A stretch of DNA of 64,000 bases from Amycolatopsis umgeniensis (GTDB lineage Bacteria; Actinomycetota; Actinomycetes; Mycobacteriales; Pseudonocardiaceae). Below are positions 1-64,000 of the stretch, in pieces. The stretch's first letter is position 1, and the number at the start of each line of letters is the position of its first letter. Where the stretch lies: positions 620,001 through 684,000 of the forward strand of contig NZ_JACHMX010000001.1 in assembly GCF_014205155.1 (NCBI RefSeq), read 5' to 3'. Below the pieces are notes generated by a model, which saw only the letters and a program-made list of their open reading frames with translations, did not search any database and was not told the DNA's origin. A program made the position numbers and the translations under genes.

Positions 1-149
1 GCGGTGAAGCAGAAGGCCGCGTCGTTCTCGTCGCCGTCGACCGCGATGACCGCGTTCCCTCTGGCCTGCGCCTGCGACTCGATCCACTGGACGAGTTCGG
101 TTTCTTCGGCGGTGAGGGCGTCGGCTTCGGAGGTCGTCACGCGCGACAT
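1..149 (-). CDS. DUF4262-like protein, N-terminal part (runs off window)
   Basis: The minus-strand frame opens at ATG 149 with MSRVTTSEADALTAEE and continues through WIESQAQARGNAVIAVDGDE to the window edge. The pattern 'aVIaVdGDEndaaFcFT' resembles the start of DUF4262 domains (usually a HGW..V.GDE..p.FaYT pattern). Only 49 residues are visible, so the family call is tentative and no function can be given. It occupies the position downstream of yebC where ruvC is normally found in actinobacteria. Confidence 0.5.
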   Translation of the reverse strand, partial: MSRVTTSEADALTAEETELVQWIESQAQARGNAVIAVDGDENDAAFCFT

Positions 150-217
150 TCTGCCCCACGTCCTCGCCCGCACCTAGCCCCGGGACGATTTTTCCGCGGC
201 ATGGCGGGAAAAACGAT

Positions 218-416
218 CAGCCGACCTCGGCCATGACCTCGTCGGAGACGCGGAATCCGGCGCAGTGCGAAACGTTCTGCACGTCATCACGAGCAACCGT
301 CAGCCGACCTCGGCCATGACCTCGTCGGAGACGCGGAATCCGGCGCAGTGCGTAACGTTCTGCACGTCATCACGAGCAACCGTCAGCCGACCTCGGCCAT
401 GACCTCGTCGGAGACG
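218..416. repeat. 83-bp tandem repeat of the yebC 3' end
   Basis: Units begin at 218, 301 and 384, an exact 83-bp period. The first two units differ at a single base (about 277 versus 360). The third is the authentic end of yebC: its first 33 bases (stop codon plus VSDEVMAEV codons) match exactly, then it diverges. Read on the minus strand, each extra unit still encodes a yebC-like tail ending DVQNV...[10 protein letters not shown] and a stop. These are therefore degenerate copies of the gene terminus lying beyond the functional stop codon. Confidence 0.9.
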
Positions 417-1132
417 TCGAAGTTCGCGTAAACGTTCTGGACGTCGTCGCAATCTTCGAGGGCGTCGATGAGCTTGAAGACCTTCTTCGCACCGTCGACG
501 TCCAGCGGGACGCTGACCGACGGCAGGAACGTGAGATCCGCGGACTCGTACTCGAAACCGGCCTCCTGCAAGGCTTTCCGGACCGGGACGAGGTCGGTGG
601 CCTCGGAAACGATCTCGAAGTTCTCGTCGAGGTCGTTGACCTCTTCGGCGCCCGCGTCGAGTACGGCCATGAGGACGTCGTCCTCGGCGGCGTCACCCTT
701 GGGCATGATCACGACGCCCTTGCGGTTGAACATGTAGGAGACCGAACCCGGGTCGGCGAGCGAGCCGTTGTTCCGGGTGAGCGCGGTCCGGACCTCCATG
801 GCGGCGCGGTTCTTGTTGTCGGTGAGGCATTCGATCAGCACGGCCACACCGTTCGGGCCGTAGCCTTCGTAGGTGATGGTCTGCCAGTCGGCGCCGCCCG
901 CTTCTTCACCGGCGCCGCGTTTGCGGGCGCGCTCGATGTTGTCCTGCGGGACGGAGTTCTTCTTGGCCTTCTGGATGGCGTCGTAGAGCGTCGGGTTGCC
1001 ATCGGGGTCACCACCCCCGGTCCGGCCCGCCACCTCGATGTTCTTGATCAACCGGGCGAAGAGCTTGCCGCGCTTCGCGTCCAGGTTGGCCTTCTTGTGC
1101 TTCGTGGTGGCCCACTTGGAGTGGCCGCTCAT
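383..1132 (-). CDS. yebC: YebC/PmpR (TACO1) family protein
   Basis: This 249-residue protein starts [35 protein letters not shown], the diagnostic N terminus of the family, and keeps the usual length. Family members were described as DNA-binding regulators and more recently as ribosome-associated factors that help translation of difficult (e.g. polyproline) stretches; which applies here cannot be read from sequence. The start at 1132 is preceded by GGAGG on the minus strand (gatggaggagagATG). It lies downstream of pdxT in the same direction, the usual actinobacterial order. The 3' end is duplicated in tandem beyond the stop. Confidence 0.95.
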
Positions 1133-1183
1133 CTCTCCTCCATCTACTCCTGTGCCCGCCGCTGAGCACAGTGTCGGTTTTGC

Positions 1184-1813
1184 TTAAGCCTGCCGCACGA
1201 GGTCGACGAACAGCCTGTGCACGCGCTCGTCCCCGGTGAGTTCGGGGTGGAACGACGTGGCGAGAACCGCCCCCTGCCGGACCGCGACGATCCTAGCGGC
1301 CGCGTCGTCCGACCCCGGCATTTCGGGGACACTGGCGAGTACCTCCACCCCGTCGCCCGCCTTTTCGACCCACGGGGCACGGATGAACACAGCGTGCACC
1401 GGGCCGCCTTCGATACCGGTGAAGTCGAGGTCGGCTTCGAACGAGTCCACCTGCCGCCCGAACGCGTTGCGCCGGACGACGACGTCGAGTCCGCCGAGTT
1501 GCCGCTGGTCGGGGCGTCCGTCGAGGGCCTGCCGGGCGAGCAGGATCATCCCCGCGCACGAGCCGAACGCGGGCAGCCCGTCCGCGATGCGCTGCTGCAG
1601 GGGTTCGAGCAGCTCGAAGCTCTCGAGCAGCCTCGACATGGTGGTCGACTCGCCGCCCGGCAGCACCAGACCGTCCACTTCGGACAGTTCACTCGCGCGG
1701 CGGACCGGCAGCGCACGGGCACCGGCGCGTTCCACCATCGCGGCGTGCTCCCGCACGTCACCCTGCAGTGCGAGCACGCCGACCACCGGCCGTGCCCCCG
1801 TCGCGATCGCCAC
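1184..1813 (-). CDS. pdxT: Pyridoxal 5'-phosphate synthase glutaminase subunit PdxT
   Basis: This is a class I glutamine amidotransferase of 209 residues. It has the LPGGEST motif, a nucleophile cysteine in FGSCAGMI (about residue 87), and the late His-Glu pair in [10 protein letters not shown]. PdxT hydrolyses glutamine and passes ammonia to PdxS for de novo vitamin B6 synthesis in the cytoplasm. Its partner pdxS is in this window but about 13.4 kb away (15167-16081) instead of adjacent, so the two subunits must be transcribed separately here. Upstream on the minus strand are azlDC. Confidence 0.95.
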
Positions 1814-1867
1814 CCGACCTCCCGAAAGACGTTCCCCCCAGCTTAGGCGCCCCGGGGAACGGCCTGG

Positions 1868-2188
1868 TCAGGGGACCCCGGCGAGCCGCAGCAGGGCGGC
1901 GGTCGCGGCGGCCGCCACGACGACCAGCGCGAACGGCGCCTTGCGCCAGGCCAGCACGCCGCCGACGAGGACACCGGCGGGCCGGGCGAATCCGGCGAAC
2001 TCGTGCCCCTCGGTGAGCGCGGCGACCGCGACCAGCGCGGCCAGCAGGACGACGGCGGAACGCGCCATCAGCTTCTCGGCCTTGGGCGACACGGTGAACC
2101 GCGCCTTCAGCACCGGTCCGGCGAACCGGAAGGCGAAGGTTCCGACGGCGAGCACGCCGCCCGCGACGATCAGGTCCATCGGGTCCAT
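1868..2188 (-). CDS. azlD: AzlD-family branched-chain amino acid export subunit
   Basis: This 106-residue protein is almost entirely hydrophobic, with about four membrane segments and the family pattern FRFAGPVL near the start. AzlD proteins pair with AzlC to export branched-chain amino acids or analogues. The ATG at 2186-2188 overlaps the azlC stop by one base (TGATG), so translation is coupled. A second possible start is Met4. Substrate is inferred from the family only. Confidence 0.85.
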   Translation of the reverse strand: MDPMDLIVAGGVLAVGTFAFRFAGPVLKARFTVSPKAEKLMARSAVVLLAALVAVAALTEGHEFAGFARPAGVLVGGVLAWRKAPFALVVVAAAATAALLRLAGVP

Positions 2189-2901
2189 CAGCGCACTCCC
2201 TCGGGTTCACGTTCGGCGGGTTCCTTCGCGGCCACTCCGGCCAGCACGCCGACCAGCGCGAGCAGCACCGGCAGCCCGGCGGGCAGGAACGGCGTCGTGG
2301 CCAGCGCGACGGCCACCCCGAAGAACACCGGAAGGCGGGCGGCGCGGTCGCGCAGCGACGGCAGGACCAGCGCGAGCAGGACGGCCGGGAAGGCCGCGTC
2401 GAGTCCGAAGGCGTCCGTGTCGCTGATCGCCGTCCCGGCGTACGCCCCGGCGAGGACGCCGACGTTCCAGCACACGAACAGCCCGATCCCGCAGACCCAG
2501 TACGCCGCCCGGCGCCGCTCCTCGTCGCGCTGGGCCAGCGCGAACGCGACCGATTCGTCGATCATCAGGTGGCTGCCGACCACCCTCGACGACCACTTCT
2601 TCCCCAGGACGTCGCCGATCGCGAAGCCGAACGGCAGATGCCGCGCGTTGGCCAGCAGGCCCGCCGCGACGGCCGCGACCGGACTGCCGCCCGCGGCGAT
2701 GATGCCGACGAACATGAACTGCGAGGCGCCGGCGAAGACCAGCACCGAAAGCAGCATCGGTGCCCAGATCGGGAAGCCGGAGCCCACCGCGATCGCGCCG
2801 TAGGAGATGCCGACAATGGTGTCGGCGAGGCAGACCAGCCCGATGTCACGGAGAAGATCGCGCCCCAGGACACGCGTGGTTGTTCGCCATATCGAACGCA
2901 T
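2188..2901 (-). CDS. azlC: AzlC-family branched-chain amino acid permease
   Basis: The encoded protein has 237 residues when started at MRSIWRTTTRVLGRDLLRDI, matching the usual AzlC N terminus (RDI.LV.LAD..VG.S.GAIAVG). It has several membrane segments and the conserved DESVAFA motif. A longer open frame reaches 3000, but it would run across the operator and the divergent regulator gene, so the start at 2901 is preferred. A TATGAT -10-like hexamer (minus strand, 2904-2909) sits next to the ATG. It is probably controlled by the divergent XRE-cupin regulator. Confidence 0.85.
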   Translation of the reverse strand: MRSIWRTTTRVLGRDLLRDIGLVCLADTIVGISYGAIAVGSGFPIWAPMLLSVLVFAGASQFMFVGIIAAGGSPVAAVAAGLLANARHLPFGFAIGDVLGKKWSSRVVGSHLMIDESVAFALAQRDEERRRAAYWVCGIGLFVCWNVGVLAGAYAGTAISDTDAFGLDAAFPAVLLALVLPSLRDRAARLPVFFGVAVALATTPFLPAGLPVLLALVGVLAGVAAKEPAEREPEGVR

Positions 2902-2946
2902 AGCATCATACAATGAACGAACGCACCCGTGTTCGTCAAGGCGAAC
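2882..2946. promoter_or_regulatory. Paired operator-like inverted repeats GTTCG-N6-CGAAC
   Basis: Two inverted repeats with identical half-sites and spacing flank the divergent azlC/regulator starts: GTTCG-ccatat-CGAAC at 2882-2897 and GTTCG-tcaagg-CGAAC at 2931-2946. Their symmetry about the divergent promoter suggests binding sites for the XRE-cupin regulator. The second site lies upstream of the regulator start at 2970, which favours that start over the ATG at 2913. Confidence 0.6.
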
Positions 2947-2969
2947 AAAACGACCGATGGAGCGAACGC

Positions 2970-3536
2970 ATGTCCCCGACCGCGTCCGACGGCGCACCAC
3001 TGGACGTCATCGCCACGTCCCTGCGCCGGGAACGCGCCCGCACCGGGCTGTCCCTCACCGAGGTCGCCAAACGCGCCGGCATCGCGAAATCCACGCTCTC
3101 CCAGCTGGAGTCGGGGGCCGGGAACCCGAGCGTCGAGACGATCTGGGCGCTGTGCGTCGCGCTCGACGTCCCGTTCTCGCGGGTGGTCGAGCCCGAGCGT
3201 CCCCGGGTACAGGTCATCCGCTCGGGCAGCGGGCCGACGGTGTTCGCCGAACACGCCGATTACGCGTGCACGCTGCTCAGTTCCTGTCCTCCCGGAGCCC
3301 GGCGCGACGTCTACCTCATTCGCGCCGAGCCCGGGAAGCCGCGGCTTTCGGATCCCCATATGAGCGGCATCGTCGAGCACATGGTCCTCAGCGCCGGACG
3401 CGCCAAGGTCGGACCGCTGGACGAACCGGTCGAACTGCTGCCCGGCGACTACATCTGCTACCCCGGCGACATCCCGCACATCTTCGAGGCGCTCGAGCCG
3501 GGTACGTACGGCGTGGAGATCGCGGAGTACACCTGA
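2970..3536 (+). CDS. XRE-family transcriptional regulator with C-terminal cupin
   Basis: The encoded protein of 188 residues starts MSPTASDGAPLDVIA. An N-terminal helix-turn-helix (SLTEVAKRAGIAKSTLSQLESG) is followed by a cupin domain of about 100 residues ending LPGDYICYPGDIPHIFEAL. Such regulators usually sense a small ligand in the cupin and control an adjacent transporter; here azlCD is divergent. An alternative ATG at 2913 would place an operator-like repeat inside the coding region. The gene abuts the permease gene tail to tail (stop at 3536, next gene ends at 3537). Confidence 0.9.
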   Translation: MSPTASDGAPLDVIATSLRRERARTGLSLTEVAKRAGIAKSTLSQLESGAGNPSVETIWALCVALDVPFSRVVEPERPRVQVIRSGSGPTVFAEHADYACTLLSSCPPGARRDVYLIRAEPGKPRLSDPHMSGIVEHMVLSAGRAKVGPLDEPVELLPGDYICYPGDIPHIFEALEPGTYGVEIAEYT

Positions 3537-4913
3537 TCAGGCGGGCTCCTCGGCCTTCTCCTCGGTGACGTCGGCGAGTTTCCAGCCGCCCTTCCGCCGC
3601 AGCACCAGGAGGTAGTACCCGATCGACAAGAGGACGACGCAGGCCGTGACGATCAGGCTCGGCCGTCCCACCGCCGGGTCGAGCAGGTTCTGGTAGACCA
3701 CGAACACCAGCACGCCCAGCGCCAGCACCGGCGCGACAGGGAACCACGGCATCCGGTACTTCGCGTGCGCGGTGGCGCCGGTGCGGCGGCCGATGATCGC
3801 GCCGAGGCACAGCGCCGCGTAGACGGCCACGATCGACGTGCTCGTCACCACCAACAGCAGTTTCGGATCGACGAAGCAGAGCAGCGCGGCGACCAGGCCG
3901 GTGCCGACGGTGGCCACCCACGGCGTCCCGAACTTCGGGTGCACCGCGGACAGCGCCCGGTTGACCGGCGACGGCCACGCGCGGTCGCGGCCGCTGCTGA
4001 ACAGCATCCGCGAGCTGATCAGCACGATCGCCAGCACCGCGTTGACGATCGCGAGCGCGACGGCCAGGCCGAGCACGGTGTCCAGCGTTCCACCGCCGCG
4101 CGCGTCGATGAAGTAGGACAGCATGTTCTCCGAGGCGAACAGCGCGTTCAGGTCGGGCGCGCCGAGCAGGACCGCGGTCACCGGGATCAGTTCGGCGAGC
4201 ACCGTGATGCCGAGTGCGAGCAGGATCGCGCGGGCGATCCCGCGGGAGGCGTCCTGCGTCTCCTCGCCGAAATACACCGCCGAGCCGTATCCGTTGTAGG
4301 CGAAGATCGCGACCGAGGTGGCGATCGCGATGGCGCCGACCGTCGCCGGGCTCCCGTCGGAGGCGACCGGATGCGCGAGCAACTCGCTGAACGACCGCGC
4401 CGGATCGAACAGCCCGAGCGCGCTCACCACGATCAGCGCGAGGATCTCGATGGCGAGGAAGACACCGGTCACCCAGGCGTTGAGCTTGATGTCGAACACC
4501 CCGACGACGGCCGCGACCACGCAGGTCACGGCGGCGATCACCGGACCGGGCACACCGGGCATGAGCACTCCGAGATAGGTGCCGACGCCGAGCGCGATCA
4601 CCGCGACGATGAGCACCTGCGTGATGATCATCAGGCCCAGTACCGCGAATCCGGGCAAGCGGCCGAGCGTGCGGGTGACGATCGCGTACTCCCCGCCGGC
4701 CAGCGGGAAGGCCGACGCGAGTTCGGCGTAGACGAAAGCCATGAACACGCCGACGACCGCGGCGGCCACGAAGCTGTAGAAGGCGCCCGTACCGGCGCCG
4801 GAGATCACCCCCGGCGCGATGATGAAGACCGACGAGGCGGGGCTGATCGCGGAGAGCGTGATGAGCAGCGTGCCGAGGGTGCGCAGACCGCGGCGTAGGG
4901 CGGGAGTGGACAT
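3537..4913 (-). CDS. APC-family amino acid permease
   Basis: This 458-residue integral membrane protein has about 12 membrane segments and the APC signature near the start (ISPASSVFII.PGVI..AGTGAF). It begins MSTPALRRGLRTLGTLLI. The frame stays open upstream to 5159, but the ATG at 4913 is preceded by AGGAGG at good spacing, so that start is chosen. It likely imports amino acids or related amines by secondary transport. It is divergent from a TetR gene and a P1-family aminopeptidase, suggesting uptake and intracellular hydrolysis of the same class of compound. Confidence 0.88.
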   Translation of the reverse strand: MSTPALRRGLRTLGTLLITLSAISPASSVFIIAPGVISGAGTGAFYSFVAAAVVGVFMAFVYAELASAFPLAGGEYAIVTRTLGRLPGFAVLGLMIITQVLIVAVIALGVGTYLGVLMPGVPGPVIAAVTCVVAAVVGVFDIKLNAWVTGVFLAIEILALIVVSALGLFDPARSFSELLAHPVASDGSPATVGAIAIATSVAIFAYNGYGSAVYFGEETQDASRGIARAILLALGITVLAELIPVTAVLLGAPDLNALFASENMLSYFIDARGGGTLDTVLGLAVALAIVNAVLAIVLISSRMLFSSGRDRAWPSPVNRALSAVHPKFGTPWVATVGTGLVAALLCFVDPKLLLVVTSTSIVAVYAALCLGAIIGRRTGATAHAKYRMPWFPVAPVLALGVLVFVVYQNLLDPAVGRPSLIVTACVVLLSIGYYLLVLRRKGGWKLADVTEEKAEEPA

Positions 4914-4949
4914 GGCCGACCTCCTACAAGGTTGGTTCCTTGAATCTCC

Positions 4950-5045
4950 TTCGAAGAACTGTTGAGCACGCATCAAAGGCCTTTCGCGTTGTGACGTCAA
5001 GACCCGATCCGGCTCAGCCCTTGCGTTTTTCGAACAAGATTCGAA
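4950..5045. promoter_or_regulatory. Repeated TTCGAA operator candidates in the permease/TetR divergent promoter
   Basis: The palindrome TTCGAA occurs three times between the divergent genes: 4950-4955, 5029-5034 and 5040-5045. The last two are 11 bp apart (one helical turn) and sit just before the TetR start at 5056; the first is close to the permease start. This fits autoregulation and joint control by the TetR protein. The exact operator boundary is not established. Confidence 0.45.
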
Positions 5046-5055
5046 GAATGAGGGC

Positions 5056-5667
5056 ATGGCGAGACCGAGCAAGGCACCGGAACGACGGGCCGAACTGATC
5101 GAGGTGGCCAAACAGGCCCTCGTCGAACACGGCGTGCTGAACCTGCGGCTGCGGGACATCGCCGAAGGCGCGGGCCTGTCGTCGGGTTCGGTCCTGTACT
5201 ACTTCCCCACCCTCGCCGACCTGCTCCAGGAGGTGCAGCGTGAGGCGGTGGCGCGGTTCTGCTCGGCGAGGGAGCGGGCCGCGAGCGCGACGAAGGACCC
5301 GGTCGGGCGGCTGCTCTCGATGATCCGCAGCGGACTGCCCACCGGCCCCGACGACGAACTCTGCGTGCTGCTGTACGAACTCGGCACGATCGCGCGCCGC
5401 GATCCCGTGTACGCCGCCCGGCACATCACGCTCTACGAGCAGCAGGTGCGGATCTACACCGGCATCCTCGAAGCCGGTGCCGCCACCGGCGAATTCACCC
5501 TGACCGCGGACGCGGTGTCGATCGCACGGAACCTGGTCGCGCTGGAGGACGGCTACGGCCTGCACCTCACCCAGGCCGTGCCGACGCTGGAAACCGGGAC
5601 AGCCGAGGCGATGTTGCTGTCCTACGCCCGCACAGCCACCACGAACCCCCTGGAGGATCGGTCATGA
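5056..5667 (+). CDS. TetR-family transcriptional regulator
   Basis: This 203-residue protein has an N-terminal TetR DNA-binding domain (RLRDIAEGAGLSSGSVLYYFPTLADLLQEV, residues about 30-60) and a helical ligand-binding C-terminal region. It is divergent from the APC permease and overlaps the following peptidase gene by four bases (ATGA at 5664-5667), so it is co-translated with it. The likely role is to sense the substrate handled by the permease and peptidase. Confidence 0.92.
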   Translation: MARPSKAPERRAELIEVAKQALVEHGVLNLRLRDIAEGAGLSSGSVLYYFPTLADLLQEVQREAVARFCSARERAASATKDPVGRLLSMIRSGLPTGPDDELCVLLYELGTIARRDPVYAARHITLYEQQVRIYTGILEAGAATGEFTLTADAVSIARNLVALEDGYGLHLTQAVPTLETGTAEAMLLSYARTATTNPLEDRS

Positions 5668-6728
5668 CCCGCGCCCGCGACCTGGGTGTCCCCCTGCCCG
5701 GCCGGACCGGCGAGCACAACGCGCTCACCGATGTCCCCGGCGTCGAGATCGGCTTCACGACGCTCGTCGAAGGCGAATCGGTGCGCACCGGCGTCACCGC
5801 CGTCCTGCCGCGCGGGCACGAGGATTTCGCCGTGCCCTGCGCGGCCGGGACGTACGCCCTCAACGGCAACGGAGAGATGACCGGCACCGCTTGGCTGGCC
5901 GAGACCGGCTCGCTGACCCTGCCGGTGCTGATCACCTCCACGCACGCCGTCGGCGCGTGCCATCGCGGCGTGATCGACTGGGTGGTGCGGGAACGGCCCG
6001 ACGTGGCCGCCGAATGGCTGCTGCCGGTGGTCGCGGAAACCTGGGACGGCTACCTGAACGACAGCACCGCGCCCACCATCGACGGTGGACACGCGATCGC
6101 CGCGATCGACGCCGCGCAGGCCGGGCCGGTCCGCGAAGGCTCCGTCGGCGGCGGCACCGGGATGACCTGTTACGGCTTCAAGGGCGGCAGCGGCACTTCC
6201 TCCCGTCTGGTGTCCTATGGGGACGATGAGTACACCGTGGGTGTCTTCGTGCAGGCCAACTTCGGGTCGCGCCGCGAACTCACCGTCGCCGGTGCGCCGG
6301 TCGGGCTCGAACTGGGCGCGGACAACCCGCTGGAGGAGGCCTGGACGGCGCCGCCGGGGGCGGGATCGGTCATCGTGATCGTCGGCACCGACGCTCCCCT
6401 GCTGCCCGGCCAATGCACTTCGCTCGCCCGCCGGGTCCCCCTCGGGCTCGCCCGCACCGGCACCACGGGCTCGCACTTCTCCGGCGACCTCTTCCTCGCG
6501 TTCAGCACGGCGAACGCGGGCGCGCTCACCAGCCGGTTCCCCCGGACCGAGGAAGCCGAATACGAGAACCTCCGGTTCGTCCCGTGGGGCAGGCTCGACC
6601 CGTTCTTCGAAGCCGTGGTGCAGGCGACCGAGGAAGCGGTGCTCAACGCGCTGTTCGCGAACGAGGAGATGACCGGCCATCGAGGCCACCGGGTGCCGGC
6701 GCTGCCGACGGCACGCTGGCGCGGCTGA
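5664..6728 (+). CDS. P1 (DmpA/BapA-like) family aminopeptidase
   Basis: The gene product (354 residues) has the hallmarks of the S58/P1 Ntn-hydrolase family: early LTDVPGVEIGFTT, NGNGEMTG, GSVGGGTGMTCYGFKGG, and QANFGSRR. The Gly201-Ser202 bond in NFG-SRR is the expected autoproteolytic site, making Ser202 the N-terminal nucleophile of the small subunit. Family members release D-amino acids, amides or beta-amino acids from peptides. It has no signal peptide, so it probably acts in the cytoplasm on material brought in by the neighbouring permease. Its 3' end overlaps the convergent SARP gene by 86 bp. Confidence 0.88.
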   Translation: MTRARDLGVPLPGRTGEHNALTDVPGVEIGFTTLVEGESVRTGVTAVLPRGHEDFAVPCAAGTYALNGNGEMTGTAWLAETGSLTLPVLITSTHAVGACHRGVIDWVVRERPDVAAEWLLPVVAETWDGYLNDSTAPTIDGGHAIAAIDAAQAGPVREGSVGGGTGMTCYGFKGGSGTSSRLVSYGDDEYTVGVFVQANFGSRRELTVAGAPVGLELGADNPLEEAWTAPPGAGSVIVIVGTDAPLLPGQCTSLARRVPLGLARTGTTGSHFSGDLFLAFSTANAGALTSRFPRTEEAEYENLRFVPWGRLDPFFEAVVQATEEAVLNALFANEEMTGHRGHRVPALPTARWRG

Positions 6729-9435
6729 CCAGCACCTTCGTGGGGCCCGGCCGGACAGGCCTCGCGCGGATCCGCGCGAGGTCGGTCCGGACCCGCGAGG
6801 CGCAGACCTCGTCGGAAAGCGAGTCGAGCAGTTCGAGCGCGCGGTGCAGGCACGACATCGCGCCGCGCCGGTCTTCGCGCCGCAGATGCAGTTGCCCGCG
6901 CCTGCGCAGGACGAGCGCCATGCGATGCGGGTCGTCCAATTCGGTGCAGAGCCGCGCCGCCTTGTCCAATTCCGCTTCGGCCTCGTCGAGCAGGCCGAGC
7001 TCCGCGCTCGCGACGGCGTATGAGGTGTGGGCGTGCGCCATGCCGAGGACGTCACCGATCTCGCTGAAGATGGCCAACGCCCGCCTCGCGGTCGTACGCG
7101 ATCTCCCGGGCTGCCCGGCCGATCGCGCGAGCACGCAGAGCCCGGTCAGTGCCCTGGCGCGTCCCGCGGGGTCGCCGATCCGTTCACTGATCCGGCACGA
7201 CTCGGTGAACGCCTCGCCCGCCTCCCGGAAGTCGTCCCGGTACAGGTGGATCTGGCCGATTCCGCGCAGCAGAGCGGCTTCCCCGCGTGCGCACCCCGAG
7301 GCCCTCGCCGCCTCGAGCGCGCTGCGATGGCATCGCGACCATTCCGCGTACAGTCCACTGTGGTCGAAGTACGACGCGGTCACCACGGCGAGCTCCCACG
7401 CGAGTTCCCCGAGCCCTGCGCCCGCCGCGTGCGAGACGGCGGCCTCCAGCGCGGGAAGTTCGCTCTGGAACCACGGAAGCGGTTCGGCCACCAGCTTTTC
7501 GTCGAGCGAGGTCCTGGCCGCGCTCCCCGGCTCGGGCCGCAACACGCTGCGGGACATCCGGTCCGCGGCCTTCTCCGCGAGCCAGAGCCACCCGCCGAGC
7601 ACCCGTTCGGTCGCGTCCGCGCGGGCCCGCTCCGGCTCCGCCGCGACCTCCTCGACGGCGAACGCGCGCAAGAGATCGTGCACGCGATAGCGGGGCGCGC
7701 CGGTCGCCCGGAGCACCGGCTGGACCATGTGCCGATGCCGCAGGTCTTCGAGCGCGCGGGACGCCACCTCGGGCTCGCCGTCGTCTGCCAGCGCGGCGGC
7801 CCAGACGGGGAAGTCCGCCGAGGGCAACAACCCCAGCCTGCGGAAGAGCCGCTGCCGATCCGGCGCCAGCTGCCGGTAGCCGAGCGAAAGACTGCCGCGG
7901 ACGGCGAGATCACCGGCACACAGCCAATCCAGCCGTCGTCGTTCGACGGAGAGTTCGACGGCGGCGTCGGCGAGCCGCCAGCCCGAACGGTCGCCGATCC
8001 GGCTGCCGACGATCCGCAACGCCAACGGGAGCCCGTCGCAGTGATCGAGAACCTGTTGGGCGGCAACGGGATCTTCGTCGATCTCGGTGAGCTTGGCGAG
8101 AAGGGCCTTCGCGTCGCCGGGCGGCATGACGTCGAGCGGGATCTGACGGCCGACTTCGAGCCCGGCCAGGACGAACCGGCTCGTGATGATCACCGCGCAG
8201 CCGCGACCGGCGGGCAGCAACGGCCGCAACTGGGCCTCACCGGCGGCGTCGTCGAGGACGAGCAGTACGCGGCGCCCGTGGACCAGGCTGCGGAACAGGC
8301 AGGCGCATTCGTCGATGTCTCGAGGGATCTCCTCGGTGGGGACGCCGAACGCGCGCAGGAATCCGGCGAGCACGGCTTCCGGCGACCGCGGCTCGGAAGT
8401 GGTCCCGCGCAGGGCCGCGAACAGCCTCCCGTCGGGGTACGCGGCCGCGACCCGATGCGCGAGCCGGATCGCCAGCGAGGACTTCCCGATCCCGCCCGCG
8501 CCGGTCAGCACCAGGACGGGCGGGAGGTCGCGGCCGTCGTCCTGGCGCAGTTCCCCCAGCAGATCCGCGATGAGCTCGTCCCGTCCGACGAAGTCCGGGA
8601 TACCCGGCGGCAACTGACTGGGCACGGTGGGCTCCTGGTACACGGGATACTCACGCGTGTCCTGGCCGTCGCGCAGGATCTCGCAGTGCAACGCGCGAAT
8701 CGCCGGTGACGGTTCGACACCGAGTTCGTCGACCAGCCTGCGGCGCCATTCGGTGTAGACGTCGAGTGCCTCGGCCAACCTGCCCGCGCGGGCGAACGCG
8801 GTCATCAACTGCCCGCAGACCCGTTCGCGGAACGGCGCTTCGGCGAGCAGGTCGCGTAGTTCGGGGATCAGCCGGTCGTGCTCGCCGAGCCCGAGATCGG
8901 CCTCGGCCCGGCCCTCCAGCGCCGCGAGACGCTCTTCTTCCCAGCGCGCGACGACCTCGGCCGCGGCCGGGATTCCGGCGAGCACCGGGCCGCGCCACAG
9001 TTCGAGCGCGTCCCGGAACCGTTGGGCCGCCTCACGATGGCAGTCACGGGCGAGTAGTTCGCGGGCCTGCGCGGCGAGACAGGTGAACCGGCCGGTGTCG
9101 GTCTCCTCCGGCCGCGCGTCGAGCACGTACGCCGCTCCCCTGGTCAGGATCGGCCCGCCACCCGGTGGTGAGCGCAGAGCCCGGCGCAGACCCGATATCA
9201 GCCCTTGGACCTGAACTTTCGCCGAAATCGGTGGTGTGTCGCCCCAAAGCTCGTCGATGATCCTGTCCCGGGGCACCGGACGGCCCGCCTCGACCAGCAG
9301 GAGCGCGAAGACCCGGCGCGCCTGTGGCGGGCCGAGCGGCAGGTCCGTGCCCTGCCGCTCGGCCGCGGGTTCACCGAACAAACGATAGAAATAGGCTGAT
9401 TCCCTCACCGGTTTCTCCCCCAGTATTCGAGACAC
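6643..9435 (-). CDS. SARP/AfsR-type regulator (BTAD, NB-ARC, TPR)
   Basis: This 930-residue protein has a winged-helix OmpR-like DNA-binding region (about 15-100), a BTAD domain (about 105-255), and an NB-ARC ATPase with Walker A GAGGIGKS at 312-319 and a Walker B-like VLLVLDDA. A helical TPR-rich C-terminal half follows (repeats with RA..LL.GIGQIHLYRDDFREAGEAF). Such proteins activate secondary-metabolite clusters. The nearest candidate target is the radical SAM/peptide locus about 1 kb upstream of its start. The last 28 codons overlap the convergent peptidase gene, and the tail is low-complexity (R/S/P/A-rich), so the true stop region may be recently extended. Confidence 0.88.
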   Translation of the reverse strand: MSRILGEKPVRESAYFYRLFGEPAAERQGTDLPLGPPQARRVFALLLVEAGRPVPRDRIIDELWGDTPPISAKVQVQGLISGLRRALRSPPGGGPILTRGAAYVLDARPEETDTGRFTCLAAQARELLARDCHREAAQRFRDALELWRGPVLAGIPAAAEVVARWEEERLAALEGRAEADLGLGEHDRLIPELRDLLAEAPFRERVCGQLMTAFARAGRLAEALDVYTEWRRRLVDELGVEPSPAIRALHCEILRDGQDTREYPVYQEPTVPSQLPPGIPDFVGRDELIADLLGELRQDDGRDLPPVLVLTGAGGIGKSSLAIRLAHRVAAAYPDGRLFAALRGTTSEPRSPEAVLAGFLRAFGVPTEEIPRDIDECACLFRSLVHGRRVLLVLDDAAGEAQLRPLLPAGRGCAVIITSRFVLAGLEVGRQIPLDVMPPGDAKALLAKLTEIDEDPVAAQQVLDHCDGLPLALRIVGSRIGDRSGWRLADAAVELSVERRRLDWLCAGDLAVRGSLSLGYRQLAPDRQRLFRRLGLLPSADFPVWAAALADDGEPEVASRALEDLRHRHMVQPVLRATGAPRYRVHDLLRAFAVEEVAAEPERARADATERVLGGWLWLAEKAADRMSRSVLRPEPGSAARTSLDEKLVAEPLPWFQSELPALEAAVSHAAGAGLGELAWELAVVTASYFDHSGLYAEWSRCHRSALEAARASGCARGEAALLRGIGQIHLYRDDFREAGEAFTESCRISERIGDPAGRARALTGLCVLARSAGQPGRSRTTARRALAIFSEIGDVLGMAHAHTSYAVASAELGLLDEAEAELDKAARLCTELDDPHRMALVLRRRGQLHLRREDRRGAMSCLHRALELLDSLSDEVCASRVRTDLARIRARPVRPGPTKVLVSRASVPSAAPAPGGLDGRSSPRSRTAR

Positions 9436-9497
9436 CCCTCAACGAGGGTGTCAGAAATATCCGAGGGCGGCGTCCGGCATTCGACGGAACAAACCGC

Positions 9498-9998
9498 TCA
9501 GCAGGCGCTGGCCGAAGTGTAGATCCGGAGCGAGGTCGCCTCGTCGTTGTCGCCGTTGCCCACGTAGGACGACCGCGCGCCCGCCTGCATGCAGCGACTG
9601 GTTCCGCTGCCGATGTTGTAGTACCACCGGGCGTCGACCCCACGCCGGTTGTACCAGGACGACATCTCGTCGTTGAATCCGTAATCGACGAGATTCTTCA
9701 GTCCCGCCGACTGGAACTGCAGTCGCCTGCCGTTGAAATCGCGGTTCTGCCACAAGCACACGTAGTTCGCGTCGCAATCACCAGGAGCCTTGGTCGAGAG
9801 CGACAGCGTGATCTCACCGCCGTTCCAGACGACCTCGTCCCCGGCGACCTTCCAGCCCGGAGCGAGCTTCGCCGCGTCGACGCCCGCGGCCTTCAGCGTC
9901 GCCGCGCCGTCCTGCGCGGCCGAAGCCGGCGCCGCGACGAGCACGGCCGCGACGGCGGCGGCCCCCAATGCCGTGGAAACGAACCGAAGAGTGCGCAT
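9498..9998 (-). CDS. Secreted peptidase inhibitor I36-like protein
   Basis: The protein has 166 residues with a Sec signal peptide (MRTLRFVSTALGAAAVAAVL...ASA, about 27 residues). The mature part contains CDANYVCLWQNRDFNGRRLQF, typical of the small beta/gamma-crystallin-like I36 (SMPI-type) metalloprotease inhibitors of actinomycetes, then further aromatic/Cys residues. The presumed role is extracellular inhibition of metalloproteases or a wall-associated function. It lies between the SARP gene and the radical SAM gene and is transcribed away from the latter. Confidence 0.75.
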   Translation of the reverse strand: MRTLRFVSTALGAAAVAAVLVAAPASAAQDGAATLKAAGVDAAKLAPGWKVAGDEVVWNGGEITLSLSTKAPGDCDANYVCLWQNRDFNGRRLQFQSAGLKNLVDYGFNDEMSSWYNRRGVDARWYYNIGSGTSRCMQAGARSSYVGNGDNDEATSLRIYTSASAC

Positions 9999-10364
9999 TT
10001 CTCCTCCTTGATGCCCGGCGTGCCCCGTGCACGCCGGGGATCAAGGTCCCGTGGGCCGCTGTGTGACGGCTAAGCAACCGGAAAGGGACCGGGGCGCTTC
10101 CGTATAGTGCCCCTGTTGACGTGCAGCCAATTCCGCATACGGCCGTCAGTCGATCATGCTCTTTCGAATTGCGCAGTAGCCCTTGCCCGACCTGGCGGAA
10201 AAGAGTGGTTCTCGATCATCGTTTACGCCTCATGCGACTGTTGCGCCAACCGAGTGTAATCGTTATCTCGGCATTGCGACGGGGTTCGCGGCGACACTAG
10301 CGTGCAAAGAGCAAGCCGACGGAGAAGCGGATCGATAAATCATCGAGCGCAGGGGGTTCTGTCC
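9999..10364. other. Divergent intergenic region upstream of the radical SAM gene
   Basis: These 366 bp lie between the divergent I36 and radical SAM genes, and I see no convincing gene. Base composition becomes more AT-rich towards 10120-10350, as expected for promoters. A weak promoter-like pair, TTGCGC (10241-10246) and TATCTC (10264-10269) with 17 bp between, points toward the radical SAM gene; this is a guess. Confidence 0.4.
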
Positions 10365-11393
10365 ATGAGCGCGCCTGCTCGGCCGACCAACGTCATTTGG
10401 GATGTCACCTACGCATGTCCCTTGCGATGCGTCCATTGCTATTCCGAATCCGGACGCCGCCCGACTCGCCAATTGAGCCTGGACGAACAATTGCGAGTAG
10501 TGGATTCCATCATCGAACTCCGACCGGAAATGGTGGCGCTGGCGGGCGGCGAACCACTCGTGGTGAAGGGGATATTCGAGGTCGCGGACCGCTTGTCGAA
10601 AGCGGGCATCCACGTCGTGTGCTACAGCGGCGGATGGCCGATGAAGCCGGACATGGCCCAGGAATTGATGCGGTGCTGCAACACGGTGACGATCAGCCTC
10701 GACGGCGCGACAGCGGAGGTGCACGACAAGATCCGCGGACGTGCCGGCTCGTTCGAGCGGGCCATGGAAGCCCTGCGGATCCTCGACGACGCTGTGGTCG
10801 CCGAGAGCCCGCCAGGGTTCGATTTCGGCATCGACACCGTGGCGGTACGCAGCAACTTCGAGAGTCTCGAGCAGCTGTGCACCTCGATCGCGCCCCGCTT
10901 CCCGGCACTGAAGTCACTCGCCATCGGTGCTGTCATCCCGGCGGGCCTGGCGAGCCGCTCGGGATTCGTGGAGCACGAACTCCTGTCCGAGTCCCAGGTC
11001 GAGCGGATGGGCGATCCCGCATGGGCCCGGCACTTGCAGTCACTCGCGCCACCATCGGTGACCGTCACCTGCACGGACAACCTCGACCTGCAGATGAATC
11101 CGGCCCAGGGGCTCGAAACCTTCACCGCATTGCAGATCGAGCCCGATGGCGAGGTGCGGGCGATGCCGATTTACGAAGGTACCGTCGGCAGCCTGCTCGA
11201 GGAGTCCGGCGAGACATTGTGGCGCCGCGCGATCGAACGATGGAGCCATCCCTTCGTCACCGAGACCCTTTCCGCTGTTCACACGGTCGAAGAATGGGCG
11301 GAAGCCACCCGGCGGATCGACTACCGTTTCGGGTCGGAATCCGTACGCGCCCGCATCGACCGGCGGCCACAATTCTCCGGCGTTCCCGGCTGA
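10365..11393 (+). CDS. Radical SAM enzyme, candidate RiPP maturase
   Basis: The encoded protein of 342 residues starts MSAPARPTNVIWDVTYACPLRC, with AGGGGG about 9 bases upstream. The radical SAM cluster motif CPLRCVHC (Cys18, Cys22, Cys25; CX3CX2C) is at the N terminus, followed by ALAGGEPLV and TISLDGA. The C-terminal part has the outline of a SPASM/twitch region (IEPDGEVRAMPIYEGTVGSLLEES..LW) but the expected auxiliary-cluster cysteines are missing (Met/Tyr instead). Peptide-modifying radical SAM enzymes install C-C, C-O or C-S links or epimerise residues. An 11-codon gene with a perfect Shine-Dalgarno follows 74 bp downstream, so that peptide is the likely substrate. A longer frame to 10302 lacks a ribosome binding site. 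Confidence 0.88.
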   Translation: MSAPARPTNVIWDVTYACPLRCVHCYSESGRRPTRQLSLDEQLRVVDSIIELRPEMVALAGGEPLVVKGIFEVADRLSKAGIHVVCYSGGWPMKPDMAQELMRCCNTVTISLDGATAEVHDKIRGRAGSFERAMEALRILDDAVVAESPPGFDFGIDTVAVRSNFESLEQLCTSIAPRFPALKSLAIGAVIPAGLASRSGFVEHELLSESQVERMGDPAWARHLQSLAPPSVTVTCTDNLDLQMNPAQGLETFTALQIEPDGEVRAMPIYEGTVGSLLEESGETLWRRAIERWSHPFVTETLSAVHTVEEWAEATRRIDYRFGSESVRARIDRRPQFSGVPG

Positions 11394-11466
11394 CACGGTA
11401 ATCGCGCGCAGCGCCGCGCCCCTCTGATGTTCCTGTTCTTTCACGGAGAAGAGGAGGTGAACGACC

Positions 11467-11502
11467 ATGGCTTACTGGCCCCCCACGACGGTCTCCCACT
11501 GA
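11467..11502 (+). CDS. Putative 11-residue RiPP precursor peptide MAYWPPTTVSH
   Basis: ATG at 11467 follows the complete anti-Shine-Dalgarno match AGGAGGTGA (11452-11460) at 6-base spacing, the best ribosome binding site seen in the window. The open frame is 11 codons (MAYWPPTTVSH) and a TGA. It sits between a radical SAM gene and an MFS exporter/M28 aminopeptidase pair, all on the same strand. Tyr3, Trp4 and His11 are residues often cross-linked in very short RiPPs. There is no room for a classical leader, so nearly the whole peptide would be core. An overlapping 50-codon frame (11427-11579) has no ribosome binding site and low-complexity content. Confidence 0.7.
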   Translation: MAYWPPTTVSH

Positions 11503-11530
11503 CCCAGTCAGTGCATACGACCGAGAAGCG

Positions 11531-11560
11531 CGATGCTCCCGCCCACGGGTGGGAGCATCG
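11531..11560 (+). promoter_or_regulatory. Strong hairpin between precursor peptide and MFS gene
   Basis: CGATGCTCCC (11531-11540) and GGGAGCATCG (11551-11560) form a perfect 10-bp stem with a 10-base loop whose ends can pair further. There is no T-run after it, so it is more likely an attenuator or an mRNA 3'-protecting structure than a simple terminator. Such a position would let the peptide be made in excess over the exporter. Confidence 0.7.
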
Positions 11561-11630
11561 CCACGGTGAATGCCACTAGCATCGAGGGAGTCGTCGGTAA
11601 TTCGATTGACGAAGATGAGCTGGGGGTCGG

Positions 11631-12866
11631 ATGCGCGCGTATCGGCATTTGTTCGGGTTCCGTGGTGTGCCACGGTTGGTCCTGGCGCTGATCGCGAGCA
11701 GGCTGGCCGCACCGATCCTCAATCTCAGCATGCTGCTGGCCATCGTCTCCACACACGGCTCCTACGCGGTCGGCGGCGTGGCCTTGACGGGATTCTCCCT
11801 CGCTCTCGCGGTCTGCGTGCCCCTGTCCGGACGATTGGTGGACCGGTTCCACCCCCGTCCGGTTCTGCTGGGAGTGCTCGCCGTCCACGCCATCGCCTAC
11901 GCGGCGGCGGTGATCGGCATGACGCAGCAGGCCCCCGCGTGGGTACTCGTGGCCGCCGCAGTCGCCTTGGGGGCGAGCACACCACCGTCGGCGCCGGTCA
12001 TCCGGTCCACGTGGCCCGCGATCGTTCCCGCCGAACACACCCGGACCGCCTACGCCTTGGACGCGGTGCTCAACGAGGTCATGGTGGTGACCGGGACGCT
12101 GCTGGTCTCGGCGCTCGTCGCGCTCGCCTCCCCCGTCGCCGCCGTGGCGGTGGCAGGGGCGTGCACGGTTCTCGGTGTGCTGACCCTGCTGACGGTTCCG
12201 ACGCCGCGAACACGGGCGAGCGCCGAACCGCCTGGTGAGGTGTCCCGATCCCGGCGGGCTCTCGGCCCCCTCGCCGATGGGCACGTCCGGGTGCTGCTGG
12301 GGATCACCGCCTTCGACATGCTGGCGTTCGGCTGCGTCGTCGTCGGGGTGTCCGCCGCGGCCGCGTCGGGCGGGAATCCCGGCCTGTCCGGCGTACTGCT
12401 CGGCGCCTACTCGGTCGGCGCGGTGGTCAGCGCGCTCGGATACGGCATGCGCCGTCGCGAGGCCCGCCCTCGCCGCCAGCTCGTCATGTTCCACGCCGCG
12501 TCCGCGGTACTGCTCGTCGCCACCGGGGTCGCGCCCGGACTCGTCCTGGCGGGCGTGGCCTTGCTCGCCGTGGGCCTGGTCAGTGGCCCCCGCGACACGC
12601 TGCACCAGATCGTGCTCGGCGACGTCGCTCCGCCCCGGCAACGGACCGAGGCGTTCGCGTGGATGAGCACCTTCATGTGGGTGGGCAACGGCATCGGCAC
12701 GGCTGTCGCCGGACAACTCGTGACCTGGAACGAAGGTGACCACACCACGACCTTCCTGGCGGCCGCGATCGCGGCCGCTGCCGCCGCGGCGTTCTCGTTG
12801 CTCCTGCGCTCCACCCTGCGCACCCGCGCGACCGCATCACCTGCCTCGGCCACTTCCCCGCGGTGA
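11631..12866 (+). CDS. MFS transporter, likely peptide/metabolite exporter
   Basis: The gene product (411 residues) has about 12 membrane segments and an MFS motif A-like loop (GRLVDRFHPRP) between segments 2 and 3. The start ATG at 11631 follows GGGGG at short spacing. It is downstream of the radical SAM gene and the 11-codon gene and 52 bp upstream of a secreted aminopeptidase gene, so it is best read as the export/self-resistance step of the same pathway. Its substrate cannot be read from sequence. Confidence 0.85.
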   Translation: MRAYRHLFGFRGVPRLVLALIASRLAAPILNLSMLLAIVSTHGSYAVGGVALTGFSLALAVCVPLSGRLVDRFHPRPVLLGVLAVHAIAYAAAVIGMTQQAPAWVLVAAAVALGASTPPSAPVIRSTWPAIVPAEHTRTAYALDAVLNEVMVVTGTLLVSALVALASPVAAVAVAGACTVLGVLTLLTVPTPRTRASAEPPGEVSRSRRALGPLADGHVRVLLGITAFDMLAFGCVVVGVSAAAASGGNPGLSGVLLGAYSVGAVVSALGYGMRRREARPRRQLVMFHAASAVLLVATGVAPGLVLAGVALLAVGLVSGPRDTLHQIVLGDVAPPRQRTEAFAWMSTFMWVGNGIGTAVAGQLVTWNEGDHTTTFLAAAIAAAAAAAFSLLLRSTLRTRATASPASATSPR

Positions 12867-12918
12867 TCCGCGGCGGCCGCCCACCGTCTCCACACTCCGC
12901 TGGGAGGAAACGATCCCC

Positions 12919-14343
12919 ATGAACCCCCGTCGGATTCTGTCCTCGCTCGCCGTCGGCGCCGTCCTGCTGACAACGGCCTCACCCGCGTCCGCGTCCGATC
13001 CCTGGTGGCTGGCGAAAGCACTGGCCTCCGAGGTGACCGGAACCAAGGCATGGCACCACTTGAAGGCGATCTCCGAAGCGACTCACGCGCACGGTGGCAA
13101 CCGCGTCTCCGGTTCCCCGGGATACGACGCGGCCGCCGGATACGTGACCAAGACCCTGACCGAAGCCGGTTACCGCGTGCGGCGCCAGGAGTTCACTTTC
13201 CCGGACTACGAAATGGTCGCGGAGAAGGCGACCGAAACGGCCCCGGTCAACAGGGCACTGCATCCGCTGCTGGCCTACTTCTCCGTCTCCACCACCGAAG
13301 CCGGCGTCTCCGCCGTGCTCGCCGAACCGGCGGGACGGGCGACCGGATGCACGCCGGAGGACTACACCGGCGGCGACGTCACCGGCAAGATCGTGCTCGT
13401 CGACGCCGGAGGCTGTGCCACTTCCCTCAAGCAGGTCATCGCCGCCGACGCCGGTGCGGCCGCCGTGGTGATGAACGTGAACTACACCAATCCCACCATG
13501 AACATCCGGCATCGGATCGTGCCGCCCGCCGACGCGCGTATTCCCACCGCCACCCTCACCCGGGCGGAAGCCCAACAGCTGAGGGCCGACGCGGCCAAGG
13601 GCGAAGTCTCACTTCACCTGGATCTGCGGAGCAGGCAGATCACCACCAAGGGATACAACCTCATCGCGGACACTCCTACCGGGGCCGAGGCCGACACGGT
13701 CGTCGTCGGCTCCCATCTCGACAGTGTCGACACCACGCCCGGAATGAACGACAACGCCGCGGCCGCCGCGATGCAACTGGAGATCGCGCGGCAGCTCGCC
13801 CCGCATGCGGGCAAGATCAAGAACCGGGTCCGATTCGCCTGGTGGGACGCCGAGGAGAAAGGTCTCGTCGGGTCCCAGTACTACGTCGATCGGCTCAGCC
13901 CCGAACAGCGGGCCGAAACCGGCCTGTACCTGAACCTCGAGATGATCGGCTCACCGAACTTCGCGCGCCAGGTCTACAACGGGCAGACGCCCGGAGGCCC
14001 CGCGCCTGAAGGATCGAAACAGATCACCAAGACCATCGGCGACTACTTCGCGGGACGGAACCTTCCCACCGTCGGGCTCGAACTCGACGACCGTTCGGAC
14101 CATTCCCCGTTCATCAAGGCGGGCATTCCCGCCGGAGGTGTCAACGCGGGCGCGGAAACCCTCAAACCGGCGGAGTGGGTGCCGCTGTTCGGCGGGACGG
14201 CGGGAGAAATGCTCGACCACTGCTACCACCAGTCCTGCGACACCCTCGACAACGTCAACCCGACCATCTTCGACCAGTTCGGCCGGGCCATCGCCTGGAC
14301 CACCGGCCGCTACGCCGTCGATGCCCTGAAGCCCACGGGCTGA
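12919..14343 (+). CDS. Secreted M28-family aminopeptidase with PA domain
   Basis: The encoded protein of 474 residues has a Sec signal peptide ending about ASPASAS (26). An inserted PA domain (about 125-235) precedes the M28 catalytic region: GSHLDSV (His266), GMNDNA (Asp278), WDAEEKG (Glu312/313), LNLEMIGS (Glu341 where Asp is usual in the Streptomyces griseus aminopeptidase type) and DRSDHSPF (His395). A C-terminal Cys pair (DHCYHQSC) may form a disulfide. GGAGG lies 11 bases before the ATG. It removes N-terminal hydrophobic residues outside the cell. In context it could trim the exported 11-mer, stopping before the Trp-Pro-Pro segment. Confidence 0.88.
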   Translation: MNPRRILSSLAVGAVLLTTASPASASDPWWLAKALASEVTGTKAWHHLKAISEATHAHGGNRVSGSPGYDAAAGYVTKTLTEAGYRVRRQEFTFPDYEMVAEKATETAPVNRALHPLLAYFSVSTTEAGVSAVLAEPAGRATGCTPEDYTGGDVTGKIVLVDAGGCATSLKQVIAADAGAAAVVMNVNYTNPTMNIRHRIVPPADARIPTATLTRAEAQQLRADAAKGEVSLHLDLRSRQITTKGYNLIADTPTGAEADTVVVGSHLDSVDTTPGMNDNAAAAAMQLEIARQLAPHAGKIKNRVRFAWWDAEEKGLVGSQYYVDRLSPEQRAETGLYLNLEMIGSPNFARQVYNGQTPGGPAPEGSKQITKTIGDYFAGRNLPTVGLELDDRSDHSPFIKAGIPAGGVNAGAETLKPAEWVPLFGGTAGEMLDHCYHQSCDTLDNVNPTIFDQFGRAIAWTTGRYAVDALKPTG

Positions 14344-14377
14344 TCGGTCGCTTCCCGGCCAGAGCCCGGGTCACTCC

Positions 14378-14536
14378 TCAGGCGCGGACGCGTTCGGCAC
14401 GGTGGGCGCGGATCCTCCTGCCCGCCCGGCGGGCTCGCTCGACCCACACGCTACGACCGGCCTTCAGCATCTGCTCGGTCCGGTAGTCCACCTCGGCCAG
14501 TACCTCGGCGAGCAGAACGTCGTTGCTGTTCATCAT
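14378..14536 (-). CDS. Small basic hypothetical protein (52 aa)
   Basis: A minus-strand frame starts ATGATG at 14536, after a GAGGGGA ribosome binding site, and encodes MMNSNDVLLAEVLAEVDYRTE... with an arginine-rich end (RRAGRRIRAHRAERVRA). Codon use is typical of the genome (third-position G/C), so it looks real. It converges on the aminopeptidase gene. I do not recognise the family; the amphipathic, basic character could suit a small regulatory or nucleic-acid-binding protein, which is only a guess. Confidence 0.5.
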   Translation of the reverse strand: MMNSNDVLLAEVLAEVDYRTEQMLKAGRSVWVERARRAGRRIRAHRAERVRA

Positions 14537-14636
14537 CGTTTCCCCTCAGGAACTCACTACCTCGTTCGGTAATGACCAGATTCGTCCTGAGGGGCAGCCT
14601 TGGGCATCGGGTGATCACCTACGTACAGCGGCGGAT

Positions 14637-14684
14637 CGACCCCTTACCCTCGCTCGCTCCCTGCTCGAGAGCCGTAAGGGGTCG
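14637..14684. terminator. Inverted repeat downstream of DUF6892 gene
   Basis: CGACCCCTTAC (14637-14647) and GTAAGGGGTCG (14674-14684) are perfect 11-bp arms separated by 26 bases. The repeat lies just beyond the stop of the minus-strand gene ending at 14691 and upstream of nothing on the plus strand, so a termination role is likely. Confidence 0.5.
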
Positions 14685-14690
14685 CCCGGG

Positions 14691-15107
14691 TCACAGCCAG
14701 TCCGCCTCGATGCCTCGCGTCCGCAACGTCTCCAGAGCCTCGTCGTCGCCCGTGTAGAGCAGTGTCATCGACTTCAGATTGGGAAAGTGCTCGACGTCGG
14801 CGAACTCGTCGACGTCGAACAGTCCGTCCTCGCCATCCCAGTTCGGCGCGATCTCCAGGTAGATCTCGTTGCCGCCGTCCATCTCGATCTCGGTGACCTT
14901 GTCCGCGAGCTCGGCGGGAACCTCGAACGCGTCGAAGTAGGCCAGGGCCTCGGGTACCGCCTCGACGCTCCCGCCGTCGAAGGTGAAACCCTGCTCGGCG
15001 GCGTACTCCCGCAGGCTGAACCTCGGCAGGAGTTCCTGGTTGTACATCAGCTCCTGGACGACGGCGAGCTTGAAGTTGCGGTCGGCGAACCGGATCGGCT
15101 GATTCAT
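14691..15107 (-). CDS. DUF6892-like protein
   Basis: This acidic protein of 138 residues begins MNQPIRFADRNFKLAVVQELM, with a repeated FD/ED-rich middle (DGLFDVDEFADVEHFPNL). The pattern 'F.D.NFKLAV...LMY..ELL' matches what I know as the DUF6892 group, which is uncharacterised. There is no signal peptide. It sits between pdxS and the small basic gene, reading in the same direction as pdxS, and is separated from pdxS by a palindromic hairpin. Confidence 0.65.
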   Translation of the reverse strand: MNQPIRFADRNFKLAVVQELMYNQELLPRFSLREYAAEQGFTFDGGSVEAVPEALAYFDAFEVPAELADKVTEIEMDGGNEIYLEIAPNWDGEDGLFDVDEFADVEHFPNLKSMTLLYTGDDEALETLRTRGIEADWL

Positions 15108-15112
15108 GCCGA

Positions 15113-15148
15113 AACCCTATAGACGGTGACGACACCGCCTATAGGGTT
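15113..15148. terminator. Palindromic hairpin between pdxS and DUF6892 gene
   Basis: AACCCTATAG (15113-15122) pairs with CTATAGGGTT (15139-15148), and inside them CGGTG pairs with CACCG, giving a nearly continuous stem with a 4-base loop. It lies 19 bp after the pdxS stop (minus strand) and just before the next start, so it may terminate pdxS and/or act as an operator for the DUF6892 gene. Confidence 0.6.
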
Positions 15149-15166
15149 CGAACACACCCTCGGCTG

Positions 15167-16081
15167 CTACCAGCCGCGCTCGGAAAGACGGTGAGGCTCG
15201 GGCACGTCGTCGACGTTGATGCCGACCATGGCCTCGCCGAGACCGCGCGAAACCTTCGCGATGACGTCCGGGTCGTCGTAGAACGTGGTGGCCTTGACGA
15301 TCGCCTCGGCGCGCTGCGCGGGGTTGCCGGACTTGAAGATGCCGGAGCCGACGAACACGCCCTCGGCGCCGAGCTGCATCATCATCGCGGCGTCGGCCGG
15401 GGTCGCGATACCGCCCGCGGTGAACAGCACGACGGGCAGCTTGCCCTTCTCCGCGACCTCCTTGACGAGGTCGTACGGCGCCTGGAGTTCCTTCGCCGCA
15501 ACGTAAAGCTCGTCCTCGGGCAGCGAGGAAAGGCGGCGCAGCTCGGCGCGGATCTTGCGCATGTGCGTGGTCGCGTTCGAGACGTCGCCGGTGCCGGCCT
15601 CGCCCTTGGAACGGATCATCGCCGCGCCCTCGTTGATCCGGCGCAGCGCCTCGCCGAGGTTGGTCGCACCACAGACGAAGGGCACGGTGAAAGCCCACTT
15701 GTCGATGTGGTTCTCGTAGTCGGCCGGGGTCAGCACCTCGGACTCGTCGATGTAGTCGACGCCGAGCGACTGCAGCAGCTGAGCCTCGACGAAGTGGCCG
15801 ATGCGGGCCTTCGCCATCACGGGGATCGAGACGGTCTCGATGATGCCGTCGATCAGGTCCGGGTCGCTCATCCGGGCGACACCGCCCTGGGCGCGGATGT
15901 CCGCGGGGACCCGCTCGAGCGCCATCACCGCGACGGCGCCGGCGTCTTCGGCGATCTTCGCCTGCTCGGCGGTGACCACGTCCATGATCACACCGCCCTT
16001 GAGCATCTCCGCCATCCCGCGCTTGACCCGGGCGGTGCCGGTGAGCGAGGTGGTGGCCGTGTTCGTGGAGTCGTCAGACAC
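15167..16081 (-). CDS. pdxS: Pyridoxal 5'-phosphate synthase lyase subunit PdxS
   Basis: This 304-residue TIM-barrel enzyme is very highly conserved: [17 protein letters not shown] (Lys/Asp of the active site), [30 protein letters not shown], and [11 protein letters not shown]. It condenses ribose 5-phosphate, glyceraldehyde 3-phosphate and ammonia (from PdxT) to pyridoxal 5'-phosphate. The frame continues upstream to 16204, but the GTG at 16081 ([11 protein letters not shown]) matches the family N terminus. Its partner pdxT is about 13 kb downstream, an unusual separation. Confidence 0.95.
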
Positions 16082-16206
16082 TGCTGGACCTTTCGGAAAG
16101 CGCACGAGGTGGGATGACGCTTCCGAGCGTAAGCCGCCTTTGGACCTCTGAAGCAGGCCAGTTCGCGGCGATTTCAGCAGTCCACTGGGTGATCTAGGGC
16201 GCATTC

Positions 16207-16256
16207 AGTCCTCTGGATGCGGTAGTTGCCCGCGCAACTACCGCATCCAGAGGACT
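16207..16256. terminator. 23-bp perfect hairpin after the FAD oxidase gene
   Basis: The left arm 16207-16229 (AGTCCTCTGGATGCGGTAGT...) is perfectly complementary to the right arm 16234-16256, with a 4-base loop. It lies 15 bp beyond the stop of the minus-strand FAD oxidase gene and upstream of pdxS, so it probably isolates pdxS from upstream transcription. Such long perfect stems without a T-run are common as actinobacterial terminators. Confidence 0.75.
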
Positions 16257-16270
16257 AAACGCGAAGGGGG

Positions 16271-17695
16271 TTAGCGGGCCAGGCCCTGCTCGAAGGCGAA
16301 CAGGCCGTCCGGGTCGTACTTGCGCGCCACCCGGCGCAGCCTCGGCAGGCTGTCGCCGTAGTACGCCTTCGCCCAGTCCGGCATCTCAGGGTCGATGTAG
16401 TTCACGTACCCGGCCTGCCCGAATTCCCGGCCGAGCTCGTCCCGGACCCGCCCGATCACCTGACGCGCATGTGCCTCGCCACCGGCCAGGCCGCGGGTGA
16501 TCTGGATGCTGCCGAGCGCGGACCGGTGCGGGAAGCACGACTCGCGCGACGACACCCGCGCGATCGCTCCGCCGTACGAGTCGACGATCGAGTACAGCGC
16601 GGGGTCGCTGGTCAGGAGCGACGCCAGCGCATCGGGATCCGCCACCCGACGCGTCAGCATCCGCGAAGTGGAGACGTACTCGCCCCGCTGCGCCGCCGCG
16701 GCGGGGAAATTGGCCTCCTCGGCGAAGGCACGCATGGTCGCCAGATGCCCCTGCTCGCTCACGTCCCGCGTGAGCGGCTGGGTGCCGACGCGCCGGACGA
16801 GGTCGTCGATCAGCGGGTTCAGCTGCGCGGCGCGGCCCACGAAACAGCCACCGCAGTTCACGGCCTCCGCACCGAGACCCATCCCCGACCACAGTTCGTC
16901 CGGCATCGCGGGCTGCCACTCCTGCCAGGCCGCGACCAGATCGGCCAGCACGGCGGGCGGGAAGGTCAGCCCGAAGTTCGTCAGTGTCCTGGCCGCCGCC
17001 GTGCGGAAGGTGAACGAAGTGACGATGCCGAAGTTGCCGCCGCCACCGCCGCGCAACGCCCAGAGCAGGTCCGGCGCGGTCTCCTCCGACACGTGACGCA
17101 GTTTCCCGTCCGCGCCGACGAAACGCACGGATTCCAGATTGTCGCAGGTCAGTCCGTACTTACGGCCCAAGACACCGATCCCGCCGCCGAGTGTCAGCCC
17201 GGCGATGCCGACCGTCGGGCAGCTGCCCGCGGGCAACGCGCGGCCCGCCGCCGCCAGGGCCTCGTACACCTGGCCGAGCTGAGCGCCCGCCCCGATCGCC
17301 GCGCGGCCGCCAGGCCGGATCCCGACGGTGGACAGGCGGGACAGATCGACGACGAGCCCTCTGTCCACTATGGAGTAACCGGCGTAGCTGTGCCCGCCCG
17401 AGCGCGCCGCGATCGGCACCTGGTGCCGCGCGGCGAAATCGACACAGCGCCGGACGTCGTCCTCGTTCGCACATACCGCGATCCCGGCGGGCAGCCGATG
17501 GTCGTAGAGCGAGAAGAACCCGAGCCGGGCTTCGTCGTACCCGGGTTCACCGGGCCGGAACAGGGTGCCCGTCAACCGGGCTCGCAGCCGTTCCCATTCG
17601 TCCCCGCCACCGTGCCCCGGTATCGCCGCGGGCACCGCCGCCAGCACCGGGACCGCACCTGCCAGCCGCAACACCGTCCGTCTGTCGAGCTCCAT
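16271..17695 (-). CDS. FAD-binding oxidoreductase, berberine-bridge type, Tat-exported
   Basis: The gene product (474 residues) has an N-terminal twin-arginine-like signal (DRRTVLRLAGAVPVLAAV). The FAD domain contains SGGHSYAGYS, whose His is the usual 8-alpha FAD attachment point, and GGGGGNFGIVTSFTF. A C-terminal BBE motif reads YVNYIDPEMPDWAKAYYGDSLPRL. A covalent Cys partner is not obvious at the usual place (GLTLGGGIGVLGRKYGLTCDNL has a Cys close by). It oxidises alcohols, sugars or amines with oxygen; the substrate is unknown. It is divergent from the EF-G2 gene. Confidence 0.85.
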   Translation of the reverse strand: MELDRRTVLRLAGAVPVLAAVPAAIPGHGGGDEWERLRARLTGTLFRPGEPGYDEARLGFFSLYDHRLPAGIAVCANEDDVRRCVDFAARHQVPIAARSGGHSYAGYSIVDRGLVVDLSRLSTVGIRPGGRAAIGAGAQLGQVYEALAAAGRALPAGSCPTVGIAGLTLGGGIGVLGRKYGLTCDNLESVRFVGADGKLRHVSEETAPDLLWALRGGGGGNFGIVTSFTFRTAAARTLTNFGLTFPPAVLADLVAAWQEWQPAMPDELWSGMGLGAEAVNCGGCFVGRAAQLNPLIDDLVRRVGTQPLTRDVSEQGHLATMRAFAEEANFPAAAAQRGEYVSTSRMLTRRVADPDALASLLTSDPALYSIVDSYGGAIARVSSRESCFPHRSALGSIQITRGLAGGEAHARQVIGRVRDELGREFGQAGYVNYIDPEMPDWAKAYYGDSLPRLRRVARKYDPDGLFAFEQGLAR

Positions 17696-17869
17696 CGCTC
17701 ATCCCCCACCATCGGATCCGGTTCGGATTCGCCTCCTGGTGTCCTCCATCGAGCATAGCGCCGGGTCGACATTCGGGGGTTCCCTCGCCGGTCTCCTTGC
17801 CGCGACGGCGCTCGCGGGTGTGTGATCGAGGACACACTGTTCGCGGCGTCGTGTGGTGAGGAGACCGGC

Positions 17870-19978
17870 ATGGCCGAGAAACAGAGCAAGAACGGAGACT
17901 CCGGGGCCGCCGTCGCTGTGGACGACCCGGCGAAAGTGCGCAACGTCGTCCTGGTCGGCCCGTCGGGATCCGGCAAGACGACACTCGCCGAAGCACTGCT
18001 CGCCGCGTCCGGCACGGTGACGCGGGCAGGCTCGGTCGTGGAGGGCACCACGGTGTGCGACCACGATCCCGCCGCGGTCCGGCAGCAACGGTCGGTCGGC
18101 CTCTCGGTCGCGCCGGTGCTGCACCAGAACCACAAGATCAACCTCATCGACACCCCCGGGTACGCGGATTTCGTCGGCGAGCTGCGGGCCGGGCTCCGCG
18201 CCGCCGACGCGGCGCTGTTCGTGGTCTGCGCGGCGGAAGGCGTCGACGCGGCCACGATCGCGGTCTGGGAGGAATGCGCGGCCGTCGGGATGCCGAGGGC
18301 GGTGGTCGTCTCCCGGCTCGACCATCACCGCGCCGACCCCGAAGGCGAGATCGCTGCCTGCCAGGCGGCCTTCGGTGCCGGCGTGCTGCCGCTGTACCTG
18401 CCCGCTCGCGACGGGCTCGTCGGGCTCATCACCCGCCGCTACTTCGACTATTCGCGAGGCTTCCCGCCCGAGGTCGGCGAACCGGACGAGGCCGATCTCG
18501 CCCGGATGACCGAGGCCCGCAACGAACTGATCGAAGGGGTCATCGCCGAGAGCGAAGACGAGTCGTTGATGGACCGGTATCTCTCCGGTGAGGAGATCCC
18601 CGAGGACACGCTGATCGCCGACCTCGAGACCGCCGTCGCCCGCGGGTCCTTCCATCCGGTGATCCCGGTGTGCGCGACGACCGGGGTCGGGCTCGCCGAA
18701 ATCCTCGACGGGATCGTGCGCGCCTTCCCTTCGCCGCTCGAACACGTCCCGCCGGAGGTCACCTCGCCCACCGGGGAGCCGCACGCGAGTCTCCGCGCCG
18801 ATCCCGACGGCCCGCTGGCCGCCGAGGTGGTCCGGACCGCCGTCGACTCCTACGTCGGCCGGGTGTCGCTGGTGCGGGTGTTCTCCGGGACGCTTCGCCC
18901 GGAACGCCCGGTGCACGTCTCGGGCCACGGTCTCGCCGAACGCGGCCACGAGGATCACGACGCCGACGAACGGGTCGCGCATCTGTACTCGCCGCTCGGC
19001 GCGAACCTGCGCGAAGTCCCGTACTGCGTCGCGGGCGACCTCTGCGCGCTCACCAAGGTCGGCTCGGCCGAGACGGGCGACACCGTCTCCTCCCCCGAAG
19101 ACCCGCTGATCATGAAACCGTGGACGATGCCGGAACCGCTGCTGCCGGTCGCCGTCATCGCGAAGACGCGCAGCGACGAGGACACGTTGGCGCGCAACCT
19201 TTCCCGGCTCGTCGCGGGCGATCCGACACTGCGGCTGGACCGCAACGCCGAGACGAACCAGCTCGTGCTGTGGTGCATGGGCGAGGCCCACGCGGACGTC
19301 GTGCTTTCGCGGCTGCGCGCGGGAGGCGCCGACGTGGACACCGAACCCGTCCGCATCAGCCTGCGGTCGACCTTCGCCGGGCCGGGCCGCGGGCACGGGC
19401 GGCATGTCAAGCAGTCCGGCGGCCACGGCCAATTCGCCGTCTGCGACATCGAAGTCCAGCCGCTGCCGAGGGGTTCGGGTTTCGAGTTCGTGGACAAGGT
19501 CGTCGGCGGTTCGGTGCCGCACCAGTTCATCCCCAGCGTCGAAAAGGGAGTCCGGGCACAGGCTCAGCGGGGACTGGTCGACGGCCATCCGCTGATCGAC
19601 ATCCGGGTGACACTCGTCGACGGCAAGGCGCACAGCGTCGACTCGTCGGACGCCGCGTTCCAGACCGCGGGCGCGCTCGCGCTGAAGGAAGCCGCCGCGG
19701 CCGGGAAGATCGCGTTGCTCGAACCGCTCGAAGAGGTGGCGGTGCGGCTTCCGGACGAGCACCTGGGCACCGTGCTGGGTGACCTCTCGTCCCGGCGGGG
19801 TCGCGTTCTCGGCACCGAATCGGCTGAAGGCGGCCGCACGGTCATCCGCGCCGAGGTGCCCGCGGCGGAACTACTGCGCTACGCGATCGACCTGCGTTCG
19901 CTGACTTCGGGCACGGCGACCTTCACGCGTAAGCACGCCCGATTCGAGCCGATGCCGGAAGGAGCGGTGGCCTACTGA
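17870..19978 (+). CDS. Elongation factor G-like GTPase (EF-G2 type)
   Basis: This 702-residue translational GTPase has a P-loop GPSGSGKTT, G3 DTPGYADF, and EF-G domains II-V (GRGHGRHVKQSGGHGQFAVCDIEV in domain IV). The G4 NKxD element appears as SRLD, a deviation typical of the EF-G2/EF-G-like group rather than of the essential factor. It lacks the str-operon context, so it is not the housekeeping fusA; a role in stress or ribosome recycling is possible but unproven. The ATG at 17870 follows GAGGAG; the frame is open from 17822. Its end overlaps the convergent XdhC-like gene by 7 bp. Confidence 0.88.
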   Translation: MAEKQSKNGDSGAAVAVDDPAKVRNVVLVGPSGSGKTTLAEALLAASGTVTRAGSVVEGTTVCDHDPAAVRQQRSVGLSVAPVLHQNHKINLIDTPGYADFVGELRAGLRAADAALFVVCAAEGVDAATIAVWEECAAVGMPRAVVVSRLDHHRADPEGEIAACQAAFGAGVLPLYLPARDGLVGLITRRYFDYSRGFPPEVGEPDEADLARMTEARNELIEGVIAESEDESLMDRYLSGEEIPEDTLIADLETAVARGSFHPVIPVCATTGVGLAEILDGIVRAFPSPLEHVPPEVTSPTGEPHASLRADPDGPLAAEVVRTAVDSYVGRVSLVRVFSGTLRPERPVHVSGHGLAERGHEDHDADERVAHLYSPLGANLREVPYCVAGDLCALTKVGSAETGDTVSSPEDPLIMKPWTMPEPLLPVAVIAKTRSDEDTLARNLSRLVAGDPTLRLDRNAETNQLVLWCMGEAHADVVLSRLRAGGADVDTEPVRISLRSTFAGPGRGHGRHVKQSGGHGQFAVCDIEVQPLPRGSGFEFVDKVVGGSVPHQFIPSVEKGVRAQAQRGLVDGHPLIDIRVTLVDGKAHSVDSSDAAFQTAGALALKEAAAAGKIALLEPLEEVAVRLPDEHLGTVLGDLSSRRGRVLGTESAEGGRTVIRAEVPAAELLRYAIDLRSLTSGTATFTRKHARFEPMPEGAVAY

Positions 19979-20433
19979 AACGCGAAGCCGCCCGGCCGTC
20001 CGTTCCGATCGGCCAGCAGACCGGCCAGGGTGGCGACGGCGATTTCGGGCGGCGTGCGGGAGCCGATGTTCAGCCCCACCGGGCGATGCACGCGGGCGAT
20101 CTCGGACGCCGGAACGCCCAGTGCCTCGAGCGCGGCCACATGCGGCCCGGCGTGGCGCGGGTTGCCCAGCACGCCGACCCACCGGGCCGGACGGTCCAGC
20201 ACGGCCGCGAGCGCCTCGCCGAGCTCGGGCCGGTCGTGATCGGTGACGACCACGTCGGCGTCCGCTCCGAGTTCCGGCACCGTCGAGACGGCCTCGAAGC
20301 CGGGCTCGACGTCTGTCGCGCGTGCGCCGTCCGGCTCGAACAACACCGTCTTGTAGCCGAGATCCTTGCCGTAGCGCAGGAGGAAGGACGCCACCGGCGT
20401 CGCGAAAACGGCGACCAGTACCCGCTCGGTCAT
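19972..20433 (-). CDS. XdhC-family Rossmann protein (C-terminal domain only)
   Basis: The encoded protein of 153 residues starts MTERVLVAVFATPVASFLLRYG and contains the XdhC C-terminal NAD-binding-like fold with VVVTDHDRPE, WVGVLGNPRH and the family end motif HRPVGLNIGSRTPPEIAVATLAGL. Full XdhC proteins insert or sulfurate molybdenum cofactor in xanthine dehydrogenase; this short form lacks the N-terminal domain, and no xanthine dehydrogenase genes are nearby, so its partner is unknown. It follows the pimA/LemA-like genes on the same strand with a short gap. Confidence 0.75.
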   Translation of the reverse strand: MTERVLVAVFATPVASFLLRYGKDLGYKTVLFEPDGARATDVEPGFEAVSTVPELGADADVVVTDHDRPELGEALAAVLDRPARWVGVLGNPRHAGPHVAALEALGVPASEIARVHRPVGLNIGSRTPPEIAVATLAGLLADRNGRPGGFAFQ

Positions 20434-20441
20434 GGATCCTC

Positions 20442-20924
20442 CTAAAGGTCGGGCTCGGCGATTTCGAAGTATTCCGGGAGCCGGGCGGTACCGGCGAGGC
20501 CGAAGTACCGGACCTTCCGGCGACGGCGCAGATGCAGCGTGTCCCGGACGGCGTCATTGTGCACCCGCCGCGCGATGACGACGCGGTGCTCGGCATCGGT
20601 CAGTTCCTCGGCCAGCGGCGGTGGCAGGGTCGCGCGGTCGACGGCGGCCAGCCGCAGTGTCAGTTCGCTCTCCTCGGCTTCGCGATCCGGCCTCTTCGCC
20701 TGCTCGGCGCGCTCGGCCAGCCCGCGCAACTCCTCGTCGCCCAGGATCGCGGCGGCCGCCCTGGCGACGACGGCGCGCCGCGCGAGGGCGGCGTCGAGAG
20801 CCGCCCAGCCCGCGTCCGTGCGGACGTGCAGCCGGTCCAGCCGGTTCGCCGTCGCGAGCAGGAAAAGCCCGCCCAGCACGACGATCACGGCCGCCAGGCC
20901 GCCTGTCCACAACCAGGTCGTCAT
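20442..20924 (-). CDS. LemA-like single-span membrane protein
   Basis: This 160-residue protein has one N-terminal membrane helix (about 6-25) followed by NRLDRLHVRTDAGWAALDAALARRA, resembling the LemA pattern, and a long helical cytoplasmic part. It overlaps pimA by 4 bp (ATGA at 20921-20924) and is therefore co-translated. The function is unknown; its conservation next to PIM genes suggests an envelope-related role. Confidence 0.7.
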   Translation of the reverse strand: MTTWLWTGGLAAVIVVLGGLFLLATANRLDRLHVRTDAGWAALDAALARRAVVARAAAAILGDEELRGLAERAEQAKRPDREAEESELTLRLAAVDRATLPPPLAEELTDAEHRVVIARRVHNDAVRDTLHLRRRRKVRYFGLAGTARLPEYFEIAEPDL

Positions 20925-22066
20925 CGGCTGAACTCGCGTTCCCCGGCGCCGACCCGCCGGGGATCGGCGGCGATCGCCGTCTCGTACACCCGCAGCACCT
21001 GCGTGGTGACGACGGACCAGTCGAACATCGCGACCCGCTCCCCCGCGGCCGCCGCCAGCGACGCGCGCTGTGCGGGATCGCCGAGCAGCTCACGCAATCC
21101 GTCGGCCAGCGCCGCCGCGTCGCCGGTTTCGGTCAGCATTCCGGCCTTGCCGTCGTCGAGGACCCGGCGGAACGAGTCCAGCCCGCTCGCCAGCACCGGG
21201 GTTCCGGCCGCCATCGCCTCGGTGAGGATCATGCCGAAACTCTCGCCGCCCGTGTTCGGCGCGCAGTAGACGTCGACGCTGCGCAGCGCCCGCGCCTTCG
21301 TCTCGTCGTCGACCTGGCCGAGCAGATCGATATGCGGCGCCAGCTCCGGCCCGGCGTCGCGCCGGAGCTGATCGGCGTCGCCGCGGCCGACGACCAGCAT
21401 CCGCAGCTCCTCGAATTCCGGCAGCAGCATCCGCAACGCCTCCAGCAGGACACCCATCCCCTTGCGGGGCTCGGTGTACCGCCCGACGAACCCGATGGTG
21501 CCGCCCGCCCGCGGATATCCGTCCAGTGGGAGCGCGCGGGAGAAGAAATCGACGTCGACACCGTTGGGCACCTCGACCGCGTCACCGCCGGCGTGCTCGA
21601 CCTGGACCCGGCGGGCCAGCGCCGACACCGCTATCCGGGCGGTGATCTTCTCCAGCAGCGGCCGCAGCACCGGCTGGAACGCCGCCAGGGTGCGCGAACG
21701 GGTCGTCGCGGTGTGGAAGGTCGCCACGATCGGGCCGTCCGCGACCTTCAGCGCCAGCAGGGAGAGACTCGGAGCCGCGGGCTCGTGGAGGTGGAGGACG
21801 TCGAAGTCGCCGTCGCGGATCCACCTTCGCACGCGGGAGTAGGACACCGGGCCGAACTGCAGCCGCGCGACCGAGCCGTTGTACGGGATGCCGAGCGCTT
21901 TGCCCGCGGGGACGACGAAATCCGGGACGTCGGAGTCCTCGTCCGCCGGGGCGAGCACCGAGACCTCGTGCCCGCGCGCGAGAAGCGCCTTCGCGAGGTC
22001 GATGACGTGCCCTTGTACGCCGCCCGGCACGTCGAACGAGTACGGGCAGACGATCCCGATCTTCAT
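20921..22066 (-). CDS. pimA: Phosphatidyl-myo-inositol mannosyltransferase PimA
   Basis: The protein (381 residues from MKIGIVCPYSFDVPGGVQGH) is a GT-B/GT4 glycosyltransferase. Diagnostic features are the VPGGVQGHV N terminus, HLHEPAAPS, FVGRYTEPRKG, and the nucleotide-sugar motif GESFGMILTEAMAAGTPV. It adds the first mannose from GDP-mannose to phosphatidylinositol on the inner membrane face. The upstream acyltransferase and pgsA are the usual partners. An alternative in-frame ATG at 22084 would add six residues (MAQARV). Confidence 0.92.
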   Translation of the reverse strand: MKIGIVCPYSFDVPGGVQGHVIDLAKALLARGHEVSVLAPADEDSDVPDFVVPAGKALGIPYNGSVARLQFGPVSYSRVRRWIRDGDFDVLHLHEPAAPSLSLLALKVADGPIVATFHTATTRSRTLAAFQPVLRPLLEKITARIAVSALARRVQVEHAGGDAVEVPNGVDVDFFSRALPLDGYPRAGGTIGFVGRYTEPRKGMGVLLEALRMLLPEFEELRMLVVGRGDADQLRRDAGPELAPHIDLLGQVDDETKARALRSVDVYCAPNTGGESFGMILTEAMAAGTPVLASGLDSFRRVLDDGKAGMLTETGDAAALADGLRELLGDPAQRASLAAAAGERVAMFDWSVVTTQVLRVYETAIAADPRRVGAGEREFSR

Positions 22067-22088
22067 GACCCGTGCCTGAGCCATCGGC

Positions 22089-23006
22089 TCAACTCGCTTC
22101 GCCGAGGGCGGCTTGTTCCCCGGCTTCGAAGTCGGAGAGCCAGAACTTCTGCATCATGTGCCAGTCGGCCGGATGCGCGGCGATGTCACCCGCGAAGATG
22201 TCCGCCAGCGCCTGGGTGGCCGCCGGGACCTCGGACCGGTTCGTGACCCGGATCCGCGGGTGCAGCCGGATCTGCCAGCCGTCCTCGGTGAACCAGCAGC
22301 CCGCCGGGATCAGCGCGGCACCGGTGGTGGCGGCCAGCCGGGCAGGGCCGCCCGGCATCCGGGTCTGCTCGCCGAAGAATTTGACCGGTACCCCGGAGTT
22401 CGTCAGGTCCCTGTCCCCCACCAGGCAGATCGCCTTGTTCTCCCGCAGCCGTTTGAGCAGCACGCGCATCGCGGAACTGTCGCCGGTGAGCGGCACGATC
22501 TCGAAACCGAGAGATTCCCGATAGGACACGAACCGCTGGTACAGCGACTCGGGCTTCAGCCGCTCCGCGACCGTGGTGAAGCCGCCGAGGTAGTCCGCGA
22601 GCCATACGCCCGCCGCGTCCCAGTTGCCGCTGTGCGGCAGCGCCATCACCGCGCCGTTGCCCTCGGCGAGGGCGGCGTCCAGGTTCTCGACCCCGGTGAT
22701 CGACTGGGCGACCTTGCGGCTGACCTCCTTGTGGTCCATCGAGGGCAGCCGGAACATCTCGTGCCAGTAGCGCGCGTACGAACGCATCGCGCGGCGGGTG
22801 AGTTCGTCGAGTTCGACGCCGTCGGCCTGCGGCACGACCCTGGCGAGATTGCTCCGCAACTGGCGCACCCCGCCGCCGTCCCGCCGGACCGCCAGGTCGG
22901 CACCGAGGCCGAAGGTCACCGAGCCGACCTGCTCCGGCAGCCAGCGCGCGAGCCGCCAGCCCGCCGCGTAGCCGAAGTCACCCAGCCGCTGCGAGAAGCC
23001 GCTCAT
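22089..23006 (-). CDS. Phosphatidylinositol mannoside acyltransferase (PatA-type)
   Basis: This 305-residue member of the lysophospholipid/HtrB acyltransferase family has the catalytic H(X)4D in MALPHSGNWDAAG and the substrate-site motif VGDRDLTNSGVPVKFFG. It acylates the mannose of PIM1/PIM2 at the membrane. The ATG at 23006 overlaps the pgsA stop (ATGA), placing pgsA, this gene and pimA in one operon, in the order known from mycobacteria. Confidence 0.9.
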   Translation of the reverse strand: MSGFSQRLGDFGYAAGWRLARWLPEQVGSVTFGLGADLAVRRDGGGVRQLRSNLARVVPQADGVELDELTRRAMRSYARYWHEMFRLPSMDHKEVSRKVAQSITGVENLDAALAEGNGAVMALPHSGNWDAAGVWLADYLGGFTTVAERLKPESLYQRFVSYRESLGFEIVPLTGDSSAMRVLLKRLRENKAICLVGDRDLTNSGVPVKFFGEQTRMPGGPARLAATTGAALIPAGCWFTEDGWQIRLHPRIRVTNRSEVPAATQALADIFAGDIAAHPADWHMMQKFWLSDFEAGEQAALGEAS

Positions 23007-23644
23007 GACCCGCCTTCCGTGGCGGGTGGCCCGGCCGCCTTGGCGGCCCTCGCCGCCTTGGCCACCGCGGCCGTCCGCTGCAGAAGGGTGATCACCGAGA
23101 GCACCGCGAGCAGCCAAAGCGTGATGTCCACGGTGTACGGAACGCCCAGACCGTGCAGTCCGGTTCCCACCAGGGCGATGATCAGCCGTTCCGCCCGCTC
23201 CACGAGACCGCCGTCCGCCTCCAGGCCGGAAGCCTCGGCGCGGGCCTTGACGTACGAGATGACCTGCGCGAGCACCAGGCAGATGAGAGCGGCGGCCGCG
23301 GCCGGGCGGTTGTCGTCGTGGACGAAGCACCACCACGCGATCGCGGCGAACAACGCGCCGTCGACCAGTCTGTCGCAGGTCGCGTCGAGTACCGCCCCGA
23401 ACGCCGTGCCGTACCCGCGGGCGCGAGCCATCGCGCCGTCGAGCAGGTCCAGCATCGCGAAGCCCCAGACGGTGAAGGTGCCCCACAGCAGCATGTCGTT
23501 CGGGAAGAACACGAGCGCGCAGAGCACCGCCCCGGCCGTGCCGATGACGGTCATCGCGTTCGGGGTCAGACCGGCGCGCACGAGCACCTTCCCCATGGGG
23601 TCGGTGACGCGGGAAACGGAGGCGCGCGCGAAAATGTTGAGCAT
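23003..23644 (-). CDS. pgsA: Phosphatidylinositol phosphate synthase (CDP-alcohol phosphatidyltransferase)
   Basis: This 213-residue polytopic membrane protein starts MLNIFARASVSRVTDPMGKVLVRAG. The CDP-alcohol phosphatidyltransferase signature D(X)2DG(X)2AR(X)8G(X)3D(X)3D is seen as DLLDGAMARARGYGTAFGAV followed by LDATCD. In the PIM operon this enzyme makes phosphatidylinositol phosphate from CDP-diacylglycerol and inositol phosphate. A longer frame reaches 23713, but Met at 23644 gives the family N terminus. HIT and thrS, its usual upstream neighbours, are displaced by the MarR/YceI insertion. Confidence 0.9.
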   Translation of the reverse strand: MLNIFARASVSRVTDPMGKVLVRAGLTPNAMTVIGTAGAVLCALVFFPNDMLLWGTFTVWGFAMLDLLDGAMARARGYGTAFGAVLDATCDRLVDGALFAAIAWWCFVHDDNRPAAAAALICLVLAQVISYVKARAEASGLEADGGLVERAERLIIALVGTGLHGLGVPYTVDITLWLLAVLSVITLLQRTAAVAKAARAAKAAGPPATEGGS

Positions 23645-23746
23645 CGGTTCTTCAGGTGCACCTAAGCAGCAGGGTCGGTTGGGCGTCCGAAGCCTATCCA
23701 CCCGCACCGACACCCGTCGTCGTGCCCGCCCTGGACCGGCTTCGGC

Positions 23747-24289
23747 TCAGTCCGCTTTGGCCAGTTCGGCCCTCTCTTCGAAGTCGGCGAGATTGCCTTC
23801 CCGCAGCGCCAGTTCCGCCTCCGCGGCGGCGCATTTCGGCGACAGCCGCCCCAGGACGGCGGCGCTGATCTCGCCGAGCGCCTTCACCTGTTCGGGGGTC
23901 AGCGGGTCGAAAAGGCTCTCGCGGACGGCCTCGACGTGCCCGGGCGCGGCCTTCTCCAGCGCGGCGAAACCTTCGGCGGTGAGCACCGCCCAGGAACCGC
24001 GTTTGTCGGTGGGACAGGACTCGCGGTGCACCCAGCCGTTGGCCTCGAGCCGCGCGACCGCGTGCGAGAGCCTGCTGCGCGACGCCTTGCGCGCGTCGGC
24101 GAGCTCGCTCATCCGCAGACGGCGGCCGGGCGCTTCGGACAGGGCGACGAGTACCTCGTAGTAGGTGTGGGGCATGCCCGCCTCGTGCTGGAGCTGGCCC
24201 TCCAGATGCGCTTGCAGCATCCGCGTGGCCGCGGAGAAGTCGCGCCAGACTTTTTGCTCCTCGTCGGAGAGCCATCGGGGTTCGGACAT
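23747..24289 (-). CDS. MarR-family transcriptional regulator
   Basis: The gene product (180 residues, from MSEPRWLSDEEQKVWRDF) has a central winged helix (RLRMSELADARKASRSRLSHAVARLEANGWV followed by the DKRGSWAVLT wing). Alternative starts are at 24298 and 24325; the last would run into the operator. Two 18-bp palindromes lie between it and the divergent yceI gene, so it probably represses itself and yceI. Confidence 0.9.
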   Translation of the reverse strand: MSEPRWLSDEEQKVWRDFSAATRMLQAHLEGQLQHEAGMPHTYYEVLVALSEAPGRRLRMSELADARKASRSRLSHAVARLEANGWVHRESCPTDKRGSWAVLTAEGFAALEKAAPGHVEAVRESLFDPLTPEQVKALGEISAAVLGRLSPKCAAAEAELALREGNLADFEERAELAKAD

Positions 24290-24306
24290 GTCACCCATTC
24301 TACCCC

Positions 24307-24358
24307 TGGTTGAACGCTCAACCAAACTGCGCTACAGTCGTGGTTGAGCGCTCAACCA
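24307..24358. promoter_or_regulatory. Two 18-bp MarR-type operators in the marR/yceI promoter
   Basis: TGGTTGAACGCTCAACCA (24307-24324) and the perfect palindrome TGGTTGAGCGCTCAACCA (24341-24358) lie 34 bp apart, centre to centre. The length and symmetry suit MarR dimers. A related site (TAGTTGAGCGCTGAACTA, 28649-28666) precedes the nitroreductase gene. Confidence 0.75.
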
Positions 24359-24407
24359 GACGAGGGTTCACCACGGCCAGACCAGAGACTTTTTGGAGAT
24401 CGACTTC

Positions 24408-24950
24408 ATGACCACCACCGAAATCCCGGGCTACGTCGCAGGCAAGTGGACCGTCGACACCGCCCACTCGGACATCGCCTACACCGTGAAGCACCTCGGC
24501 CTGGCGAAGTCCCGCGGCAACTTCACCGCCTTCACCGGCGAGGTCGTCACCGCCGACAACATTCTCGACTCCTCGGTCACCGTCGAGATCGACGCCTCGT
24601 CGGTCGCCAGCGGTGTCGACGGGCGTGACACGCACCTCAAGTCCGAAGACTTCTTCCACGTCGACGAGCACCCGGTCATCACCTTCCGCTCGACCGGCAT
24701 CCGCGAGGACGGCGGCGACTACGTCATCGACGGCGAGCTCACCTGGCGCGGCAAGAGCGTCCCGGTCTCGCTCGAAGCCGAGTTCAACGGCATCGGCACC
24801 AACCCGGCCAACGACAACGCCACCACCCTCGGCGTCTCGGCCACCGCCACCGTGAACCGCCGCGACTTCGGCATCGGCCCGGAGGGCAACGCCTTCCTGT
24901 CCGAGAAGGTCAAGATCGACATCGAGCTGCAGGCCGCGCTCAACGCCTGA
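24408..24950 (+). CDS. YceI-family polyisoprenoid-binding protein
   Basis: The encoded protein of 180 residues begins MTTTEIPGYVAGKWTVDTAHSDIAYTVKHLGLAKSRGNF, the classic YceI start (W.lD..HS.i.F.VkH). It ends FLSEKVKIDIELQAAL, and has a lipocalin-like barrel. There is no signal peptide, so it is cytoplasmic. Family members bind isoprenoids or other hydrophobic ligands. GGAG precedes the ATG. It is divergent from the MarR gene and likely repressed by it. Confidence 0.9.
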   Translation: MTTTEIPGYVAGKWTVDTAHSDIAYTVKHLGLAKSRGNFTAFTGEVVTADNILDSSVTVEIDASSVASGVDGRDTHLKSEDFFHVDEHPVITFRSTGIREDGGDYVIDGELTWRGKSVPVSLEAEFNGIGTNPANDNATTLGVSATATVNRRDFGIGPEGNAFLSEKVKIDIELQAALNA

Positions 24951-24968
24951 GTCGCGCCTCGACGCGGC

Positions 24969-25247
24969 GTGAAGGCGTCCTTCATGTACTTAGGCGTCCT
25001 TTGGTTCGTGGGTCCGGTCCGTGAAGGGCCCCTTGCCTACCCTCAAGGTGGCGAAGGAGGCCTTCACGGACTTTGCGATCGCCACAGTCGCCACTTTCGC
25101 CCCAGAGGCACCAACAGTCACAGCGGCCGCGCGTGAAGGCCTCCTTCACGCGGCTCAGCCGAAGAAGCTCGACCTTCACACCCTCCCCAAGTACGTGAAG
25201 GCCCCCTTCCTTGCGCCTAGCGCAAGGAAGGGGGCCTTCACGTACTT
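24969..25247. repeat. Cluster of GTGAAGG...CCTTCAC palindromic elements
   Basis: This 279-bp intergenic stretch holds repeated copies of the same motif: GTGAAGGCGTCCTTCA (24969), GTGAAGGGCCCCTT (about 25021), GGAGGCCTTCACGG (about 25058), the palindrome GTGAAGGCCTCCTTCAC (about 25133) and a 28-bp perfect hairpin (arms 25189-25216 and 25220-25247, 3-base loop, GTACGTGAAGGCCCCCTTCC core). The last is 10 bp beyond the stop of the HIT gene and should terminate the thrS-HIT operon. Similar arms recur at 27939-27972. Confidence 0.8.
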
Positions 25248-25256
25248 ACCGCCGGC

Positions 25257-25793
25257 CTACCAGGCATCCGCCAGGAGCTGCCGCGTCTCCCCCAGCAACT
25301 GCGGCAGCACCTTCGTGTGCCCGATCACCGGCATGAAGTTCGCGTCGCCGCCCCATCGTGGGACCACGTGCTGGTGCAGATGAGCGGCGATCCCCGCGCC
25401 CGCGATCACGCCCTGGTTCATCCCGATGTTGAACCCGTGCGCCGAGGAAACCTCCCGGATCACCCGCATCGCGCGCTGGGTGAACTCCGCCACCTCGACG
25501 GTCTCTTCCGCCGTCAGGTCCGTGTAGTCCGCGACATGGCGATACGGCACGGCCATCAGGTGGCCGGGGTTGTACGGGTACAGGTTCAACACCGCGTACA
25601 CCGTCTTCCCCCGCGCGAGGATCAGCGCGTCCTCGTCGCTCTTCTCGGGAAGACGACAGAACGGGCAGCCCTCGTCGGGCCTTTTCGACCCCTGGACGTA
25701 GGCGAGCCGATGCGGGGTCCACAGGCGCTGCAAAGCGTCCGGAACCCCGACACCGTCCTGTCCGACGACGTCGGGGCCATCGGGGCCCGTCAC
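25257..25793 (-). CDS. HIT-domain protein, diadenosine tetraphosphate phosphorylase-like
   Basis: This 178-residue HIT protein has a CPFC zinc-type pair (about residue 43), [18 protein letters not shown], and the histidine triad [10 protein letters not shown]. Its position next to thrS and the PIM genes matches mycobacterial Rv2613c, an Ap4A phosphorylase. It would split dinucleoside polyphosphates, some of which are made by aminoacyl-tRNA synthetases. The GTG start overlaps the thrS stop (GTGA at 25790-25793). Confidence 0.88.
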
Positions 25794-27850
25794 CGGAGGA
25801 CCGCCTCCAAGCCCGCCACGGTCGGCGAGGAGTTCTCACGGCGCTGCACCCAGCCGGCGATCGCCTCGACCGCGTCGGCCACCGGGACACCGTTGATCTG
25901 GCCGCCGTCGCGGAACCGGAACGACACCGCGCCCGCCTCGACGTCCTTGGCGCCCGCCAGGAGCATGAAGGGCACCTTCTGCGTGGTGTGGGTGCGGATC
26001 TTCTTCTGCATCCGGTCGTCACCCGCGTCGACGTTGGCCCGGATCCCCTTGGCCCGCAGTGCCTTCTCGACCCCGCGCAGGTGCTCCACCTGGTCCTCGG
26101 TGATCGGGATGCCGACCACCTGGACCGGCGAAAGCCACGCCGGGAACGCGCCGGCGTAGTGCTCGGTCAGCACGCCGAAGAACCGCTCGATCGAACCGAA
26201 CAGCGCGCGGTGGATCATCACCGGACGCTGACGGCTGCCGTCGCCCGCGGTGTACTCGAGCTCGAACTTCTCGGGCAGCATGAAGTCCAGCTGGATGGTC
26301 GACATCTGCCAGGTGCGGCCCAGCGCGTCCTTCGCCTGGACGGAGATCTTCGGCCCGTAGAACGCCGCGCCGCCCGGATCCGGCACCAGCTCGAGCCCGG
26401 AGTCCACGGCGGCGGTGCGCAGCACCTCGGTCGCCTCGGCCCACACCTCTTCGGACCCGATGTACTTCTCTTCGTTCCGAGTGGACAGTTCGAGGTAGAA
26501 GTCGTCGAGACCGTAGTCGCGCAACAGGTTCAGCACGAAGTCCAAAAGGGACTTCAGCTCACCGGGGACCTGCTCCAGGGTGCAGAAGATGTGCGCGTCG
26601 TCCTGCGTCATGCCACGCACACGGGTCAGCCCGTGGATCACGCCGGACTTCTCGTAGCGGTACACCGAGCCGAACTCGAACATCCGCAGCGGCAGTTCCC
26701 GATAGGAACGCCCGCGCGAGCGGAAGATCAAGTCGTGGAACGGGCAGTTCATCGGCTTGAGGTAGTAGTCCTGGCCGGGCTTGCGGACCGTGCCGTCCTC
26801 GTTGTGCTCGGCGTCGAGGTGCATCGCCGGGTACATGCCGTCGCGATACCAGTCGAGGTGCCCGGAGGTCTCGAAGAGCGCGCCCTTGGTGATGTGCGGC
26901 GAGTAGACGAAGTCGTACCCGGCCTCGACGTGCCGCTGGCGCGAGTAGTTCTCCATCTCCTGCCGGATGATCCCGCCCTTGGGATGGAACACCGGCAGGC
27001 CCGAGCCGATCTCGTCGGGGAAGGAGAAGAGATCCAGCTCGACACCGAGCTTGCGGTGGTCGCGCCGCTCGGCCTCGGCGAGGCGCTCCAGGTAGACGTC
27101 CTGCGCCTCGGCGGATTCCCAAGCGGTGCCGTAGATCCGCTGCAGCTGCGGGTTCTTGTCGTCACCGCGCCAGTACGCCGCGGCGACGCGGGTGAGCTTG
27201 AACGCCGGGATGAACTTGGTGGTCGGCACGTGCGGACCACGGCAGAGGTCGCTCCACACGCGCTCCTTGGTGCGCGGGTCGAGGTTGTCGTAGATGGTCA
27301 GCTCGCCGCCGCCGACCTCCATGATCTCGGAGGTGTCCACATCGGACTTGATGTCGACCAGTTCGAGCTTGAACGGCTCGTCGGCCAGTTCCTTCTTGGC
27401 CTCGTCGACGGAGTCGAAGACACGGCGGGAGAACTGCTGCGAACCCTTCACGATCTGCTTCATGCGCTTTTCCAGCGCTTGCAGGTCTTCCGGGGTGAAC
27501 GGGGTGTCGACGGCGAAGTCGTAGTAGAAGCCGTCCTTCACCGGCGGGCCGATGCCGAGCTTGGCCTGCGGGAACTGCTGCTGCACGGCCTGGGCGAGCA
27601 CGTGGGCGGCCGAGTGGCGGATGACGCTGCGGCCGTCGTCGGTGTTCGCCGCGACGGCCTCGACCTCGACCTCGGACTCCGGAGCCCAGGACAGATCGCG
27701 AAGGTTGCCCTCGGCGTCGCGTACGACGACGATCGTGTCCGGTCCCTTGGTCGGCAGCCCGGCTTCGCGGACCGCTGTGCCCGCCGTAGTGCCCGCCGGT
27801 ACCACCACGCGCGAGGCGGTTGCGGCTGCTACTGACGACGGCTGGGACAC
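25790..27850 (-). CDS. thrS: Threonyl-tRNA synthetase
   Basis: This 686-residue enzyme has a TGS domain (1-75), an editing domain with [11 protein letters not shown] (residues about 80-90) and RGPHVPTT, a class II catalytic core with zinc-ligand MNCPFH and [25 protein letters not shown], and a C-terminal anticodon domain ([12 protein letters not shown]). It charges tRNA-Thr in the cytoplasm. It is co-translated with the HIT gene downstream. Confidence 0.97.
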
Positions 27851-27938
27851 GATGGACTCCTCGCGGTGAAAGCGGATGGTTCCCGTGATGTTAGTCGTCA
27901 GCCACGACAGGGCTCACGCGCATTACCCCTTAACACCA

Positions 27939-27972
27939 CGAAGGCCTCCTTCCCATCGGAAGAAGGCCTTCG
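27939..27972. terminator. Hairpin after nitroreductase gene
   Basis: CGAAGGCCTCCTTC (from 27939) and GAAGAAGGCCTTCG (to 27972) pair with one mismatch around a 6-base loop. It lies 18 bp after the minus-strand nitroreductase stop and uses the same GAAGGCC core as the repeats at 24969-25247. Confidence 0.6.
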
Positions 27973-27989
27973 CGTATCGAGCGACGAGG

Positions 27990-28604
27990 TCAGACGGTCT
28001 CGACGACCTCGTCGAAGCCCAGTCGCGGCAGGCGGTCGTACCAGGGGTTGTCACCCGGCTTGCCGACGTTGATCACGACGAGGGACTTCCACTGCTTGCC
28101 CGCGAAGAACTCCTTGTCGACGCCGTCGTTGTCGAAGCCGGTCATCGGGCCGGCGGCCAGCCCGGCGGCGCGGACGCCGATGATGAAGTAGCCGACCTGC
28201 AGCAGCGCGTTGAGCTTGGCGACCTCGACGCGGCCCGCCTCGTCGGCGAACAGGTCCTTGGCGCCGGGGAAGTGCGGGAACGTCCGCGGGAGGTGCTCGT
28301 GGAACTCGGTGTCGGCGGCGAGTACGACGGTCACCGGCGCGGTCTCGGTCTTGGCGCGGTTGCCCTCGGACATCAGCGGGGAGAGGCGCTTCTTGCCCTC
28401 TTCGGTGCGGATCACCAGCGCGCGCAGCGGCTGGTTGTTCATCGACGTCGGGGCCCACTTGACCAGTTCGTAGATCGCGCGGATCTGCTCGTCGGTCACC
28501 GGCTCGTCGCTGAAGCTGTTCGCGGTGCGGGCCTCGCGGAACAGCAGGTCCTGAACGTCCTGCGGGAGGTTCAAGGCTTCGGTCGGCTCAACGCTGGTGG
28601 TCAT
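27990..28604 (-). CDS. Nitroreductase-family protein (RutE/malonic semialdehyde reductase-like)
   Basis: The 204-residue protein starts MTTSVEPTEALNLPQDVQ. FMN-binding features include the early R.ANSFSDEPV, WAPTSMNNQPLRALVI, and the late GPMTGFDNDGVDKEFF loop typical of the RutE subgroup. It is an NAD(P)H-dependent flavin reductase of uncertain substrate. A MarR-type palindrome sits about 45 bp upstream of the start. The ATG at 28604 was chosen over the longer frame to 28646. Confidence 0.85.
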   Translation of the reverse strand: MTTSVEPTEALNLPQDVQDLLFREARTANSFSDEPVTDEQIRAIYELVKWAPTSMNNQPLRALVIRTEEGKKRLSPLMSEGNRAKTETAPVTVVLAADTEFHEHLPRTFPHFPGAKDLFADEAGRVEVAKLNALLQVGYFIIGVRAAGLAAGPMTGFDNDGVDKEFFAGKQWKSLVVINVGKPGDNPWYDRLPRLGFDEVVETV

Positions 28605-28648
28605 GGGTGGTTCTTCCTTCCGTACGCGTCCTTGTACTCGCCTCAACC

Positions 28649-28666
28649 TAGTTGAGCGCTGAACTA
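28649..28666. promoter_or_regulatory. MarR-type operator upstream of nitroreductase
   Basis: TAGTTGAGCGCTGAACTA is a near-palindrome sharing the TTGAGCGCT core and 18-bp length with the two sites in the marR/yceI promoter. A partial second copy (CGTTCAACTA, about 28671-28681) follows. It suggests that the same or a related MarR protein controls the nitroreductase. Confidence 0.55.
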
Positions 28667-28759
28667 TTTCTCGTTCAACTACCTCTACGTGTGCGGTCGC
28701 TCACAAGAACGGCCGCCGTCCCGGAGGAACGACGGCCGTCGAGCCGATGCTGAGACAGG

Positions 28760-30286
28760 TCAGTAAGCCCCACGCCCCTGCACCACAGCCCGGAAGGTCT
28801 TCCAGAGGATCACCAGGTCGAGAGCGAGGGACCAGTCCTCGACGTAACGCAGGTCGAGGCGGACGCTCTCGGCCCAACTGAGGTCACTGCGACCACTGAC
28901 CTGCCAAAGCCCTGTCAGCCCCGGCTTGACCAGCAGACGACGGCGCGCGTCGGGAGCGTACTTCGCGGTCTCCTCCGGCAACGGCGGACGAGGTCCGACG
29001 AGGGACATGCGTCCACTCGCGACGTTGAACAGCTGCGGCAGTTCGTCGAGCGAATACCGGCGAAGCATGCCGCCGACCCGCGTGATCCGCGGATCCTTGC
29101 GCATTTTGAACAGCGGCCCCGCACCTTCGTTCTCCGACTGGAGGTCCTGCTTGAGCTTGTCGGCGTTGGTGACCATCGTGCGGAACTTCAACATCGTGAA
29201 GGTGTGGCCGTCACGGCCGACGCGGCGCTGCCGGTAGATCACCGGACCGCGGTCGTCGAGTTTGATGGCGACCGCGATCGCCAGCAGCACCGGGGAAACC
29301 AGGGTGAGGAGCAGGGCGGAGCCGAACCGGTCGAGCACTTCCTTGACCAGACGGCGGCCGCCGGTGAACATCGGCGCGCTGACCCGCAGCAGTGGCATGC
29401 CGAGCACCCCGGAGACGTTCAGCCGGGGACCGGCCACCTCCATCAGCATCGGGGCGACCACCATTTCGGCGGAGGTCCCCTCGAGGTCCCAGGCGAGCCG
29501 CTGCAGGCGTTTCGGATTCCAGTGCTGATCCGCGGTCACCGCGACCACCCGGTAGCCGCCACGGCGGACGTGGCCCGCGAGTTCGTCGAGCTTCCCGACG
29601 ACCGGGACGCCCTCCACCTCGCCACTCCCCCGCTCCGCGCCGGCGCCGCTGTATGTGCAGACGGCTTCCACCCGCCAGCCGACATGGGGATCGGCCTTGG
29701 TGCGGGCGATGAGATCGGCGACCGTGTCGGGACTTCCCGCCGCGAGCACCGGCAAGAGGCATTCACCGAGCCGCCTGCGCCGGTGCAGCACCTGTCTCAG
29801 CGCGTACCGCTGCAGGAACATGAAGACCGAGATCATCGGGACGACGATGAACACCCATGGCTGCACGGCGAGCGCGCCGAAGAGCAGGCCGCCCAGCGCG
29901 ACGAGGACCGCCGTGGCCACCAAGCCCCGGCCCAGCGTTCGATACTCCTCCGCGCCCTCACCGAGGACTCGCGGACTCCAGGCGCGACAGACCGACAACC
30001 CGAACAAGAAGGCCGCGGCGGTGCCGAGCGCGTGCATGTCGTGTGGATCGGATCGATCGATCAAGAAGGCGCTCATCACGATGAGCGCGAAGGCGGTGAA
30101 AACGTCACTACCGATGACCCAAGCACGGTAGCGCGATTCCCAAGCCGCGTACGGCGGGCGTGCCGACGTGTTGTCGACCGCCGCCGCGCTGCCCGCGTCC
30201 CTTTGCGGGGGAAGCGGGATCGACTGAAGGTCGATGTGCTGCGGCGTCCCGTTAACGGTGGACGACGGCCGCACCGACTCTTCCAT
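28760..30286 (-). CDS. Exopolysaccharide polyprenyl-phosphate sugar transferase
   Basis: The gene product (508 residues from MEESVRPSSTV) has an N-terminal disordered segment and four membrane helices (about 70-170). A Rossmann-like middle follows, then a helix (LLTLVSPVLLAIAVAIKLDDRGPV) and the C-terminal bacterial sugar transferase domain with QRRVGRDGHTFTMLKFRTM, the core RRYSLDELPQLFNV, and KPGLTGLWQVSGRS. It transfers a sugar-phosphate to undecaprenyl phosphate to start exopolysaccharide synthesis. GGGAGG precedes the ATG at 30286. No other polysaccharide genes are nearby. Confidence 0.92.
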   Translation of the reverse strand: MEESVRPSSTVNGTPQHIDLQSIPLPPQRDAGSAAAVDNTSARPPYAAWESRYRAWVIGSDVFTAFALIVMSAFLIDRSDPHDMHALGTAAAFLFGLSVCRAWSPRVLGEGAEEYRTLGRGLVATAVLVALGGLLFGALAVQPWVFIVVPMISVFMFLQRYALRQVLHRRRRLGECLLPVLAAGSPDTVADLIARTKADPHVGWRVEAVCTYSGAGAERGSGEVEGVPVVGKLDELAGHVRRGGYRVVAVTADQHWNPKRLQRLAWDLEGTSAEMVVAPMLMEVAGPRLNVSGVLGMPLLRVSAPMFTGGRRLVKEVLDRFGSALLLTLVSPVLLAIAVAIKLDDRGPVIYRQRRVGRDGHTFTMLKFRTMVTNADKLKQDLQSENEGAGPLFKMRKDPRITRVGGMLRRYSLDELPQLFNVASGRMSLVGPRPPLPEETAKYAPDARRRLLVKPGLTGLWQVSGRSDLSWAESVRLDLRYVEDWSLALDLVILWKTFRAVVQGRGAY

Positions 30287-31142
30287 CAGACCTCCCGGAG
30301 TGGGGATTCCCGAACGCCGGATCGACACGCTGAGTAAATGAGAGTGATTTCGAAGAGTGATCGATTCTCACTGTTCCTCAGCGGCCGATGGGGCGACACA
30401 CGCCAAGGTATCGGCCACTCTCCGACCATCGTTACAAGGATTTCGAGCCACACCCTGCGCGAGCTTCAGGCAAATGAATGCCGTGTTGATAACAAGATGA
30501 TGACGATGCGTAATAGACCGTATCCGCCGAACAACTACGCAAAGTAGTCACGAATTCCCGGCTTTCCCGGCCACTCGGGGCACCGCGCGCCCAAACGGCC
30601 GAACAGCCTCGAAAACTCCACAGTGGACGGTTCGCCGAAGTCGATCTCCCGCCGGTCCACAGTGGATTTTGCGCCCTCGCGGCACCACGGCGGGCGAGGC
30701 GCGCTCACGTCGCGCCGACCTACCTTGTCAATCGGTCACCGGAGTGGCGTTTCGTCACATCACGTCAGCATCACGACACCCCCTCTGCCGGAGCCGGACG
30801 GGTGAGCCGGCCGTCCCTGCTCCGCGTCACTTCGACGGTGGTCTGGACCTTCTCACGAGGCGCGAAGTGCGGAGGATCACAATGTTGTCTCGACACCTGG
30901 TCCACTCGACACTTTCCACGCGCTCCGCGAAGATTCCGGCGAATGTCCACACCGGTCGCGAAGACCGCCTTCGGAGATCTTCGAACCCTGGCCGCCCCGC
31001 CGTCATCTTTACTCCGGAGCGATTCGGCGCATCGGCGGACCCGCCCGCGACGGCAGAAGTACCGTCCCCACATAACCCGCGTCCGACCTGGGGATCGGAT
31101 GCCTCCGGACGGCTCGCCGCCGACAGTGTCCGAGAATGAATC
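30287..31142. other. Long intergenic region with two TCCACAGTGGA palindromes
   Basis: This stretch of about 850 bp has no convincing gene. The part 30330-30550 is more AT-rich and probably contains the sugar-transferase promoter. Two identical 11-bp palindromes, TCCACAGTGGA, lie at 30617-30627 and 30656-30666 (39 bp apart) and look like a protein-binding pair. Confidence 0.5.
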
Positions 31143-31172
31143 AAGGCCCCGGACCGAGTGGTCCAGGGCCTT
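31143..31172 (-). terminator. Hairpin terminator of tRNA-Val(CAC)
   Basis: On the minus strand AAGGCCC-GGACC pairs with GGTCC-GGGCCTT around ACTC, followed by TTGATT. It begins 8 bp after the tRNA 3' end. Confidence 0.7.
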
Positions 31173-31179
31173 CATCCGG

Positions 31180-31251
31180 TGGGCGATACTGGGATCGAAC
31201 CAGCGACCTCTTCGGTGTGAACGAAGCGCTCTCCCGCTGAGCTAATCGCCC
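31180..31251 (-). tRNA. tRNA-Val (anticodon CAC)
   Basis: The acceptor arms GGGCGAT/ATCGCCC, the D-arm AGCTCAGCGGGAGAGC, the anticodon stem CTTCG/CGAAG with loop TTCACAC (anticodon CAC), and the T-arm CTGGTTCGATCCCAG are all present in 72 nt. The CCA end is not encoded. Confidence 0.95.
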
Positions 31252-31651
31252 GCTCGCGGTGTCCGGCAGACTCTACCTCACGACTTTAGGGGGCCTGCAA
31301 ACGGGTGGTTCGCGCTGACCACACTCCGCTCACCAGCAAATACGGAGCGAACAACCACGAGCTAGCCGGGGTTGTCGGGGCCGGGGGGCGCCCGCGACGC
31401 GTTTCGACATTCGTGCGACGGTGCTATCGCGTGACGACTAAACCGCGCAGTATGTACATGTGGACTGCCTGCAGGGCGCATGTAGGGCTGCGCGTCGCGC
31501 GGGTGATGATGGGGTGACGGAGGATGGATCCGGGGTCCGATGACCCCGTCCGGGTGATCTGCGGCAAAACCGCGTTCCGATCGCCCGGCCGATACGTCAC
31601 ATCATCGCCACTCGGTTCGACCGGGCCGGGAAGGAGACGAAGGGTAGGACG
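31252..31651. other. Intergenic region upstream of the SsgA-family gene
   Basis: About 400 bp without a credible coding frame. It should carry the promoters of the tRNA (minus strand) and of the SsgA-family gene (plus strand). GGAG (about 31631) provides the ribosome binding site for the latter. Confidence 0.4.
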
Positions 31652-32077
31652 ATGCGCAACGATCACGTGACGCTCCGCTCGACGGCGGTGTTCGACCTCC
31701 TGGCGCCGCGGACACCCGCGGTTCCGGTCAAGGTGGAACTGCGATACGACACACGCGACCCCTATGCGGTCGTCGCCGCCTTCCGTACCGGCCGCGCCGG
31801 CTGGGTCGAGTGGGTCTACGCGCGCGATCTCCTCGCGGACGGCCTCCTGGCCGACGCGGGCGACGGCGACGTACGCATCCGCCCCTCCGTCGAAGACCCC
31901 GAGTCCGTCCTCATCGAACTGAACTCGCCCTCCGGGCACGCCATGTTCGAGGCGTCCGCTCAGGAGCTGGCCGACTTCCTCGACAGGACCTACGACGTCG
32001 TGCTGCCGGGCAACGAGCACCTCTGGGTCGATGTCGACGACGCCCTGACCCACCTCATCCCCAACGATCTGGCCTGA
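31652..32077 (+). CDS. SsgA-family sporulation/cell division regulator
   Basis: The encoded protein of 141 residues has the SALP family pattern PVPVKVELRYDTRDPYAVVAAFRTG followed by VEWVYARDLLADGL, then DVRIRPS and the late PGNEHLWVDVDDALTHLI. SsgA-like proteins, especially SsgB, guide FtsZ placement during sporulation septation in actinomycetes. The short length and high conservation suggest the SsgB type. It lies just upstream of the tRNA-Gly/Cys/Val cluster. Confidence 0.88.
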   Translation: MRNDHVTLRSTAVFDLLAPRTPAVPVKVELRYDTRDPYAVVAAFRTGRAGWVEWVYARDLLADGLLADAGDGDVRIRPSVEDPESVLIELNSPSGHAMFEASAQELADFLDRTYDVVLPGNEHLWVDVDDALTHLIPNDLA

Positions 32078-32212
32078 TGACGGGCTTGCGAACAGCAAGT
32101 GGCACCCCGGTTGCAGGGCCGTTTTCGGGGTCGGATAGTGTTCACACACACCACGGCGACGGGGCGAGGAACAAAACCGCGAGGTTTTGATCTTCGACCA
32201 GACCGAGGATGT

Positions 32213-32285
32213 GCGGATGTAGCGCAGCTGGTAGCGCATCACCTTGCCAAGGTGAGGGTCGCGGGTTCGAATCCCGTCATCCGCT
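32213..32285 (+). tRNA. tRNA-Gly (anticodon GCC)
   Basis: GCGGATG/CATCCGC acceptor stem, anticodon loop TTGCCAA (GCC) and T-arm CGGGTTCGAATCCCG in 73 nt. Confidence 0.96.
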
Positions 32286-32310
32286 CGGAAGGCCTTCTCG
32301 GGCCTGACAC

Positions 32311-32381
32311 GGTGGAGTGGCCGAGAGGCGAGGCAACGGCCTGCAAAGCCGTGTACACGGGTTCGAATCCCGTCTCCACCT
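32311..32381 (+). tRNA. tRNA-Cys (anticodon GCA)
   Basis: GGTGGAG/CTCCACC acceptor stem, anticodon loop CTGCAAA (GCA), T-arm CGGGTTCGAATCCCG; 71 nt. It lies 25 bp after tRNA-Gly, so both are in one transcript. Confidence 0.96.
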
Positions 32382-32382
32382 C

Positions 32383-32454
32383 GCGCGATTAGCTCAGCGG
32401 GAGAGCGCTTCCCTGACACGGAAGAGGTCACTGGTTCAATCCCAGTATCGCGCA
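32383..32454 (+). tRNA. tRNA-Val (anticodon GAC), integration target
   Basis: GCGCGAT/ATCGCGC acceptor stem, anticodon stem CTTCC/GGAAG with loop CTGACAC (GAC), T-arm CTGGTTCAATCCCAG; 72 nt, one base after tRNA-Cys. Its 3' 46 bases are duplicated at 60135-60180, marking it as the attachment site of an integrated element. Confidence 0.96.
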
Positions 32455-32517
32455 CCATCTGTTTTCACAGGACTGAAGCCCTGTTCCTCTTCGGAGGGGC
32501 GGGGCTTCAGTCGTTCA
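32408..32517. repeat. Left attachment-site repeat (tRNA-Val 3' end + terminator)
   Basis: These 110 bp match 60135-60244: the first 46 bp (the tRNA half) are identical, and the rest (terminator hairpin up to TCGTTCA) differs at only a few bases. The repeat ends at the stop codon (TCA, minus strand) of an integrase-like frame on both sides. It defines the left end of a 27.7-kb island. Confidence 0.88.
32471..32512. terminator. Terminator of the tRNA-Gly-Cys-Val transcript
   Basis: GACTGAAGCCC (32471-32481) and GGGCTTCAGTC (32502-32512) form an 11-bp stem, 16 bp after tRNA-Val. The same structure is present at 60198-60239. Confidence 0.75.
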
Positions 32518-32758
32518 ATGGCGATGAAATGGCGATGGCCCTCGGAGCGGTCTCCAACTGCCCATCACGGAAAGTGGCGTGCAGGTACGGGAACCACTCC
32601 CCCAGCTTCGTCCGCTCGCTCGGCGTGAGCGCGACCAGAGAGCCGATCCACCGGGTCTCGAGCGCTTGCAGGATCTGACGGCGCATCAACGGGGTCACGT
32701 GGTCGTAGACCCGCGCGATGCCCTTCATCTTCTGCCCCCAGGCGCGCCCGCCGGTCAC
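32507..32758 (-). pseudogene. Tyrosine integrase 3' remnant
   Basis: This 83-codon frame reads MTGGRAWGQKMKGIARVYDHVTPLMRRQILQALETRW and ends at LND-stop. 'vYdHVTplMRrqIlqaLEtRW' is the C terminus typical of actinobacterial ICE/phage tyrosine recombinases, downstream of the catalytic Tyr region. The catalytic domain itself is absent, because unrelated ArsR coding sequence begins at the fragment's 5' edge. It abuts the att repeat, as integrases usually do. Confidence 0.65.
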
Positions 32759-32876
32759 ACCCAGCGCTGTGTCACAGCATCTACGGATTTTACGTGAAAG
32801 CGGCCTGGTAGAGCGCGAACCATCAGGCCGCCTCGTGCTCTATACCACGACAGAACTCGGCGAACGGCTGCTCTGA
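32755..32876 (+). pseudogene. Truncated ArsR-family regulator
   Basis: On the plus strand the frame reads SHPSAVSQHLRILRESGL then VEREPSGRLVLYTTTELGERLL and a stop at 32874-32876. This is the recognition helix and wing of an ArsR winged helix. The N-terminal half and the start codon are missing, and the break coincides with the integrase remnant. ArsR genes often precede MFS exporter genes, as here, so the exporter may have lost its repressor. Confidence 0.65.
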
Positions 32877-32944
32877 CGACACCAGTTCATGTAGCGAGCA
32901 GCTAAATGCTGGCGACGCGGTACGGGCCCTCACATGCTGATCAC

Positions 32945-34162
32945 ATGCACGTGAAGAAGGACACGAGTCGGCTACCGGCATCGTATTGGCGCCTATTCCT
33001 TGCGACCGGTATCGACAACGTCGGAACCGGCGCCTACGTCGCCGCAGTACCCCTGCTCGCTGTCAGCCTGTCTCGAGATCCCCGGCTGGTCACCGCAATC
33101 TCGACCGCAGCCTTTTTGCCCTGGTTACTGGTGTCTCTGCCGGCGGGCGCACTGATCGATCGCTGTGAACGGGTGGTCCTGATGTGGCGCACTCAGCTCG
33201 TGGCCGCCACGATCATGGCTGTCACGACAACACTCGTCGCAAGCGATCAAATCAGCATCGTCGTCCTGGCATCGCTGGCGTTCGGACTGGGAACCTGCGA
33301 CGTCCTGTTCGGCAACGCGGCACAAGCTGTCCTGCCGCGACTCGTTCCGACGGCGTCGCTGCACAAAGCCAACGGAAACCAGCAAGCGATGATCACAGCC
33401 GGCCAGCAATTTGTCGGACCTCCCGTGGGCAGCAGCCTGTTCGCTGTAGTCCCAGCCCTGCCGTTCGGGATCAACGCTGTGTCGTTTCTGATCTCGGCCT
33501 CCCTTCTCAGGCGACTGCCCAAAGAGGACACGCCCGAAAGCGAAGCACCACCGATGCGAACGGCGATCACATCTGGACTGAAGTGGCTCAAGCACCATCG
33601 CCTCATGCGAACCCTCGCCGTACTACTTGGTGTCAACTCGTTCTCAGGGCAGATGGCCAACGCGATTCTCGTCCTCATCGTCACAGATGACCTCGGGGTC
33701 ACCGCCGGGGGTTACGGCCTTCTGCTGGCAGCCGCGGCGGCAGGAAGTGTCCTCGGCGGCGTAGTCAACGCACACATCGTTCACCACATAGGCTCACTGC
33801 CCGCGCTGGTATCCGGGCTGACCCTAAATATCCTGGCCCTCGCGGGAGTAGCGCTCAGCCCCAGCGCACTCGTTCTGGGTTGCTTCCTCGCGGTAAACGG
33901 GTTCGCCACAACCATGTGGAACGTCGTGACGACCACGCTACGCCAACAGCTAGTACCTCCCGAAATGCTCGGACGCGTCACCAGCATCTACAAGTTGCTG
34001 GGCTGGGGATTGATACCCGTTGGCACGCTCACCGGCGGCCTGAGCGCCCACTCCTTCGGCATCCGGGTGCCCTACGCGCTCGCGGGGCTGATCCGAACAA
34101 TCGCTCTGGGCGTAGCCCTACCTGCTCTGATCTCCACGATGCGTGCCCAGAAAGTGCGTTGA
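32945..34162 (+). CDS. MFS transporter (EntS/macrolide-efflux-like)
   Basis: The gene product (405 residues from MHVKKDTSRLPASYWRLFLA) has about 12 membrane segments, with the GALIDRCERV loop of motif A and an ATGIDNVGTGAYV first helix like the EntS/MefA group. An upstream in-frame ATG at 32906 adds 13 residues; neither start has a strong ribosome binding site. It is probably a drug or metabolite exporter. The truncated ArsR fragment lies directly upstream. Confidence 0.82.
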   Translation: MHVKKDTSRLPASYWRLFLATGIDNVGTGAYVAAVPLLAVSLSRDPRLVTAISTAAFLPWLLVSLPAGALIDRCERVVLMWRTQLVAATIMAVTTTLVASDQISIVVLASLAFGLGTCDVLFGNAAQAVLPRLVPTASLHKANGNQQAMITAGQQFVGPPVGSSLFAVVPALPFGINAVSFLISASLLRRLPKEDTPESEAPPMRTAITSGLKWLKHHRLMRTLAVLLGVNSFSGQMANAILVLIVTDDLGVTAGGYGLLLAAAAAGSVLGGVVNAHIVHHIGSLPALVSGLTLNILALAGVALSPSALVLGCFLAVNGFATTMWNVVTTTLRQQLVPPEMLGRVTSIYKLLGWGLIPVGTLTGGLSAHSFGIRVPYALAGLIRTIALGVALPALISTMRAQKVR

Positions 34163-34329
34163 CAACCGCATAATGTCGATTAGGTCCACCCGGCGGTCTC
34201 GCCGACCCGCTCAGGGTGAGTTCTCAGTGGACGTAGCCGAACCCCGCCCGTCCCACTCGACCCGCTCCCGCGCGGTACCCGGCACGGCGGTGAACGCCCG
34301 CCAATCGGTGACCACCGCCTGACTGCCAG

Positions 34330-34591
34330 GCTCGACCAGTTCAGCCGACTCTTCGGCTGCATGAACCCGACCACGGCCATCACCTGGACCACGGACTACT
34401 ACAGCTTGGCCGCCGAGCAGCTGCGCGCCGCAGGCGTCGCATCAACGACGAGTTCCTGGCCCACGTCTCCCCCGGCCCACAGCCAGGACATCAACTTCTT
34501 CGGCCCAATCGAGGTCGACATCGACGGGGAACTCGCCCACCTCGGCCCCACCGGCTACCGGCCACTGCACATCCGCGACACGTTGTTCTGA
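34330..34591 (+). pseudogene. Tn3-family transposase C-terminal remnant (frameshifted)
   Basis: One frame reads NPTTAITWTTDYYSLAAEQL then RAAGVRINDEFLAHVSP; after a frame change it continues as SQDINFFGPIEVDIDGEL then AHLGPTGYRPLHIRDTLF and a stop. The order (helix, 'EfLAHVSP', 'inffG.i.vDi.gEL..L...gyRPLr') resembles the last 80 residues of Tn3-type transposases. Everything upstream is missing, so it is a dead fragment within the island. Confidence 0.5.
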
Positions 34592-34968
34592 CCGCGCGCC
34601 GGGCTGGTCAGGTGTCGTGCAAGTTGCCGACCGCCACACGCGTTTGACTACCCGGTGATACTGCCGCGCTGACTCAGGCGGTCACCACTTTCAGCACTTC
34701 GAGCAGGGCCTCGGCCCGGCGCTAGGGGTGGGTGATCGACAGAGCGAGCTCTTCTGCTCGGTCGATGTCGGCGCAGGCCATAGCGATCGCCGTGCGCGCC
34801 AATGCATGACAAGGCTTTGGTCGAGCGAGTGATCTTGGTCGTGAACTCCTCTATCAGGAGCTTCGCCACATTCAGTACCTGGAAACCGACGAACTCCAGC
34901 CTGTCGCAACAAGATTGGGAAGTGCTCACTGCCTGACGGGTGATGTTCCGGGCGCGATACTGGCCTCC
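34592..34968. other. Non-coding stretch in the island
   Basis: About 380 bp without a credible gene; the short frames present lack codon bias and ribosome binding sites. I see no clear repeat or hairpin. Confidence 0.35.
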
Positions 34969-35511
34969 ATGACTCCAGCGAACCGCTCAGACAAGGTCCA
35001 CTTGAGGGCGTTCACCGAGGCCGACCTCGCCTTTCTCGACCGCCTCTGCACGGATCCCGATGCGCTCGGCGAGTTCGAGTGGCCCGGATTCGGTGATCCG
35101 AGGGCACGCCGCAAGCGATGGGAGATCGACGGGTACATCTCCGCCGAGTCCGCGGCGGTTGCGATCGCGCGGCCCGACGACACGGTTATCGGCATCGCCA
35201 CCTGGAAGCCCCGCGGCTTCCCCTCGGGTGTCACCTACGAGATCGGCGTGGGGGTGCTACCCGAGCATCGTGGACAGGGGGTGGGCACGATGGCGCAGAG
35301 GCTGCTCGTGGACTACCTGTTCGGCCGCACGACTGCGAACAGGATCGAAGCCCTCACCAATGGCGGCAACCTCGCCGAGCAGAAAGCCCTCGAACGCCTG
35401 GGGTTCCGCCGGGAAGGAGTCATGCACGGCAGGTCATTCCAACACGGCGAGTATGTCGATGTGCTCGTCTACGGTCTGCTCCGCTCAGAGCATTGTCCCG
35501 GAACGCCATGA
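34969..35511 (+). CDS. GNAT-family N-acetyltransferase (RimJ/RimL-like)
   Basis: The encoded protein of 180 residues (MTPANRSDKVHLRAFTEADL) has the GNAT core: VIGIATWK, YEIGVGVLPEHRGQGVGTMAQRLL (acetyl-CoA pyrophosphate loop RGQGVG) and the late NLAEQKALERLGFRREGV typical of the RimJ/RimL branch. It may acetylate a protein N terminus, an aminoglycoside-like drug or a metabolite; the target is unknown. The start at 34969 was chosen because the upstream codons look non-coding. Confidence 0.85.
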   Translation: MTPANRSDKVHLRAFTEADLAFLDRLCTDPDALGEFEWPGFGDPRARRKRWEIDGYISAESAAVAIARPDDTVIGIATWKPRGFPSGVTYEIGVGVLPEHRGQGVGTMAQRLLVDYLFGRTTANRIEALTNGGNLAEQKALERLGFRREGVMHGRSFQHGEYVDVLVYGLLRSEHCPGTP

Positions 35512-35523
35512 GCACTCCTAGCT

Positions 35524-36333
35524 TTATGCGGCTCGCTGTCCGACACGGAGGACGCTCAGATAGCGGCGTGATGCTCGGTCGCCCATTCGTTCGCGGATGC
35601 GCTGGGCGATGGCGTCGAGCAGGGGCTCGCGGACGTCCCGATCCAGCCTCCGATACAACGACGTCGAGCGCAGCAGATCGGCAAACCCATCCCCGGTGAA
35701 CCACTGAACGGCTGGGTACCAGCGCACAATCGTCGGGCCGAACAATCCTCCGGGATCGTCGACCAGCCCCCAACCCTCGCTGGTGGTGCGCACGTCGTCC
35801 TCCAACGGCGGGTGACCCCAGCCTGGGCTCTCGGGACAGAACCGCTCATGGAGGTCGGCGGTCTCAGCGTAAACTTCCGGCTCTTCCGGCCTGCGGACAA
35901 CGACGTTGCCGAGCAGCGCCATCCAGCCCCCGTGATCAAGTACCTCATACGCTCGCCGCCATCCAATCGACGGGTCGACCCAATGCCACGACGACGCAGC
36001 CACGAGGGCATCGAAGCGTCGGCCGCGATCGTCCCAGTCTTCAAACGTCGAGGTCTCGACGTCGACGTTGCTCATGGTGGCCATCCGCCTGCGAGCGAGC
36101 GCTGCCATGTCCGTGCCCGGCTCGATGGCGGTCACCGAGCATCCCAGTGCTGCCAGGGAGCGCGTTGCCTGACCGGTGCCGCAGCCCACCTCCAGCACTG
36201 ACGACCTCTTGCCTATGCCGGTGATGGCGCCGAGATCCGCGAACAGCTCGTCGGGGTATCCGGGACGGACCCGGTCATAGAGCTCCGGCACTTCGTTGAA
36301 CACTCGGCCGACTTCATAGCGGTTCGGGGGCAT
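35524..36333 (-). CDS. Class I SAM-dependent methyltransferase
   Basis: This 269-residue protein (MPPNRYEVGRVFNEVPELYDRVRPGYP) has motif I SSVLEVGCGTGQATRSLAAL, motif II FDALVAASSWHWVDP and a typical UbiE/tam-like N terminus. The substrate is unknown. The frame extends upstream to 36510 with poor codon use; GTG at 36351 is another possible start. It converges on the GNAT gene with a 12-bp gap. Confidence 0.85.
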   Translation of the reverse strand: MPPNRYEVGRVFNEVPELYDRVRPGYPDELFADLGAITGIGKRSSVLEVGCGTGQATRSLAALGCSVTAIEPGTDMAALARRRMATMSNVDVETSTFEDWDDRGRRFDALVAASSWHWVDPSIGWRRAYEVLDHGGWMALLGNVVVRRPEEPEVYAETADLHERFCPESPGWGHPPLEDDVRTTSEGWGLVDDPGGLFGPTIVRWYPAVQWFTGDGFADLLRSTSLYRRLDRDVREPLLDAIAQRIRERMGDRASRRYLSVLRVGQRAA

Positions 36334-36615
36334 CTTCGGATCATCGGTCACGAGCGCACAAGCTATGAGGCTCCTTCGCAGGAACGCCACTGGTTTACCG
36401 GCAGGCGCCGATGCGCTGCCGCGGGTAGCTCGGAGAGGCGCGCTCTCGAGCGCGCGTTTGGGCCAGGCGGTAGGAGTCGGTGCCGGTCTCGATAGCCAGC
36501 GGACAAGCACGCAGTTCGTCAGGTGGGCACGAACAGGTGTCAGGTCACGTTGCGCGAGCCTGCCTGACGAATCGCGCTAGAGGCCCCACCGCCAAGGCGG
36601 ACACGACAGGTGCGG

Positions 36616-37104
36616 TCAGCGGGTCATGCGTTCGCCGAGCCGATGCGCGAGGTTCGCCAGGTCGTCGTCGGGGATGTCCAAGTAGCCGCGCGCGGGGTCG
36701 AACACCGCGGTCTGCTGCTGGTCGTAGGGGACGCCCGGCGGTAGAGGCGCGAGGTGCCAGTGGACGTGCCGGTTGGCTTGCTGGCTGCCCAGAGTCAGCA
36801 CGTAGAGCCGTTCGACGGTGAGCAGGACGCTCAACGCGCTGCCCGCGCGGTGCACCACTCGCTGGATGGCCAGGTACTCATCGGCGGTGAAGTCGCCGAT
36901 CGCGTGCTCGCGATGCTCGACCGGGGCAACGAGAAAGTGCCCGAGCACGGAAGGGAAACGACTCGCGAAGACCACCGCGTCGGCATCCCGGTACGCGACG
37001 TGATGCGGATAGTCGGGGTTGCCGTCGAGAAGTTCGCAGACGAAACAGGCCCGGCGGGCGAGGTCAAGATAGGCGTCGGCCTGCCACGGAACACGGTTGG
37101 TCAT
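36616..37104 (-). CDS. HIT-family hydrolase/transferase
   Basis: The gene product (162 residues from MTNRVPWQADAYLDLARRACFVCELL) has a CFVCEL zinc-like pair, SVLGHFLVAPVEH, and the histidine triad HVHWHLAPLPPGVPYDQQQ. The triad supports nucleotide-phosphoramidate or dinucleoside polyphosphate cleavage. A GTG at 37113 is an alternative start. It is separate from the thrS-linked HIT gene and lies in the island. Confidence 0.82.
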   Translation of the reverse strand: MTNRVPWQADAYLDLARRACFVCELLDGNPDYPHHVAYRDADAVVFASRFPSVLGHFLVAPVEHREHAIGDFTADEYLAIQRVVHRAGSALSVLLTVERLYVLTLGSQQANRHVHWHLAPLPPGVPYDQQQTAVFDPARGYLDIPDDDLANLAHRLGERMTR

Positions 37105-37496
37105 GCTGTCCACATGTACCTGGTTTTGTTCGCGAGATGCGACCGCGTTTCTCCGCGACGACCGACCGCACAGGGTTCGGTGGGGAGGCTTGTGTTCGTG
37201 AGGCCTGACCGCACTTGATCCCCGGCTTGTGAGACGGGCACTCCGTCACTTCGCGCTCCCTGCCGCTCTTGGCTGCCGCGAAGGAGCAGGCCCCGTTGCC
37301 GGCGGTTGTGGGATCACCACGTTGGCGGCCGGTGGAATCACCAACGGCAGGTGATCTGCCAAGAGAACGTGTTCCAGATCTGTTGAGCGGACCGATCATG
37401 GCGATGGCGACCGAGGTCCGGTAATGCCGATGAGCGGATGTTCGGCGCCACCGACTGCGGTTCCGTAACGACTGCACCGTGGCCAGCTTTAGGTCG

Positions 37497-37604
37497 TTCG
37501 CGCCCCGTCGAGGTTCGCGTGGATGATCTGGGTTGTGGGGTGGTCGGGTCCCAGCACCCGCTCCCGATCCGCGAGCGTGACCTCGAACAGCGAGACCGCA
37601 ACCC
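37497..37604 (-). pseudogene. TPR-repeat fragment
   Basis: The minus strand encodes VSLFEVTLADRERVLGPDHP then TTQIIHANLDGAR, a single repeat of the type found in actinobacterial NB-ARC/TPR proteins (LADRERVLGPDHPTTL...NLA). No complete gene surrounds it; it is a relic. Confidence 0.5.
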
Positions 37605-37617
37605 CTCGACGCCGGTC

Positions 37618-37768
37618 ACGACATCGAGGACGGCGACGGCGACAGCTGGACCCTGCTACGCCACGCCATCACGTCGAACTTGACGGCCACGTCCAGACCG
37701 GCGAACCTCTCCCCGCCGACACCACCGCGTTCCTGCTCGCCCGCGGCGCCGACACGGGCCGTGATTGA
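37618..37768 (+). pseudogene. Ankyrin-repeat fragment (frameshifted)
   Basis: One frame reads DGDSWTLLRHAI; a neighbouring frame continues HVELDGHVQTGEPLPADTTA then FLLARGADTGRD and a stop. The pattern 'dGwTpLrhAi...TafLLarGAD' is an ankyrin repeat unit. It is short, broken and without a start, so a relic. The stretch 37114-37974 around it has no intact gene. Confidence 0.45.
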
Positions 37769-37974
37769 CCCGGAAGTGTGACCACCTGTCGAACCCGCAC
37801 TGCCGAACCGGGGCCAAATCACGATGCCACGGCCATGCCCCCGTGCTGCACCACCTGCTCGCGAACATGGATCGCCGCCGAGCGCCGAGCCGTTCCGGTG
37901 AGATGTCCTGAGAGTCGGTGCGGCCGCCCGGCATGGTCGGGTGACGACGACATCCCACCCACCGCGCCGGTCGG

Positions 37975-40845
37975 TCACTCGCATTGACTGTTCCGCATGA
38001 CTCCGGCGGCACCTGGTGATCGGACGGGCGTTCGGGTGAGGACGTCGAGTTGCTGGCGCACCCGTTCGGCGTCAGCGTCGCGGCCTTGTTCCCGGTACAG
38101 CTCCAGCGCCCGCCGCCAGGCGGCGTGGGCAAGGGCGTGGTTGCCGAGGGCGGTGTAGGGGTGGCCGAGGTTGTCGAGGGTGTCGGCGGCTTCGGTGGTG
38201 TTGCCGACATCGCGGTACAGGGTGAGGGCCTGCCGGTAGTAGCCGATGGCCCGCTGATGGTGCCCGGTGTGGTGAGCGACGAAGCCCAGGCTGTCCAAGG
38301 CGTCCGCCTCGCCGTCGGGATCCTCGTAACGGCGGTGCAGAACAAGGGCGGCCTGGCAGTGTTCGCGGGCGGTGTCGTACTCGCCCAGGCGGGCGGCGGT
38401 CCAGCCCACCGCGTTGAGCGCGACGGCTTCCCACACGGGTGAGTCGACGACGCGGAAGAGGCTCAGGGCGCGGCGGGCGTGCTCCAGCGCCTTCCGGTCG
38501 TCCCCCCGCTGCTCCCACGCCCACCCGAGGGCATGGTGGGTGTGGGCCTGCTGGGTGAGCTCATGGTGCTGTTCGGCCAGTCCGAGGGCTTCGTGCAGGT
38601 GGAGGATGGCTTGCTCGTGGTGGTCCAGTTCGGCGTGTGCGTGGCCGAGGAGCCGGTGGGCGAGGATGCGAGCAGCGGGGTCGGGCAGTTGGTCCGCGGC
38701 TTCGGTGGCGACCTCCCACACGGCCAGGTCGTCGTGATGGCGGCCCCGCCGTCGGTGGAAAGTGCACAGGGTCCAGGCGATCCGCCACACGATGTGGTGG
38801 CGGCGGTGAACGGCCGCGGTGTGCTGCGCGGCGAGCAGGTGCGGGTGATGGGTGTCCAGCCACGCCCACGCGGCCGGTCGGTCGGGCAGTGACTGGGGGT
38901 GGGCGTCGGGCACGGGTGGATCGAGCCGGATCGGCGGGCGATAAGGGTCTAGGACCCTTTCAGCGGTGTATGCGGTGTGCAGGTGGAAGTCGACCACGCG
39001 GTCCAGCGCGGCCCGCCGTACCGGCTCAGCCACGTCGTGGGCGAGGCTGGTGGCGTAGGCACGGACCAGGTCGTGCATGGCGAACCGTCCGCCCGCGTGC
39101 CGGTCGAGCAGGGAGTGATCCTCCAGGACGCGCAAGGTCTTGCGGGTCTCGGTCGGTGACAGACCGGTCAGACACGCGGCGGCGGACAGGCCGATGTCCG
39201 GGCCGGGAGCCGGCCCGAGCAGCGCGAACACCGTCCGCTGCCGGTCGGTGAGCCAGCGCAAGGACCAGGACAGCACCGCGGGCAGGCTGGCGGCAGGGTC
39301 GATGTCGTGGTCGAACGCTTCCAGGCCCAGGTCGCGAAGTTCGGCGACGAACTCGCCCAGTGGGATCTGCGGGCGGGTGGCGGCGTGACGTGCGGTGATC
39401 GCCAAGGCCAGCGGGTGGCGTCCGCACAGCTCGGTCAGCTCGTCGATCACCTCGGACGTGACGTCGGCCCGTTGCCCACGCAGGCGCGTTGCCAGCAGCT
39501 CGCGGGCCTCGCCGCGGGTGAGGATGTCCAGTGGCAGGTGGCGGGCGCCGCATCGGTCGATCAATGAGGGGAGCCTGGCGCGGCTGGTGACGAGCACGGT
39601 GCATGAGGTGCCGCCGGGTAGCAGCGGGACGACCTGGTCGGCGGTGGCGGCGTTGTCCAGTACGACCAGCATCCGCTTACCCGCGACCAGGCCCCGGTAC
39701 CGCGCGGCGAGTGCGTCCAGGTCCGACGGGAGCCCAGCTGGATGGACGCCGAGGGCGATGAGGAACCCTCGCAGCGCATCGGCCAGGTCGGTCGGACGTC
39801 CGGTGGGACTGAACCCCCGCAGGTCGACGAACAGCTGCCCGTCAGGGAAGCGGTGCACGTTACGGTGCGCCCACACGAGGGCCAGCCAGGTCTTGCCGAT
39901 CCCACCCACGCCGCCGATGGCCGAGATCACCATCGTCCCTGCCGCCGCCTGATCCGGCTGCGGGCGCGGCACTGCGCCGTCCGGGGCAGCAGTCAGAACG
40001 CGGTCCAGTTCGGCCAGTTCGGGGACGCGGCCGGTGAATAACGCGGGCGCGGCAGGCAGTTGGCGCGGTACCTCCGGTGATCGGTCCGTTTCCGAACTGG
40101 GGGTGGCCAGGACAGGGTCGGCTGCGAGGATCCGCTGGTACATCTGTTGGAGGGGTCGCCCGGGGTCGGTGCCCAGCTCGTCGGCCAGCCGGGTGCGCAG
40201 CCGTTGATAGTGGTCCAGGGCGTCGGCCTGGCGGCCGCTGCGGTACAGCGCGAGCATGAACTGCCCGGCCAGCCGCTCGTCCAGCGGGTGGGTGGTGTTC
40301 AGGGAGGTCAGATCGGCGAGCACGTCGGTATGCCGGCCGGCACGCAGTCGCAGGTCGGCGTAGTCGAGTTCGGCGGCCCACCGCTGCCGGTCCAGCTCGG
40401 CGCGCATGGTGAGCATCCACGGCGTGTCCAGGCCCGCGCAGGGCTCGCCCCGCCACAATTCCAACGCCTGCTTGAACAACGCCGTCGCATCGTCGTCGTT
40501 GTCCGCGGCGCGGGCGGCGGCGAGCAGCCTGCGAAACCGGTGCAGGTCCACCGCGTCCTCATCGACGGTCAGTACGTAGCCGCCATCCCGGCGCACGATA
40601 CCGGCCTCGTCGCTGAGCCGCAGGGACCGACGCAGGCGAGACAGGTAGCCGTACAACGTGTCCCTGCCGCCGCGTGGAATCCGTTCGCCCCAAGCACGGT
40701 CGAGGAGTCGATCGGCCGACAGCCACTGGTTGGCGTCGATCAGCAATACCGCCAGAACGCACCGCTGCCGGGCATGGCCCAGCTCGACCGGTCGGTTATC
40801 GATCCGGGCCTCCACCGGACCCAGCAGGCGGAACTCCACTGCCAT
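37975..40845 (-). CDS. SARP/AfsR-type regulator (BTAD, NB-ARC, TPR)
   Basis: The protein (956 residues) starts MAVEFRLLGPVEARIDNRPV, a textbook SARP N terminus. It has a winged helix (1-95), a BTAD domain (about 100-245), an NB-ARC ATPase with Walker A GGVGGIGKT and Walker B-like MLVVLDNA, then TPR repeats (e.g. HALGWAWEQRGDDRKALEHARRALSL). AGGGGG lies 9 bases before ATG 40845; the frame is open to 41025. It likely regulates a secondary-metabolite locus, but the only biosynthetic trace nearby is a broken PKS fragment, so it may have lost its target or act on the small secreted protein upstream. Confidence 0.9.
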   Translation of the reverse strand: MAVEFRLLGPVEARIDNRPVELGHARQRCVLAVLLIDANQWLSADRLLDRAWGERIPRGGRDTLYGYLSRLRRSLRLSDEAGIVRRDGGYVLTVDEDAVDLHRFRRLLAAARAADNDDDATALFKQALELWRGEPCAGLDTPWMLTMRAELDRQRWAAELDYADLRLRAGRHTDVLADLTSLNTTHPLDERLAGQFMLALYRSGRQADALDHYQRLRTRLADELGTDPGRPLQQMYQRILAADPVLATPSSETDRSPEVPRQLPAAPALFTGRVPELAELDRVLTAAPDGAVPRPQPDQAAAGTMVISAIGGVGGIGKTWLALVWAHRNVHRFPDGQLFVDLRGFSPTGRPTDLADALRGFLIALGVHPAGLPSDLDALAARYRGLVAGKRMLVVLDNAATADQVVPLLPGGTSCTVLVTSRARLPSLIDRCGARHLPLDILTRGEARELLATRLRGQRADVTSEVIDELTELCGRHPLALAITARHAATRPQIPLGEFVAELRDLGLEAFDHDIDPAASLPAVLSWSLRWLTDRQRTVFALLGPAPGPDIGLSAAACLTGLSPTETRKTLRVLEDHSLLDRHAGGRFAMHDLVRAYATSLAHDVAEPVRRAALDRVVDFHLHTAYTAERVLDPYRPPIRLDPPVPDAHPQSLPDRPAAWAWLDTHHPHLLAAQHTAAVHRRHHIVWRIAWTLCTFHRRRGRHHDDLAVWEVATEAADQLPDPAARILAHRLLGHAHAELDHHEQAILHLHEALGLAEQHHELTQQAHTHHALGWAWEQRGDDRKALEHARRALSLFRVVDSPVWEAVALNAVGWTAARLGEYDTAREHCQAALVLHRRYEDPDGEADALDSLGFVAHHTGHHQRAIGYYRQALTLYRDVGNTTEAADTLDNLGHPYTALGNHALAHAAWRRALELYREQGRDADAERVRQQLDVLTRTPVRSPGAAGVMRNSQCE

Positions 40846-41058
40846 CGCCGACATCCCCCTCGCCACCGGCATCCCCCGTCGGCGCCGGTCTAGCAGGGAT
40901 GCGCGGCGAGTTGCAGGTTTCCCGCAGGTTTTCCCTCGATCAGCCGAGCACCGTAAGGAACGCGGCGGGGCGAACGGAACGGGAAGGGGCGGGTTTTCGG
41001 ACGGTCCTGACCCCGCCGCGACCACACCACTGGTATCTCGGATCGCGGCCTCTTATGA

Positions 41059-41196
41059 CTACTCCTTCAACAACCAGAAGGGGCATTTTCGATCGCAAAA
41101 CGCGTAATTGTTCTTCTCCTCACTGCCCTCACGTCGATGATCTCGGCTTTCACCACCTCGGCGCACGCCGCGCCGGTCGAGAGAACCGTCTTCTGA
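41059..41196 (+). other. Start-less signal-peptide-like frame
   Basis: After an in-frame stop, this frame reads FSIAKRVIVLLLTALTSMIS then AFTTSAHAAPVERTVF and a stop: a clear Sec signal peptide with an AHA-A cleavage site and only a few mature residues. There is no ATG/GTG/TTG before the hydrophobic core. It could be the remnant of a secreted protein or a leader using an unusual start. Confidence 0.3.
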
Positions 41197-41360
41197 ATTC
41201 GCACGTAATGGAATTGCCACCAAATGTTGTGGAGACTTGCTCGAAAAGCATTGCGAAAAGCGTGAAGCTGCGGGACTTCGATTAATTCCGCCGCGACTGG
41301 ACCTTTGTCATACCGTGCCGCAGGCCCAGGGAAATGACCTAGTCAATCTGAGGAGATTTC

Positions 41361-41783
41361 ATGCTTCGACAGCTTTTCGGACGTGAGTCCATCGCGTCCT
41401 TGGGGATCAAACCGTTAGTCGTCATCGCAGCAGTCAGTGCCGCTCTCTTCGCCGCGCCGGCAGCGGCATCCGCCGCACCGACCGGCACGGTCACGCCGGT
41501 CGCCCAGGATCAGGCCGGCGCCTCCATCTCGGGCACCGCGAGCAGTGAGCGCGCCGACGCCAGCATCGCCGCGGTCTTCGACTGCCGGTACTTCAGCCGT
41601 GCACCGTTCCAGGTGCTCCACTTCACCTGCCTGGTGCAGTCCGGTCACGTCAGGACGGTCGTGAACTGCGCCGACGGGCGGCGGGTCAGCTGGAGCGTGG
41701 GACGGAGCCCCAACTGGCAGGCCTTCAGCCTCAGCTGTGCGCCCGCCCAATTCACCACCTTCGACTACTACACGCGAGGCTGA
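41361..41783 (+). CDS. Small secreted protein, unknown family
   Basis: This protein of 140 residues has a long signal peptide (MLRQLFGRESIASLGIKPLV then VIAAVSAALFAAPAAASAA, about 39 residues) and a mature domain with four cysteines (FDCRYF, HFTCLV, VNCADG, SLSCAP), likely two disulfides. GAGGAG precedes the start. The Cys/aromatic pattern is like small actinomycete secreted beta-rich proteins; I do not recognise a family. It is divergent from the SARP gene and may be controlled by it. Confidence 0.7.
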   Translation: MLRQLFGRESIASLGIKPLVVIAAVSAALFAAPAAASAAPTGTVTPVAQDQAGASISGTASSERADASIAAVFDCRYFSRAPFQVLHFTCLVQSGHVRTVVNCADGRRVSWSVGRSPNWQAFSLSCAPAQFTTFDYYTRG

Positions 41784-41997
41784 CATATTCCAGAAGGCCC
41801 GACAGGACCGCAGTCCCCGCGTGGACTGCGGTCCTGTCCGTGGCGCCGACCGCTGGCCTGCGTCTTTCACGGGGCGTGATGTAGATCAGGTTCCAATGGG
41901 AAAAGTGCCTGCTCTGTAAGGGAAACTTGGGCTTACGAAGGTCCAGAATCTACTCGACAGGAAGACACTTCCTTCGCGCAGGATAGCGAGCTGTCAC

Positions 41998-42401
41998 GGG
42001 TTCAGGCCACCACGGACGGGACAGGGCTGGTGTCGCGGGCTGACCGGGGAACACAAACACCGGGGAGGCGTCGTCACCCGCTCGGGCTCGGACGCCCACC
42101 GACTCGGGCACGCTCCCGGTGTCGACGACAGCGTCCAGCCCGGCCAGCAGCGCGGTGGTGTGCTCGCCCCGGACGACGGACCCGCTCCCGCAGGGCGGTG
42201 CAGGTGGTCGTCCGGGGAGCGCCCGATGTCGGCGGGGTCGGCGGCGGGGCGGCCACGGACCCAGCGGGCGAGAGTGGCGGCCTGTTCCGGCGGCTCCTCC
42301 ACGATCAGATGCGCGTTCGTTCCGCCGATGTCGTAAGACAGCACCCCGGCGCGACGCACCCGGTCGCCACGCGGCCACACGGTTCCCGGGCGCCGCCCTG
42401 A
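41998..42401 (-). pseudogene. Type I polyketide synthase fragment (KS end - linker - AT start)
   Basis: The minus strand encodes [20 protein letters not shown] (the GTNAH motif of ketosynthases) and EEPPEQ. In another frame it continues with [20 protein letters not shown] then [10 protein letters not shown], the start of an acyltransferase domain (VFVFPGQGSQ in intact enzymes). The two parts are in different frames and no other PKS sequence is near, so it is a decayed remnant of a larger cluster. Confidence 0.7.
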
Positions 42402-42791
42402 TCAGCTCTGCGATTCGCTCTCGATCACGCCGACCTGATCCGGGGTTTCCGGACCTGGCATGTGGCGGATGCTTTCGCTGCCCTTGTGGTCGTGAGCGCG
42501 GGAGTACTGGGAATCCAGTACTGCCCTCAACTTGTGCGTTGCCCCGGAATATGCCTCGTCCACGGTCGCGGCGTGGTGGGTGACCGCGATCGGCTGCTTT
42601 CCCCCGGGACGCGCTTCGATCACGCACTTCGTGTCTTCCGACTTGGCACCTCCGTTGTCGCTGAGGTGCACCTCCACTCGGGTCAACCATCCGCCGAACC
42701 TGGACAGGTTGCTCTCCAGGTCTGTCGTCACATGGGCGACCAGTCGTTCGCCGCCGTGGATGTTGTGGTCGGTGTTGACTTAGATCTGCAC
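42402..42791 (-). pseudogene. HPF/RaiA-type ribosome-binding protein with early nonsense codon
   Basis: From a GTG at 42791 (GGAGG upstream) the frame reads VQI-stop-VNTDHNIHGGERLVAHVTTD then FGGWLTRVEVHLSDNGGAKS, the pattern of small actinobacterial HPF/RaiA proteins (iqV.td..i.g.e.l..hv...l..rf...LTRVEVHLSD). The TAA at 42780-42782 falls at codon 4, where intact relatives would have a sense codon. A shorter product could start at GTG 42731 (109 residues) but would lack the first strand. Confidence 0.6.
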
Positions 42792-43457
42792 GAGCACCCT
42801 CCGCAGGAAGACAGCGATGATGTCCGTCAATACCACGAGAGGAGCCAACCCAAACTCGAGGATTCAGCGCGCGCAACGTTCCCGCAACCGCACCACATCG
42901 AGGCCGCATTGAAGCTGACTTCGACACTGACCGCAGCGGTTCACCTCGTGGCATGGCCACGGCCTGGGCGGTGTCGCGATCACCGGAATCATGAACTACC
43001 TCAAGGTCTGGTCACAGCGGTCGACCTGGCCGAACTTCGCAAGAACGGACCGGCGACGACCACGTGTTGACCAGGTGCCCGAACGAGACCGGGCACCTGC
43101 CCGAGGTTCTCCACCGCACCGACCTCGAAGCTCGGCGAGATGCACGCGCACGAAGCTGGCGATCTGTGCTCCCTCGGCCCGAGCCGGCACAGACGTTCCA
43201 ACTCCGGCCAGTCCTCGACCGGCGCGAACTACACCGCAGCGTCAGACGCTGATAACCATCGTCCCGCTCGACGATCTGGAACACCGCACCCGTTCGCGCG
43301 CCCGCCTCGTGGCGCCGTAGTCGGTGGCGAGACGGGCACCGCGGAAGGCGGGCGTAGTGCCGATGCCGAATTCTTCGGTTGAGTAGCAGCCAGAGCCATA
43401 GCGGTAGCCTCGGAGTCGTCGTTCACTCACGCATCATGCTCGCGGAAAGAGGAACCG
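42792..43457. other. Non-coding stretch before siderophore locus, with one hairpin
   Basis: About 665 bp without a convincing gene; short frames on both strands lack support. An inverted repeat CAGGTGCCCG (43072-43081) / CGGGCACCTG (43090-43099) with an 8-base loop could be a terminator relic. GAAAGAGG just before 43458 is the ribosome binding site of the next gene. Confidence 0.4.
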
Positions 43458-44444
43458 ATGAATCACAGGCCCGCTCCGGTCAGCCGCCGTGCGTTCCTCG
43501 CCGGTGCAGCCGCTCTGGGGCTCAGTGCGTGCGGCCCTGGCGGGCCGGCCTCCGGTGACCGTGGCGGGGCCACCAAGCCGGTGCGTCATCCGTACGGCGA
43601 GACCCAGGTACCGATCAGCCCGCGACGAGTGATCACCCTCGATCCCGGGCAGGCCATGCAGGTCGCGGTCGAGCACGGTGTTCCGCTGGTGGCCTCGGCG
43701 ACGCTGGAGGCCGATCAGCCGGTGCCCGCCTACCTTCCGCGGCCGAAGCAACCGTTCGAGCATCTCGGTTTCGGCCAGGTGGACGTCGAACGGCTGGCGG
43801 GCTTCGGCCCCGACCTGATCGTCGGGCACACCTCGATCCTGCGGGACAAGTATCCGGCGATGTCCGGGCTGGCCGCGACAGTCTCCTATGCCAACACCGC
43901 GAACAAGGTCGAATGGCATGAGGCCTCGCTCACCGTCGCCGACGTCTTCGGCGTCCGGCAGGCACAGCAGCAAAATCTGGACGCCTACCGCGCGCGAGCG
44001 AGCGAGTTCCGTGCGCGGCACGCGCGGCTGCTGGGCGGACGGAAGATCGTGTTGCTGCGTTTCACCACCGAGGAACTGCGGATCATCACCGATTCGGTGA
44101 TCTTCCCGTCCAGGATCCTCACCGACGCTGGCGTCACCCGCTCACCGTCCAGCACACCCGGAAAACCCTCCGACACCTACACTTCGCTGTCGCCCGAACA
44201 GGTCGGCAGGCTCGCCGACGCCGACGCGATCATCCATTTCAGCGGCGGTGGCGCCAGCGAGGGCGGGCAGGTTTCGAGCACCTTCGCCAAATACACCGAG
44301 GGAGATCTGTGGCGGCGACTGCCCGCCGTGCTGACGGGCAAGGTCTTCGAGGTCTCCAGGATCTCCTGGTGGGACGGCGGTTCGACTTCCGCGGCGAACG
44401 CGGTTCTCGACGACCTCGACCGTGTCGTCGGCAAGCTCGCCTGA
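43458..44444 (+). CDS. Iron-siderophore ABC transporter substrate-binding lipoprotein
   Basis: The encoded protein of 328 residues has an export signal MNHRPAPVSRRAFLAGAAAL with twin arginines and a lipobox ending LSAC (Cys25). The fold is the FepB/BtuF type: PRRVITLDPGQ, ERLAGFGPDLIVG, and SWWDGGSTSAANAVLDDLDRVVG at the end. It captures ferric siderophores outside the membrane. It converges on two FecCD permease genes that should form its channel. Confidence 0.88.
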   Translation: MNHRPAPVSRRAFLAGAAALGLSACGPGGPASGDRGGATKPVRHPYGETQVPISPRRVITLDPGQAMQVAVEHGVPLVASATLEADQPVPAYLPRPKQPFEHLGFGQVDVERLAGFGPDLIVGHTSILRDKYPAMSGLAATVSYANTANKVEWHEASLTVADVFGVRQAQQQNLDAYRARASEFRARHARLLGGRKIVLLRFTTEELRIITDSVIFPSRILTDAGVTRSPSSTPGKPSDTYTSLSPEQVGRLADADAIIHFSGGGASEGGQVSSTFAKYTEGDLWRRLPAVLTGKVFEVSRISWWDGGSTSAANAVLDDLDRVVGKLA

Positions 44445-44448
44445 AGGC

Positions 44449-45489
44449 TCAGCGCAGCGATCCGCCGCGCCACCGGCGGCCCATCAGCACGGCCAGATAG
44501 CAGCCGCCGAGCGCACCGGTCGCCACCCCGACCGGGAGCTCGCTCACCGGGAACACCTTTTGGCCCACCAGGTCCGCGCCGATCAGGAGAACGGATCCGA
44601 CCAGACCGGCGCCGAGCAGGCTGGGACCGGGTGTGCGCAGCAGACGACGGGCGACATGCGGCGCGGCCAAGGCCACGAACGCCACCGGTCCCGCCGCCGC
44701 CGTCGCCGCGCCCGCCAGCCCGACGGCGATGGCGAACAGCGCCAGCCGCGTCGGCCCCACCGGCACGCCGAGCCCGATACTCGTTTCGTCGCCCAGTTCC
44801 AGCAGGCCCAGCCGCCGCGCCAGCAGGACGGCCGCCGGAACCAGCACGACCACGGCGATGGTCCCGATGGTCACGTGCTCCCAGCTGCGATTGAGCAGCG
44901 AACCGCTCAGCCACACCCCGGCGCGGAAGGCGTCGTCCAGTTCCGCGGTGATGAGCAGGTACCGGTTCAGCGCCGAGAGCAGCGCGGCGATCCCGATGCC
45001 CACCAGCACCAGCCGGAGGCCGGAAACCCCTGCACGGCGCGAAATCAGGTACACCGCCGCCGCGGTCACGAGTGCGCCCGCCAGCGAACTGAACGCGACC
45101 GCGAGCGCGTTCCCGCCGAGCAGCACGATCTGCAGCAGCGCGCCGGTCGCCGCCCCACCGGAGAACCCCAGCACGTCCGGACTGGCGAGCGGGTTGCGCG
45201 CCAGGCTCTGCACTATCGCGCCGCTCACGCCGAGTGCCGCACCCACCAGCAGTCCGGTGAGCACTCGCGGCAGACGAACAGTCCAGAACACGTAACCGGC
45301 ACCGGCCGGCCCCGGCTCGCCCGCGAGCATGCCCAGGACGTCCGGGACCGCGATGGGGAATTTGCCGACGGTGAGCGCGTAGCCGGCCAGGACCACCAGC
45401 ACGACGGCGAGCGCGAAGGTCACCGCGACCTCCCTCGGCCGGACCCGCAGGGACAAGCCGGCCACACGCACTACCCGCGCCCCGCTCAC
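44449..45489 (-). CDS. FecCD-family iron-siderophore permease
   Basis: The gene product (346 residues) has about nine membrane segments and the FecCD motifs LPRVLTGLLVGAALGVSGAI followed by RNPLASPDVLGFSGGA, and AAAGPVAFVALAAPHVARRL. The GTG start overlaps the stop of the upstream permease gene (45486-45489), so the two are translated together as a heterodimeric channel. Confidence 0.9.
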   Translation of the reverse strand: MSGARVVRVAGLSLRVRPREVAVTFALAVVLVVLAGYALTVGKFPIAVPDVLGMLAGEPGPAGAGYVFWTVRLPRVLTGLLVGAALGVSGAIVQSLARNPLASPDVLGFSGGAATGALLQIVLLGGNALAVAFSSLAGALVTAAAVYLISRRAGVSGLRLVLVGIGIAALLSALNRYLLITAELDDAFRAGVWLSGSLLNRSWEHVTIGTIAVVVLVPAAVLLARRLGLLELGDETSIGLGVPVGPTRLALFAIAVGLAGAATAAAGPVAFVALAAPHVARRLLRTPGPSLLGAGLVGSVLLIGADLVGQKVFPVSELPVGVATGALGGCYLAVLMGRRWRGGSLR

Positions 45490-46502
45490 GCGGACCTTCC
45501 CCGCCGCACCATCACCACGAAGAACGGGGCCCCGATGACCGCCGTCATGATCGACACCCGGAGTTCACCCGAGGGGAGGACGACCCGGCCGAGCACATCC
45601 GCCAGCAGCACCAGTGCGCCGCCGAACACCGCCGCGTACGGCAGCAGCCAGCGCTGATCCGGACCGGTCACCCGTCCGGCCAGATGCGGTACGGCCAGCC
45701 CGACGAACGCGATCGGTCCCGCCGCCGCCGTGGCGATACCGGACAACAGCAGCACCGCCAGCCCGACCAGCACGCGTGTGCGCACCACGCGGACCCCGAG
45801 CGCGCCGCCGAGTTCGTCGCCGAGGGCCAGCGCGTTCAGCCGGTGACCGAGGGCCAGCGCGAGCACCACACCGGCGGCCAGGAAGGGCAGGAGCTGCCCG
45901 ACGACCGCCATCCCCGGTTTGGCGACATCGCCGACGATCCAGAACCGGTACTCGTCGAACGACTTCGGGTTCAGGAACACGATTCCCTCGGCGCAGGACG
46001 CGAGCGCGGCACCCACCGCGGTGCCCGCCAGCGCCAGCCGGACCGGCGCCCCCGCCCCCGGGCCGCGGCCGGCGACGGCATAGACCAGCACGGTGCTCAG
46101 CGCCGCACCCAGCAACGCGAACCAGACGTACCCGCGGAATGTCCCGATCCCGAAACCGACCAGCGCGACCAGTACACCCAGCGCCGCACCCGCGTTGATA
46201 CCGAGCACCCCAGGATCGGCGATCGGATTCCGCGTCAGCGACTGCATCAAGGCCCCGGCCAGGCCGAGCGCGACACCGACGCAGATTCCCAGCACCGTGC
46301 GTGGCATCCGCAGGTCGTGCACGATCACCGCGGCGTCGCTGCGATCGTCGGCGAGCAACACCCGCAGCACCTGACCGATCCCCACCGGTTCCGATCCGAC
46401 GAGCAGGCTCAGGACCGCGGCCCCGGCCAGCAAGCCGAGCGCCGCTACCAACCCGGTCGCGCGCCGCGCGTGGGCGGCGGGTGTCCCGGTCGATACCGCC
46501 AC
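45486..46502 (-). CDS. FecCD-family iron-siderophore permease
   Basis: This 338-residue permease (VAVSTGTPAAHARRATGLVA) has RMPRTVLGICVGVALGLAGA then RNPIADPGVLGINAGA, and PIAFVGLAVPHLAGRVTGPD. The frame is open far upstream (to 47243), through the AraC gene in another frame; the GTG at 46502 gives the normal family length. It pairs with the permease encoded at 44449-45489. Confidence 0.88.
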   Translation of the reverse strand: MAVSTGTPAAHARRATGLVAALGLLAGAAVLSLLVGSEPVGIGQVLRVLLADDRSDAAVIVHDLRMPRTVLGICVGVALGLAGALMQSLTRNPIADPGVLGINAGAALGVLVALVGFGIGTFRGYVWFALLGAALSTVLVYAVAGRGPGAGAPVRLALAGTAVGAALASCAEGIVFLNPKSFDEYRFWIVGDVAKPGMAVVGQLLPFLAAGVVLALALGHRLNALALGDELGGALGVRVVRTRVLVGLAVLLLSGIATAAAGPIAFVGLAVPHLAGRVTGPDQRWLLPYAAVFGGALVLLADVLGRVVLPSGELRVSIMTAVIGAPFFVVMVRRGRSA

Positions 46503-46549
46503 CTGGCAACCCCGTTCGTCGTCGCGCACCGTCCTCGACGCTACGCGGT

Positions 46550-47344
46550 TCAGGAAGCGTCGCGGAGGGTGCCGTGCCGTCCGGGCGTGCGGCCGAATTC
46601 GCGGCGGAAGGCAAGGATGAAGCCGTTCACGCTGGCGAAGCCGACGCGCGCGGCCACCACCGAGACCGGAAGGTCGTCGGCGAGCAGGCGCAGTGCGGCG
46701 TGCATACGGGCAGTGTTGCGCCAGCGGGTGAAGGTGACCCCCGTGCCCGCCAGGAACGCCCTGCGGATGGTGGCCTCGCTGACGAACAGCTCGGCCGCCC
46801 AGTCCCCGAGGGTTCGCGTGTCCTCGGGGTGCGCGAGGAGCCATCGCGCCACCGTCGCCGCCGCGCCGTCTTCGGGAAGGGGCAGGGCCCCCACGGTCGT
46901 GATGACCTGGCGCAGCGCGCGGTAGGCGTCGGCGATCACGCCGGAATCCTCGAGGTTCAGCATCGCGGCGCGCAGCGCCGGACCGAGGGCGTCCCGGAGT
47001 TCTGGGCCGATCACCACCTCGGCCGGAGCCGCGGGCATGCCGGCGGCCTTGACCTCGTCGAAGTTCAGCGGGGTCAGCAACGCGTCGGCGGAGAACCGGG
47101 CCCGATGCACCATTCCCGCCGGAATCCACAGTCCGCGTCGTGGAACGACTTCGAAGTCGACCCCTTCGACCCGGAACAGAGCGTAGCCGGACATCACCAC
47201 GACGAACTGATGGAAGTCGTGCACGTGGTCGTCGTGCCCCCACGGTTCGACCTCTTCCGGAGAGGTTTCCACCTGCGGTGACGGCTCGGTCGGCAGAGTT
47301 GTCCGGTCCGTTGCACCGGCTGTCGTTCGCGTTGGATTGACCAT
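46550..47344 (-). CDS. AraC-family regulator with cupin sensor
   Basis: This 264-residue protein has an N-terminal cupin-like domain (HDFHQFVVVMSGYALFRVEG) and a C-terminal AraC double HTH (WAAELFVSEATIRRAFLAGT then VVAARVGFASVNGFILAFRREFG). AraC regulators in siderophore loci typically bind the ferric siderophore and activate its uptake genes. It is divergent from the second permease operon, with an iron box between, and reads toward the first permease pair. Confidence 0.9.
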   Translation of the reverse strand: MVNPTRTTAGATDRTTLPTEPSPQVETSPEEVEPWGHDDHVHDFHQFVVVMSGYALFRVEGVDFEVVPRRGLWIPAGMVHRARFSADALLTPLNFDEVKAAGMPAAPAEVVIGPELRDALGPALRAAMLNLEDSGVIADAYRALRQVITTVGALPLPEDGAAATVARWLLAHPEDTRTLGDWAAELFVSEATIRRAFLAGTGVTFTRWRNTARMHAALRLLADDLPVSVVAARVGFASVNGFILAFRREFGRTPGRHGTLRDAS

Positions 47345-47352
47345 GGCGAGTG

Positions 47353-47374
47353 AAGGCTAACCTAACTTAGCCTT
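47353..47374. promoter_or_regulatory. Iron box (IdeR/DmdR type) in the divergent promoter
   Basis: AAGGCTAA-cctaac-TTAGCCTT is a symmetrical 22-bp element; its minus strand contains TTAGGTTAG, matching the IdeR/DmdR consensus TTAGGTTAGGCTAACCTAA over most positions. It sits 8 bp from the AraC start and 34 bp from the permease start, so iron-bound IdeR/DmdR would shut off both directions. Confidence 0.8.
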
Positions 47375-47408
47375 GATCACTGTCCGCAATCGCTGTGAGG
47401 AACAACCC

Positions 47409-48425
47409 ATGTCTGTTCGGGCGACTCCGCGCATGTCGCGCCGGCGCGTTCTCGCTCTCGGTGCCGCGGTCGCCGCCGTCGCGCTCGTCGTGCTGACGAG
47501 TCTCGCGCTGGGCTCGCGTGGCATCGCCCCGGACACTGTCCTGCGCGCTCTGTTCTCCTCCGGCGGTGGTTACGACGCCGCGGTCGTCCTCACCGACCGG
47601 CTCCCACGCACCGTGCTCGGCCTGCTGATCGGCGCGGCGCTGGGTGCGGCTGGCGCGGTGATGCAGGGGCTGACCCGCAATCCGCTGGCCGATCCCGGGA
47701 TTCTCGGCGTCCAGCACGGGGCCGCCTGCGGAGTGGTGTTCGGCCTGCTGTTCCTCGGCGTGACGGATCTGACCGGCTACTTCTGGCTGGCGCTGGCGGG
47801 CTCCGCGGTGGCCACATTGTTGGTCTACGGCGTCGCGAACCGCGCGAACGCCACCGACGCCGGATTGTCGCTCGTGCTGGCGGGCGCCGCGCTGTCCGCG
47901 CTGTTCGCCTCGGTGCTGACGCTCGTGCTGGTGCGCGATCAAACGCTCTACGCGCACTACCGGTTCTGGACGGTAGGGCAGCTCACCGGCCGCGCGGATG
48001 TCCTGGCCGAGCTGTCCCTGCTCGCCGCGCCCGGTCTCGTTGCGGCACTGTTCGCGGGACGGTATCTGGACATTCTGACGCTCGGCGACGACGCTGCGCG
48101 CGGGCTCGGTGTCCATCCCGGCCGGGCGCGGTGGGCTATCGCGGCCATCGGTGTGTATCTGTGCGCGGTCGCGACGGCGGGGACGGGACCCATCGCGTTC
48201 GTCGGGTTGATCGGCGCGCACCTCGCCCGGCTGCTCGCCGGCCCAGGCTACCGATGGCTGGTTCCGCTGAGCATGGCCTGTGGTGCGGTCGTCCTTCTCG
48301 GCGCGGACACGGTGGGACGGCTCGCGCCCGGCAACGGGGAGATCGAGGCCGGGATCACCGCGGCCGTGGTCGGGGCACCGTTCTTCCTGGTGCTGGCCAA
48401 GACCCGGCGGGCGGTGCGCCTGTGA
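47409..48425 (+). CDS. FecCD-family iron-siderophore permease
   Basis: The encoded protein of 338 residues (MSVRATPRMSRRRVLALGAA) has the FecCD core LPRTVLGLLIGAALGAAGAV followed by RNPLADPGILGVQHGA, and PIAFVGLIGAHLARLLAGPG. GAGG precedes ATG 47409. It begins the five-gene uptake operon 47409-53010 and overlaps the next gene by GTGA. Confidence 0.9.
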   Translation: MSVRATPRMSRRRVLALGAAVAAVALVVLTSLALGSRGIAPDTVLRALFSSGGGYDAAVVLTDRLPRTVLGLLIGAALGAAGAVMQGLTRNPLADPGILGVQHGAACGVVFGLLFLGVTDLTGYFWLALAGSAVATLLVYGVANRANATDAGLSLVLAGAALSALFASVLTLVLVRDQTLYAHYRFWTVGQLTGRADVLAELSLLAAPGLVAALFAGRYLDILTLGDDAARGLGVHPGRARWAIAAIGVYLCAVATAGTGPIAFVGLIGAHLARLLAGPGYRWLVPLSMACGAVVLLGADTVGRLAPGNGEIEAGITAAVVGAPFFLVLAKTRRAVRL

Positions 48426-49453
48426 CCGCGCCCGAACTGGCCGGTGTCCTGCGCGGCCACACTCGCCGCGGCACCCGCCGCGCCGTCGTCGTCTGTGCCG
48501 CGCTGGTCGCGCTGATCTTGGCGCTGTTCGCGGTGGCGCTGTTCGTCGGCGGCTCGGCGAACATCCCCGCGGGGCAAGTGATTCCGGCCGCGCTCGGCCG
48601 CACGCGCGGCTTGAGCGCCTACGTGGTCTTCGAGACCCGGCTCCCGCGGGCGGTCACCGCGGTCGCCTGCGGCGCGGCGTTCGGCCTCGCCGGCGCGCTG
48701 TACCAGCGGCTGTTCCGCAATCCCTTGGCGACCCCGGACGTGATCGGGGTGACCGAGGGCAGCGGCCTCGGGGCGGTCATCGTGATCACCCTGCTCTCCG
48801 GCGGAGGACTGGGCGTCCAGTTCGGCGCGCTCATCGGAGGCGTCGTCACGGCGGCGGTGATCTTCTGGTTCGGCTGGGGACACGGCGTGCGGTTGTACCG
48901 GCTGATCCTGATCGGCATCGGGCTGACCGCGGTCTGTTCGGCCGCCACGAACCTGCTGCTGACCCGGGCCAGCCAGGCCAACGCCGACCGCGCGTACCAC
49001 TGGTTGGTCGGCAGCCTCAACGGCAGTTCGTGGGACGGCGTCGCCGTACTCGCCGCCGCGGTGGCGCTGGGCGCGGTGGGAACCTGGCTCGCCAGGGTAC
49101 CGCTGGCCACACTCGGCACCGGGGACGAACTGGCGACCGGGCTCGGCGTGCGGATCACCTGGGTCCGGGCCGGAGTGCTGCTGCTCGGCGCGGCTGTGGC
49201 GGCGCTCGCCACCAGCGTGACCGGTCCGCTCGGTTTCGTCGCGCTCGTCGCCGGCCCGATCGCGACCAGACTCACCGGACCCGGCCGGGAACTCGCCGCG
49301 AGCGCTCTGGTCGGCGCGGCGCTGGTCTCGTGCGCGGACCTGATCGCCCAGAACGCCCCGCTCATCGGCTCGTCCCCGACCGGCGCGGTCACCGCGCTGA
49401 TCGGCGCGCCGTACCTGATCCGGCTTCTGCTCAAGAGAAAGGCGTCGGCATGA
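48422..49453 (+). CDS. FecCD-family iron-siderophore permease
   Basis: This 343-residue permease (VTAPELAGVLRGHTRRGTRR) has LPRAVTAVACGAAFGLAGALY, RNPLATPDVIGVTEGSGLGA, and PLGFVALVAGPIATRLTGPG. The GTG start overlaps the previous stop and its own stop overlaps the ATPase start (ATGA at 49450). It forms the second permease heterodimer with the preceding gene. Confidence 0.9.
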   Translation: MTAPELAGVLRGHTRRGTRRAVVVCAALVALILALFAVALFVGGSANIPAGQVIPAALGRTRGLSAYVVFETRLPRAVTAVACGAAFGLAGALYQRLFRNPLATPDVIGVTEGSGLGAVIVITLLSGGGLGVQFGALIGGVVTAAVIFWFGWGHGVRLYRLILIGIGLTAVCSAATNLLLTRASQANADRAYHWLVGSLNGSSWDGVAVLAAAVALGAVGTWLARVPLATLGTGDELATGLGVRITWVRAGVLLLGAAVAALATSVTGPLGFVALVAGPIATRLTGPGRELAASALVGAALVSCADLIAQNAPLIGSSPTGAVTALIGAPYLIRLLLKRKASA

Positions 49454-50292
49454 CCGAAACCGACGAGGTAGTGCTGGCCGCGCACGGCATCGCCGCCGGC
49501 TACGAAGGGCGACGCGTCCTCGACGGGCTCACCGCGGGGATCGACAAGGGCTCCATCACCGCGCTGGTCGGGCCGAACGCGTCCGGGAAGTCGACGCTGC
49601 TTCGCGCGCTGGCCAGGGTGCTGCCGGTGTCCGGGGGCACGGTGCTGCTCAACGGCGCGGACATCCATCGGCTGCCCACCCGTCAAGTCGCGCGTGAAAT
49701 GGGGCTGCTGCCGCAGAGCCCGATCGCTCCCGAGGGCGTCGTCGTCGCCGATCTGGTGTGGCGGGGAAGGCATCCGCACCAGCGGCTCGGCAGGCGCCGG
49801 AGCGAAGAGGACGATCTGGCCATCGCCGAAGCACTGCTGGCCACCGGCACCGACGACCTGGCCGAGCGGCCGGTGGACGAACTGTCCGGTGGGCAGCGCC
49901 AGCGCGTGTGGATCGCCATGGCGCTGGCGCAGCGGACGCCGGTGCTGCTGCTGGACGAGCCGACCACCTATCTCGACATCGCACACCAGATCGACGTGCT
50001 GGATCTGCTGCTCGACCTCAACCGCACGGCGGGCAAGACCATCGTGCTGGTTTCACACGACCTCAACCACGCCGCCCGCTACGCCGATCGCCTGATCGCT
50101 TTGCGCGACGGCCGGATCGTGGCCAACGGCCCGCCCGCCGAAGTGCTGGACGAGTCCTTGGTGGAGCGGGTGTTCGGCCTGCGCTGCCGGGTGCTGCCCG
50201 ATCCGGTGCACGGCGCGCCGCACGTGTTCCCCGTGGGCCGTCACGACGACGCCCTTTCCTCCCCGCTCACGAAACAAAAGGAAAACCGATGA
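49450..50292 (+). CDS. Iron-siderophore ABC transporter ATPase
   Basis: The gene product (280 residues) has Walker A GPNASGKST, the Q-loop LLPQSP, signature LSGGQRQRVWIAMALAQ, Walker B VLLLDEPTTYLDI and H-loop SHDLNHAARYADRL: the FepC/FhuC type. It is the only ATPase in the locus, although there are two permease pairs and two binding lipoproteins, so it probably energises both. Confidence 0.95.
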   Translation: MTETDEVVLAAHGIAAGYEGRRVLDGLTAGIDKGSITALVGPNASGKSTLLRALARVLPVSGGTVLLNGADIHRLPTRQVAREMGLLPQSPIAPEGVVVADLVWRGRHPHQRLGRRRSEEDDLAIAEALLATGTDDLAERPVDELSGGQRQRVWIAMALAQRTPVLLLDEPTTYLDIAHQIDVLDLLLDLNRTAGKTIVLVSHDLNHAARYADRLIALRDGRIVANGPPAEVLDESLVERVFGLRCRVLPDPVHGAPHVFPVGRHDDALSSPLTKQKENR

Positions 50293-51275
50293 ACCGTAGA
50301 CGTTTCGCCGTCGTCCTCGCCGCGCTGGCGCTGGCGACCGCTTCCTGTTCCTCCCCCACTCCCGCGCCCGTCGCGGAAACCGGAGCGAGCGCCTACCCGA
50401 TGAAGCTCGCCTCCCCGTTCGGCGAGTCCATTTTGGACGCCGCCCCGGTGCGGGTCGCCGTGATCACCTCGGTGGATCTCGACATCGCGCTGGCACTCGG
50501 GATCAAGCCGGTCATCTCGGCCACCCCCGCCGCCGACCTGACCGAGTACGAGAAGGCCGCGATCGGCAAGAACGGCTTCGGCGACATCCCCTCGTACGCC
50601 TCCACCGACGGCACCGACTTCGAGGCCATCGCCGCGGCCGACCCGGACGTCATCCTCGCCACCAGCGGCTGGAGCCTCGACACCGACTACGCGAAGCTCG
50701 CCAAGATCGCCCCTGTCGTGTCCTACACCGGGCAGGACGGCCTCACCAAGCTCACCTGGAAAGAACGGCTCACGATCGCCGGGAAGGCGCTGAACAAGCC
50801 GGCCGAAGCCGAGAAGATCGTCACGGACGCGAAGGAGGCGCTGGTCGACGCCCGCACGGCGAACCCGGCCTTCCAGGGCAAGACCCTGAGCTTCATCGTC
50901 GTGCACCCCGGCCAGATCACCTACTTCAACGATCCCCAGTCCGGCAGCAACCTCCTCTTCGCCGAGCTCGGCTTCGCCGGCACGAAGGTCGCCTCAGAGT
51001 TCAACGCGGACAACTCGCAGGTCAGCCTCGAGAACCTGCAGAAGATCGACGCCGACGTGTTGTTGATGGCCTATCCCTTCGGCGCCAACGGGATCCTCAG
51101 CCGGACCGATCTGGAGGCCAACCCGCTGTTCGGCTCGCTGGGTGCGGTGAAGCGCGGCGACTACGTGGTCCTCGACGACGCCGTCCCCGCGAGCATCGCC
51201 TACGCGACCCCGCTGTCCGAGCCGTGGGTCCTGAGCAAGATCCTGCCCGAACTCCAGCGCGTCACGGCGGGATGA
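50289..51275 (+). CDS. Iron-siderophore ABC transporter substrate-binding lipoprotein
   Basis: This 328-residue protein has a signal peptide with lipobox TASC (Cys20; MNRRRFAVVLAALALATASC). The periplasmic-binding-like part contains PVRVAVITSVDLDIALALGI, FEAIAAADPDVILAT and a C-terminal lobe ending VPASIAYATPLSEPWVLSKI. AAAGGA precedes the ATG, which overlaps the ATPase stop. It serves the permease pair encoded just upstream. Confidence 0.9.
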   Translation: MNRRRFAVVLAALALATASCSSPTPAPVAETGASAYPMKLASPFGESILDAAPVRVAVITSVDLDIALALGIKPVISATPAADLTEYEKAAIGKNGFGDIPSYASTDGTDFEAIAAADPDVILATSGWSLDTDYAKLAKIAPVVSYTGQDGLTKLTWKERLTIAGKALNKPAEAEKIVTDAKEALVDARTANPAFQGKTLSFIVVHPGQITYFNDPQSGSNLLFAELGFAGTKVASEFNADNSQVSLENLQKIDADVLLMAYPFGANGILSRTDLEANPLFGSLGAVKRGDYVVLDDAVPASIAYATPLSEPWVLSKILPELQRVTAG

Positions 51276-51279
51276 ACCG

Positions 51280-53010
51280 ATGCCCCGACCCAAGATCACC
51301 TTCCCCATCACCCTTCGCACGCTGGAAGTCCTGCGCGTCGAGGACGTCACCGAAGGTATGCGCCGGGTCGTCCTCGGCGGCGAACGGCTCGCGCCCTTCC
51401 GCCAGGGAGACCTGAAGATCCCGGCCTTCCGCAGCGACGGATTCGACGACGAGTTCAAGCTGTTCTTCACCGAAGCCGGCCGGATCCGGCCCGTCCTCCC
51501 CGCCCAAGGCGACGGCGTCCTGAAGTGGCCGCGTGATCCCGCCGCACTGGCCCGCACCTACACCGTGCGGCGCTACGACGAACGGGCGGGCGAGGTGTCC
51601 GTCGACATCGTCCGGCACGCACACGGCATCGCCTCCGCGTGGGCGGAGACCTGCCGCCCCGGTGACGAGATCACCGTGGCCGGGCCGAAGATGTCCTACC
51701 TGGATCCCGTCGACGCGGACTGGCTGCTGGTGCTGGGCGACGAAACCGCGTTGCCCGCCATCGGACGCTGGCTCGAGGAACTGGCGCCGGGCACCCGCGC
51801 GCAGGTCTTCGTCGAGATCGGCGAAGACAGTCATCGGCAGGATCTCACCTCACCGCCCGACGTCCGGATCACCTGGCTGTCCAGGGCGGGTGCTCCCGCC
51901 GGCTCGACGACCCTGCTCTTCGACGCCGCGCGGTCGGCGGAGTGGTGGCCGGGCCGGGTGTACGCGTGGGCGGCGGGCGAGGCGCTGAGCATGCAGCCGA
52001 TCCGACGCTGGCTGCGCAACGACAAGGGACTGTCCAAAGAGGACGTCGAAGTGGTCGGCTACTGGCGAAGGCGAGAAGGTGCCGAGCCCGAAGACGACCG
52101 TCTGCACGAACTCACCGAGATCGTGCCGCCGTTCGCGCTGCGGGTCGCGGTCACCGCCGGGCTGACCGGTGCCTTGGCACACGATCGCGCCGACGCCGCG
52201 ACGCTCGCGACGCGAGCCGGGACCCATCCGGCCGCGACCGCCCGGCTGGCCCGGTACCTGGTGGCGCTGGAGGTCTTCGACGTCGAAGAGGGCCGCTACG
52301 GGCTGACCGCGCTCGGGCGGGAACTCCTGGACGAGGACGTGGCCGCCGATCTCGACCTGGAAAGCGCCGCCGGCGTGCGGGAACTGAGCATCACCGGGCT
52401 GCTCGACGCCGTCCGTTCCGGCCCGCCGCCGGTAGCACCGCTGACCACCGCTCGGGCGGCGTCGGTACGAATCGAGCGGGACTATCAGGACCGTCGCGCG
52501 GACGCCGCCGGGTTCCTCGCGCCTCTCGTCGCTCCCGGCCTCGCCGATACCGGACACGTTCATCTCGTGGGCGAAGGGCTGGGCCCGCACGCGTCCGCTC
52601 TGCTTTCGACGTGCCCGGATCTGCGGGTCACCGTCTCGGCGCGACCGTCCGAAAAGGAGGGTCTGCCCGACGGCTCCCGACTGTCCTTCCGGGTGGGCGG
52701 CCCACTCGACCCGGCGCCGCCGGGCGCGGGGACGGTACTGCTCGTCGAAGCCCTGGGCGGTCTGCCGGACGCCGACGCCGAACACGCGTTGCGCCGGGCG
52801 GCCGAGTCCGGGGAGGTGATCGTGGTCGAAGAGCCCCTGCCCGTGGATCCGGACGAGCACGACCTGGAAGACGATCTACTGGCCCTGTGCGCCTTCGGTT
52901 CGGGCAAACGGACCGACGACGAGCTGCGCGCGCTATTCACCGCCGCGGGGTTGACCGTGGCCGACGCGCGTGGCCTCGGCTGGGGCTATTTCCGGTACAG
53001 CCTGCGATGA
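51280..53010 (+). CDS. Siderophore-interacting protein fused to an O-methyltransferase-like domain
   Basis: The encoded protein of 576 residues has an N-terminal siderophore-interacting (ViuB-like) FAD/NAD(P)H domain, about 1-265: ARTYTVRRYDERAGEVSVDI, HGIASAWAETCRPGDEI, GDETALPAIGRWLEEL, and the ending VVGYWRRREGAEPEDDRLHE. This half reduces ferric siderophores to free the iron. Residues about 275-576 look like a plant-type O-methyltransferase: a dimerisation winged helix (ALRVAVTAGLTGALAHDRAD), then a degenerate SAM site (HVHLVGEGLGPHASA) and a typical tail (KRTDDELRALFTAAGLTVAD). The glycine-rich motif is weak, so that half may be inactive or regulatory. It starts 5 bp after the lipoprotein gene. 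Confidence 0.85.
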   Translation: MPRPKITFPITLRTLEVLRVEDVTEGMRRVVLGGERLAPFRQGDLKIPAFRSDGFDDEFKLFFTEAGRIRPVLPAQGDGVLKWPRDPAALARTYTVRRYDERAGEVSVDIVRHAHGIASAWAETCRPGDEITVAGPKMSYLDPVDADWLLVLGDETALPAIGRWLEELAPGTRAQVFVEIGEDSHRQDLTSPPDVRITWLSRAGAPAGSTTLLFDAARSAEWWPGRVYAWAAGEALSMQPIRRWLRNDKGLSKEDVEVVGYWRRREGAEPEDDRLHELTEIVPPFALRVAVTAGLTGALAHDRADAATLATRAGTHPAATARLARYLVALEVFDVEEGRYGLTALGRELLDEDVAADLDLESAAGVRELSITGLLDAVRSGPPPVAPLTTARAASVRIERDYQDRRADAAGFLAPLVAPGLADTGHVHLVGEGLGPHASALLSTCPDLRVTVSARPSEKEGLPDGSRLSFRVGGPLDPAPPGAGTVLLVEALGGLPDADAEHALRRAAESGEVIVVEEPLPVDPDEHDLEDDLLALCAFGSGKRTDDELRALFTAAGLTVADARGLGWGYFRYSLR

Positions 53011-53460
53011 AACCAGTCCCGATCCGGGCGCTGTCCGCGCCTACCCCACGACGGCTGGTGCTGCGCGTGATCGCCGCCGTCCCCCCGCAGCAGTGTGGCC
53101 GCGGCGACGTTATCGGTGGTCAACCAGCTCGGCGAGGCGTTGGTGCCGGTACTCGCCGAGCTGGCCGTCGACCGGGCCGTCACGACCGACGACGTCGCGG
53201 ACCTGTGCTGGTGGATCGCCTTGCTGGCACTGGATTTCCTGGTACTGGCAGTGGCGTACCGGGCCGGTTCCCGGATCGGGCGGCTGGGGATGGAGTCGGT
53301 CCAGCTGCGACTGCGCGGCTTGGTCACGGCCAGGGTGCTGCGGCCGGTCGGCATGGGCGGCCCTGCGAGACCCGCCGGGGATCTGTTGTCCGTAGCCACG
53401 TCCGACGTCGCCAGGGTGGCCAGGGCGGTGGCGATCGGTGTGTATCCGGCAGGTGGGGAC
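53007..53460 (+). pseudogene. ABC exporter fragment, frameshifted and truncated
   Basis: ATG 53007 overlaps the preceding stop and reads MKPVPIRALSAPTPRRLVLR then VIAAVP. A one-base shift near a C-run (about 53083-53095) moves the frame to AAATLSVVNQLGEALVPVLA, then LLALDFLVLAVAYRAGSRIG and RLRGLVTARVLRPVGMGG, the transmembrane half of an ABC exporter. Similarity stops at about 53460 (AVAIGVYPAG); no ATPase domain follows. It probably once exported the siderophore or a related product. Confidence 0.7.
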
Positions 53461-53661
53461 TGTCCGGCTGATGCAGCGTGGCCCCGGGCACCCGGTGAGA
53501 ACGCCGGCCGCCGCAGGCCCGCGAGAGCGCGATGGAGCCGTCACCGGATAGCGCGACCTAGCGTCGTTAAGGGCAGATAGACCGGTCATCTTCACGATCC
53601 GTTCTCCCTGCACGTAGCGATCGACGGACCTCCGTACGACTCCCAGGCGTGAAGTTGATGA

Positions 53662-54042
53662 GTGGGCCGAAGGCCGCGCTGGGGCGCCGGTGGCGAAGAT
53701 CGTGGCGGTACCTGGTGGTGGGCGATCGTCGTCATCGTCGTCCCGGTAGCGCTGATCACGGCCGCGGCCGTGACCACGCTGCCGCTGTTCATCGACCCAG
53801 GCAGCGACGCGAAGAACAGGATCGAGCTGATCAAGGTCGGTCTCACGGTCGGGGCCGGCACCGGCGGAGTGGTCGCGCTGGTACTCACCGGGCGCTGGCA
53901 GTGGTCCACCGAGCACGACAACGCCGAACGACGACTCACCGAGCTGGACGTCAAGGCCGGGCTCGAGCAGCCGGGTGACGTCCTGGCCGTCTTGGCGTTG
54001 CGCGCGGGACCGGTTTGGGCTGCGGGGTGGGGGCGCGGGTGA
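53662..54042 (+). pseudogene. N-terminal fragment of a membrane-anchored pentapeptide-repeat-type protein
   Basis: This 126-codon frame has two hydrophobic segments (WWWAIVVIVVPVALITAAAV; VGLTVGAGTGGVVALVLTGR) followed by RQWSTEHD-like QWSTEHDNAERRLTELDVKA. That order is the start of actinobacterial membrane pentapeptide-repeat proteins (IKtGL..GAGTGGvvALvLa.RrQWstEHd...rit.LytKAveQLGs). The repeats themselves are missing. The stretch 53461-53661 before it and 54043-54334 after it hold no gene I can support. Confidence 0.5.
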
Positions 54043-54334
54043 GCCTGGCGACCGGGTCACTGGTAATCCAGCCGCAATCGCGGTAACACGCGGCGCGCGC
54101 TTGGCGTTGAACGTCGTCGGAGCCGCGCTCTCCCACCGGACAGTGCCCGCGGCGCACGGCAGCGCACGGCCCGGTATCGAGCTCGGAGACCGGCGCGGCC
54201 GGGTCGACGACGGCGGACGCTGCGGACAGGTAGGCCTTGACCGTGTTCGGCGCGCGGCTCAGGCCGGTTCCAGCCGGAGGCGTCTCGGAGCGCCCGGAGG
54301 ACGTAGAGCTCTACATAGTGACCGTCCTGGCTGC

Positions 54335-54448
54335 ATGAGTACGAGAACGCCAGACCCTCAACGCGATGAACGACTTGATCTGGTGCCCCTAGTGACCGAA
54401 AGGGCCCCCGACGGTTCTTTCCTGATCTTTAAGGAGGGGACTGCGTGA
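54335..54448 (+). CDS. Small hypothetical protein (37 aa)
   Basis: The frame encodes MSTRTPDPQRDERLDLVPLV then TERAPDGSFLIFKEGTA and overlaps the following GTG start (GTGA at 54445-54448), suggesting a two-gene unit. There is no recognisable domain. Its own ribosome binding site is weak. Confidence 0.4.
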   Translation: MSTRTPDPQRDERLDLVPLVTERAPDGSFLIFKEGTA

Positions 54449-54638
54449 CGTGGGTCCGGGTATTCGTCGGCGGCTACGCCGTCTTCGTCGCCGCGCTGGC
54501 AGCCTGCTGCCTTCACGTCGCGCCGAGCTGGCCCGGCGGGACATGGCCTACAAGATGTTCCGGCTCATCTGGGGCGTCAACCTCCTCGGCGGGCTGGCCA
54601 CCACGGTCGTCAAGCTCCACCAGGCCGATCTGTTGTGA
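54445..54638 (+). pseudogene. Small membrane protein gene with a frameshift
   Basis: A strong ribosome binding site (AAGGAGGGG) precedes GTG 54445. The first frame reads VTWVRVFVGGYAVFVAALAA then CCLHVAP. A shift near 54525 leads to RRAELARRDMAYKMFRLIWG then VNLLGGLATTVVKLHQADLL and a stop at 54638. Joined, this is a protein of about 64 residues with two membrane segments. Either a single-base indel has broken it or the consensus has an error here. Confidence 0.5.
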
Positions 54639-54740
54639 AGCGGCGGCCACTGTCACGTGACGAAGTAGCCAAGCGCGAGACAGCAAGGGGCAGTCGGCTA
54701 GCTGGTCGCTGGATCGGCCGCTCTGCCCAAGCCACCGCCG

Positions 54741-55258
54741 CTAGCGGAGTGCCATTGAGACAGTCAAGCGGGTGTGCCCAATGAACTCGACAAACTCTTC
54801 AAAGCTCAGCCATTCAGGACAACGTGCGTCGTCGTCACGAGCCTCTCCCCAGTTCTGCGCGACGGAGTTGCACTCTCGCCAAACGCGCGCCAAGTTGAAG
54901 CCAATGAGTTCGAGGCACGAAACAAAATTCTCGAACGCCATCTCTTCCGACGTGGAGACCTCATCGCTCTCCTCATGGGAAGCATGGTCGGGATGCCCCC
55001 TCCCAACCGGTACTCGATCTTGTTCCCGAAAGATCGCCCGTGGTCGAAACCAAGATTTTTCCTGCTGGTACGTGACGAACATGCCGACCACGTCGGGCGC
55101 AATCTCTGTACCCGATTCCCGTCCTTATTGGGGTTTTCCTGGCGACACCAATCGGTTACATATTGCAACGCTAGTGGCAGTTGCCACCCAAGCCACGGGC
55201 TGACGACCGCGCAAGGAATGGCTGACCCAAGGGCGATAGACCCCGCAAGATCAGCCAC
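54741..55258 (-). pseudogene. Hypothetical gene, probably frameshifted
   Basis: One minus frame (from 55258) begins MADLAGSIALGSAIPCAVVS then PWLGWQLPLALQYVTDWCRQ and ENPNKDG. A second frame (ending at 54741) continues with GTEIAPDVVGMFVTYQQEKS through EEMAFENFVSCLELIGFNLA and SFEEFVEFIGHTRLTVSMAL. The joint would lie near 55100-55130. Neither half has a family I recognise, and an overlapping plus-strand frame (54774-55322) cannot be excluded. GC is lower than in the backbone. Confidence 0.35.
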
Positions 55259-55306
55259 ACCCTCTCGATGTCCACCGAGGCGAATGGCGAATCAGATTCT
55301 ATTGCA

Positions 55307-55984
55307 TCACGAGACCCTTTGAGGAATCAGCCGCCCGTCGTGGTAAGTCCAGTCGATCGTCGATATTTCGGACGGGCAGCACAACGCATCATAGCTGCGG
55401 AAGTTATTTTCAGTCGTCATCACAATGCCACGCTCGAACGATATGGCTTCCACTACACCTTTTGATTGTGCATTCTTGCGGCGTTGAGCTTCCAAGAACC
55501 CGACCTGCTCGACCACATCTCCTCTAGCGAGAAAAATCAAGTAGCCATCACCCGCTCGAACCTTGCCGCCGGAGATAACGCAGGTCGCCTTCAGCGCCAG
55601 ATCCTCGGCACCATCCTTGTCCACGTCGCCATAGACACGGTCTCCTTGCACAGTGATATCGAACTTATCGCCATCCACTGCGGGCACCTGTAACGCACCT
55701 TCGTCTTTTGAGATGCGGAAGTCTGCCACTGCCCCACATGTCCGCGCCTTGATCAACAACTGCTCTACACGAACTTGTCGGACATCAACCTGCGGAGGGG
55801 ATGTCACCGTTCGAGCCGGCTGCTGCGATACGGGTGCGCTAGCGGTCGCCGAGCCCCGCTCACGAGCGTCATCACTCTCTTGACGCTCAGGCAGCAACAA
55901 GAAAACAACAGCAACAATCAGGAAAACCCCAGCCAGACCGTACATCATTTGAACACTTCGAGCGGTGCGCGGGCCGGTGGTCAT
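55307..55984 (-). CDS. Hypothetical single-span membrane protein
   Basis: The gene product (225 residues from MTTGPRTARSVQMMYGLAGV) has one membrane helix (about 14-32) followed by a Ser/Ala/Pro linker and an extracytoplasmic domain (VEQLLIKARTCGAVADFRIS, GDKFDITVQGDRVYGDVDKD) of unknown family. The DVDKDGAEDLAL stretch resembles an FG-GAP/EF-hand-like loop and may bind calcium. GC content is clearly below the backbone, indicating recent acquisition. It is divergent from the SPOR-like gene. The frame extends upstream to 56086 without support. Confidence 0.7.
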   Translation of the reverse strand: MTTGPRTARSVQMMYGLAGVFLIVAVVFLLLPERQESDDARERGSATASAPVSQQPARTVTSPPQVDVRQVRVEQLLIKARTCGAVADFRISKDEGALQVPAVDGDKFDITVQGDRVYGDVDKDGAEDLALKATCVISGGKVRAGDGYLIFLARGDVVEQVGFLEAQRRKNAQSKGVVEAISFERGIVMTTENNFRSYDALCCPSEISTIDWTYHDGRLIPQRVS

Positions 55985-56196
55985 GCACGATATAGTAGCC
56001 CCCAGGGACAAATTGCCACAGGGCACACTGCCGATTGGGCCAAGCGGGCCGCAATCCTTAGGCCATCGGAGTGACACCACTGTCACCCGGTAACAGTCCG
56101 CGATTTACAAGCGATCCACGGGGTACCGGGCATACGCTAGGGATCCACGAAGGAACGCGACGCCCTGCATCATCCTGCCACGTTAGGTGTCTCGTC

Positions 56197-57471
56197 TTGA
56201 ATAAGCCCGCCGACCCCGGTCGTCGTTCCCGTCGAGTCGCAGGGATCAACCGACCAGCACGGAACCAAAGCAGCGAAGCCTTCAACGCACAAGATTCACC
56301 GGACACACCAGACGCTGCTGCCGACATTTCACCCAGGCGAAGCGGAAACGGCGGGAAACTTGGCGCCGCCGCCGCGCTCGTCGTTGCGATCGCAGGATCC
56401 CTATTTGCAGGTCTTTCGTACTTTCAAGACAACGAAGGGCAGCAAAGGTCCGCAAGCGCAAACCTCAAAATCATCAGCTTCAAACCGGATATAAAAAGCA
56501 ATATCCCCTACAATCGACCCGAGCACGAGAGCAAGTCGTCGAGCGAAGAACCGACAATCGACGGGGCCGCCATCGATATCGTTCTCGAAAATACTCACGA
56601 TCAACCAGCTATTATTACACAAATCGACGTAGCAGTAAAGGATGTCGCTTCACTGGGATCGTGCCGGGGCGCCGGCGAACTCGGAGCAACAGCGAAATAC
56701 GACTTCGCGCTCCCTACTGACAAGTCTGCGATTGGGCGCACGTTCAGCAAGCAGGAGCTTTTTCAAGTTCAGGGCAAGATTGCCGACCGAATGATCGTGG
56801 GCATAGGACCAGAAAGTCTATCCGAGGGCATTTGGGCCACGATATATACGGTGTCCATCACACTGCATACCCGAGACAGAAGACTAGAGACAAGCGATGT
56901 TTCACTCGTCGACCCTGGCGTCGCCAACGTCTACAACGGCATAGGAACCACCAGGATCGATGGCGGAGATCAAACGGCATGGCTTGATTGCCTTAAAGAA
57001 CACAGCAGGCTAGTTAACGACGTCGTTACCAAGGGTACGCCTCGGTCAACCGAGATTGATAAGATCAAGGCATCACTGGATGCACTCAATCTCAACTCCG
57101 CGGTAACACCAAGCACAGATTCCGACCCCGACTCGATGACAGCCGCACCCCCAAGGACACCCACTACCCAGCAGTCGAAATCAACTACACCTAACGCCTC
57201 CGCTGACGTGGAAGGCAGTTGGATAGCACAACTATTCTCAGTCCCTGTAAGCTCAAGAACGAGTGAGATTGACCAACGTGCCAAGTTGGCGTTCGACCAA
57301 ACGGGCATCTACCCCACACTGTTGAACAGTTCAGATTATTCATCATTGACCCCAGGCTACCGCGTTGGCTACTACTCGCGACCATTTAGCAGCAAGGCAG
57401 AGGTAGAAAAGTGGTGCAAATCAAAGAACTTGACTTCCGAGTTCTGCATACCGAGGCAGCCCAAGAACTAA
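56197..57471 (+). CDS. Hypothetical membrane protein with SPOR-like C terminus
   Basis: The encoded protein has about 424 residues if started at TTG 56197; a GTG at 56071 would add 42 residues. It has one membrane helix (KLGAAAALVVAIAGSLFAGL) and an extracytoplasmic region with Asp/Ser/Thr-rich linkers. A C-terminal unit (WIAQLFSVPVSSRTSEIDQR ... SLTPGYRVGYYSRPFSSKAE) resembles the SPOR-like domains that actinobacteria fuse to kinases and wall proteins. Two late Cys could pair. Low GC marks it as foreign with its divergent neighbour. A palindrome GTGACA-ccac-TGTCAC (56071-56086) lies over the upstream start, which favours the later one. Confidence 0.6.
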   Translation: MNKPADPGRRSRRVAGINRPARNQSSEAFNAQDSPDTPDAAADISPRRSGNGGKLGAAAALVVAIAGSLFAGLSYFQDNEGQQRSASANLKIISFKPDIKSNIPYNRPEHESKSSSEEPTIDGAAIDIVLENTHDQPAIITQIDVAVKDVASLGSCRGAGELGATAKYDFALPTDKSAIGRTFSKQELFQVQGKIADRMIVGIGPESLSEGIWATIYTVSITLHTRDRRLETSDVSLVDPGVANVYNGIGTTRIDGGDQTAWLDCLKEHSRLVNDVVTKGTPRSTEIDKIKASLDALNLNSAVTPSTDSDPDSMTAAPPRTPTTQQSKSTTPNASADVEGSWIAQLFSVPVSSRTSEIDQRAKLAFDQTGIYPTLLNSSDYSSLTPGYRVGYYSRPFSSKAEVEKWCKSKNLTSEFCIPRQPKN

Positions 57472-57610
57472 TGCCTGCCCCTTCGACGGAACGGGTCATC
57501 CCCGCCGTGGACTATCACCAATCTTCGCACTTCACCTCAGCCGCCGTCGCACGTATCGCACCTGGTGACCCGACTGGAGGTTGAAGGCCGGGCGCCCGGA
57601 CCGGGCACGT

Positions 57611-57832
57611 ATGCTCGATGAGTTCAGCGTGATACCGCTCGACCTCGCATCGCTATCAATCGTCAGTAGGCCCAGAGCGCCCGAAATCGACTGGCCACAA
57701 CTGTGGCACGAACTCAACCCCCATTGGGAGTCGAAACCTAAGCGCGTGCCCCACACAGACCCCGGCCCACCGACAGTGCGGGTCATTACCAGCGGGTCTG
57801 CTTTACCTCCGAAAGAGTCCCGCGCCCGCTAG
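57611..57832 (+). CDS. Possible small hypothetical protein (73 aa)
   Basis: ATG 57611 opens a frame MLDEFSVIPLDLASLSIVSR then PRAPEIDWPQLWHELNPHWE, ending at 57832. It reads like protein sequence, but there is no clear ribosome binding site or family. It lies in the 57472-58219 stretch, in which I support no other gene. Confidence 0.3.
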   Translation: MLDEFSVIPLDLASLSIVSRPRAPEIDWPQLWHELNPHWESKPKRVPHTDPGPPTVRVITSGSALPPKESRAR

Positions 57833-58219
57833 CCTGCGTCACGCCGCGCGACTCATCCTCGTTCCCGACCTCTCCGGGCAGTGACAGGACGAGCTGGAGA
57901 CCACCGGTGCGGAGCACTGACACGCCCAGGTCGGGAGGCTCTCTTTACGGTCACCTCTTTGAGGTCACCTTCGACGTTTCCTCCGAGATTGCGGCGGGCC
58001 TACATACCGGAGACCTGACTCGCCACGGCGATCAGACAGAGCAGACGCAACGACATGGCCGCCGATCATGCCCTACCCGCCGAAGCGCGCGTCGCAACAG
58101 GTCGGATGCATGAACCGACTTCTGGAACCCCGCACCATCGACAGGGAGACCTCGGCTACTGGGGAAAGGAATCGGCTTCCCGGCCCGCCAGAGTTCTCGG
58201 ACGCTTCAGACGGCGAGGA

Positions 58220-59473
58220 TCACGGGGATCCCGCTCCCCCGGCCCGCGCCTCGGCGGCCGTGTACTCGACCCTGATCACGACCGACCGCTCGTTGGGCAC
58301 GGTGAACTCGCTGTCGGGCACGACTTCCATCCGGCCCGCGACGTTGTGCAGGCGCCTGGTGACGTCGTCGATGCGGCCGGCGATCACCCGCTCGTTCCGC
58401 TCCGGGCTGCCGGTCTGGCTCGCCCGGCCAGTGATCCGCACCGGTTTCCGCCCGGAAACGATCAATTCACGCACCGGCGCCGGGACGGACGCCCACCACT
58501 CGTTCACCCCCAGAATGCCGTCGTTTCCGGACCTGAACCTGCCCTCGGCGGAATAGAAGATGGTCTTCATCTTCGTGATCTTCGGCGGGATCCGCACCCG
58601 GATGTTGATCGCGAAGCTGCACGTGACCGAGGTGGTACCACTCACCGTCATTCCGGCCGCGTGCGAATTGGCCTCGCTCACCGCATAGCTGCCGCCCGTG
58701 GTCACCGATCCCCCCACTCCGCCCGGGGTGGCGGCCCCGGTCCCAGATCCGGTGAGCGTGGTGGTCGTCGTCCTCGTTCCGGTGTCCGTCGTGGTGGTGG
58801 ACTGAAGCGCCCGGAAGACGACGCTGACCGTCAGAGTGCCGGAATTCTCGCCGTCTCGTGAAGTGATGGTCGGAACCCCTTCGAGGTACCCGGCGGCACC
58901 GATCGTGCCGCCGGGAGTGGTGTTGACGAAGGCCACTCGGCCTTCCGGTGTCACCGTGAAGGGCGCCGAAACCCAATAGTCGATGGGACCACCACCGGCG
59001 TGGATGTGCCGTTCGTTCGTGCCGTAGACCTGGCCGATTTCCTGGACGATGCCGTGGTGGTGCCAATACCAGGGCAGCCGGAGCAGCACGGTTCCCGTCG
59101 CTCCGGGATCGACTTCGACCGTCTCCGTGGCGTTGCTGAGGAACCAGGCCGGGTGACTGACCGAGCGGTTCCCGTCGGCGACGTCGACGGACGCGTTGGC
59201 GTTGACCATCACGCTGCTGTCGTTCGTCCCGCCCCAGCCGGCGAAGGTACCTCGCTTGTTGACGTCGCGCTGGACGGGGAGCCCGGGCTTCTTCGCCCCG
59301 AGATAGGCGGTGACGGCTTTGTTCCCGGCGAGGCGTTGCAGGTTCGCCACGTTCGCCACGCCCGGCAGCACACCGGGCGGGAGCTTGTCTTCCGTGGCCC
59401 GGGGACGAGTACTCCGGTCGCGGGCCGGACCGGACGACCCGAGTCGTTGCCTGTCGACTTCACGCTCATTCAT
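58220..59473 (-). CDS. Protein with eCIS-type N-terminal tag and OmpA-like C terminus
   Basis: This 417-residue protein begins with a disordered Arg-rich segment, then NVANLQRLAGNKAVTAYL and VQRDVNKRG. 'lqrlAGNkAV...VQRd' is the short tag found at the N terminus of many proteins linked to extracellular contractile injection systems and DUF4157 toxins. The middle is beta/Thr-Gly rich (TTTTTLTGSGTGAATPGGVG). The C terminus (ELIVSGRKPVRITGRASQTG followed by SPERNERVIAGRIDDV) resembles an OmpA-like peptidoglycan-binding domain. It could be a delivered cargo or spike accessory; no injection-system genes are in the window. Confidence 0.6.
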   Translation of the reverse strand: MNEREVDRQRLGSSGPARDRSTRPRATEDKLPPGVLPGVANVANLQRLAGNKAVTAYLGAKKPGLPVQRDVNKRGTFAGWGGTNDSSVMVNANASVDVADGNRSVSHPAWFLSNATETVEVDPGATGTVLLRLPWYWHHHGIVQEIGQVYGTNERHIHAGGGPIDYWVSAPFTVTPEGRVAFVNTTPGGTIGAAGYLEGVPTITSRDGENSGTLTVSVVFRALQSTTTTDTGTRTTTTTLTGSGTGAATPGGVGGSVTTGGSYAVSEANSHAAGMTVSGTTSVTCSFAINIRVRIPPKITKMKTIFYSAEGRFRSGNDGILGVNEWWASVPAPVRELIVSGRKPVRITGRASQTGSPERNERVIAGRIDDVTRRLHNVAGRMEVVPDSEFTVPNERSVVIRVEYTAAEARAGGAGSP

Positions 59474-59695
59474 GAATGCGACACCTCGCCAACGTGAATT
59501 GCCGGAGATCGAACTTCACGCACGTTCCCGCAGCACAGCACAATACCGTCACACTGTTCGGGGCTCGCCGATCTGCCGGGGCGTCACAATGGGCACCATC
59601 GGCTTCCCTGTCGGGCAGACGCCACCCGGACGGGTCACTTCAAGGGGACGCTTGACTGCCGAAGAACGGCCGGAAGAATCATGCCGCTCCGCGTT

Positions 59696-59976
59696 CGAGC
59701 CCTCTTGGACCACCATTGCGCGTCAGCAGGAGCGGCCCGACGGCGTCGAACAGCGCTCGACCGATCTCCCCCGCGATGAGCGGCTCGGCCACATTCAGGG
59801 CCGACGTGACGACACTCGAGACCAGCAGCAGTCGCCGCACCGGCCGGATCACCTCCACCGAGTCGCCACGCAGCGAGAGCTGCCGGATCGCCGAAGCCCA
59901 AACGCCAGGACGTCGCCGAACCCGAACAGGAACGTCAACCCCACGATAATGCCGACGATCGCCGTGACCAGCTGCA
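59696..59976 (-). pseudogene. DUF2637 membrane protein remnant (frameshifted)
   Basis: The minus strand encodes LQLVTAIVGIIVGLTFLFGF then GDVLAFGLR in one frame and IRQLSLRGDSVEVIRPVRRL then LLVSSVVTSALNVAEPLIAG and EIGRALFDAVGPLLL in another. These match the first helix and the second half of DUF2637 proteins, which are typical of Streptomyces-type integrative elements and plasmids. The middle is deleted and no start remains. The stretch 59474-60134 around it has no intact gene. Confidence 0.6.
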
Positions 59977-60134
59977 GAACAGCGTCACGCTCAACCGGAA
60001 ACCAACAGCTTCGGCAGACACGGAGTAACTCCTCGTAGCCAGCGTTCCAAGATCAACTGGCGATATTCAGGCGACCGGAACGCGTCCGAAGCCGCCCCAA
60101 CGAGGTGGAACGAGAGACCGCGGACCTGCAAAAA

Positions 60135-60244
60135 CTTCCCTGACACGGAAGAGGTCACTGGTTCAATCCCAGTATCGCGCGCCACCTGTTTTCACAGGAC
60201 TGAAGCCCTGTCCCTCTTCGGAGGGGCGGGGCTTCAGTCGTTCA
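60135..60244. repeat. Right attachment-site repeat (partial tRNA-Val + terminator)
   Basis: Bases 60135-60180 are identical to the 3' 46 bases of tRNA-Val(GAC), and 60181-60244 repeat its terminator with a few changes; the tRNA 5' half is absent. After it, the minus-strand frame TLPTFIFHDGQVEAALND-stop resembles the end of the integrase remnant at the left repeat (TFRDGQLETA...LND). This suggests a second integrase relic at 60239-60300 and possibly tandem integration. Confidence 0.85.
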
Positions 60245-60422
60245 GGGCTGCCTCCACCTGTCCGTCATGGAAGATGAACGTCGGCAGGGTACTTCGCCAA
60301 CGTCGTGGGCTCCAACCGCGTCCATGAGCTCCTCGGCGAGCGCCTCCTGTTCCGGGACGCGATGGCCGACGGCTCACGCATACCACCGCAGTACGGCCAG
60401 CCTGGACTGCCGTGGTGGGGTG

Positions 60423-61241
60423 TCAGACCAGCAGACGGGCCTTCAACGAGTCGATGGTCGCGTTGTCCAAGCGGAGTCCTTGGCGGGCGTAGGCGTCCAT
60501 GGACCCGAAGAGATGGGTGACCTCGTCGAACGCCGCCCGCAGCCAGCTCAGTTCGACAGCCTTGGGGTCGCCCAGCTTGTCATTGCTGAGCATGAAGTCG
60601 GCCTCGATCGCCGCACGCGGCACACCGAGCAGGCTCAGCAGGATCGCCGTCCCCCAGCCGGTGCGGTCCTTACCCGCCGAGCAGTGGAAAACGGTGGCGC
60701 CGGAACCGTTTGCCGCGATGGCACGCAGCAGGTCGCCGAACGCGTGGTCCGCGCCCACGAAGTCGACCATGAACGGGTAGCCGATCGACTGACCCAGGTT
60801 GTCGGATCCGTTGAGCAACCCGGCCGCGATGGCCTTCACCAGCGTGACGGCGGCGTTGTCGTGGAACCGCAACCCGTGTTCGAGCGAGACCACGTCGGCC
60901 ACCTGGTAGCGGGCACCCGGCGGCACCCGGTCGGGCTCGTCGTGGCGCTCCTTCACGTTGCGCAGATCGACATCCAGCGACACGTTCAACGCGGTGAGCC
61001 GCTGGACATCCGTGTCGGTGAGCCGGGAAAGCTTGTTGGACCGAAAGACCACGCCGGTGCGCACCGTGCGGCCGTCGGTCGTGGTGTACCCGCCGACATC
61101 GCGGAAGTTCCTGGCACCTTCCAAGGTCACCGCGTCGGCAACGACGCCGGGGGCCTCGGTGGTCGCCCACGCCGGCACGGCCGCTCCGCCGACGACCGCG
61201 GTCACCGCGGTGATGGCAACGAGTAGCTTCTTCACACGCAT
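60423..61241 (-). CDS. Secreted tyrosine-protein phosphatase (PtpB-like)
   Basis: The gene product (272 residues) has a signal peptide (MRVKKLLVAITAVTAVVGGA then AVPAWA) and the P-loop phosphatase site HCSAGKDRTGW (nucleophile Cys) in a domain starting LEGARNFRDVGGYTT. This is the atypical PtpB/lipid-phosphatase type widespread in actinobacteria, active on phosphotyrosine, phosphoserine or phosphoinositides. It acts outside the cell. The ATG is followed by typical signal sequence, so the start is secure. Confidence 0.9.
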   Translation of the reverse strand: MRVKKLLVAITAVTAVVGGAAVPAWATTEAPGVVADAVTLEGARNFRDVGGYTTTDGRTVRTGVVFRSNKLSRLTDTDVQRLTALNVSLDVDLRNVKERHDEPDRVPPGARYQVADVVSLEHGLRFHDNAAVTLVKAIAAGLLNGSDNLGQSIGYPFMVDFVGADHAFGDLLRAIAANGSGATVFHCSAGKDRTGWGTAILLSLLGVPRAAIEADFMLSNDKLGDPKAVELSWLRAAFDEVTHLFGSMDAYARQGLRLDNATIDSLKARLLV

Positions 61242-61415
61242 GTCGCTCCCTCCAACAACATTCGGAACAAACGCGAATAGTTCCCACAGAAGGCGGGGAG
61301 GACAACCGCAAACGACAAAGGATTCGCGGGGAGTTCAGCGCTTGGACACCGACACCTCCGCCGGGGCCCGGACCGTCCTGGGCTTCAGCGGCGACCGCAG
61401 GGTGCGGGCGGGTCG

Positions 61416-62093
61416 TCAGCATCGGTCGAGCATGCTCGACAGCGCGGTCCGTTCCGGGACGGTGATCGTCAGTCCGTACGCGTGTTTGACCACGATCCAG
61501 TCCGTGGCATAGGTGCACCAGAACGCGACAAGCGGCGGCTTCCACTCCTCCGGCGCCTTGTCACCCTTCTGCTGGTTGAGGTTGTCGGTGACCACCCGCA
61601 GCTGCGGCAAGGCCAGCTCGTTAGCAAACTGCTCACGCCGGGACTGCTTCCAGGTCTTCGCGCCGCTCACCCACGCCTGAGCCAAGGGCACCACGTGGTC
61701 GACGTCCACCTCGGACGCCTTCCGCCACGTCTCCCCGTCATAGACGCTTCGCCAGGTCCCGGACACCGCGGCGCACTCCGCGTTGACCCCGACGTCCGCA
61801 CCGTCGCGTTTCAGCAGTTCCTCGCGGACGTTGCAGGTGCCGGACACGGTCTTCCAGTGCGGAAACTTCGCCCGGTCGTAACCATCGAGAACGCCGCGTA
61901 CCGCGACCGACAACTCACCGAGACGCTTTCTCGCGTCGGTTACCGGGATTGTCGGCACCTCCCCGGCGGCCGTGCCGCTCGTGCCCGGCTTCACCGGGCC
62001 GGCGGGCGGAACCGCACAACCCGACACCAGCATCGCCACGCCGGCAACGGCGCACGCCACGGCATGACCGACACACCTGCTCCCGCCAGTCAC
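61416..62093 (-). CDS. HNH/DUF1524-type nuclease lipoprotein
   Basis: This 225-residue protein starts VTGGSRCVGHAVACAVAGVA followed by a lipobox (VSGC, Cys26). The nuclease-like region has DVDHVVPLAQAWVSGAKTWK (a DHxxP core) and NLNQQKGDKAPEEWKPP (Asn/Lys-Asp), the GmrSD/DUF1524 pattern of many exported actinobacterial proteins. It may degrade extracellular DNA. The frame is open to 62336; GTG 62093, with GAGG 8 bases before it, gives the signal sequence at the N terminus. Confidence 0.85.
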   Translation of the reverse strand: MTGGSRCVGHAVACAVAGVAMLVSGCAVPPAGPVKPGTSGTAAGEVPTIPVTDARKRLGELSVAVRGVLDGYDRAKFPHWKTVSGTCNVREELLKRDGADVGVNAECAAVSGTWRSVYDGETWRKASEVDVDHVVPLAQAWVSGAKTWKQSRREQFANELALPQLRVVTDNLNQQKGDKAPEEWKPPLVAFWCTYATDWIVVKHAYGLTITVPERTALSSMLDRC

Positions 62094-62365
62094 GGTGCAC
62101 ACCTCATCGTCAACGGTCACGACTCTTCCGACCTGACCAGTCAACCGGGACGCGCCGTCCTGCGTGACCGGCGAACAGCGCAACTTCCGGAGGTCGACAC
62201 GGAAGGCGCCGCTCCGCGACGCTTCCGCCATGATCGGTGGCGGCGAGCGGAGATCCCGCGGAGCGGCTGGATCCGTACCGATGAGCATCCGGTCGCTGCA
62301 CTCAACTCGGCAGCGCCCCTGCGCCCTGTCCCCCATCGGCGGTTACACCGAGGGGGCAAGCTTTC

Positions 62366-62770
62366 TCAGCACAAGATGAAAATCGCGTCTGCCTTGTCGT
62401 GTGCCGCCGCCGGCAGGTCGCCCCAGTTACCGGGGAGGGATTCCCAGATCACGTCCCAGTAGCCCACCCAGTCCATCAGAAGCACGGTGTGCGTCGACTT
62501 GTTGTCGATCGACGCGATCTTGTCGATGGCAGGGGAACCCGCCAGTTTGTACAGACCGCAGGCGTTCTCCTGAAAAACCATGTTCCCGCCGGTGAGCCAG
62601 TCGTACCCGCAGAAGTAGTTCGCCGTACACGAGTCGTAATGCTGAACGCCTGCTTCGGATCCGGTCCGCGCTTCGGCCGCGGATGCCACTCCGGCTCCGG
62701 TACTGGCCGTGAGAACGAGAATCGCGCTGATCACGATGCCTACCGCAGCGCGCACACTTCTGGATTTCAA
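62366..62770 (-). CDS. Secreted I36-like small protein
   Basis: The encoded protein of 134 residues has a signal peptide (MKSRSVRAAVGIVISAILVL then TASTGAGVASAA). The mature part has CTANYFCGYDWLTGGNMVFQ, a Cys near the middle, and a Cys as the last residue, resembling the C..yfC...n..g beta/gamma-crystallin-like fold of I36 inhibitors. The role is probably extracellular. It is distinct from the I36-type protein at 9498-9998. Confidence 0.7.
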   Translation of the reverse strand: MKSRSVRAAVGIVISAILVLTASTGAGVASAAEARTGSEAGVQHYDSCTANYFCGYDWLTGGNMVFQENACGLYKLAGSPAIDKIASIDNKSTHTVLLMDWVGYWDVIWESLPGNWGDLPAAAHDKADAIFILC

Positions 62771-63159
62771 GTTGTCCTCCCGAATCGGAATCGCCTGCCA
62801 CGGCGGGAGCCCTCAGTGGGCAAGTCCTGCCTTCGAACCCCCGTGGTGAGGTCACAGTGCACCGAAGCCTTTGAGGAAACCTTGAACAAACTTTGCAGCG
62901 CGAAGCCCGATCAGCTCTGTCGAGACCGAAGGGGCCCGGTTCGCTCCCGGCGGCAGGACGGCAGGACCTCACCAAGCGGCCAGATCCCGTTCAGGTCGGC
63001 CGTCAGGGTGTCAGTGCTCGCAACGATTAGGCCCGGATGACGGTCGGCACCACAGGTGTCCGCGAGCATCACCATGACGCCTACTGCGCCCGCGATGATC
63101 GCCCACCACGGTTCAGCGGTCCGGTAGGCTCCCGCCGACAACGTTGAGGGGGAACTTCG
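62771..63159. other. Intergenic region between divergent genes
   Basis: About 390 bp containing the promoters of the divergent secreted-protein and membrane-protein genes. I see no credible gene or strong repeat in it. Confidence 0.4.
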
Positions 63160-63918
63160 ATGTCGAGATCTATCAGACCCGTGCTGTGGACTTTCGGGAC
63201 GCTCGCCGTGGGCGGGCTCGTGTTCTGGCTGGTGTTGGCGTTGAACATTCCCTACCGAAGCACCGCTTCGCCGGAGACTGCCCCGGCCACCACCTCAGGG
63301 ACCACGCCGGGCCCGCCGCTCATGTCGGCTCCTCCGGCGGACATGTCCGCGTGGGTCACCGACATCCGGCTGGGGCCGGACGACCACAGTGCGGTACTGC
63401 GTGTCGACCTGCCTGCCTGTGCCGTCGAACCGCACACCCAGATCACCGAAGCTGCCGACAGGATCGGCGCCGGCGTCTTGTTCCAGCCCGGGAACGGCCC
63501 GGATTGCAAGCAGGTCCCGACCGACTTCCCGATGAAGACAGCGGCATCGATCGGGAAGCGGCCGGTGATCGTCAACGCCGGGGACGCCTGGGGTCTGACA
63601 TCCACCGACTGGAAGAAATGCGACAAGATCCTTGGTTGCGAACCGCCCACCGACCACTGCGACGCAGCATGGGTGGCGCAGGCGGAGTTCAGCGCGGAGG
63701 CCGAGTACCCGGGCACAACACGGGCGTGCGACCAGAACTGGCTGATCCATGACCTGCAGCGGCACAGCGGTCAGGCCCCGACCCGGGTCGTCTACCGCTG
63801 GGCCGGCAACGGCTGGATGAGCGTCGCCTCGGCGAAGGGCGGCGGCTGCGGCGAAATCCTCGCCGCCGAGCCGGCGTTCCCCACCCACCTCTGCCAGAAT
63901 CTCACCCCTTCGTCGTGA
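63160..63918 (+). CDS. Hypothetical membrane-anchored extracytoplasmic protein
   Basis: The gene product (252 residues, MSRSIRPVLWTFGTLAVGGL) has one N-terminal membrane helix (about 8-28), a Thr/Pro-rich linker and a Cys-rich outer domain (eight or more Cys, e.g. KKCDKILGCEPPTDHCDAAW). I do not recognise the family. GAGGGGG just before the ATG is a good ribosome binding site. The last 82 bp of the window contain no further gene start I can support. Confidence 0.75.
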   Translation: MSRSIRPVLWTFGTLAVGGLVFWLVLALNIPYRSTASPETAPATTSGTTPGPPLMSAPPADMSAWVTDIRLGPDDHSAVLRVDLPACAVEPHTQITEAADRIGAGVLFQPGNGPDCKQVPTDFPMKTAASIGKRPVIVNAGDAWGLTSTDWKKCDKILGCEPPTDHCDAAWVAQAEFSAEAEYPGTTRACDQNWLIHDLQRHSGQAPTRVVYRWAGNGWMSVASAKGGGCGEILAAEPAFPTHLCQNLTPSS

Positions 63919-64000
63919 GGGCAACGTGGCACAGCATCTCCGAATGCAGCGGGCGCGAAGGAATGATCAATCCCATTCCCCGTACCTTGGCAAGGTCTCG

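Follow-up and report, generated by a model that had tools for sequence, protein, structure and literature searches.

A probable leaderless 11-residue substrate of a radical SAM enzyme in Amycolatopsis umgeniensis, probably related to lanthipeptide precursors

The window, a stretch of 64,000 nt of Amycolatopsis umgeniensis DNA, contains a gene for a radical SAM enzyme of 342 amino acids (10365..11393, plus strand; Pfam PF04055, E 3.1e-22) with a CX3CX2C motif at residues 18-25. It is followed on the same strand by an 11-codon mini-ORF, MAYWPPTTVSH (11467..11502 from ATG to stop), which likely encodes a leaderless precursor peptide and is preceded by the Shine-Dalgarno sequence AGGAGGTGA (11452..11460, plus strand) with a 6-base spacer to the ATG. 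A hairpin lies 3' of the mini-ORF (11530..11561, plus strand; 14 unbroken pairs, about -30 kcal/mol, no T run). Further downstream on the plus strand are genes for an MFS transporter (11631..12866), the predicted exporter, and for a PA and M28 peptidase (12919..14343), a predicted peptide trimmer with an N-terminus that by eye resembles a signal peptide. These positions and the location on one strand, including the CX3CX2C motif and the full Shine-Dalgarno sequence, agreed with the initial annotation. Its statement that the cassette is inserted between pdxS and pdxT held only in part: a pdxS-like motif (15439, minus strand) and a pdxT-like motif (1657, minus strand) flank the cassette, but they are 13.8 kb apart with further genes between them. 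Among these are an I36 inhibitor gene and the gene for a SARP-like BTAD/NB-ARC/TPR regulator (6643..9435, minus strand), a possible regulator with 79% identity to the counterpart adjoining the A. regifaucium cassette.

Besides a nested pair at about 27.9 kb, the mini-ORF was the only ORF of 8-14 codons with a strict Shine-Dalgarno sequence in the 64 kb. Upstream extension to a leader-bearing ORF was ruled out by an in-frame TGA nine bases 5' of the ATG. We compared the locus with 100 non-redundant loci of the enzyme family (a further 61 locus ids were dropped as missing or duplicate, with the same first 300 residues or no motif match, e.g., L107). A 10-12-residue ORF with an aromatic-Pro near its start adjoins the enzyme gene in 11 of the 100 loci, and a twelfth case is tentative. 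This recurrence supports the earlier proposal of a leaderless substrate, for which the conserved 11-mer is a candidate. The Shine-Dalgarno sequence is similar in relatives. A point against is that the mini-ORF has no fixed place: it lies either 3' of the enzyme gene in the same orientation or 5' of it and divergently oriented.

Since our early filters required aromatic-Pro, so that the firm mini-peptides were partly chosen by that motif, a motif-blind count served as the test. All strict-Shine-Dalgarno ORFs of 8-14 codons at most 350 bases from the enzyme gene were taken as near, without use of the motif. M-x(0-2)-aromatic(1-2)-Pro was present in 9 of 12 distinct near ORFs versus 0 of 17 elsewhere in the 100 loci (Fisher p 2e-5, relatedness ignored). 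The three near ORFs without the motif were those of L073 and L091 and the tentative MALPKLDPRKTW of L135, which is also without a strong hairpin. The mini-ORF of L090 fails the strict Shine-Dalgarno filter; it was read by eye and its stem was measured afterwards. At the nucleotide level, the window and L035 are identical in 34 of 37 mini-ORF columns versus 23 of 96 in the upstream stretch. Both Pro codons differ synonymously between the window and L036. Against the proposal, the mini-ORF was not better conserved than the region just downstream in this pair (22/36 versus 38/60), nor better than its surroundings in L131 and L132 (31/33 versus 59/60).

Orthologues of the 11-mer are encoded immediately 3' of the enzyme gene in A. 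regifaucium (MAYWPPTKVSH) and A. xylanica (MAFWPPAKGTHA). The other forms are MAWPSWPEGIR, which in two near-identical genomes of one genus precedes an MFS gene whose product is 62% identical to the window MFS, MAYPPTG[VL]GR in three genomes of one genus, MMYPPPTTGGN and MMYPPPTVGTGR in two Streptomyces, and MAFPPTTLGGTR in Kutzneria. An aromatic-Pro near the start was seen in all 11 firm mini-peptides, and the mini-peptides contain aromatic-Pro-X. Tyr3, Trp4 and His11 had all been suggested as target residues. Trp4 fits the conserved Trp4-Pro5, while A. xylanica has Phe in place of Tyr3, and His11 is confined to Amycolatopsis; the Trp4-Pro5 segment is the likely target of the enzyme, as judged from this pattern. 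All 12 mini-peptides, including the tentative one, are without Cys, which excludes thioether chemistry of the sactipeptide or ranthipeptide type.

Cys 18, 22 and 25 are the only cysteines invariant in the 100 enzyme rows. The C-terminus is degenerate SPASM-like with its cysteines missing. Many radical SAM enzymes that modify peptides carry further iron-sulphur cysteines, which the window enzyme lacks, a point against the 11-mer as its substrate. The radical SAM core begins at residue 9 and leaves no space for an N-terminal RRE domain. No match to the PqqD family (RRE) was found within 100 kb around the mini-ORF loci, a search that divergent RREs might escape. The best fold and sequence match was the RiPP maturase SkfB; the small-molecule enzymes DesII, BlsE and viperin also ranked high in the fold search, and the structure search gave no hint on the substrate beyond the SkfB-like fold. 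C172, considered as a possible hydrogen donor for epimerisation, was present in 12 of 12 mini-ORF enzymes, but in only 82 of 100 overall. A search for plasmid copies in a plasmid collection gave no match at E 1e-40.

Most other members of the enzyme family adjoin synthetases of class III/IV lanthipeptides together with precursors that carry a leader and have a core that starts with the aromatic-Pro motif too. The nearest cores are AWPPTTICLCC and AWPPPTACSCC. Selection by leader features alone gave 63 longer precursor candidates in 51 of the 100 loci; 62 of the 63 have [WYFH]P, and the single exception is not precursor-like. In 17 of the 100 loci (20 with the doubtful L054, L086 and L108), some of which are short, neither a mini-ORF nor a longer precursor was found, which speaks against the proposal. 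The initial annotation had named homologues without a mini-ORF as a finding that would speak against it. Most distant homologues are indeed without one, yet next to most of them a longer precursor shares the core motif, and the mini-ORF was found beside 5 of 5 clade-A and 6 of 6 clade-B core enzymes with DNA examined.

A match to a lanthipeptide synthetase was present in 64 of the 100 loci, a lower bound because of contig ends, versus none of the 12 mini-ORF loci, the tentative one included (Fisher p 1.2e-6, relatedness ignored). A RamC_N gene was not found at all in 3 of 11 mini-ORF genomes and not within about 50 kb of the mini-ORF in the rest. On the enzyme tree, the mini-ORF label needs 2 changes; the mean after shuffling was 10.5, and 0 of 500 shuffles were as low. 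This label was given to 11 rows, with L135 in and L090 out. The label for full systems was given to 62 rows, some of them doubtful (e.g., L086 and L108), and 27 rows were unlabelled, among them the leader-bearing L037, L040, L044-L047, L049 and L084. Because the tree puts the mini-ORF lineages among leader-bearing members, a joint loss of leader and lanthipeptide synthetase probably took place one or two times. This nesting argues that the 11-mer is likely a leaderless substrate, and the window peptide probably descends from the same stock as lanthipeptide precursors in a stripped-down form. This kinship is an addition to the earlier reading, which was made from the window sequence.

An unbroken stem of at least 13 pairs directly follows the stop codon in 9 of the 11 firm mini-ORF loci, and in L128 and L129 the stem is long but interrupted by a bulge. 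Among the controls, one background ORF of 17 reached 13 pairs, as did 10 of 1000 random stretches. The window hairpin appears terminator- or attenuator-like, without a T run, and was not listed by a scan that requires one.

Each clade with a mini-ORF has an exporter gene alongside: 4 of the 5 clade-A loci carry an MFS gene and all 6 clade-B loci an ABC transporter gene; A. xylanica has no MFS. The window MFS shares 62% identity over 374 columns with the MFS beside the L128 mini-ORF. The expectation of an exporter-like MFS gene beside the 11-mer was thus borne out, and export of the product by the MFS protein is plausible from this gene context. Trimming by the M28 peptidase, also suggested earlier, is less well supported: its gene is present in 3 of 5 clade-A loci but in 0 of 6 clade-B loci, and neither the genomes with MAWPSWPEGIR nor the lineage with the ABC transporter have it. 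M28 was rejected as a specific marker of the cassette, since close relatives occur in four Amycolatopsis genomes without the radical SAM enzyme.

We consider it likely that the 11-mer, a probable relative of lanthipeptide precursors, is the entire and leaderless substrate of the enzyme, with modification of the Trp4-Pro5 segment as the predicted reaction, followed by putative export through the MFS protein and putative trimming by M28. The mini-ORF would be translated from its own strong Shine-Dalgarno sequence. Met1 is probably cleaved off because residue 2 is Ala, next to which N-terminal Met is usually removed. The enzyme likely recognises the core itself by the aromatic-Pro motif, which is common to the mini-peptides and the longer precursors of the sister enzymes, and its radical chemistry would alter this motif or a site adjoining it. 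The MFS protein, or an ABC transporter in its place in another lineage, likely exports the product. The M28 aminopeptidase would then shorten the peptide from its N-terminus and is expected to halt before Trp-Pro, because X-Pro bonds are poor aminopeptidase substrates. The hairpin 3' of the stop codon would likely result in more peptide than exporter. More tentatively, the cassettes may represent a naked-core RiPP class derived from stripped class III precursors, in which a radical SAM enzyme with one visible cluster site, without leader, RRE or synthetase, reads the aromatic-Pro of 10-12-mers and, needing no auxiliary clusters, installs a strained aromatic-Pro-X cross-link.

The mini-ORF could alternatively encode a regulatory leader peptide, with pausing at Trp-Pro-Pro controlling the hairpin and the downstream exporter, and with the substrate of the enzyme elsewhere. 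Pro-Pro can slow ribosomes, a strong hairpin directly follows the stop codon, and 10 of the 11 firm loci have a transporter gene 3' of the mini-ORF. We nevertheless regard this as improbable: the mini-ORF stays with the enzyme family while the downstream gene differs (MFS, M28 or ABC), the peptide motif is that of the longer precursor cores beside sister enzymes, and there was no Rfam element in the window between 9400 and 15200. It is less probable still that the peptide gene is real and the enzyme acts elsewhere, e.g., on a small molecule, the peptide being unmodified or modified by another enzyme. The best match to SkfB and the precursor peptides adjoining the wider enzyme family speak against this, and the gene calls of the mini-ORF loci, part of which were scanned for families, showed no other enzyme that would modify the peptide; the high ranks of DesII, BlsE and viperin and the single invariant set of cluster cysteines would fit it. 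Very short ORFs are frequent, and the near ORFs of L073 and L091 look like such cases. For the window, a chance ORF with unrelated neighbours is hardly credible and was rejected, since motif, Shine-Dalgarno sequence and hairpin recur in 11 of 100 loci and the motif occurs in none of the 17 background ORFs.

As in RiPP systems in general, an encoded precursor gene is conserved beside a modifying enzyme; RiPP precursors usually, though not universally, also have a leader or follower, and these ORFs of 10-12 residues have neither. The sister enzymes adjoin RamC_N-kinase-LanC synthetases and LELQEL/ALQLLEE-like leaders, as in class III lanthipeptides such as noursin, the leader of which is described as carrying LELQEL (PMC10206099). 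In contrast, the window cassette has no synthetase or leader and no Cys from which lanthionine or labionin could form. Biarylitides and myxarylin likewise have a minimal precursor gene beside one oxidative enzyme. Their precursor is termed the smallest reported, residues 3 and 5 are cross-linked, and the first two residues serve as leader, as given in PMC12951456. The enzyme there is a P450, unlike the radical SAM enzyme here, and no P450 was found among the six window proteins scanned. Triceptide radical SAM enzymes, described as SPASM-containing, connect Trp, Phe, Tyr or His at position i with the residue at i+2 (PMC11002830). In the family of the window enzyme, these four residues are also the ones found ahead of Pro, but the SPASM/Twitch auxiliary-cluster cysteines are missing in the window enzyme. 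The mycofactocin maturase MftC was its best NCBIfam match (105.8 bits), far under the cut-off of 265 bits and with no PqqD-family (MftB-type) gene near. Bottromycin, whose enzyme set differs from that of the window cassette, also has no canonical leader, but has its own follower peptide. Its N-terminal Met is described as being taken off by a dedicated aminopeptidase, in addition to the presence of the follower (PMC10885120).

The window 11-mer would be an unusually small substrate for a radical SAM enzyme. In searches of open-access papers in PubMed Central, we found no account of a leaderless form of the enzyme family. Leader peptides are treated as the general handle for RiPP enzymes and for the discovery of precursors. 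Since some members of the radical SAM family appear to work beside a leader-bearing precursor and a lanthipeptide synthetase and others with neither of the two, the purpose and the loss of the leader can be tested, and the chemistry is directly testable because a substrate of 10-12 residues is cheap to synthesise. A large survey of lanthipeptide precursors is described as having used 30 residues as the lower bound for candidates, so that genes of the mini-ORF type would be missed by it (PMC7268733).

The initial annotation had described a radical SAM gene (10365-11393, + strand), an 11-codon mini-ORF encoding MAYWPPTTVSH (11467-11502, +) with the Shine-Dalgarno sequence AGGAGGTGA 6 bases ahead of the ATG, an MFS gene (11631-12866, +) and an M28 peptidase gene (12919-14343, +). 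All four were present at these positions. The cassette was also said to be inserted between pdxS and pdxT. It is indeed flanked by pdxS-like and pdxT-like genes, but the same interval holds further genes. The space separating the M28 gene from the pdxS-like gene holds a DUF6892 protein gene (14691-15107, -). A peptidase inhibitor I36 family gene (9498-9998, -), located between the BTAD regulator gene and the enzyme gene, had no counterpart that was found in the remaining mini-ORF loci. Inspection by eye also showed a short reading frame (about 14380-14533, -), about 50 codons long, with a Shine-Dalgarno-like stretch.

Besides its own genome, close relatives of the enzyme were found in A. regifaucium (83%) and A. 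xylanica (63%), making 3 of 80 Amycolatopsis genomes; beyond these, matches in the genus began only at E 2e-25. At E 1e-60 the enzyme family was present in 13/390 genomes of the taxonomic family, 21/392 Streptomyces genomes, 30/341 genomes of another actinobacterial family and 5/394 genomes sampled across the class. We took 76 enzyme loci from named genome contigs; the enzyme set comprised 100 rows once duplicates were removed, and 11 loci carried a firm mini-ORF. In clade A (five loci) it lies downstream of the enzyme gene on the same strand, directly 3' in A. regifaucium (MAYWPPTKVSH) and A. xylanica (MAFWPPAKGTHA); besides these and the window peptide, the clade includes MAWPSWPEGIR from two near-identical genomes of one genus. 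In clade B, mini-ORF and enzyme gene are divergently oriented, with an ABC transporter gene after the mini-ORF (6/6). The clade-B peptides are MAYPPTG[VL]GR, found in three genomes belonging to a single genus, the Streptomyces peptides MMYPPPTTGGN and MMYPPPTVGTGR, and MAFPPTTLGGTR from Kutzneria. A tentative twelfth mini-ORF, MALPKLDPRKTW (L135), starts 15 bases past the enzyme stop and showed neither aromatic-Pro near its start nor a strong hairpin.

For the chance test we counted ORFs of 8-14 codons with a strict Shine-Dalgarno sequence, disregarding the motif. M-x(0-2)-aromatic-Pro occurred in 9 of 12 distinct ORFs at most 350 bases from the enzyme gene and in none of 17 distinct ORFs in the rest of these loci (22 with copies included). 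In 9/11 firm loci the mini-ORF stop is followed by a hairpin whose stem runs uninterrupted for at least 13 pairs, compared to 1/17 background ORFs and 10/1000 random stretches; the stem in L128 and L129 is long and bulged. Between the window and L035, identical columns amounted to 34/37 in the mini-ORF, 23/96 upstream and 52/60 immediately downstream, in the hairpin region. Mini-ORF and downstream identities were 22/36 and 38/60 for the window and L036, 31/33 and 41/64 for L130/L131, 31/33 and 59/60 for L131/L132, and 31/39 and 41/60 for L194/L195. ORF, Shine-Dalgarno sequence and hairpin thus form one conserved block, which alone is no proof of coding constraint.

Only cysteines 18, 22 and 25 are invariant among the 100 enzyme rows; Cys at 105, 172 and 236 is common to all five clade-A enzymes. 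In the AlphaFold2 model (mean pLDDT 86) the barrel starts at residue 9, leaving no room for an N-terminal RRE domain; on the same contig, the closest PqqD-family match lies at a distance of over 100 kb. The best solved structural relative was the RiPP maturase SkfB (TM 0.65 by query length). No NCBIfam model reached its cut-off among the best 25 of 53 matches listed.

The MFS gene occurs in 4/5 clade-A loci (62% identity over 374 columns between window and L128). In A. xylanica no MFS match was found in the 19-kb region, and the M28 gene comes straight after the mini-ORF. The M28 gene is present in 3/5 clade-A loci and none of clade B; four Amycolatopsis genomes that lack the enzyme hold close relatives (58-65%), adjoining large genes that in two of these four genomes resemble polyketide synthases by eye. 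A BTAD regulator is common to the window and A. regifaucium (79% identity), with no counterpart found in other mini-ORF loci.

Beside other family members, representative neighbours were RamC_N-kinase-LanC proteins, which are lanthipeptide synthetases of class III/IV, as well as ABC transporters; short leader-bearing precursors lie nearby. A filter on leader features only, which undercounts since further loci carry precursors it missed, yielded 63 candidates in 51 loci. [WYFH]P was present in 62 of them, the sole exception not being precursor-like. Among 59 distinct precursors the motif was WPC (34), YPC (13), FPC (5), HPC (3), WPP (2), WPE (1) or WPT (1). No precursor of any kind was found in 17 to 20 of 100 loci. 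The cores nearest the window peptide by eye are AWPPTTICLCCVQD and AWPPPTACSCCSTF, and their enzymes fall in the same tree region. Both mini-ORF clades lie inside a 37-row group (support 97/83) that includes leader-bearing members. The mini label required two changes on the tree versus a shuffled mean of 10.5; a single origin may also underlie this pattern. A synthetase match was found in 64/100 loci versus 0/12 mini-ORF loci, the tentative one counted (Fisher p 1.2e-6, relatedness ignored). RamC_N had no match anywhere in 3/11 mini-ORF genomes, and in the remainder the nearest was about 54 kb from a mini-ORF.

Gene order, conservation, motif and hairpin, together with the absence of leader, synthetase and Cys, are direct observations. 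We infer that the mini-ORF is translated and that its peptide would be the substrate of the radical SAM enzyme, which may recognize the core motif; the product would be exported and the peptide presumably trimmed. The aromatic-Pro-X motif and the W, Y, F, H set recall triceptide cyclophanes as outlined in passages of PMC11002830. Triceptide enzymes have SPASM domains, whereas here the retained SPASM-like segment EPDGxVRxMPIYEGTVG is without Cys. A redox-neutral reaction, for example epimerisation, is possible as well.

LELQEL leaders are known from class III lanthipeptides (excerpt of PMC10206099), and an excerpt of PMC7268733 raises the possibility that radical SAM genes found in lanthipeptide clusters serve in secondary modification. 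Biarylitides, which use a P450, are called the smallest reported precursors in an excerpt of PMC12951456. We found no account of a leaderless form of this radical SAM family in our searches of the open-access PubMed Central literature. The leaderless radical SAM RiPP candidates are a real, conserved variant, undescribed as far as this literature was searched.

The leader-bearing precursors of L088, L099 and others are very diverse past the aromatic-Pro-Cys start (59 distinct), and this set represents unstudied lanthipeptide-plus-radical-SAM candidates. The leader-bearing precursor MPDILELQALEEEAPTLWPTTNLDAAD (L083:5049) is without Cys despite a synthetase gene behind it, possibly an intermediate state. 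Three Streptomyces family members (L043, L048, L199) had no detectable precursor; a penicillin-amidase protein gene precedes the enzyme gene in L043, and L199 has a similar-looking one. In L133 (G186:C7), three consecutive leader-bearing precursors, with cores including WPCRITI and WPCQVTIET, lie beside a family member, and the same genome carries a leaderless system on another contig.
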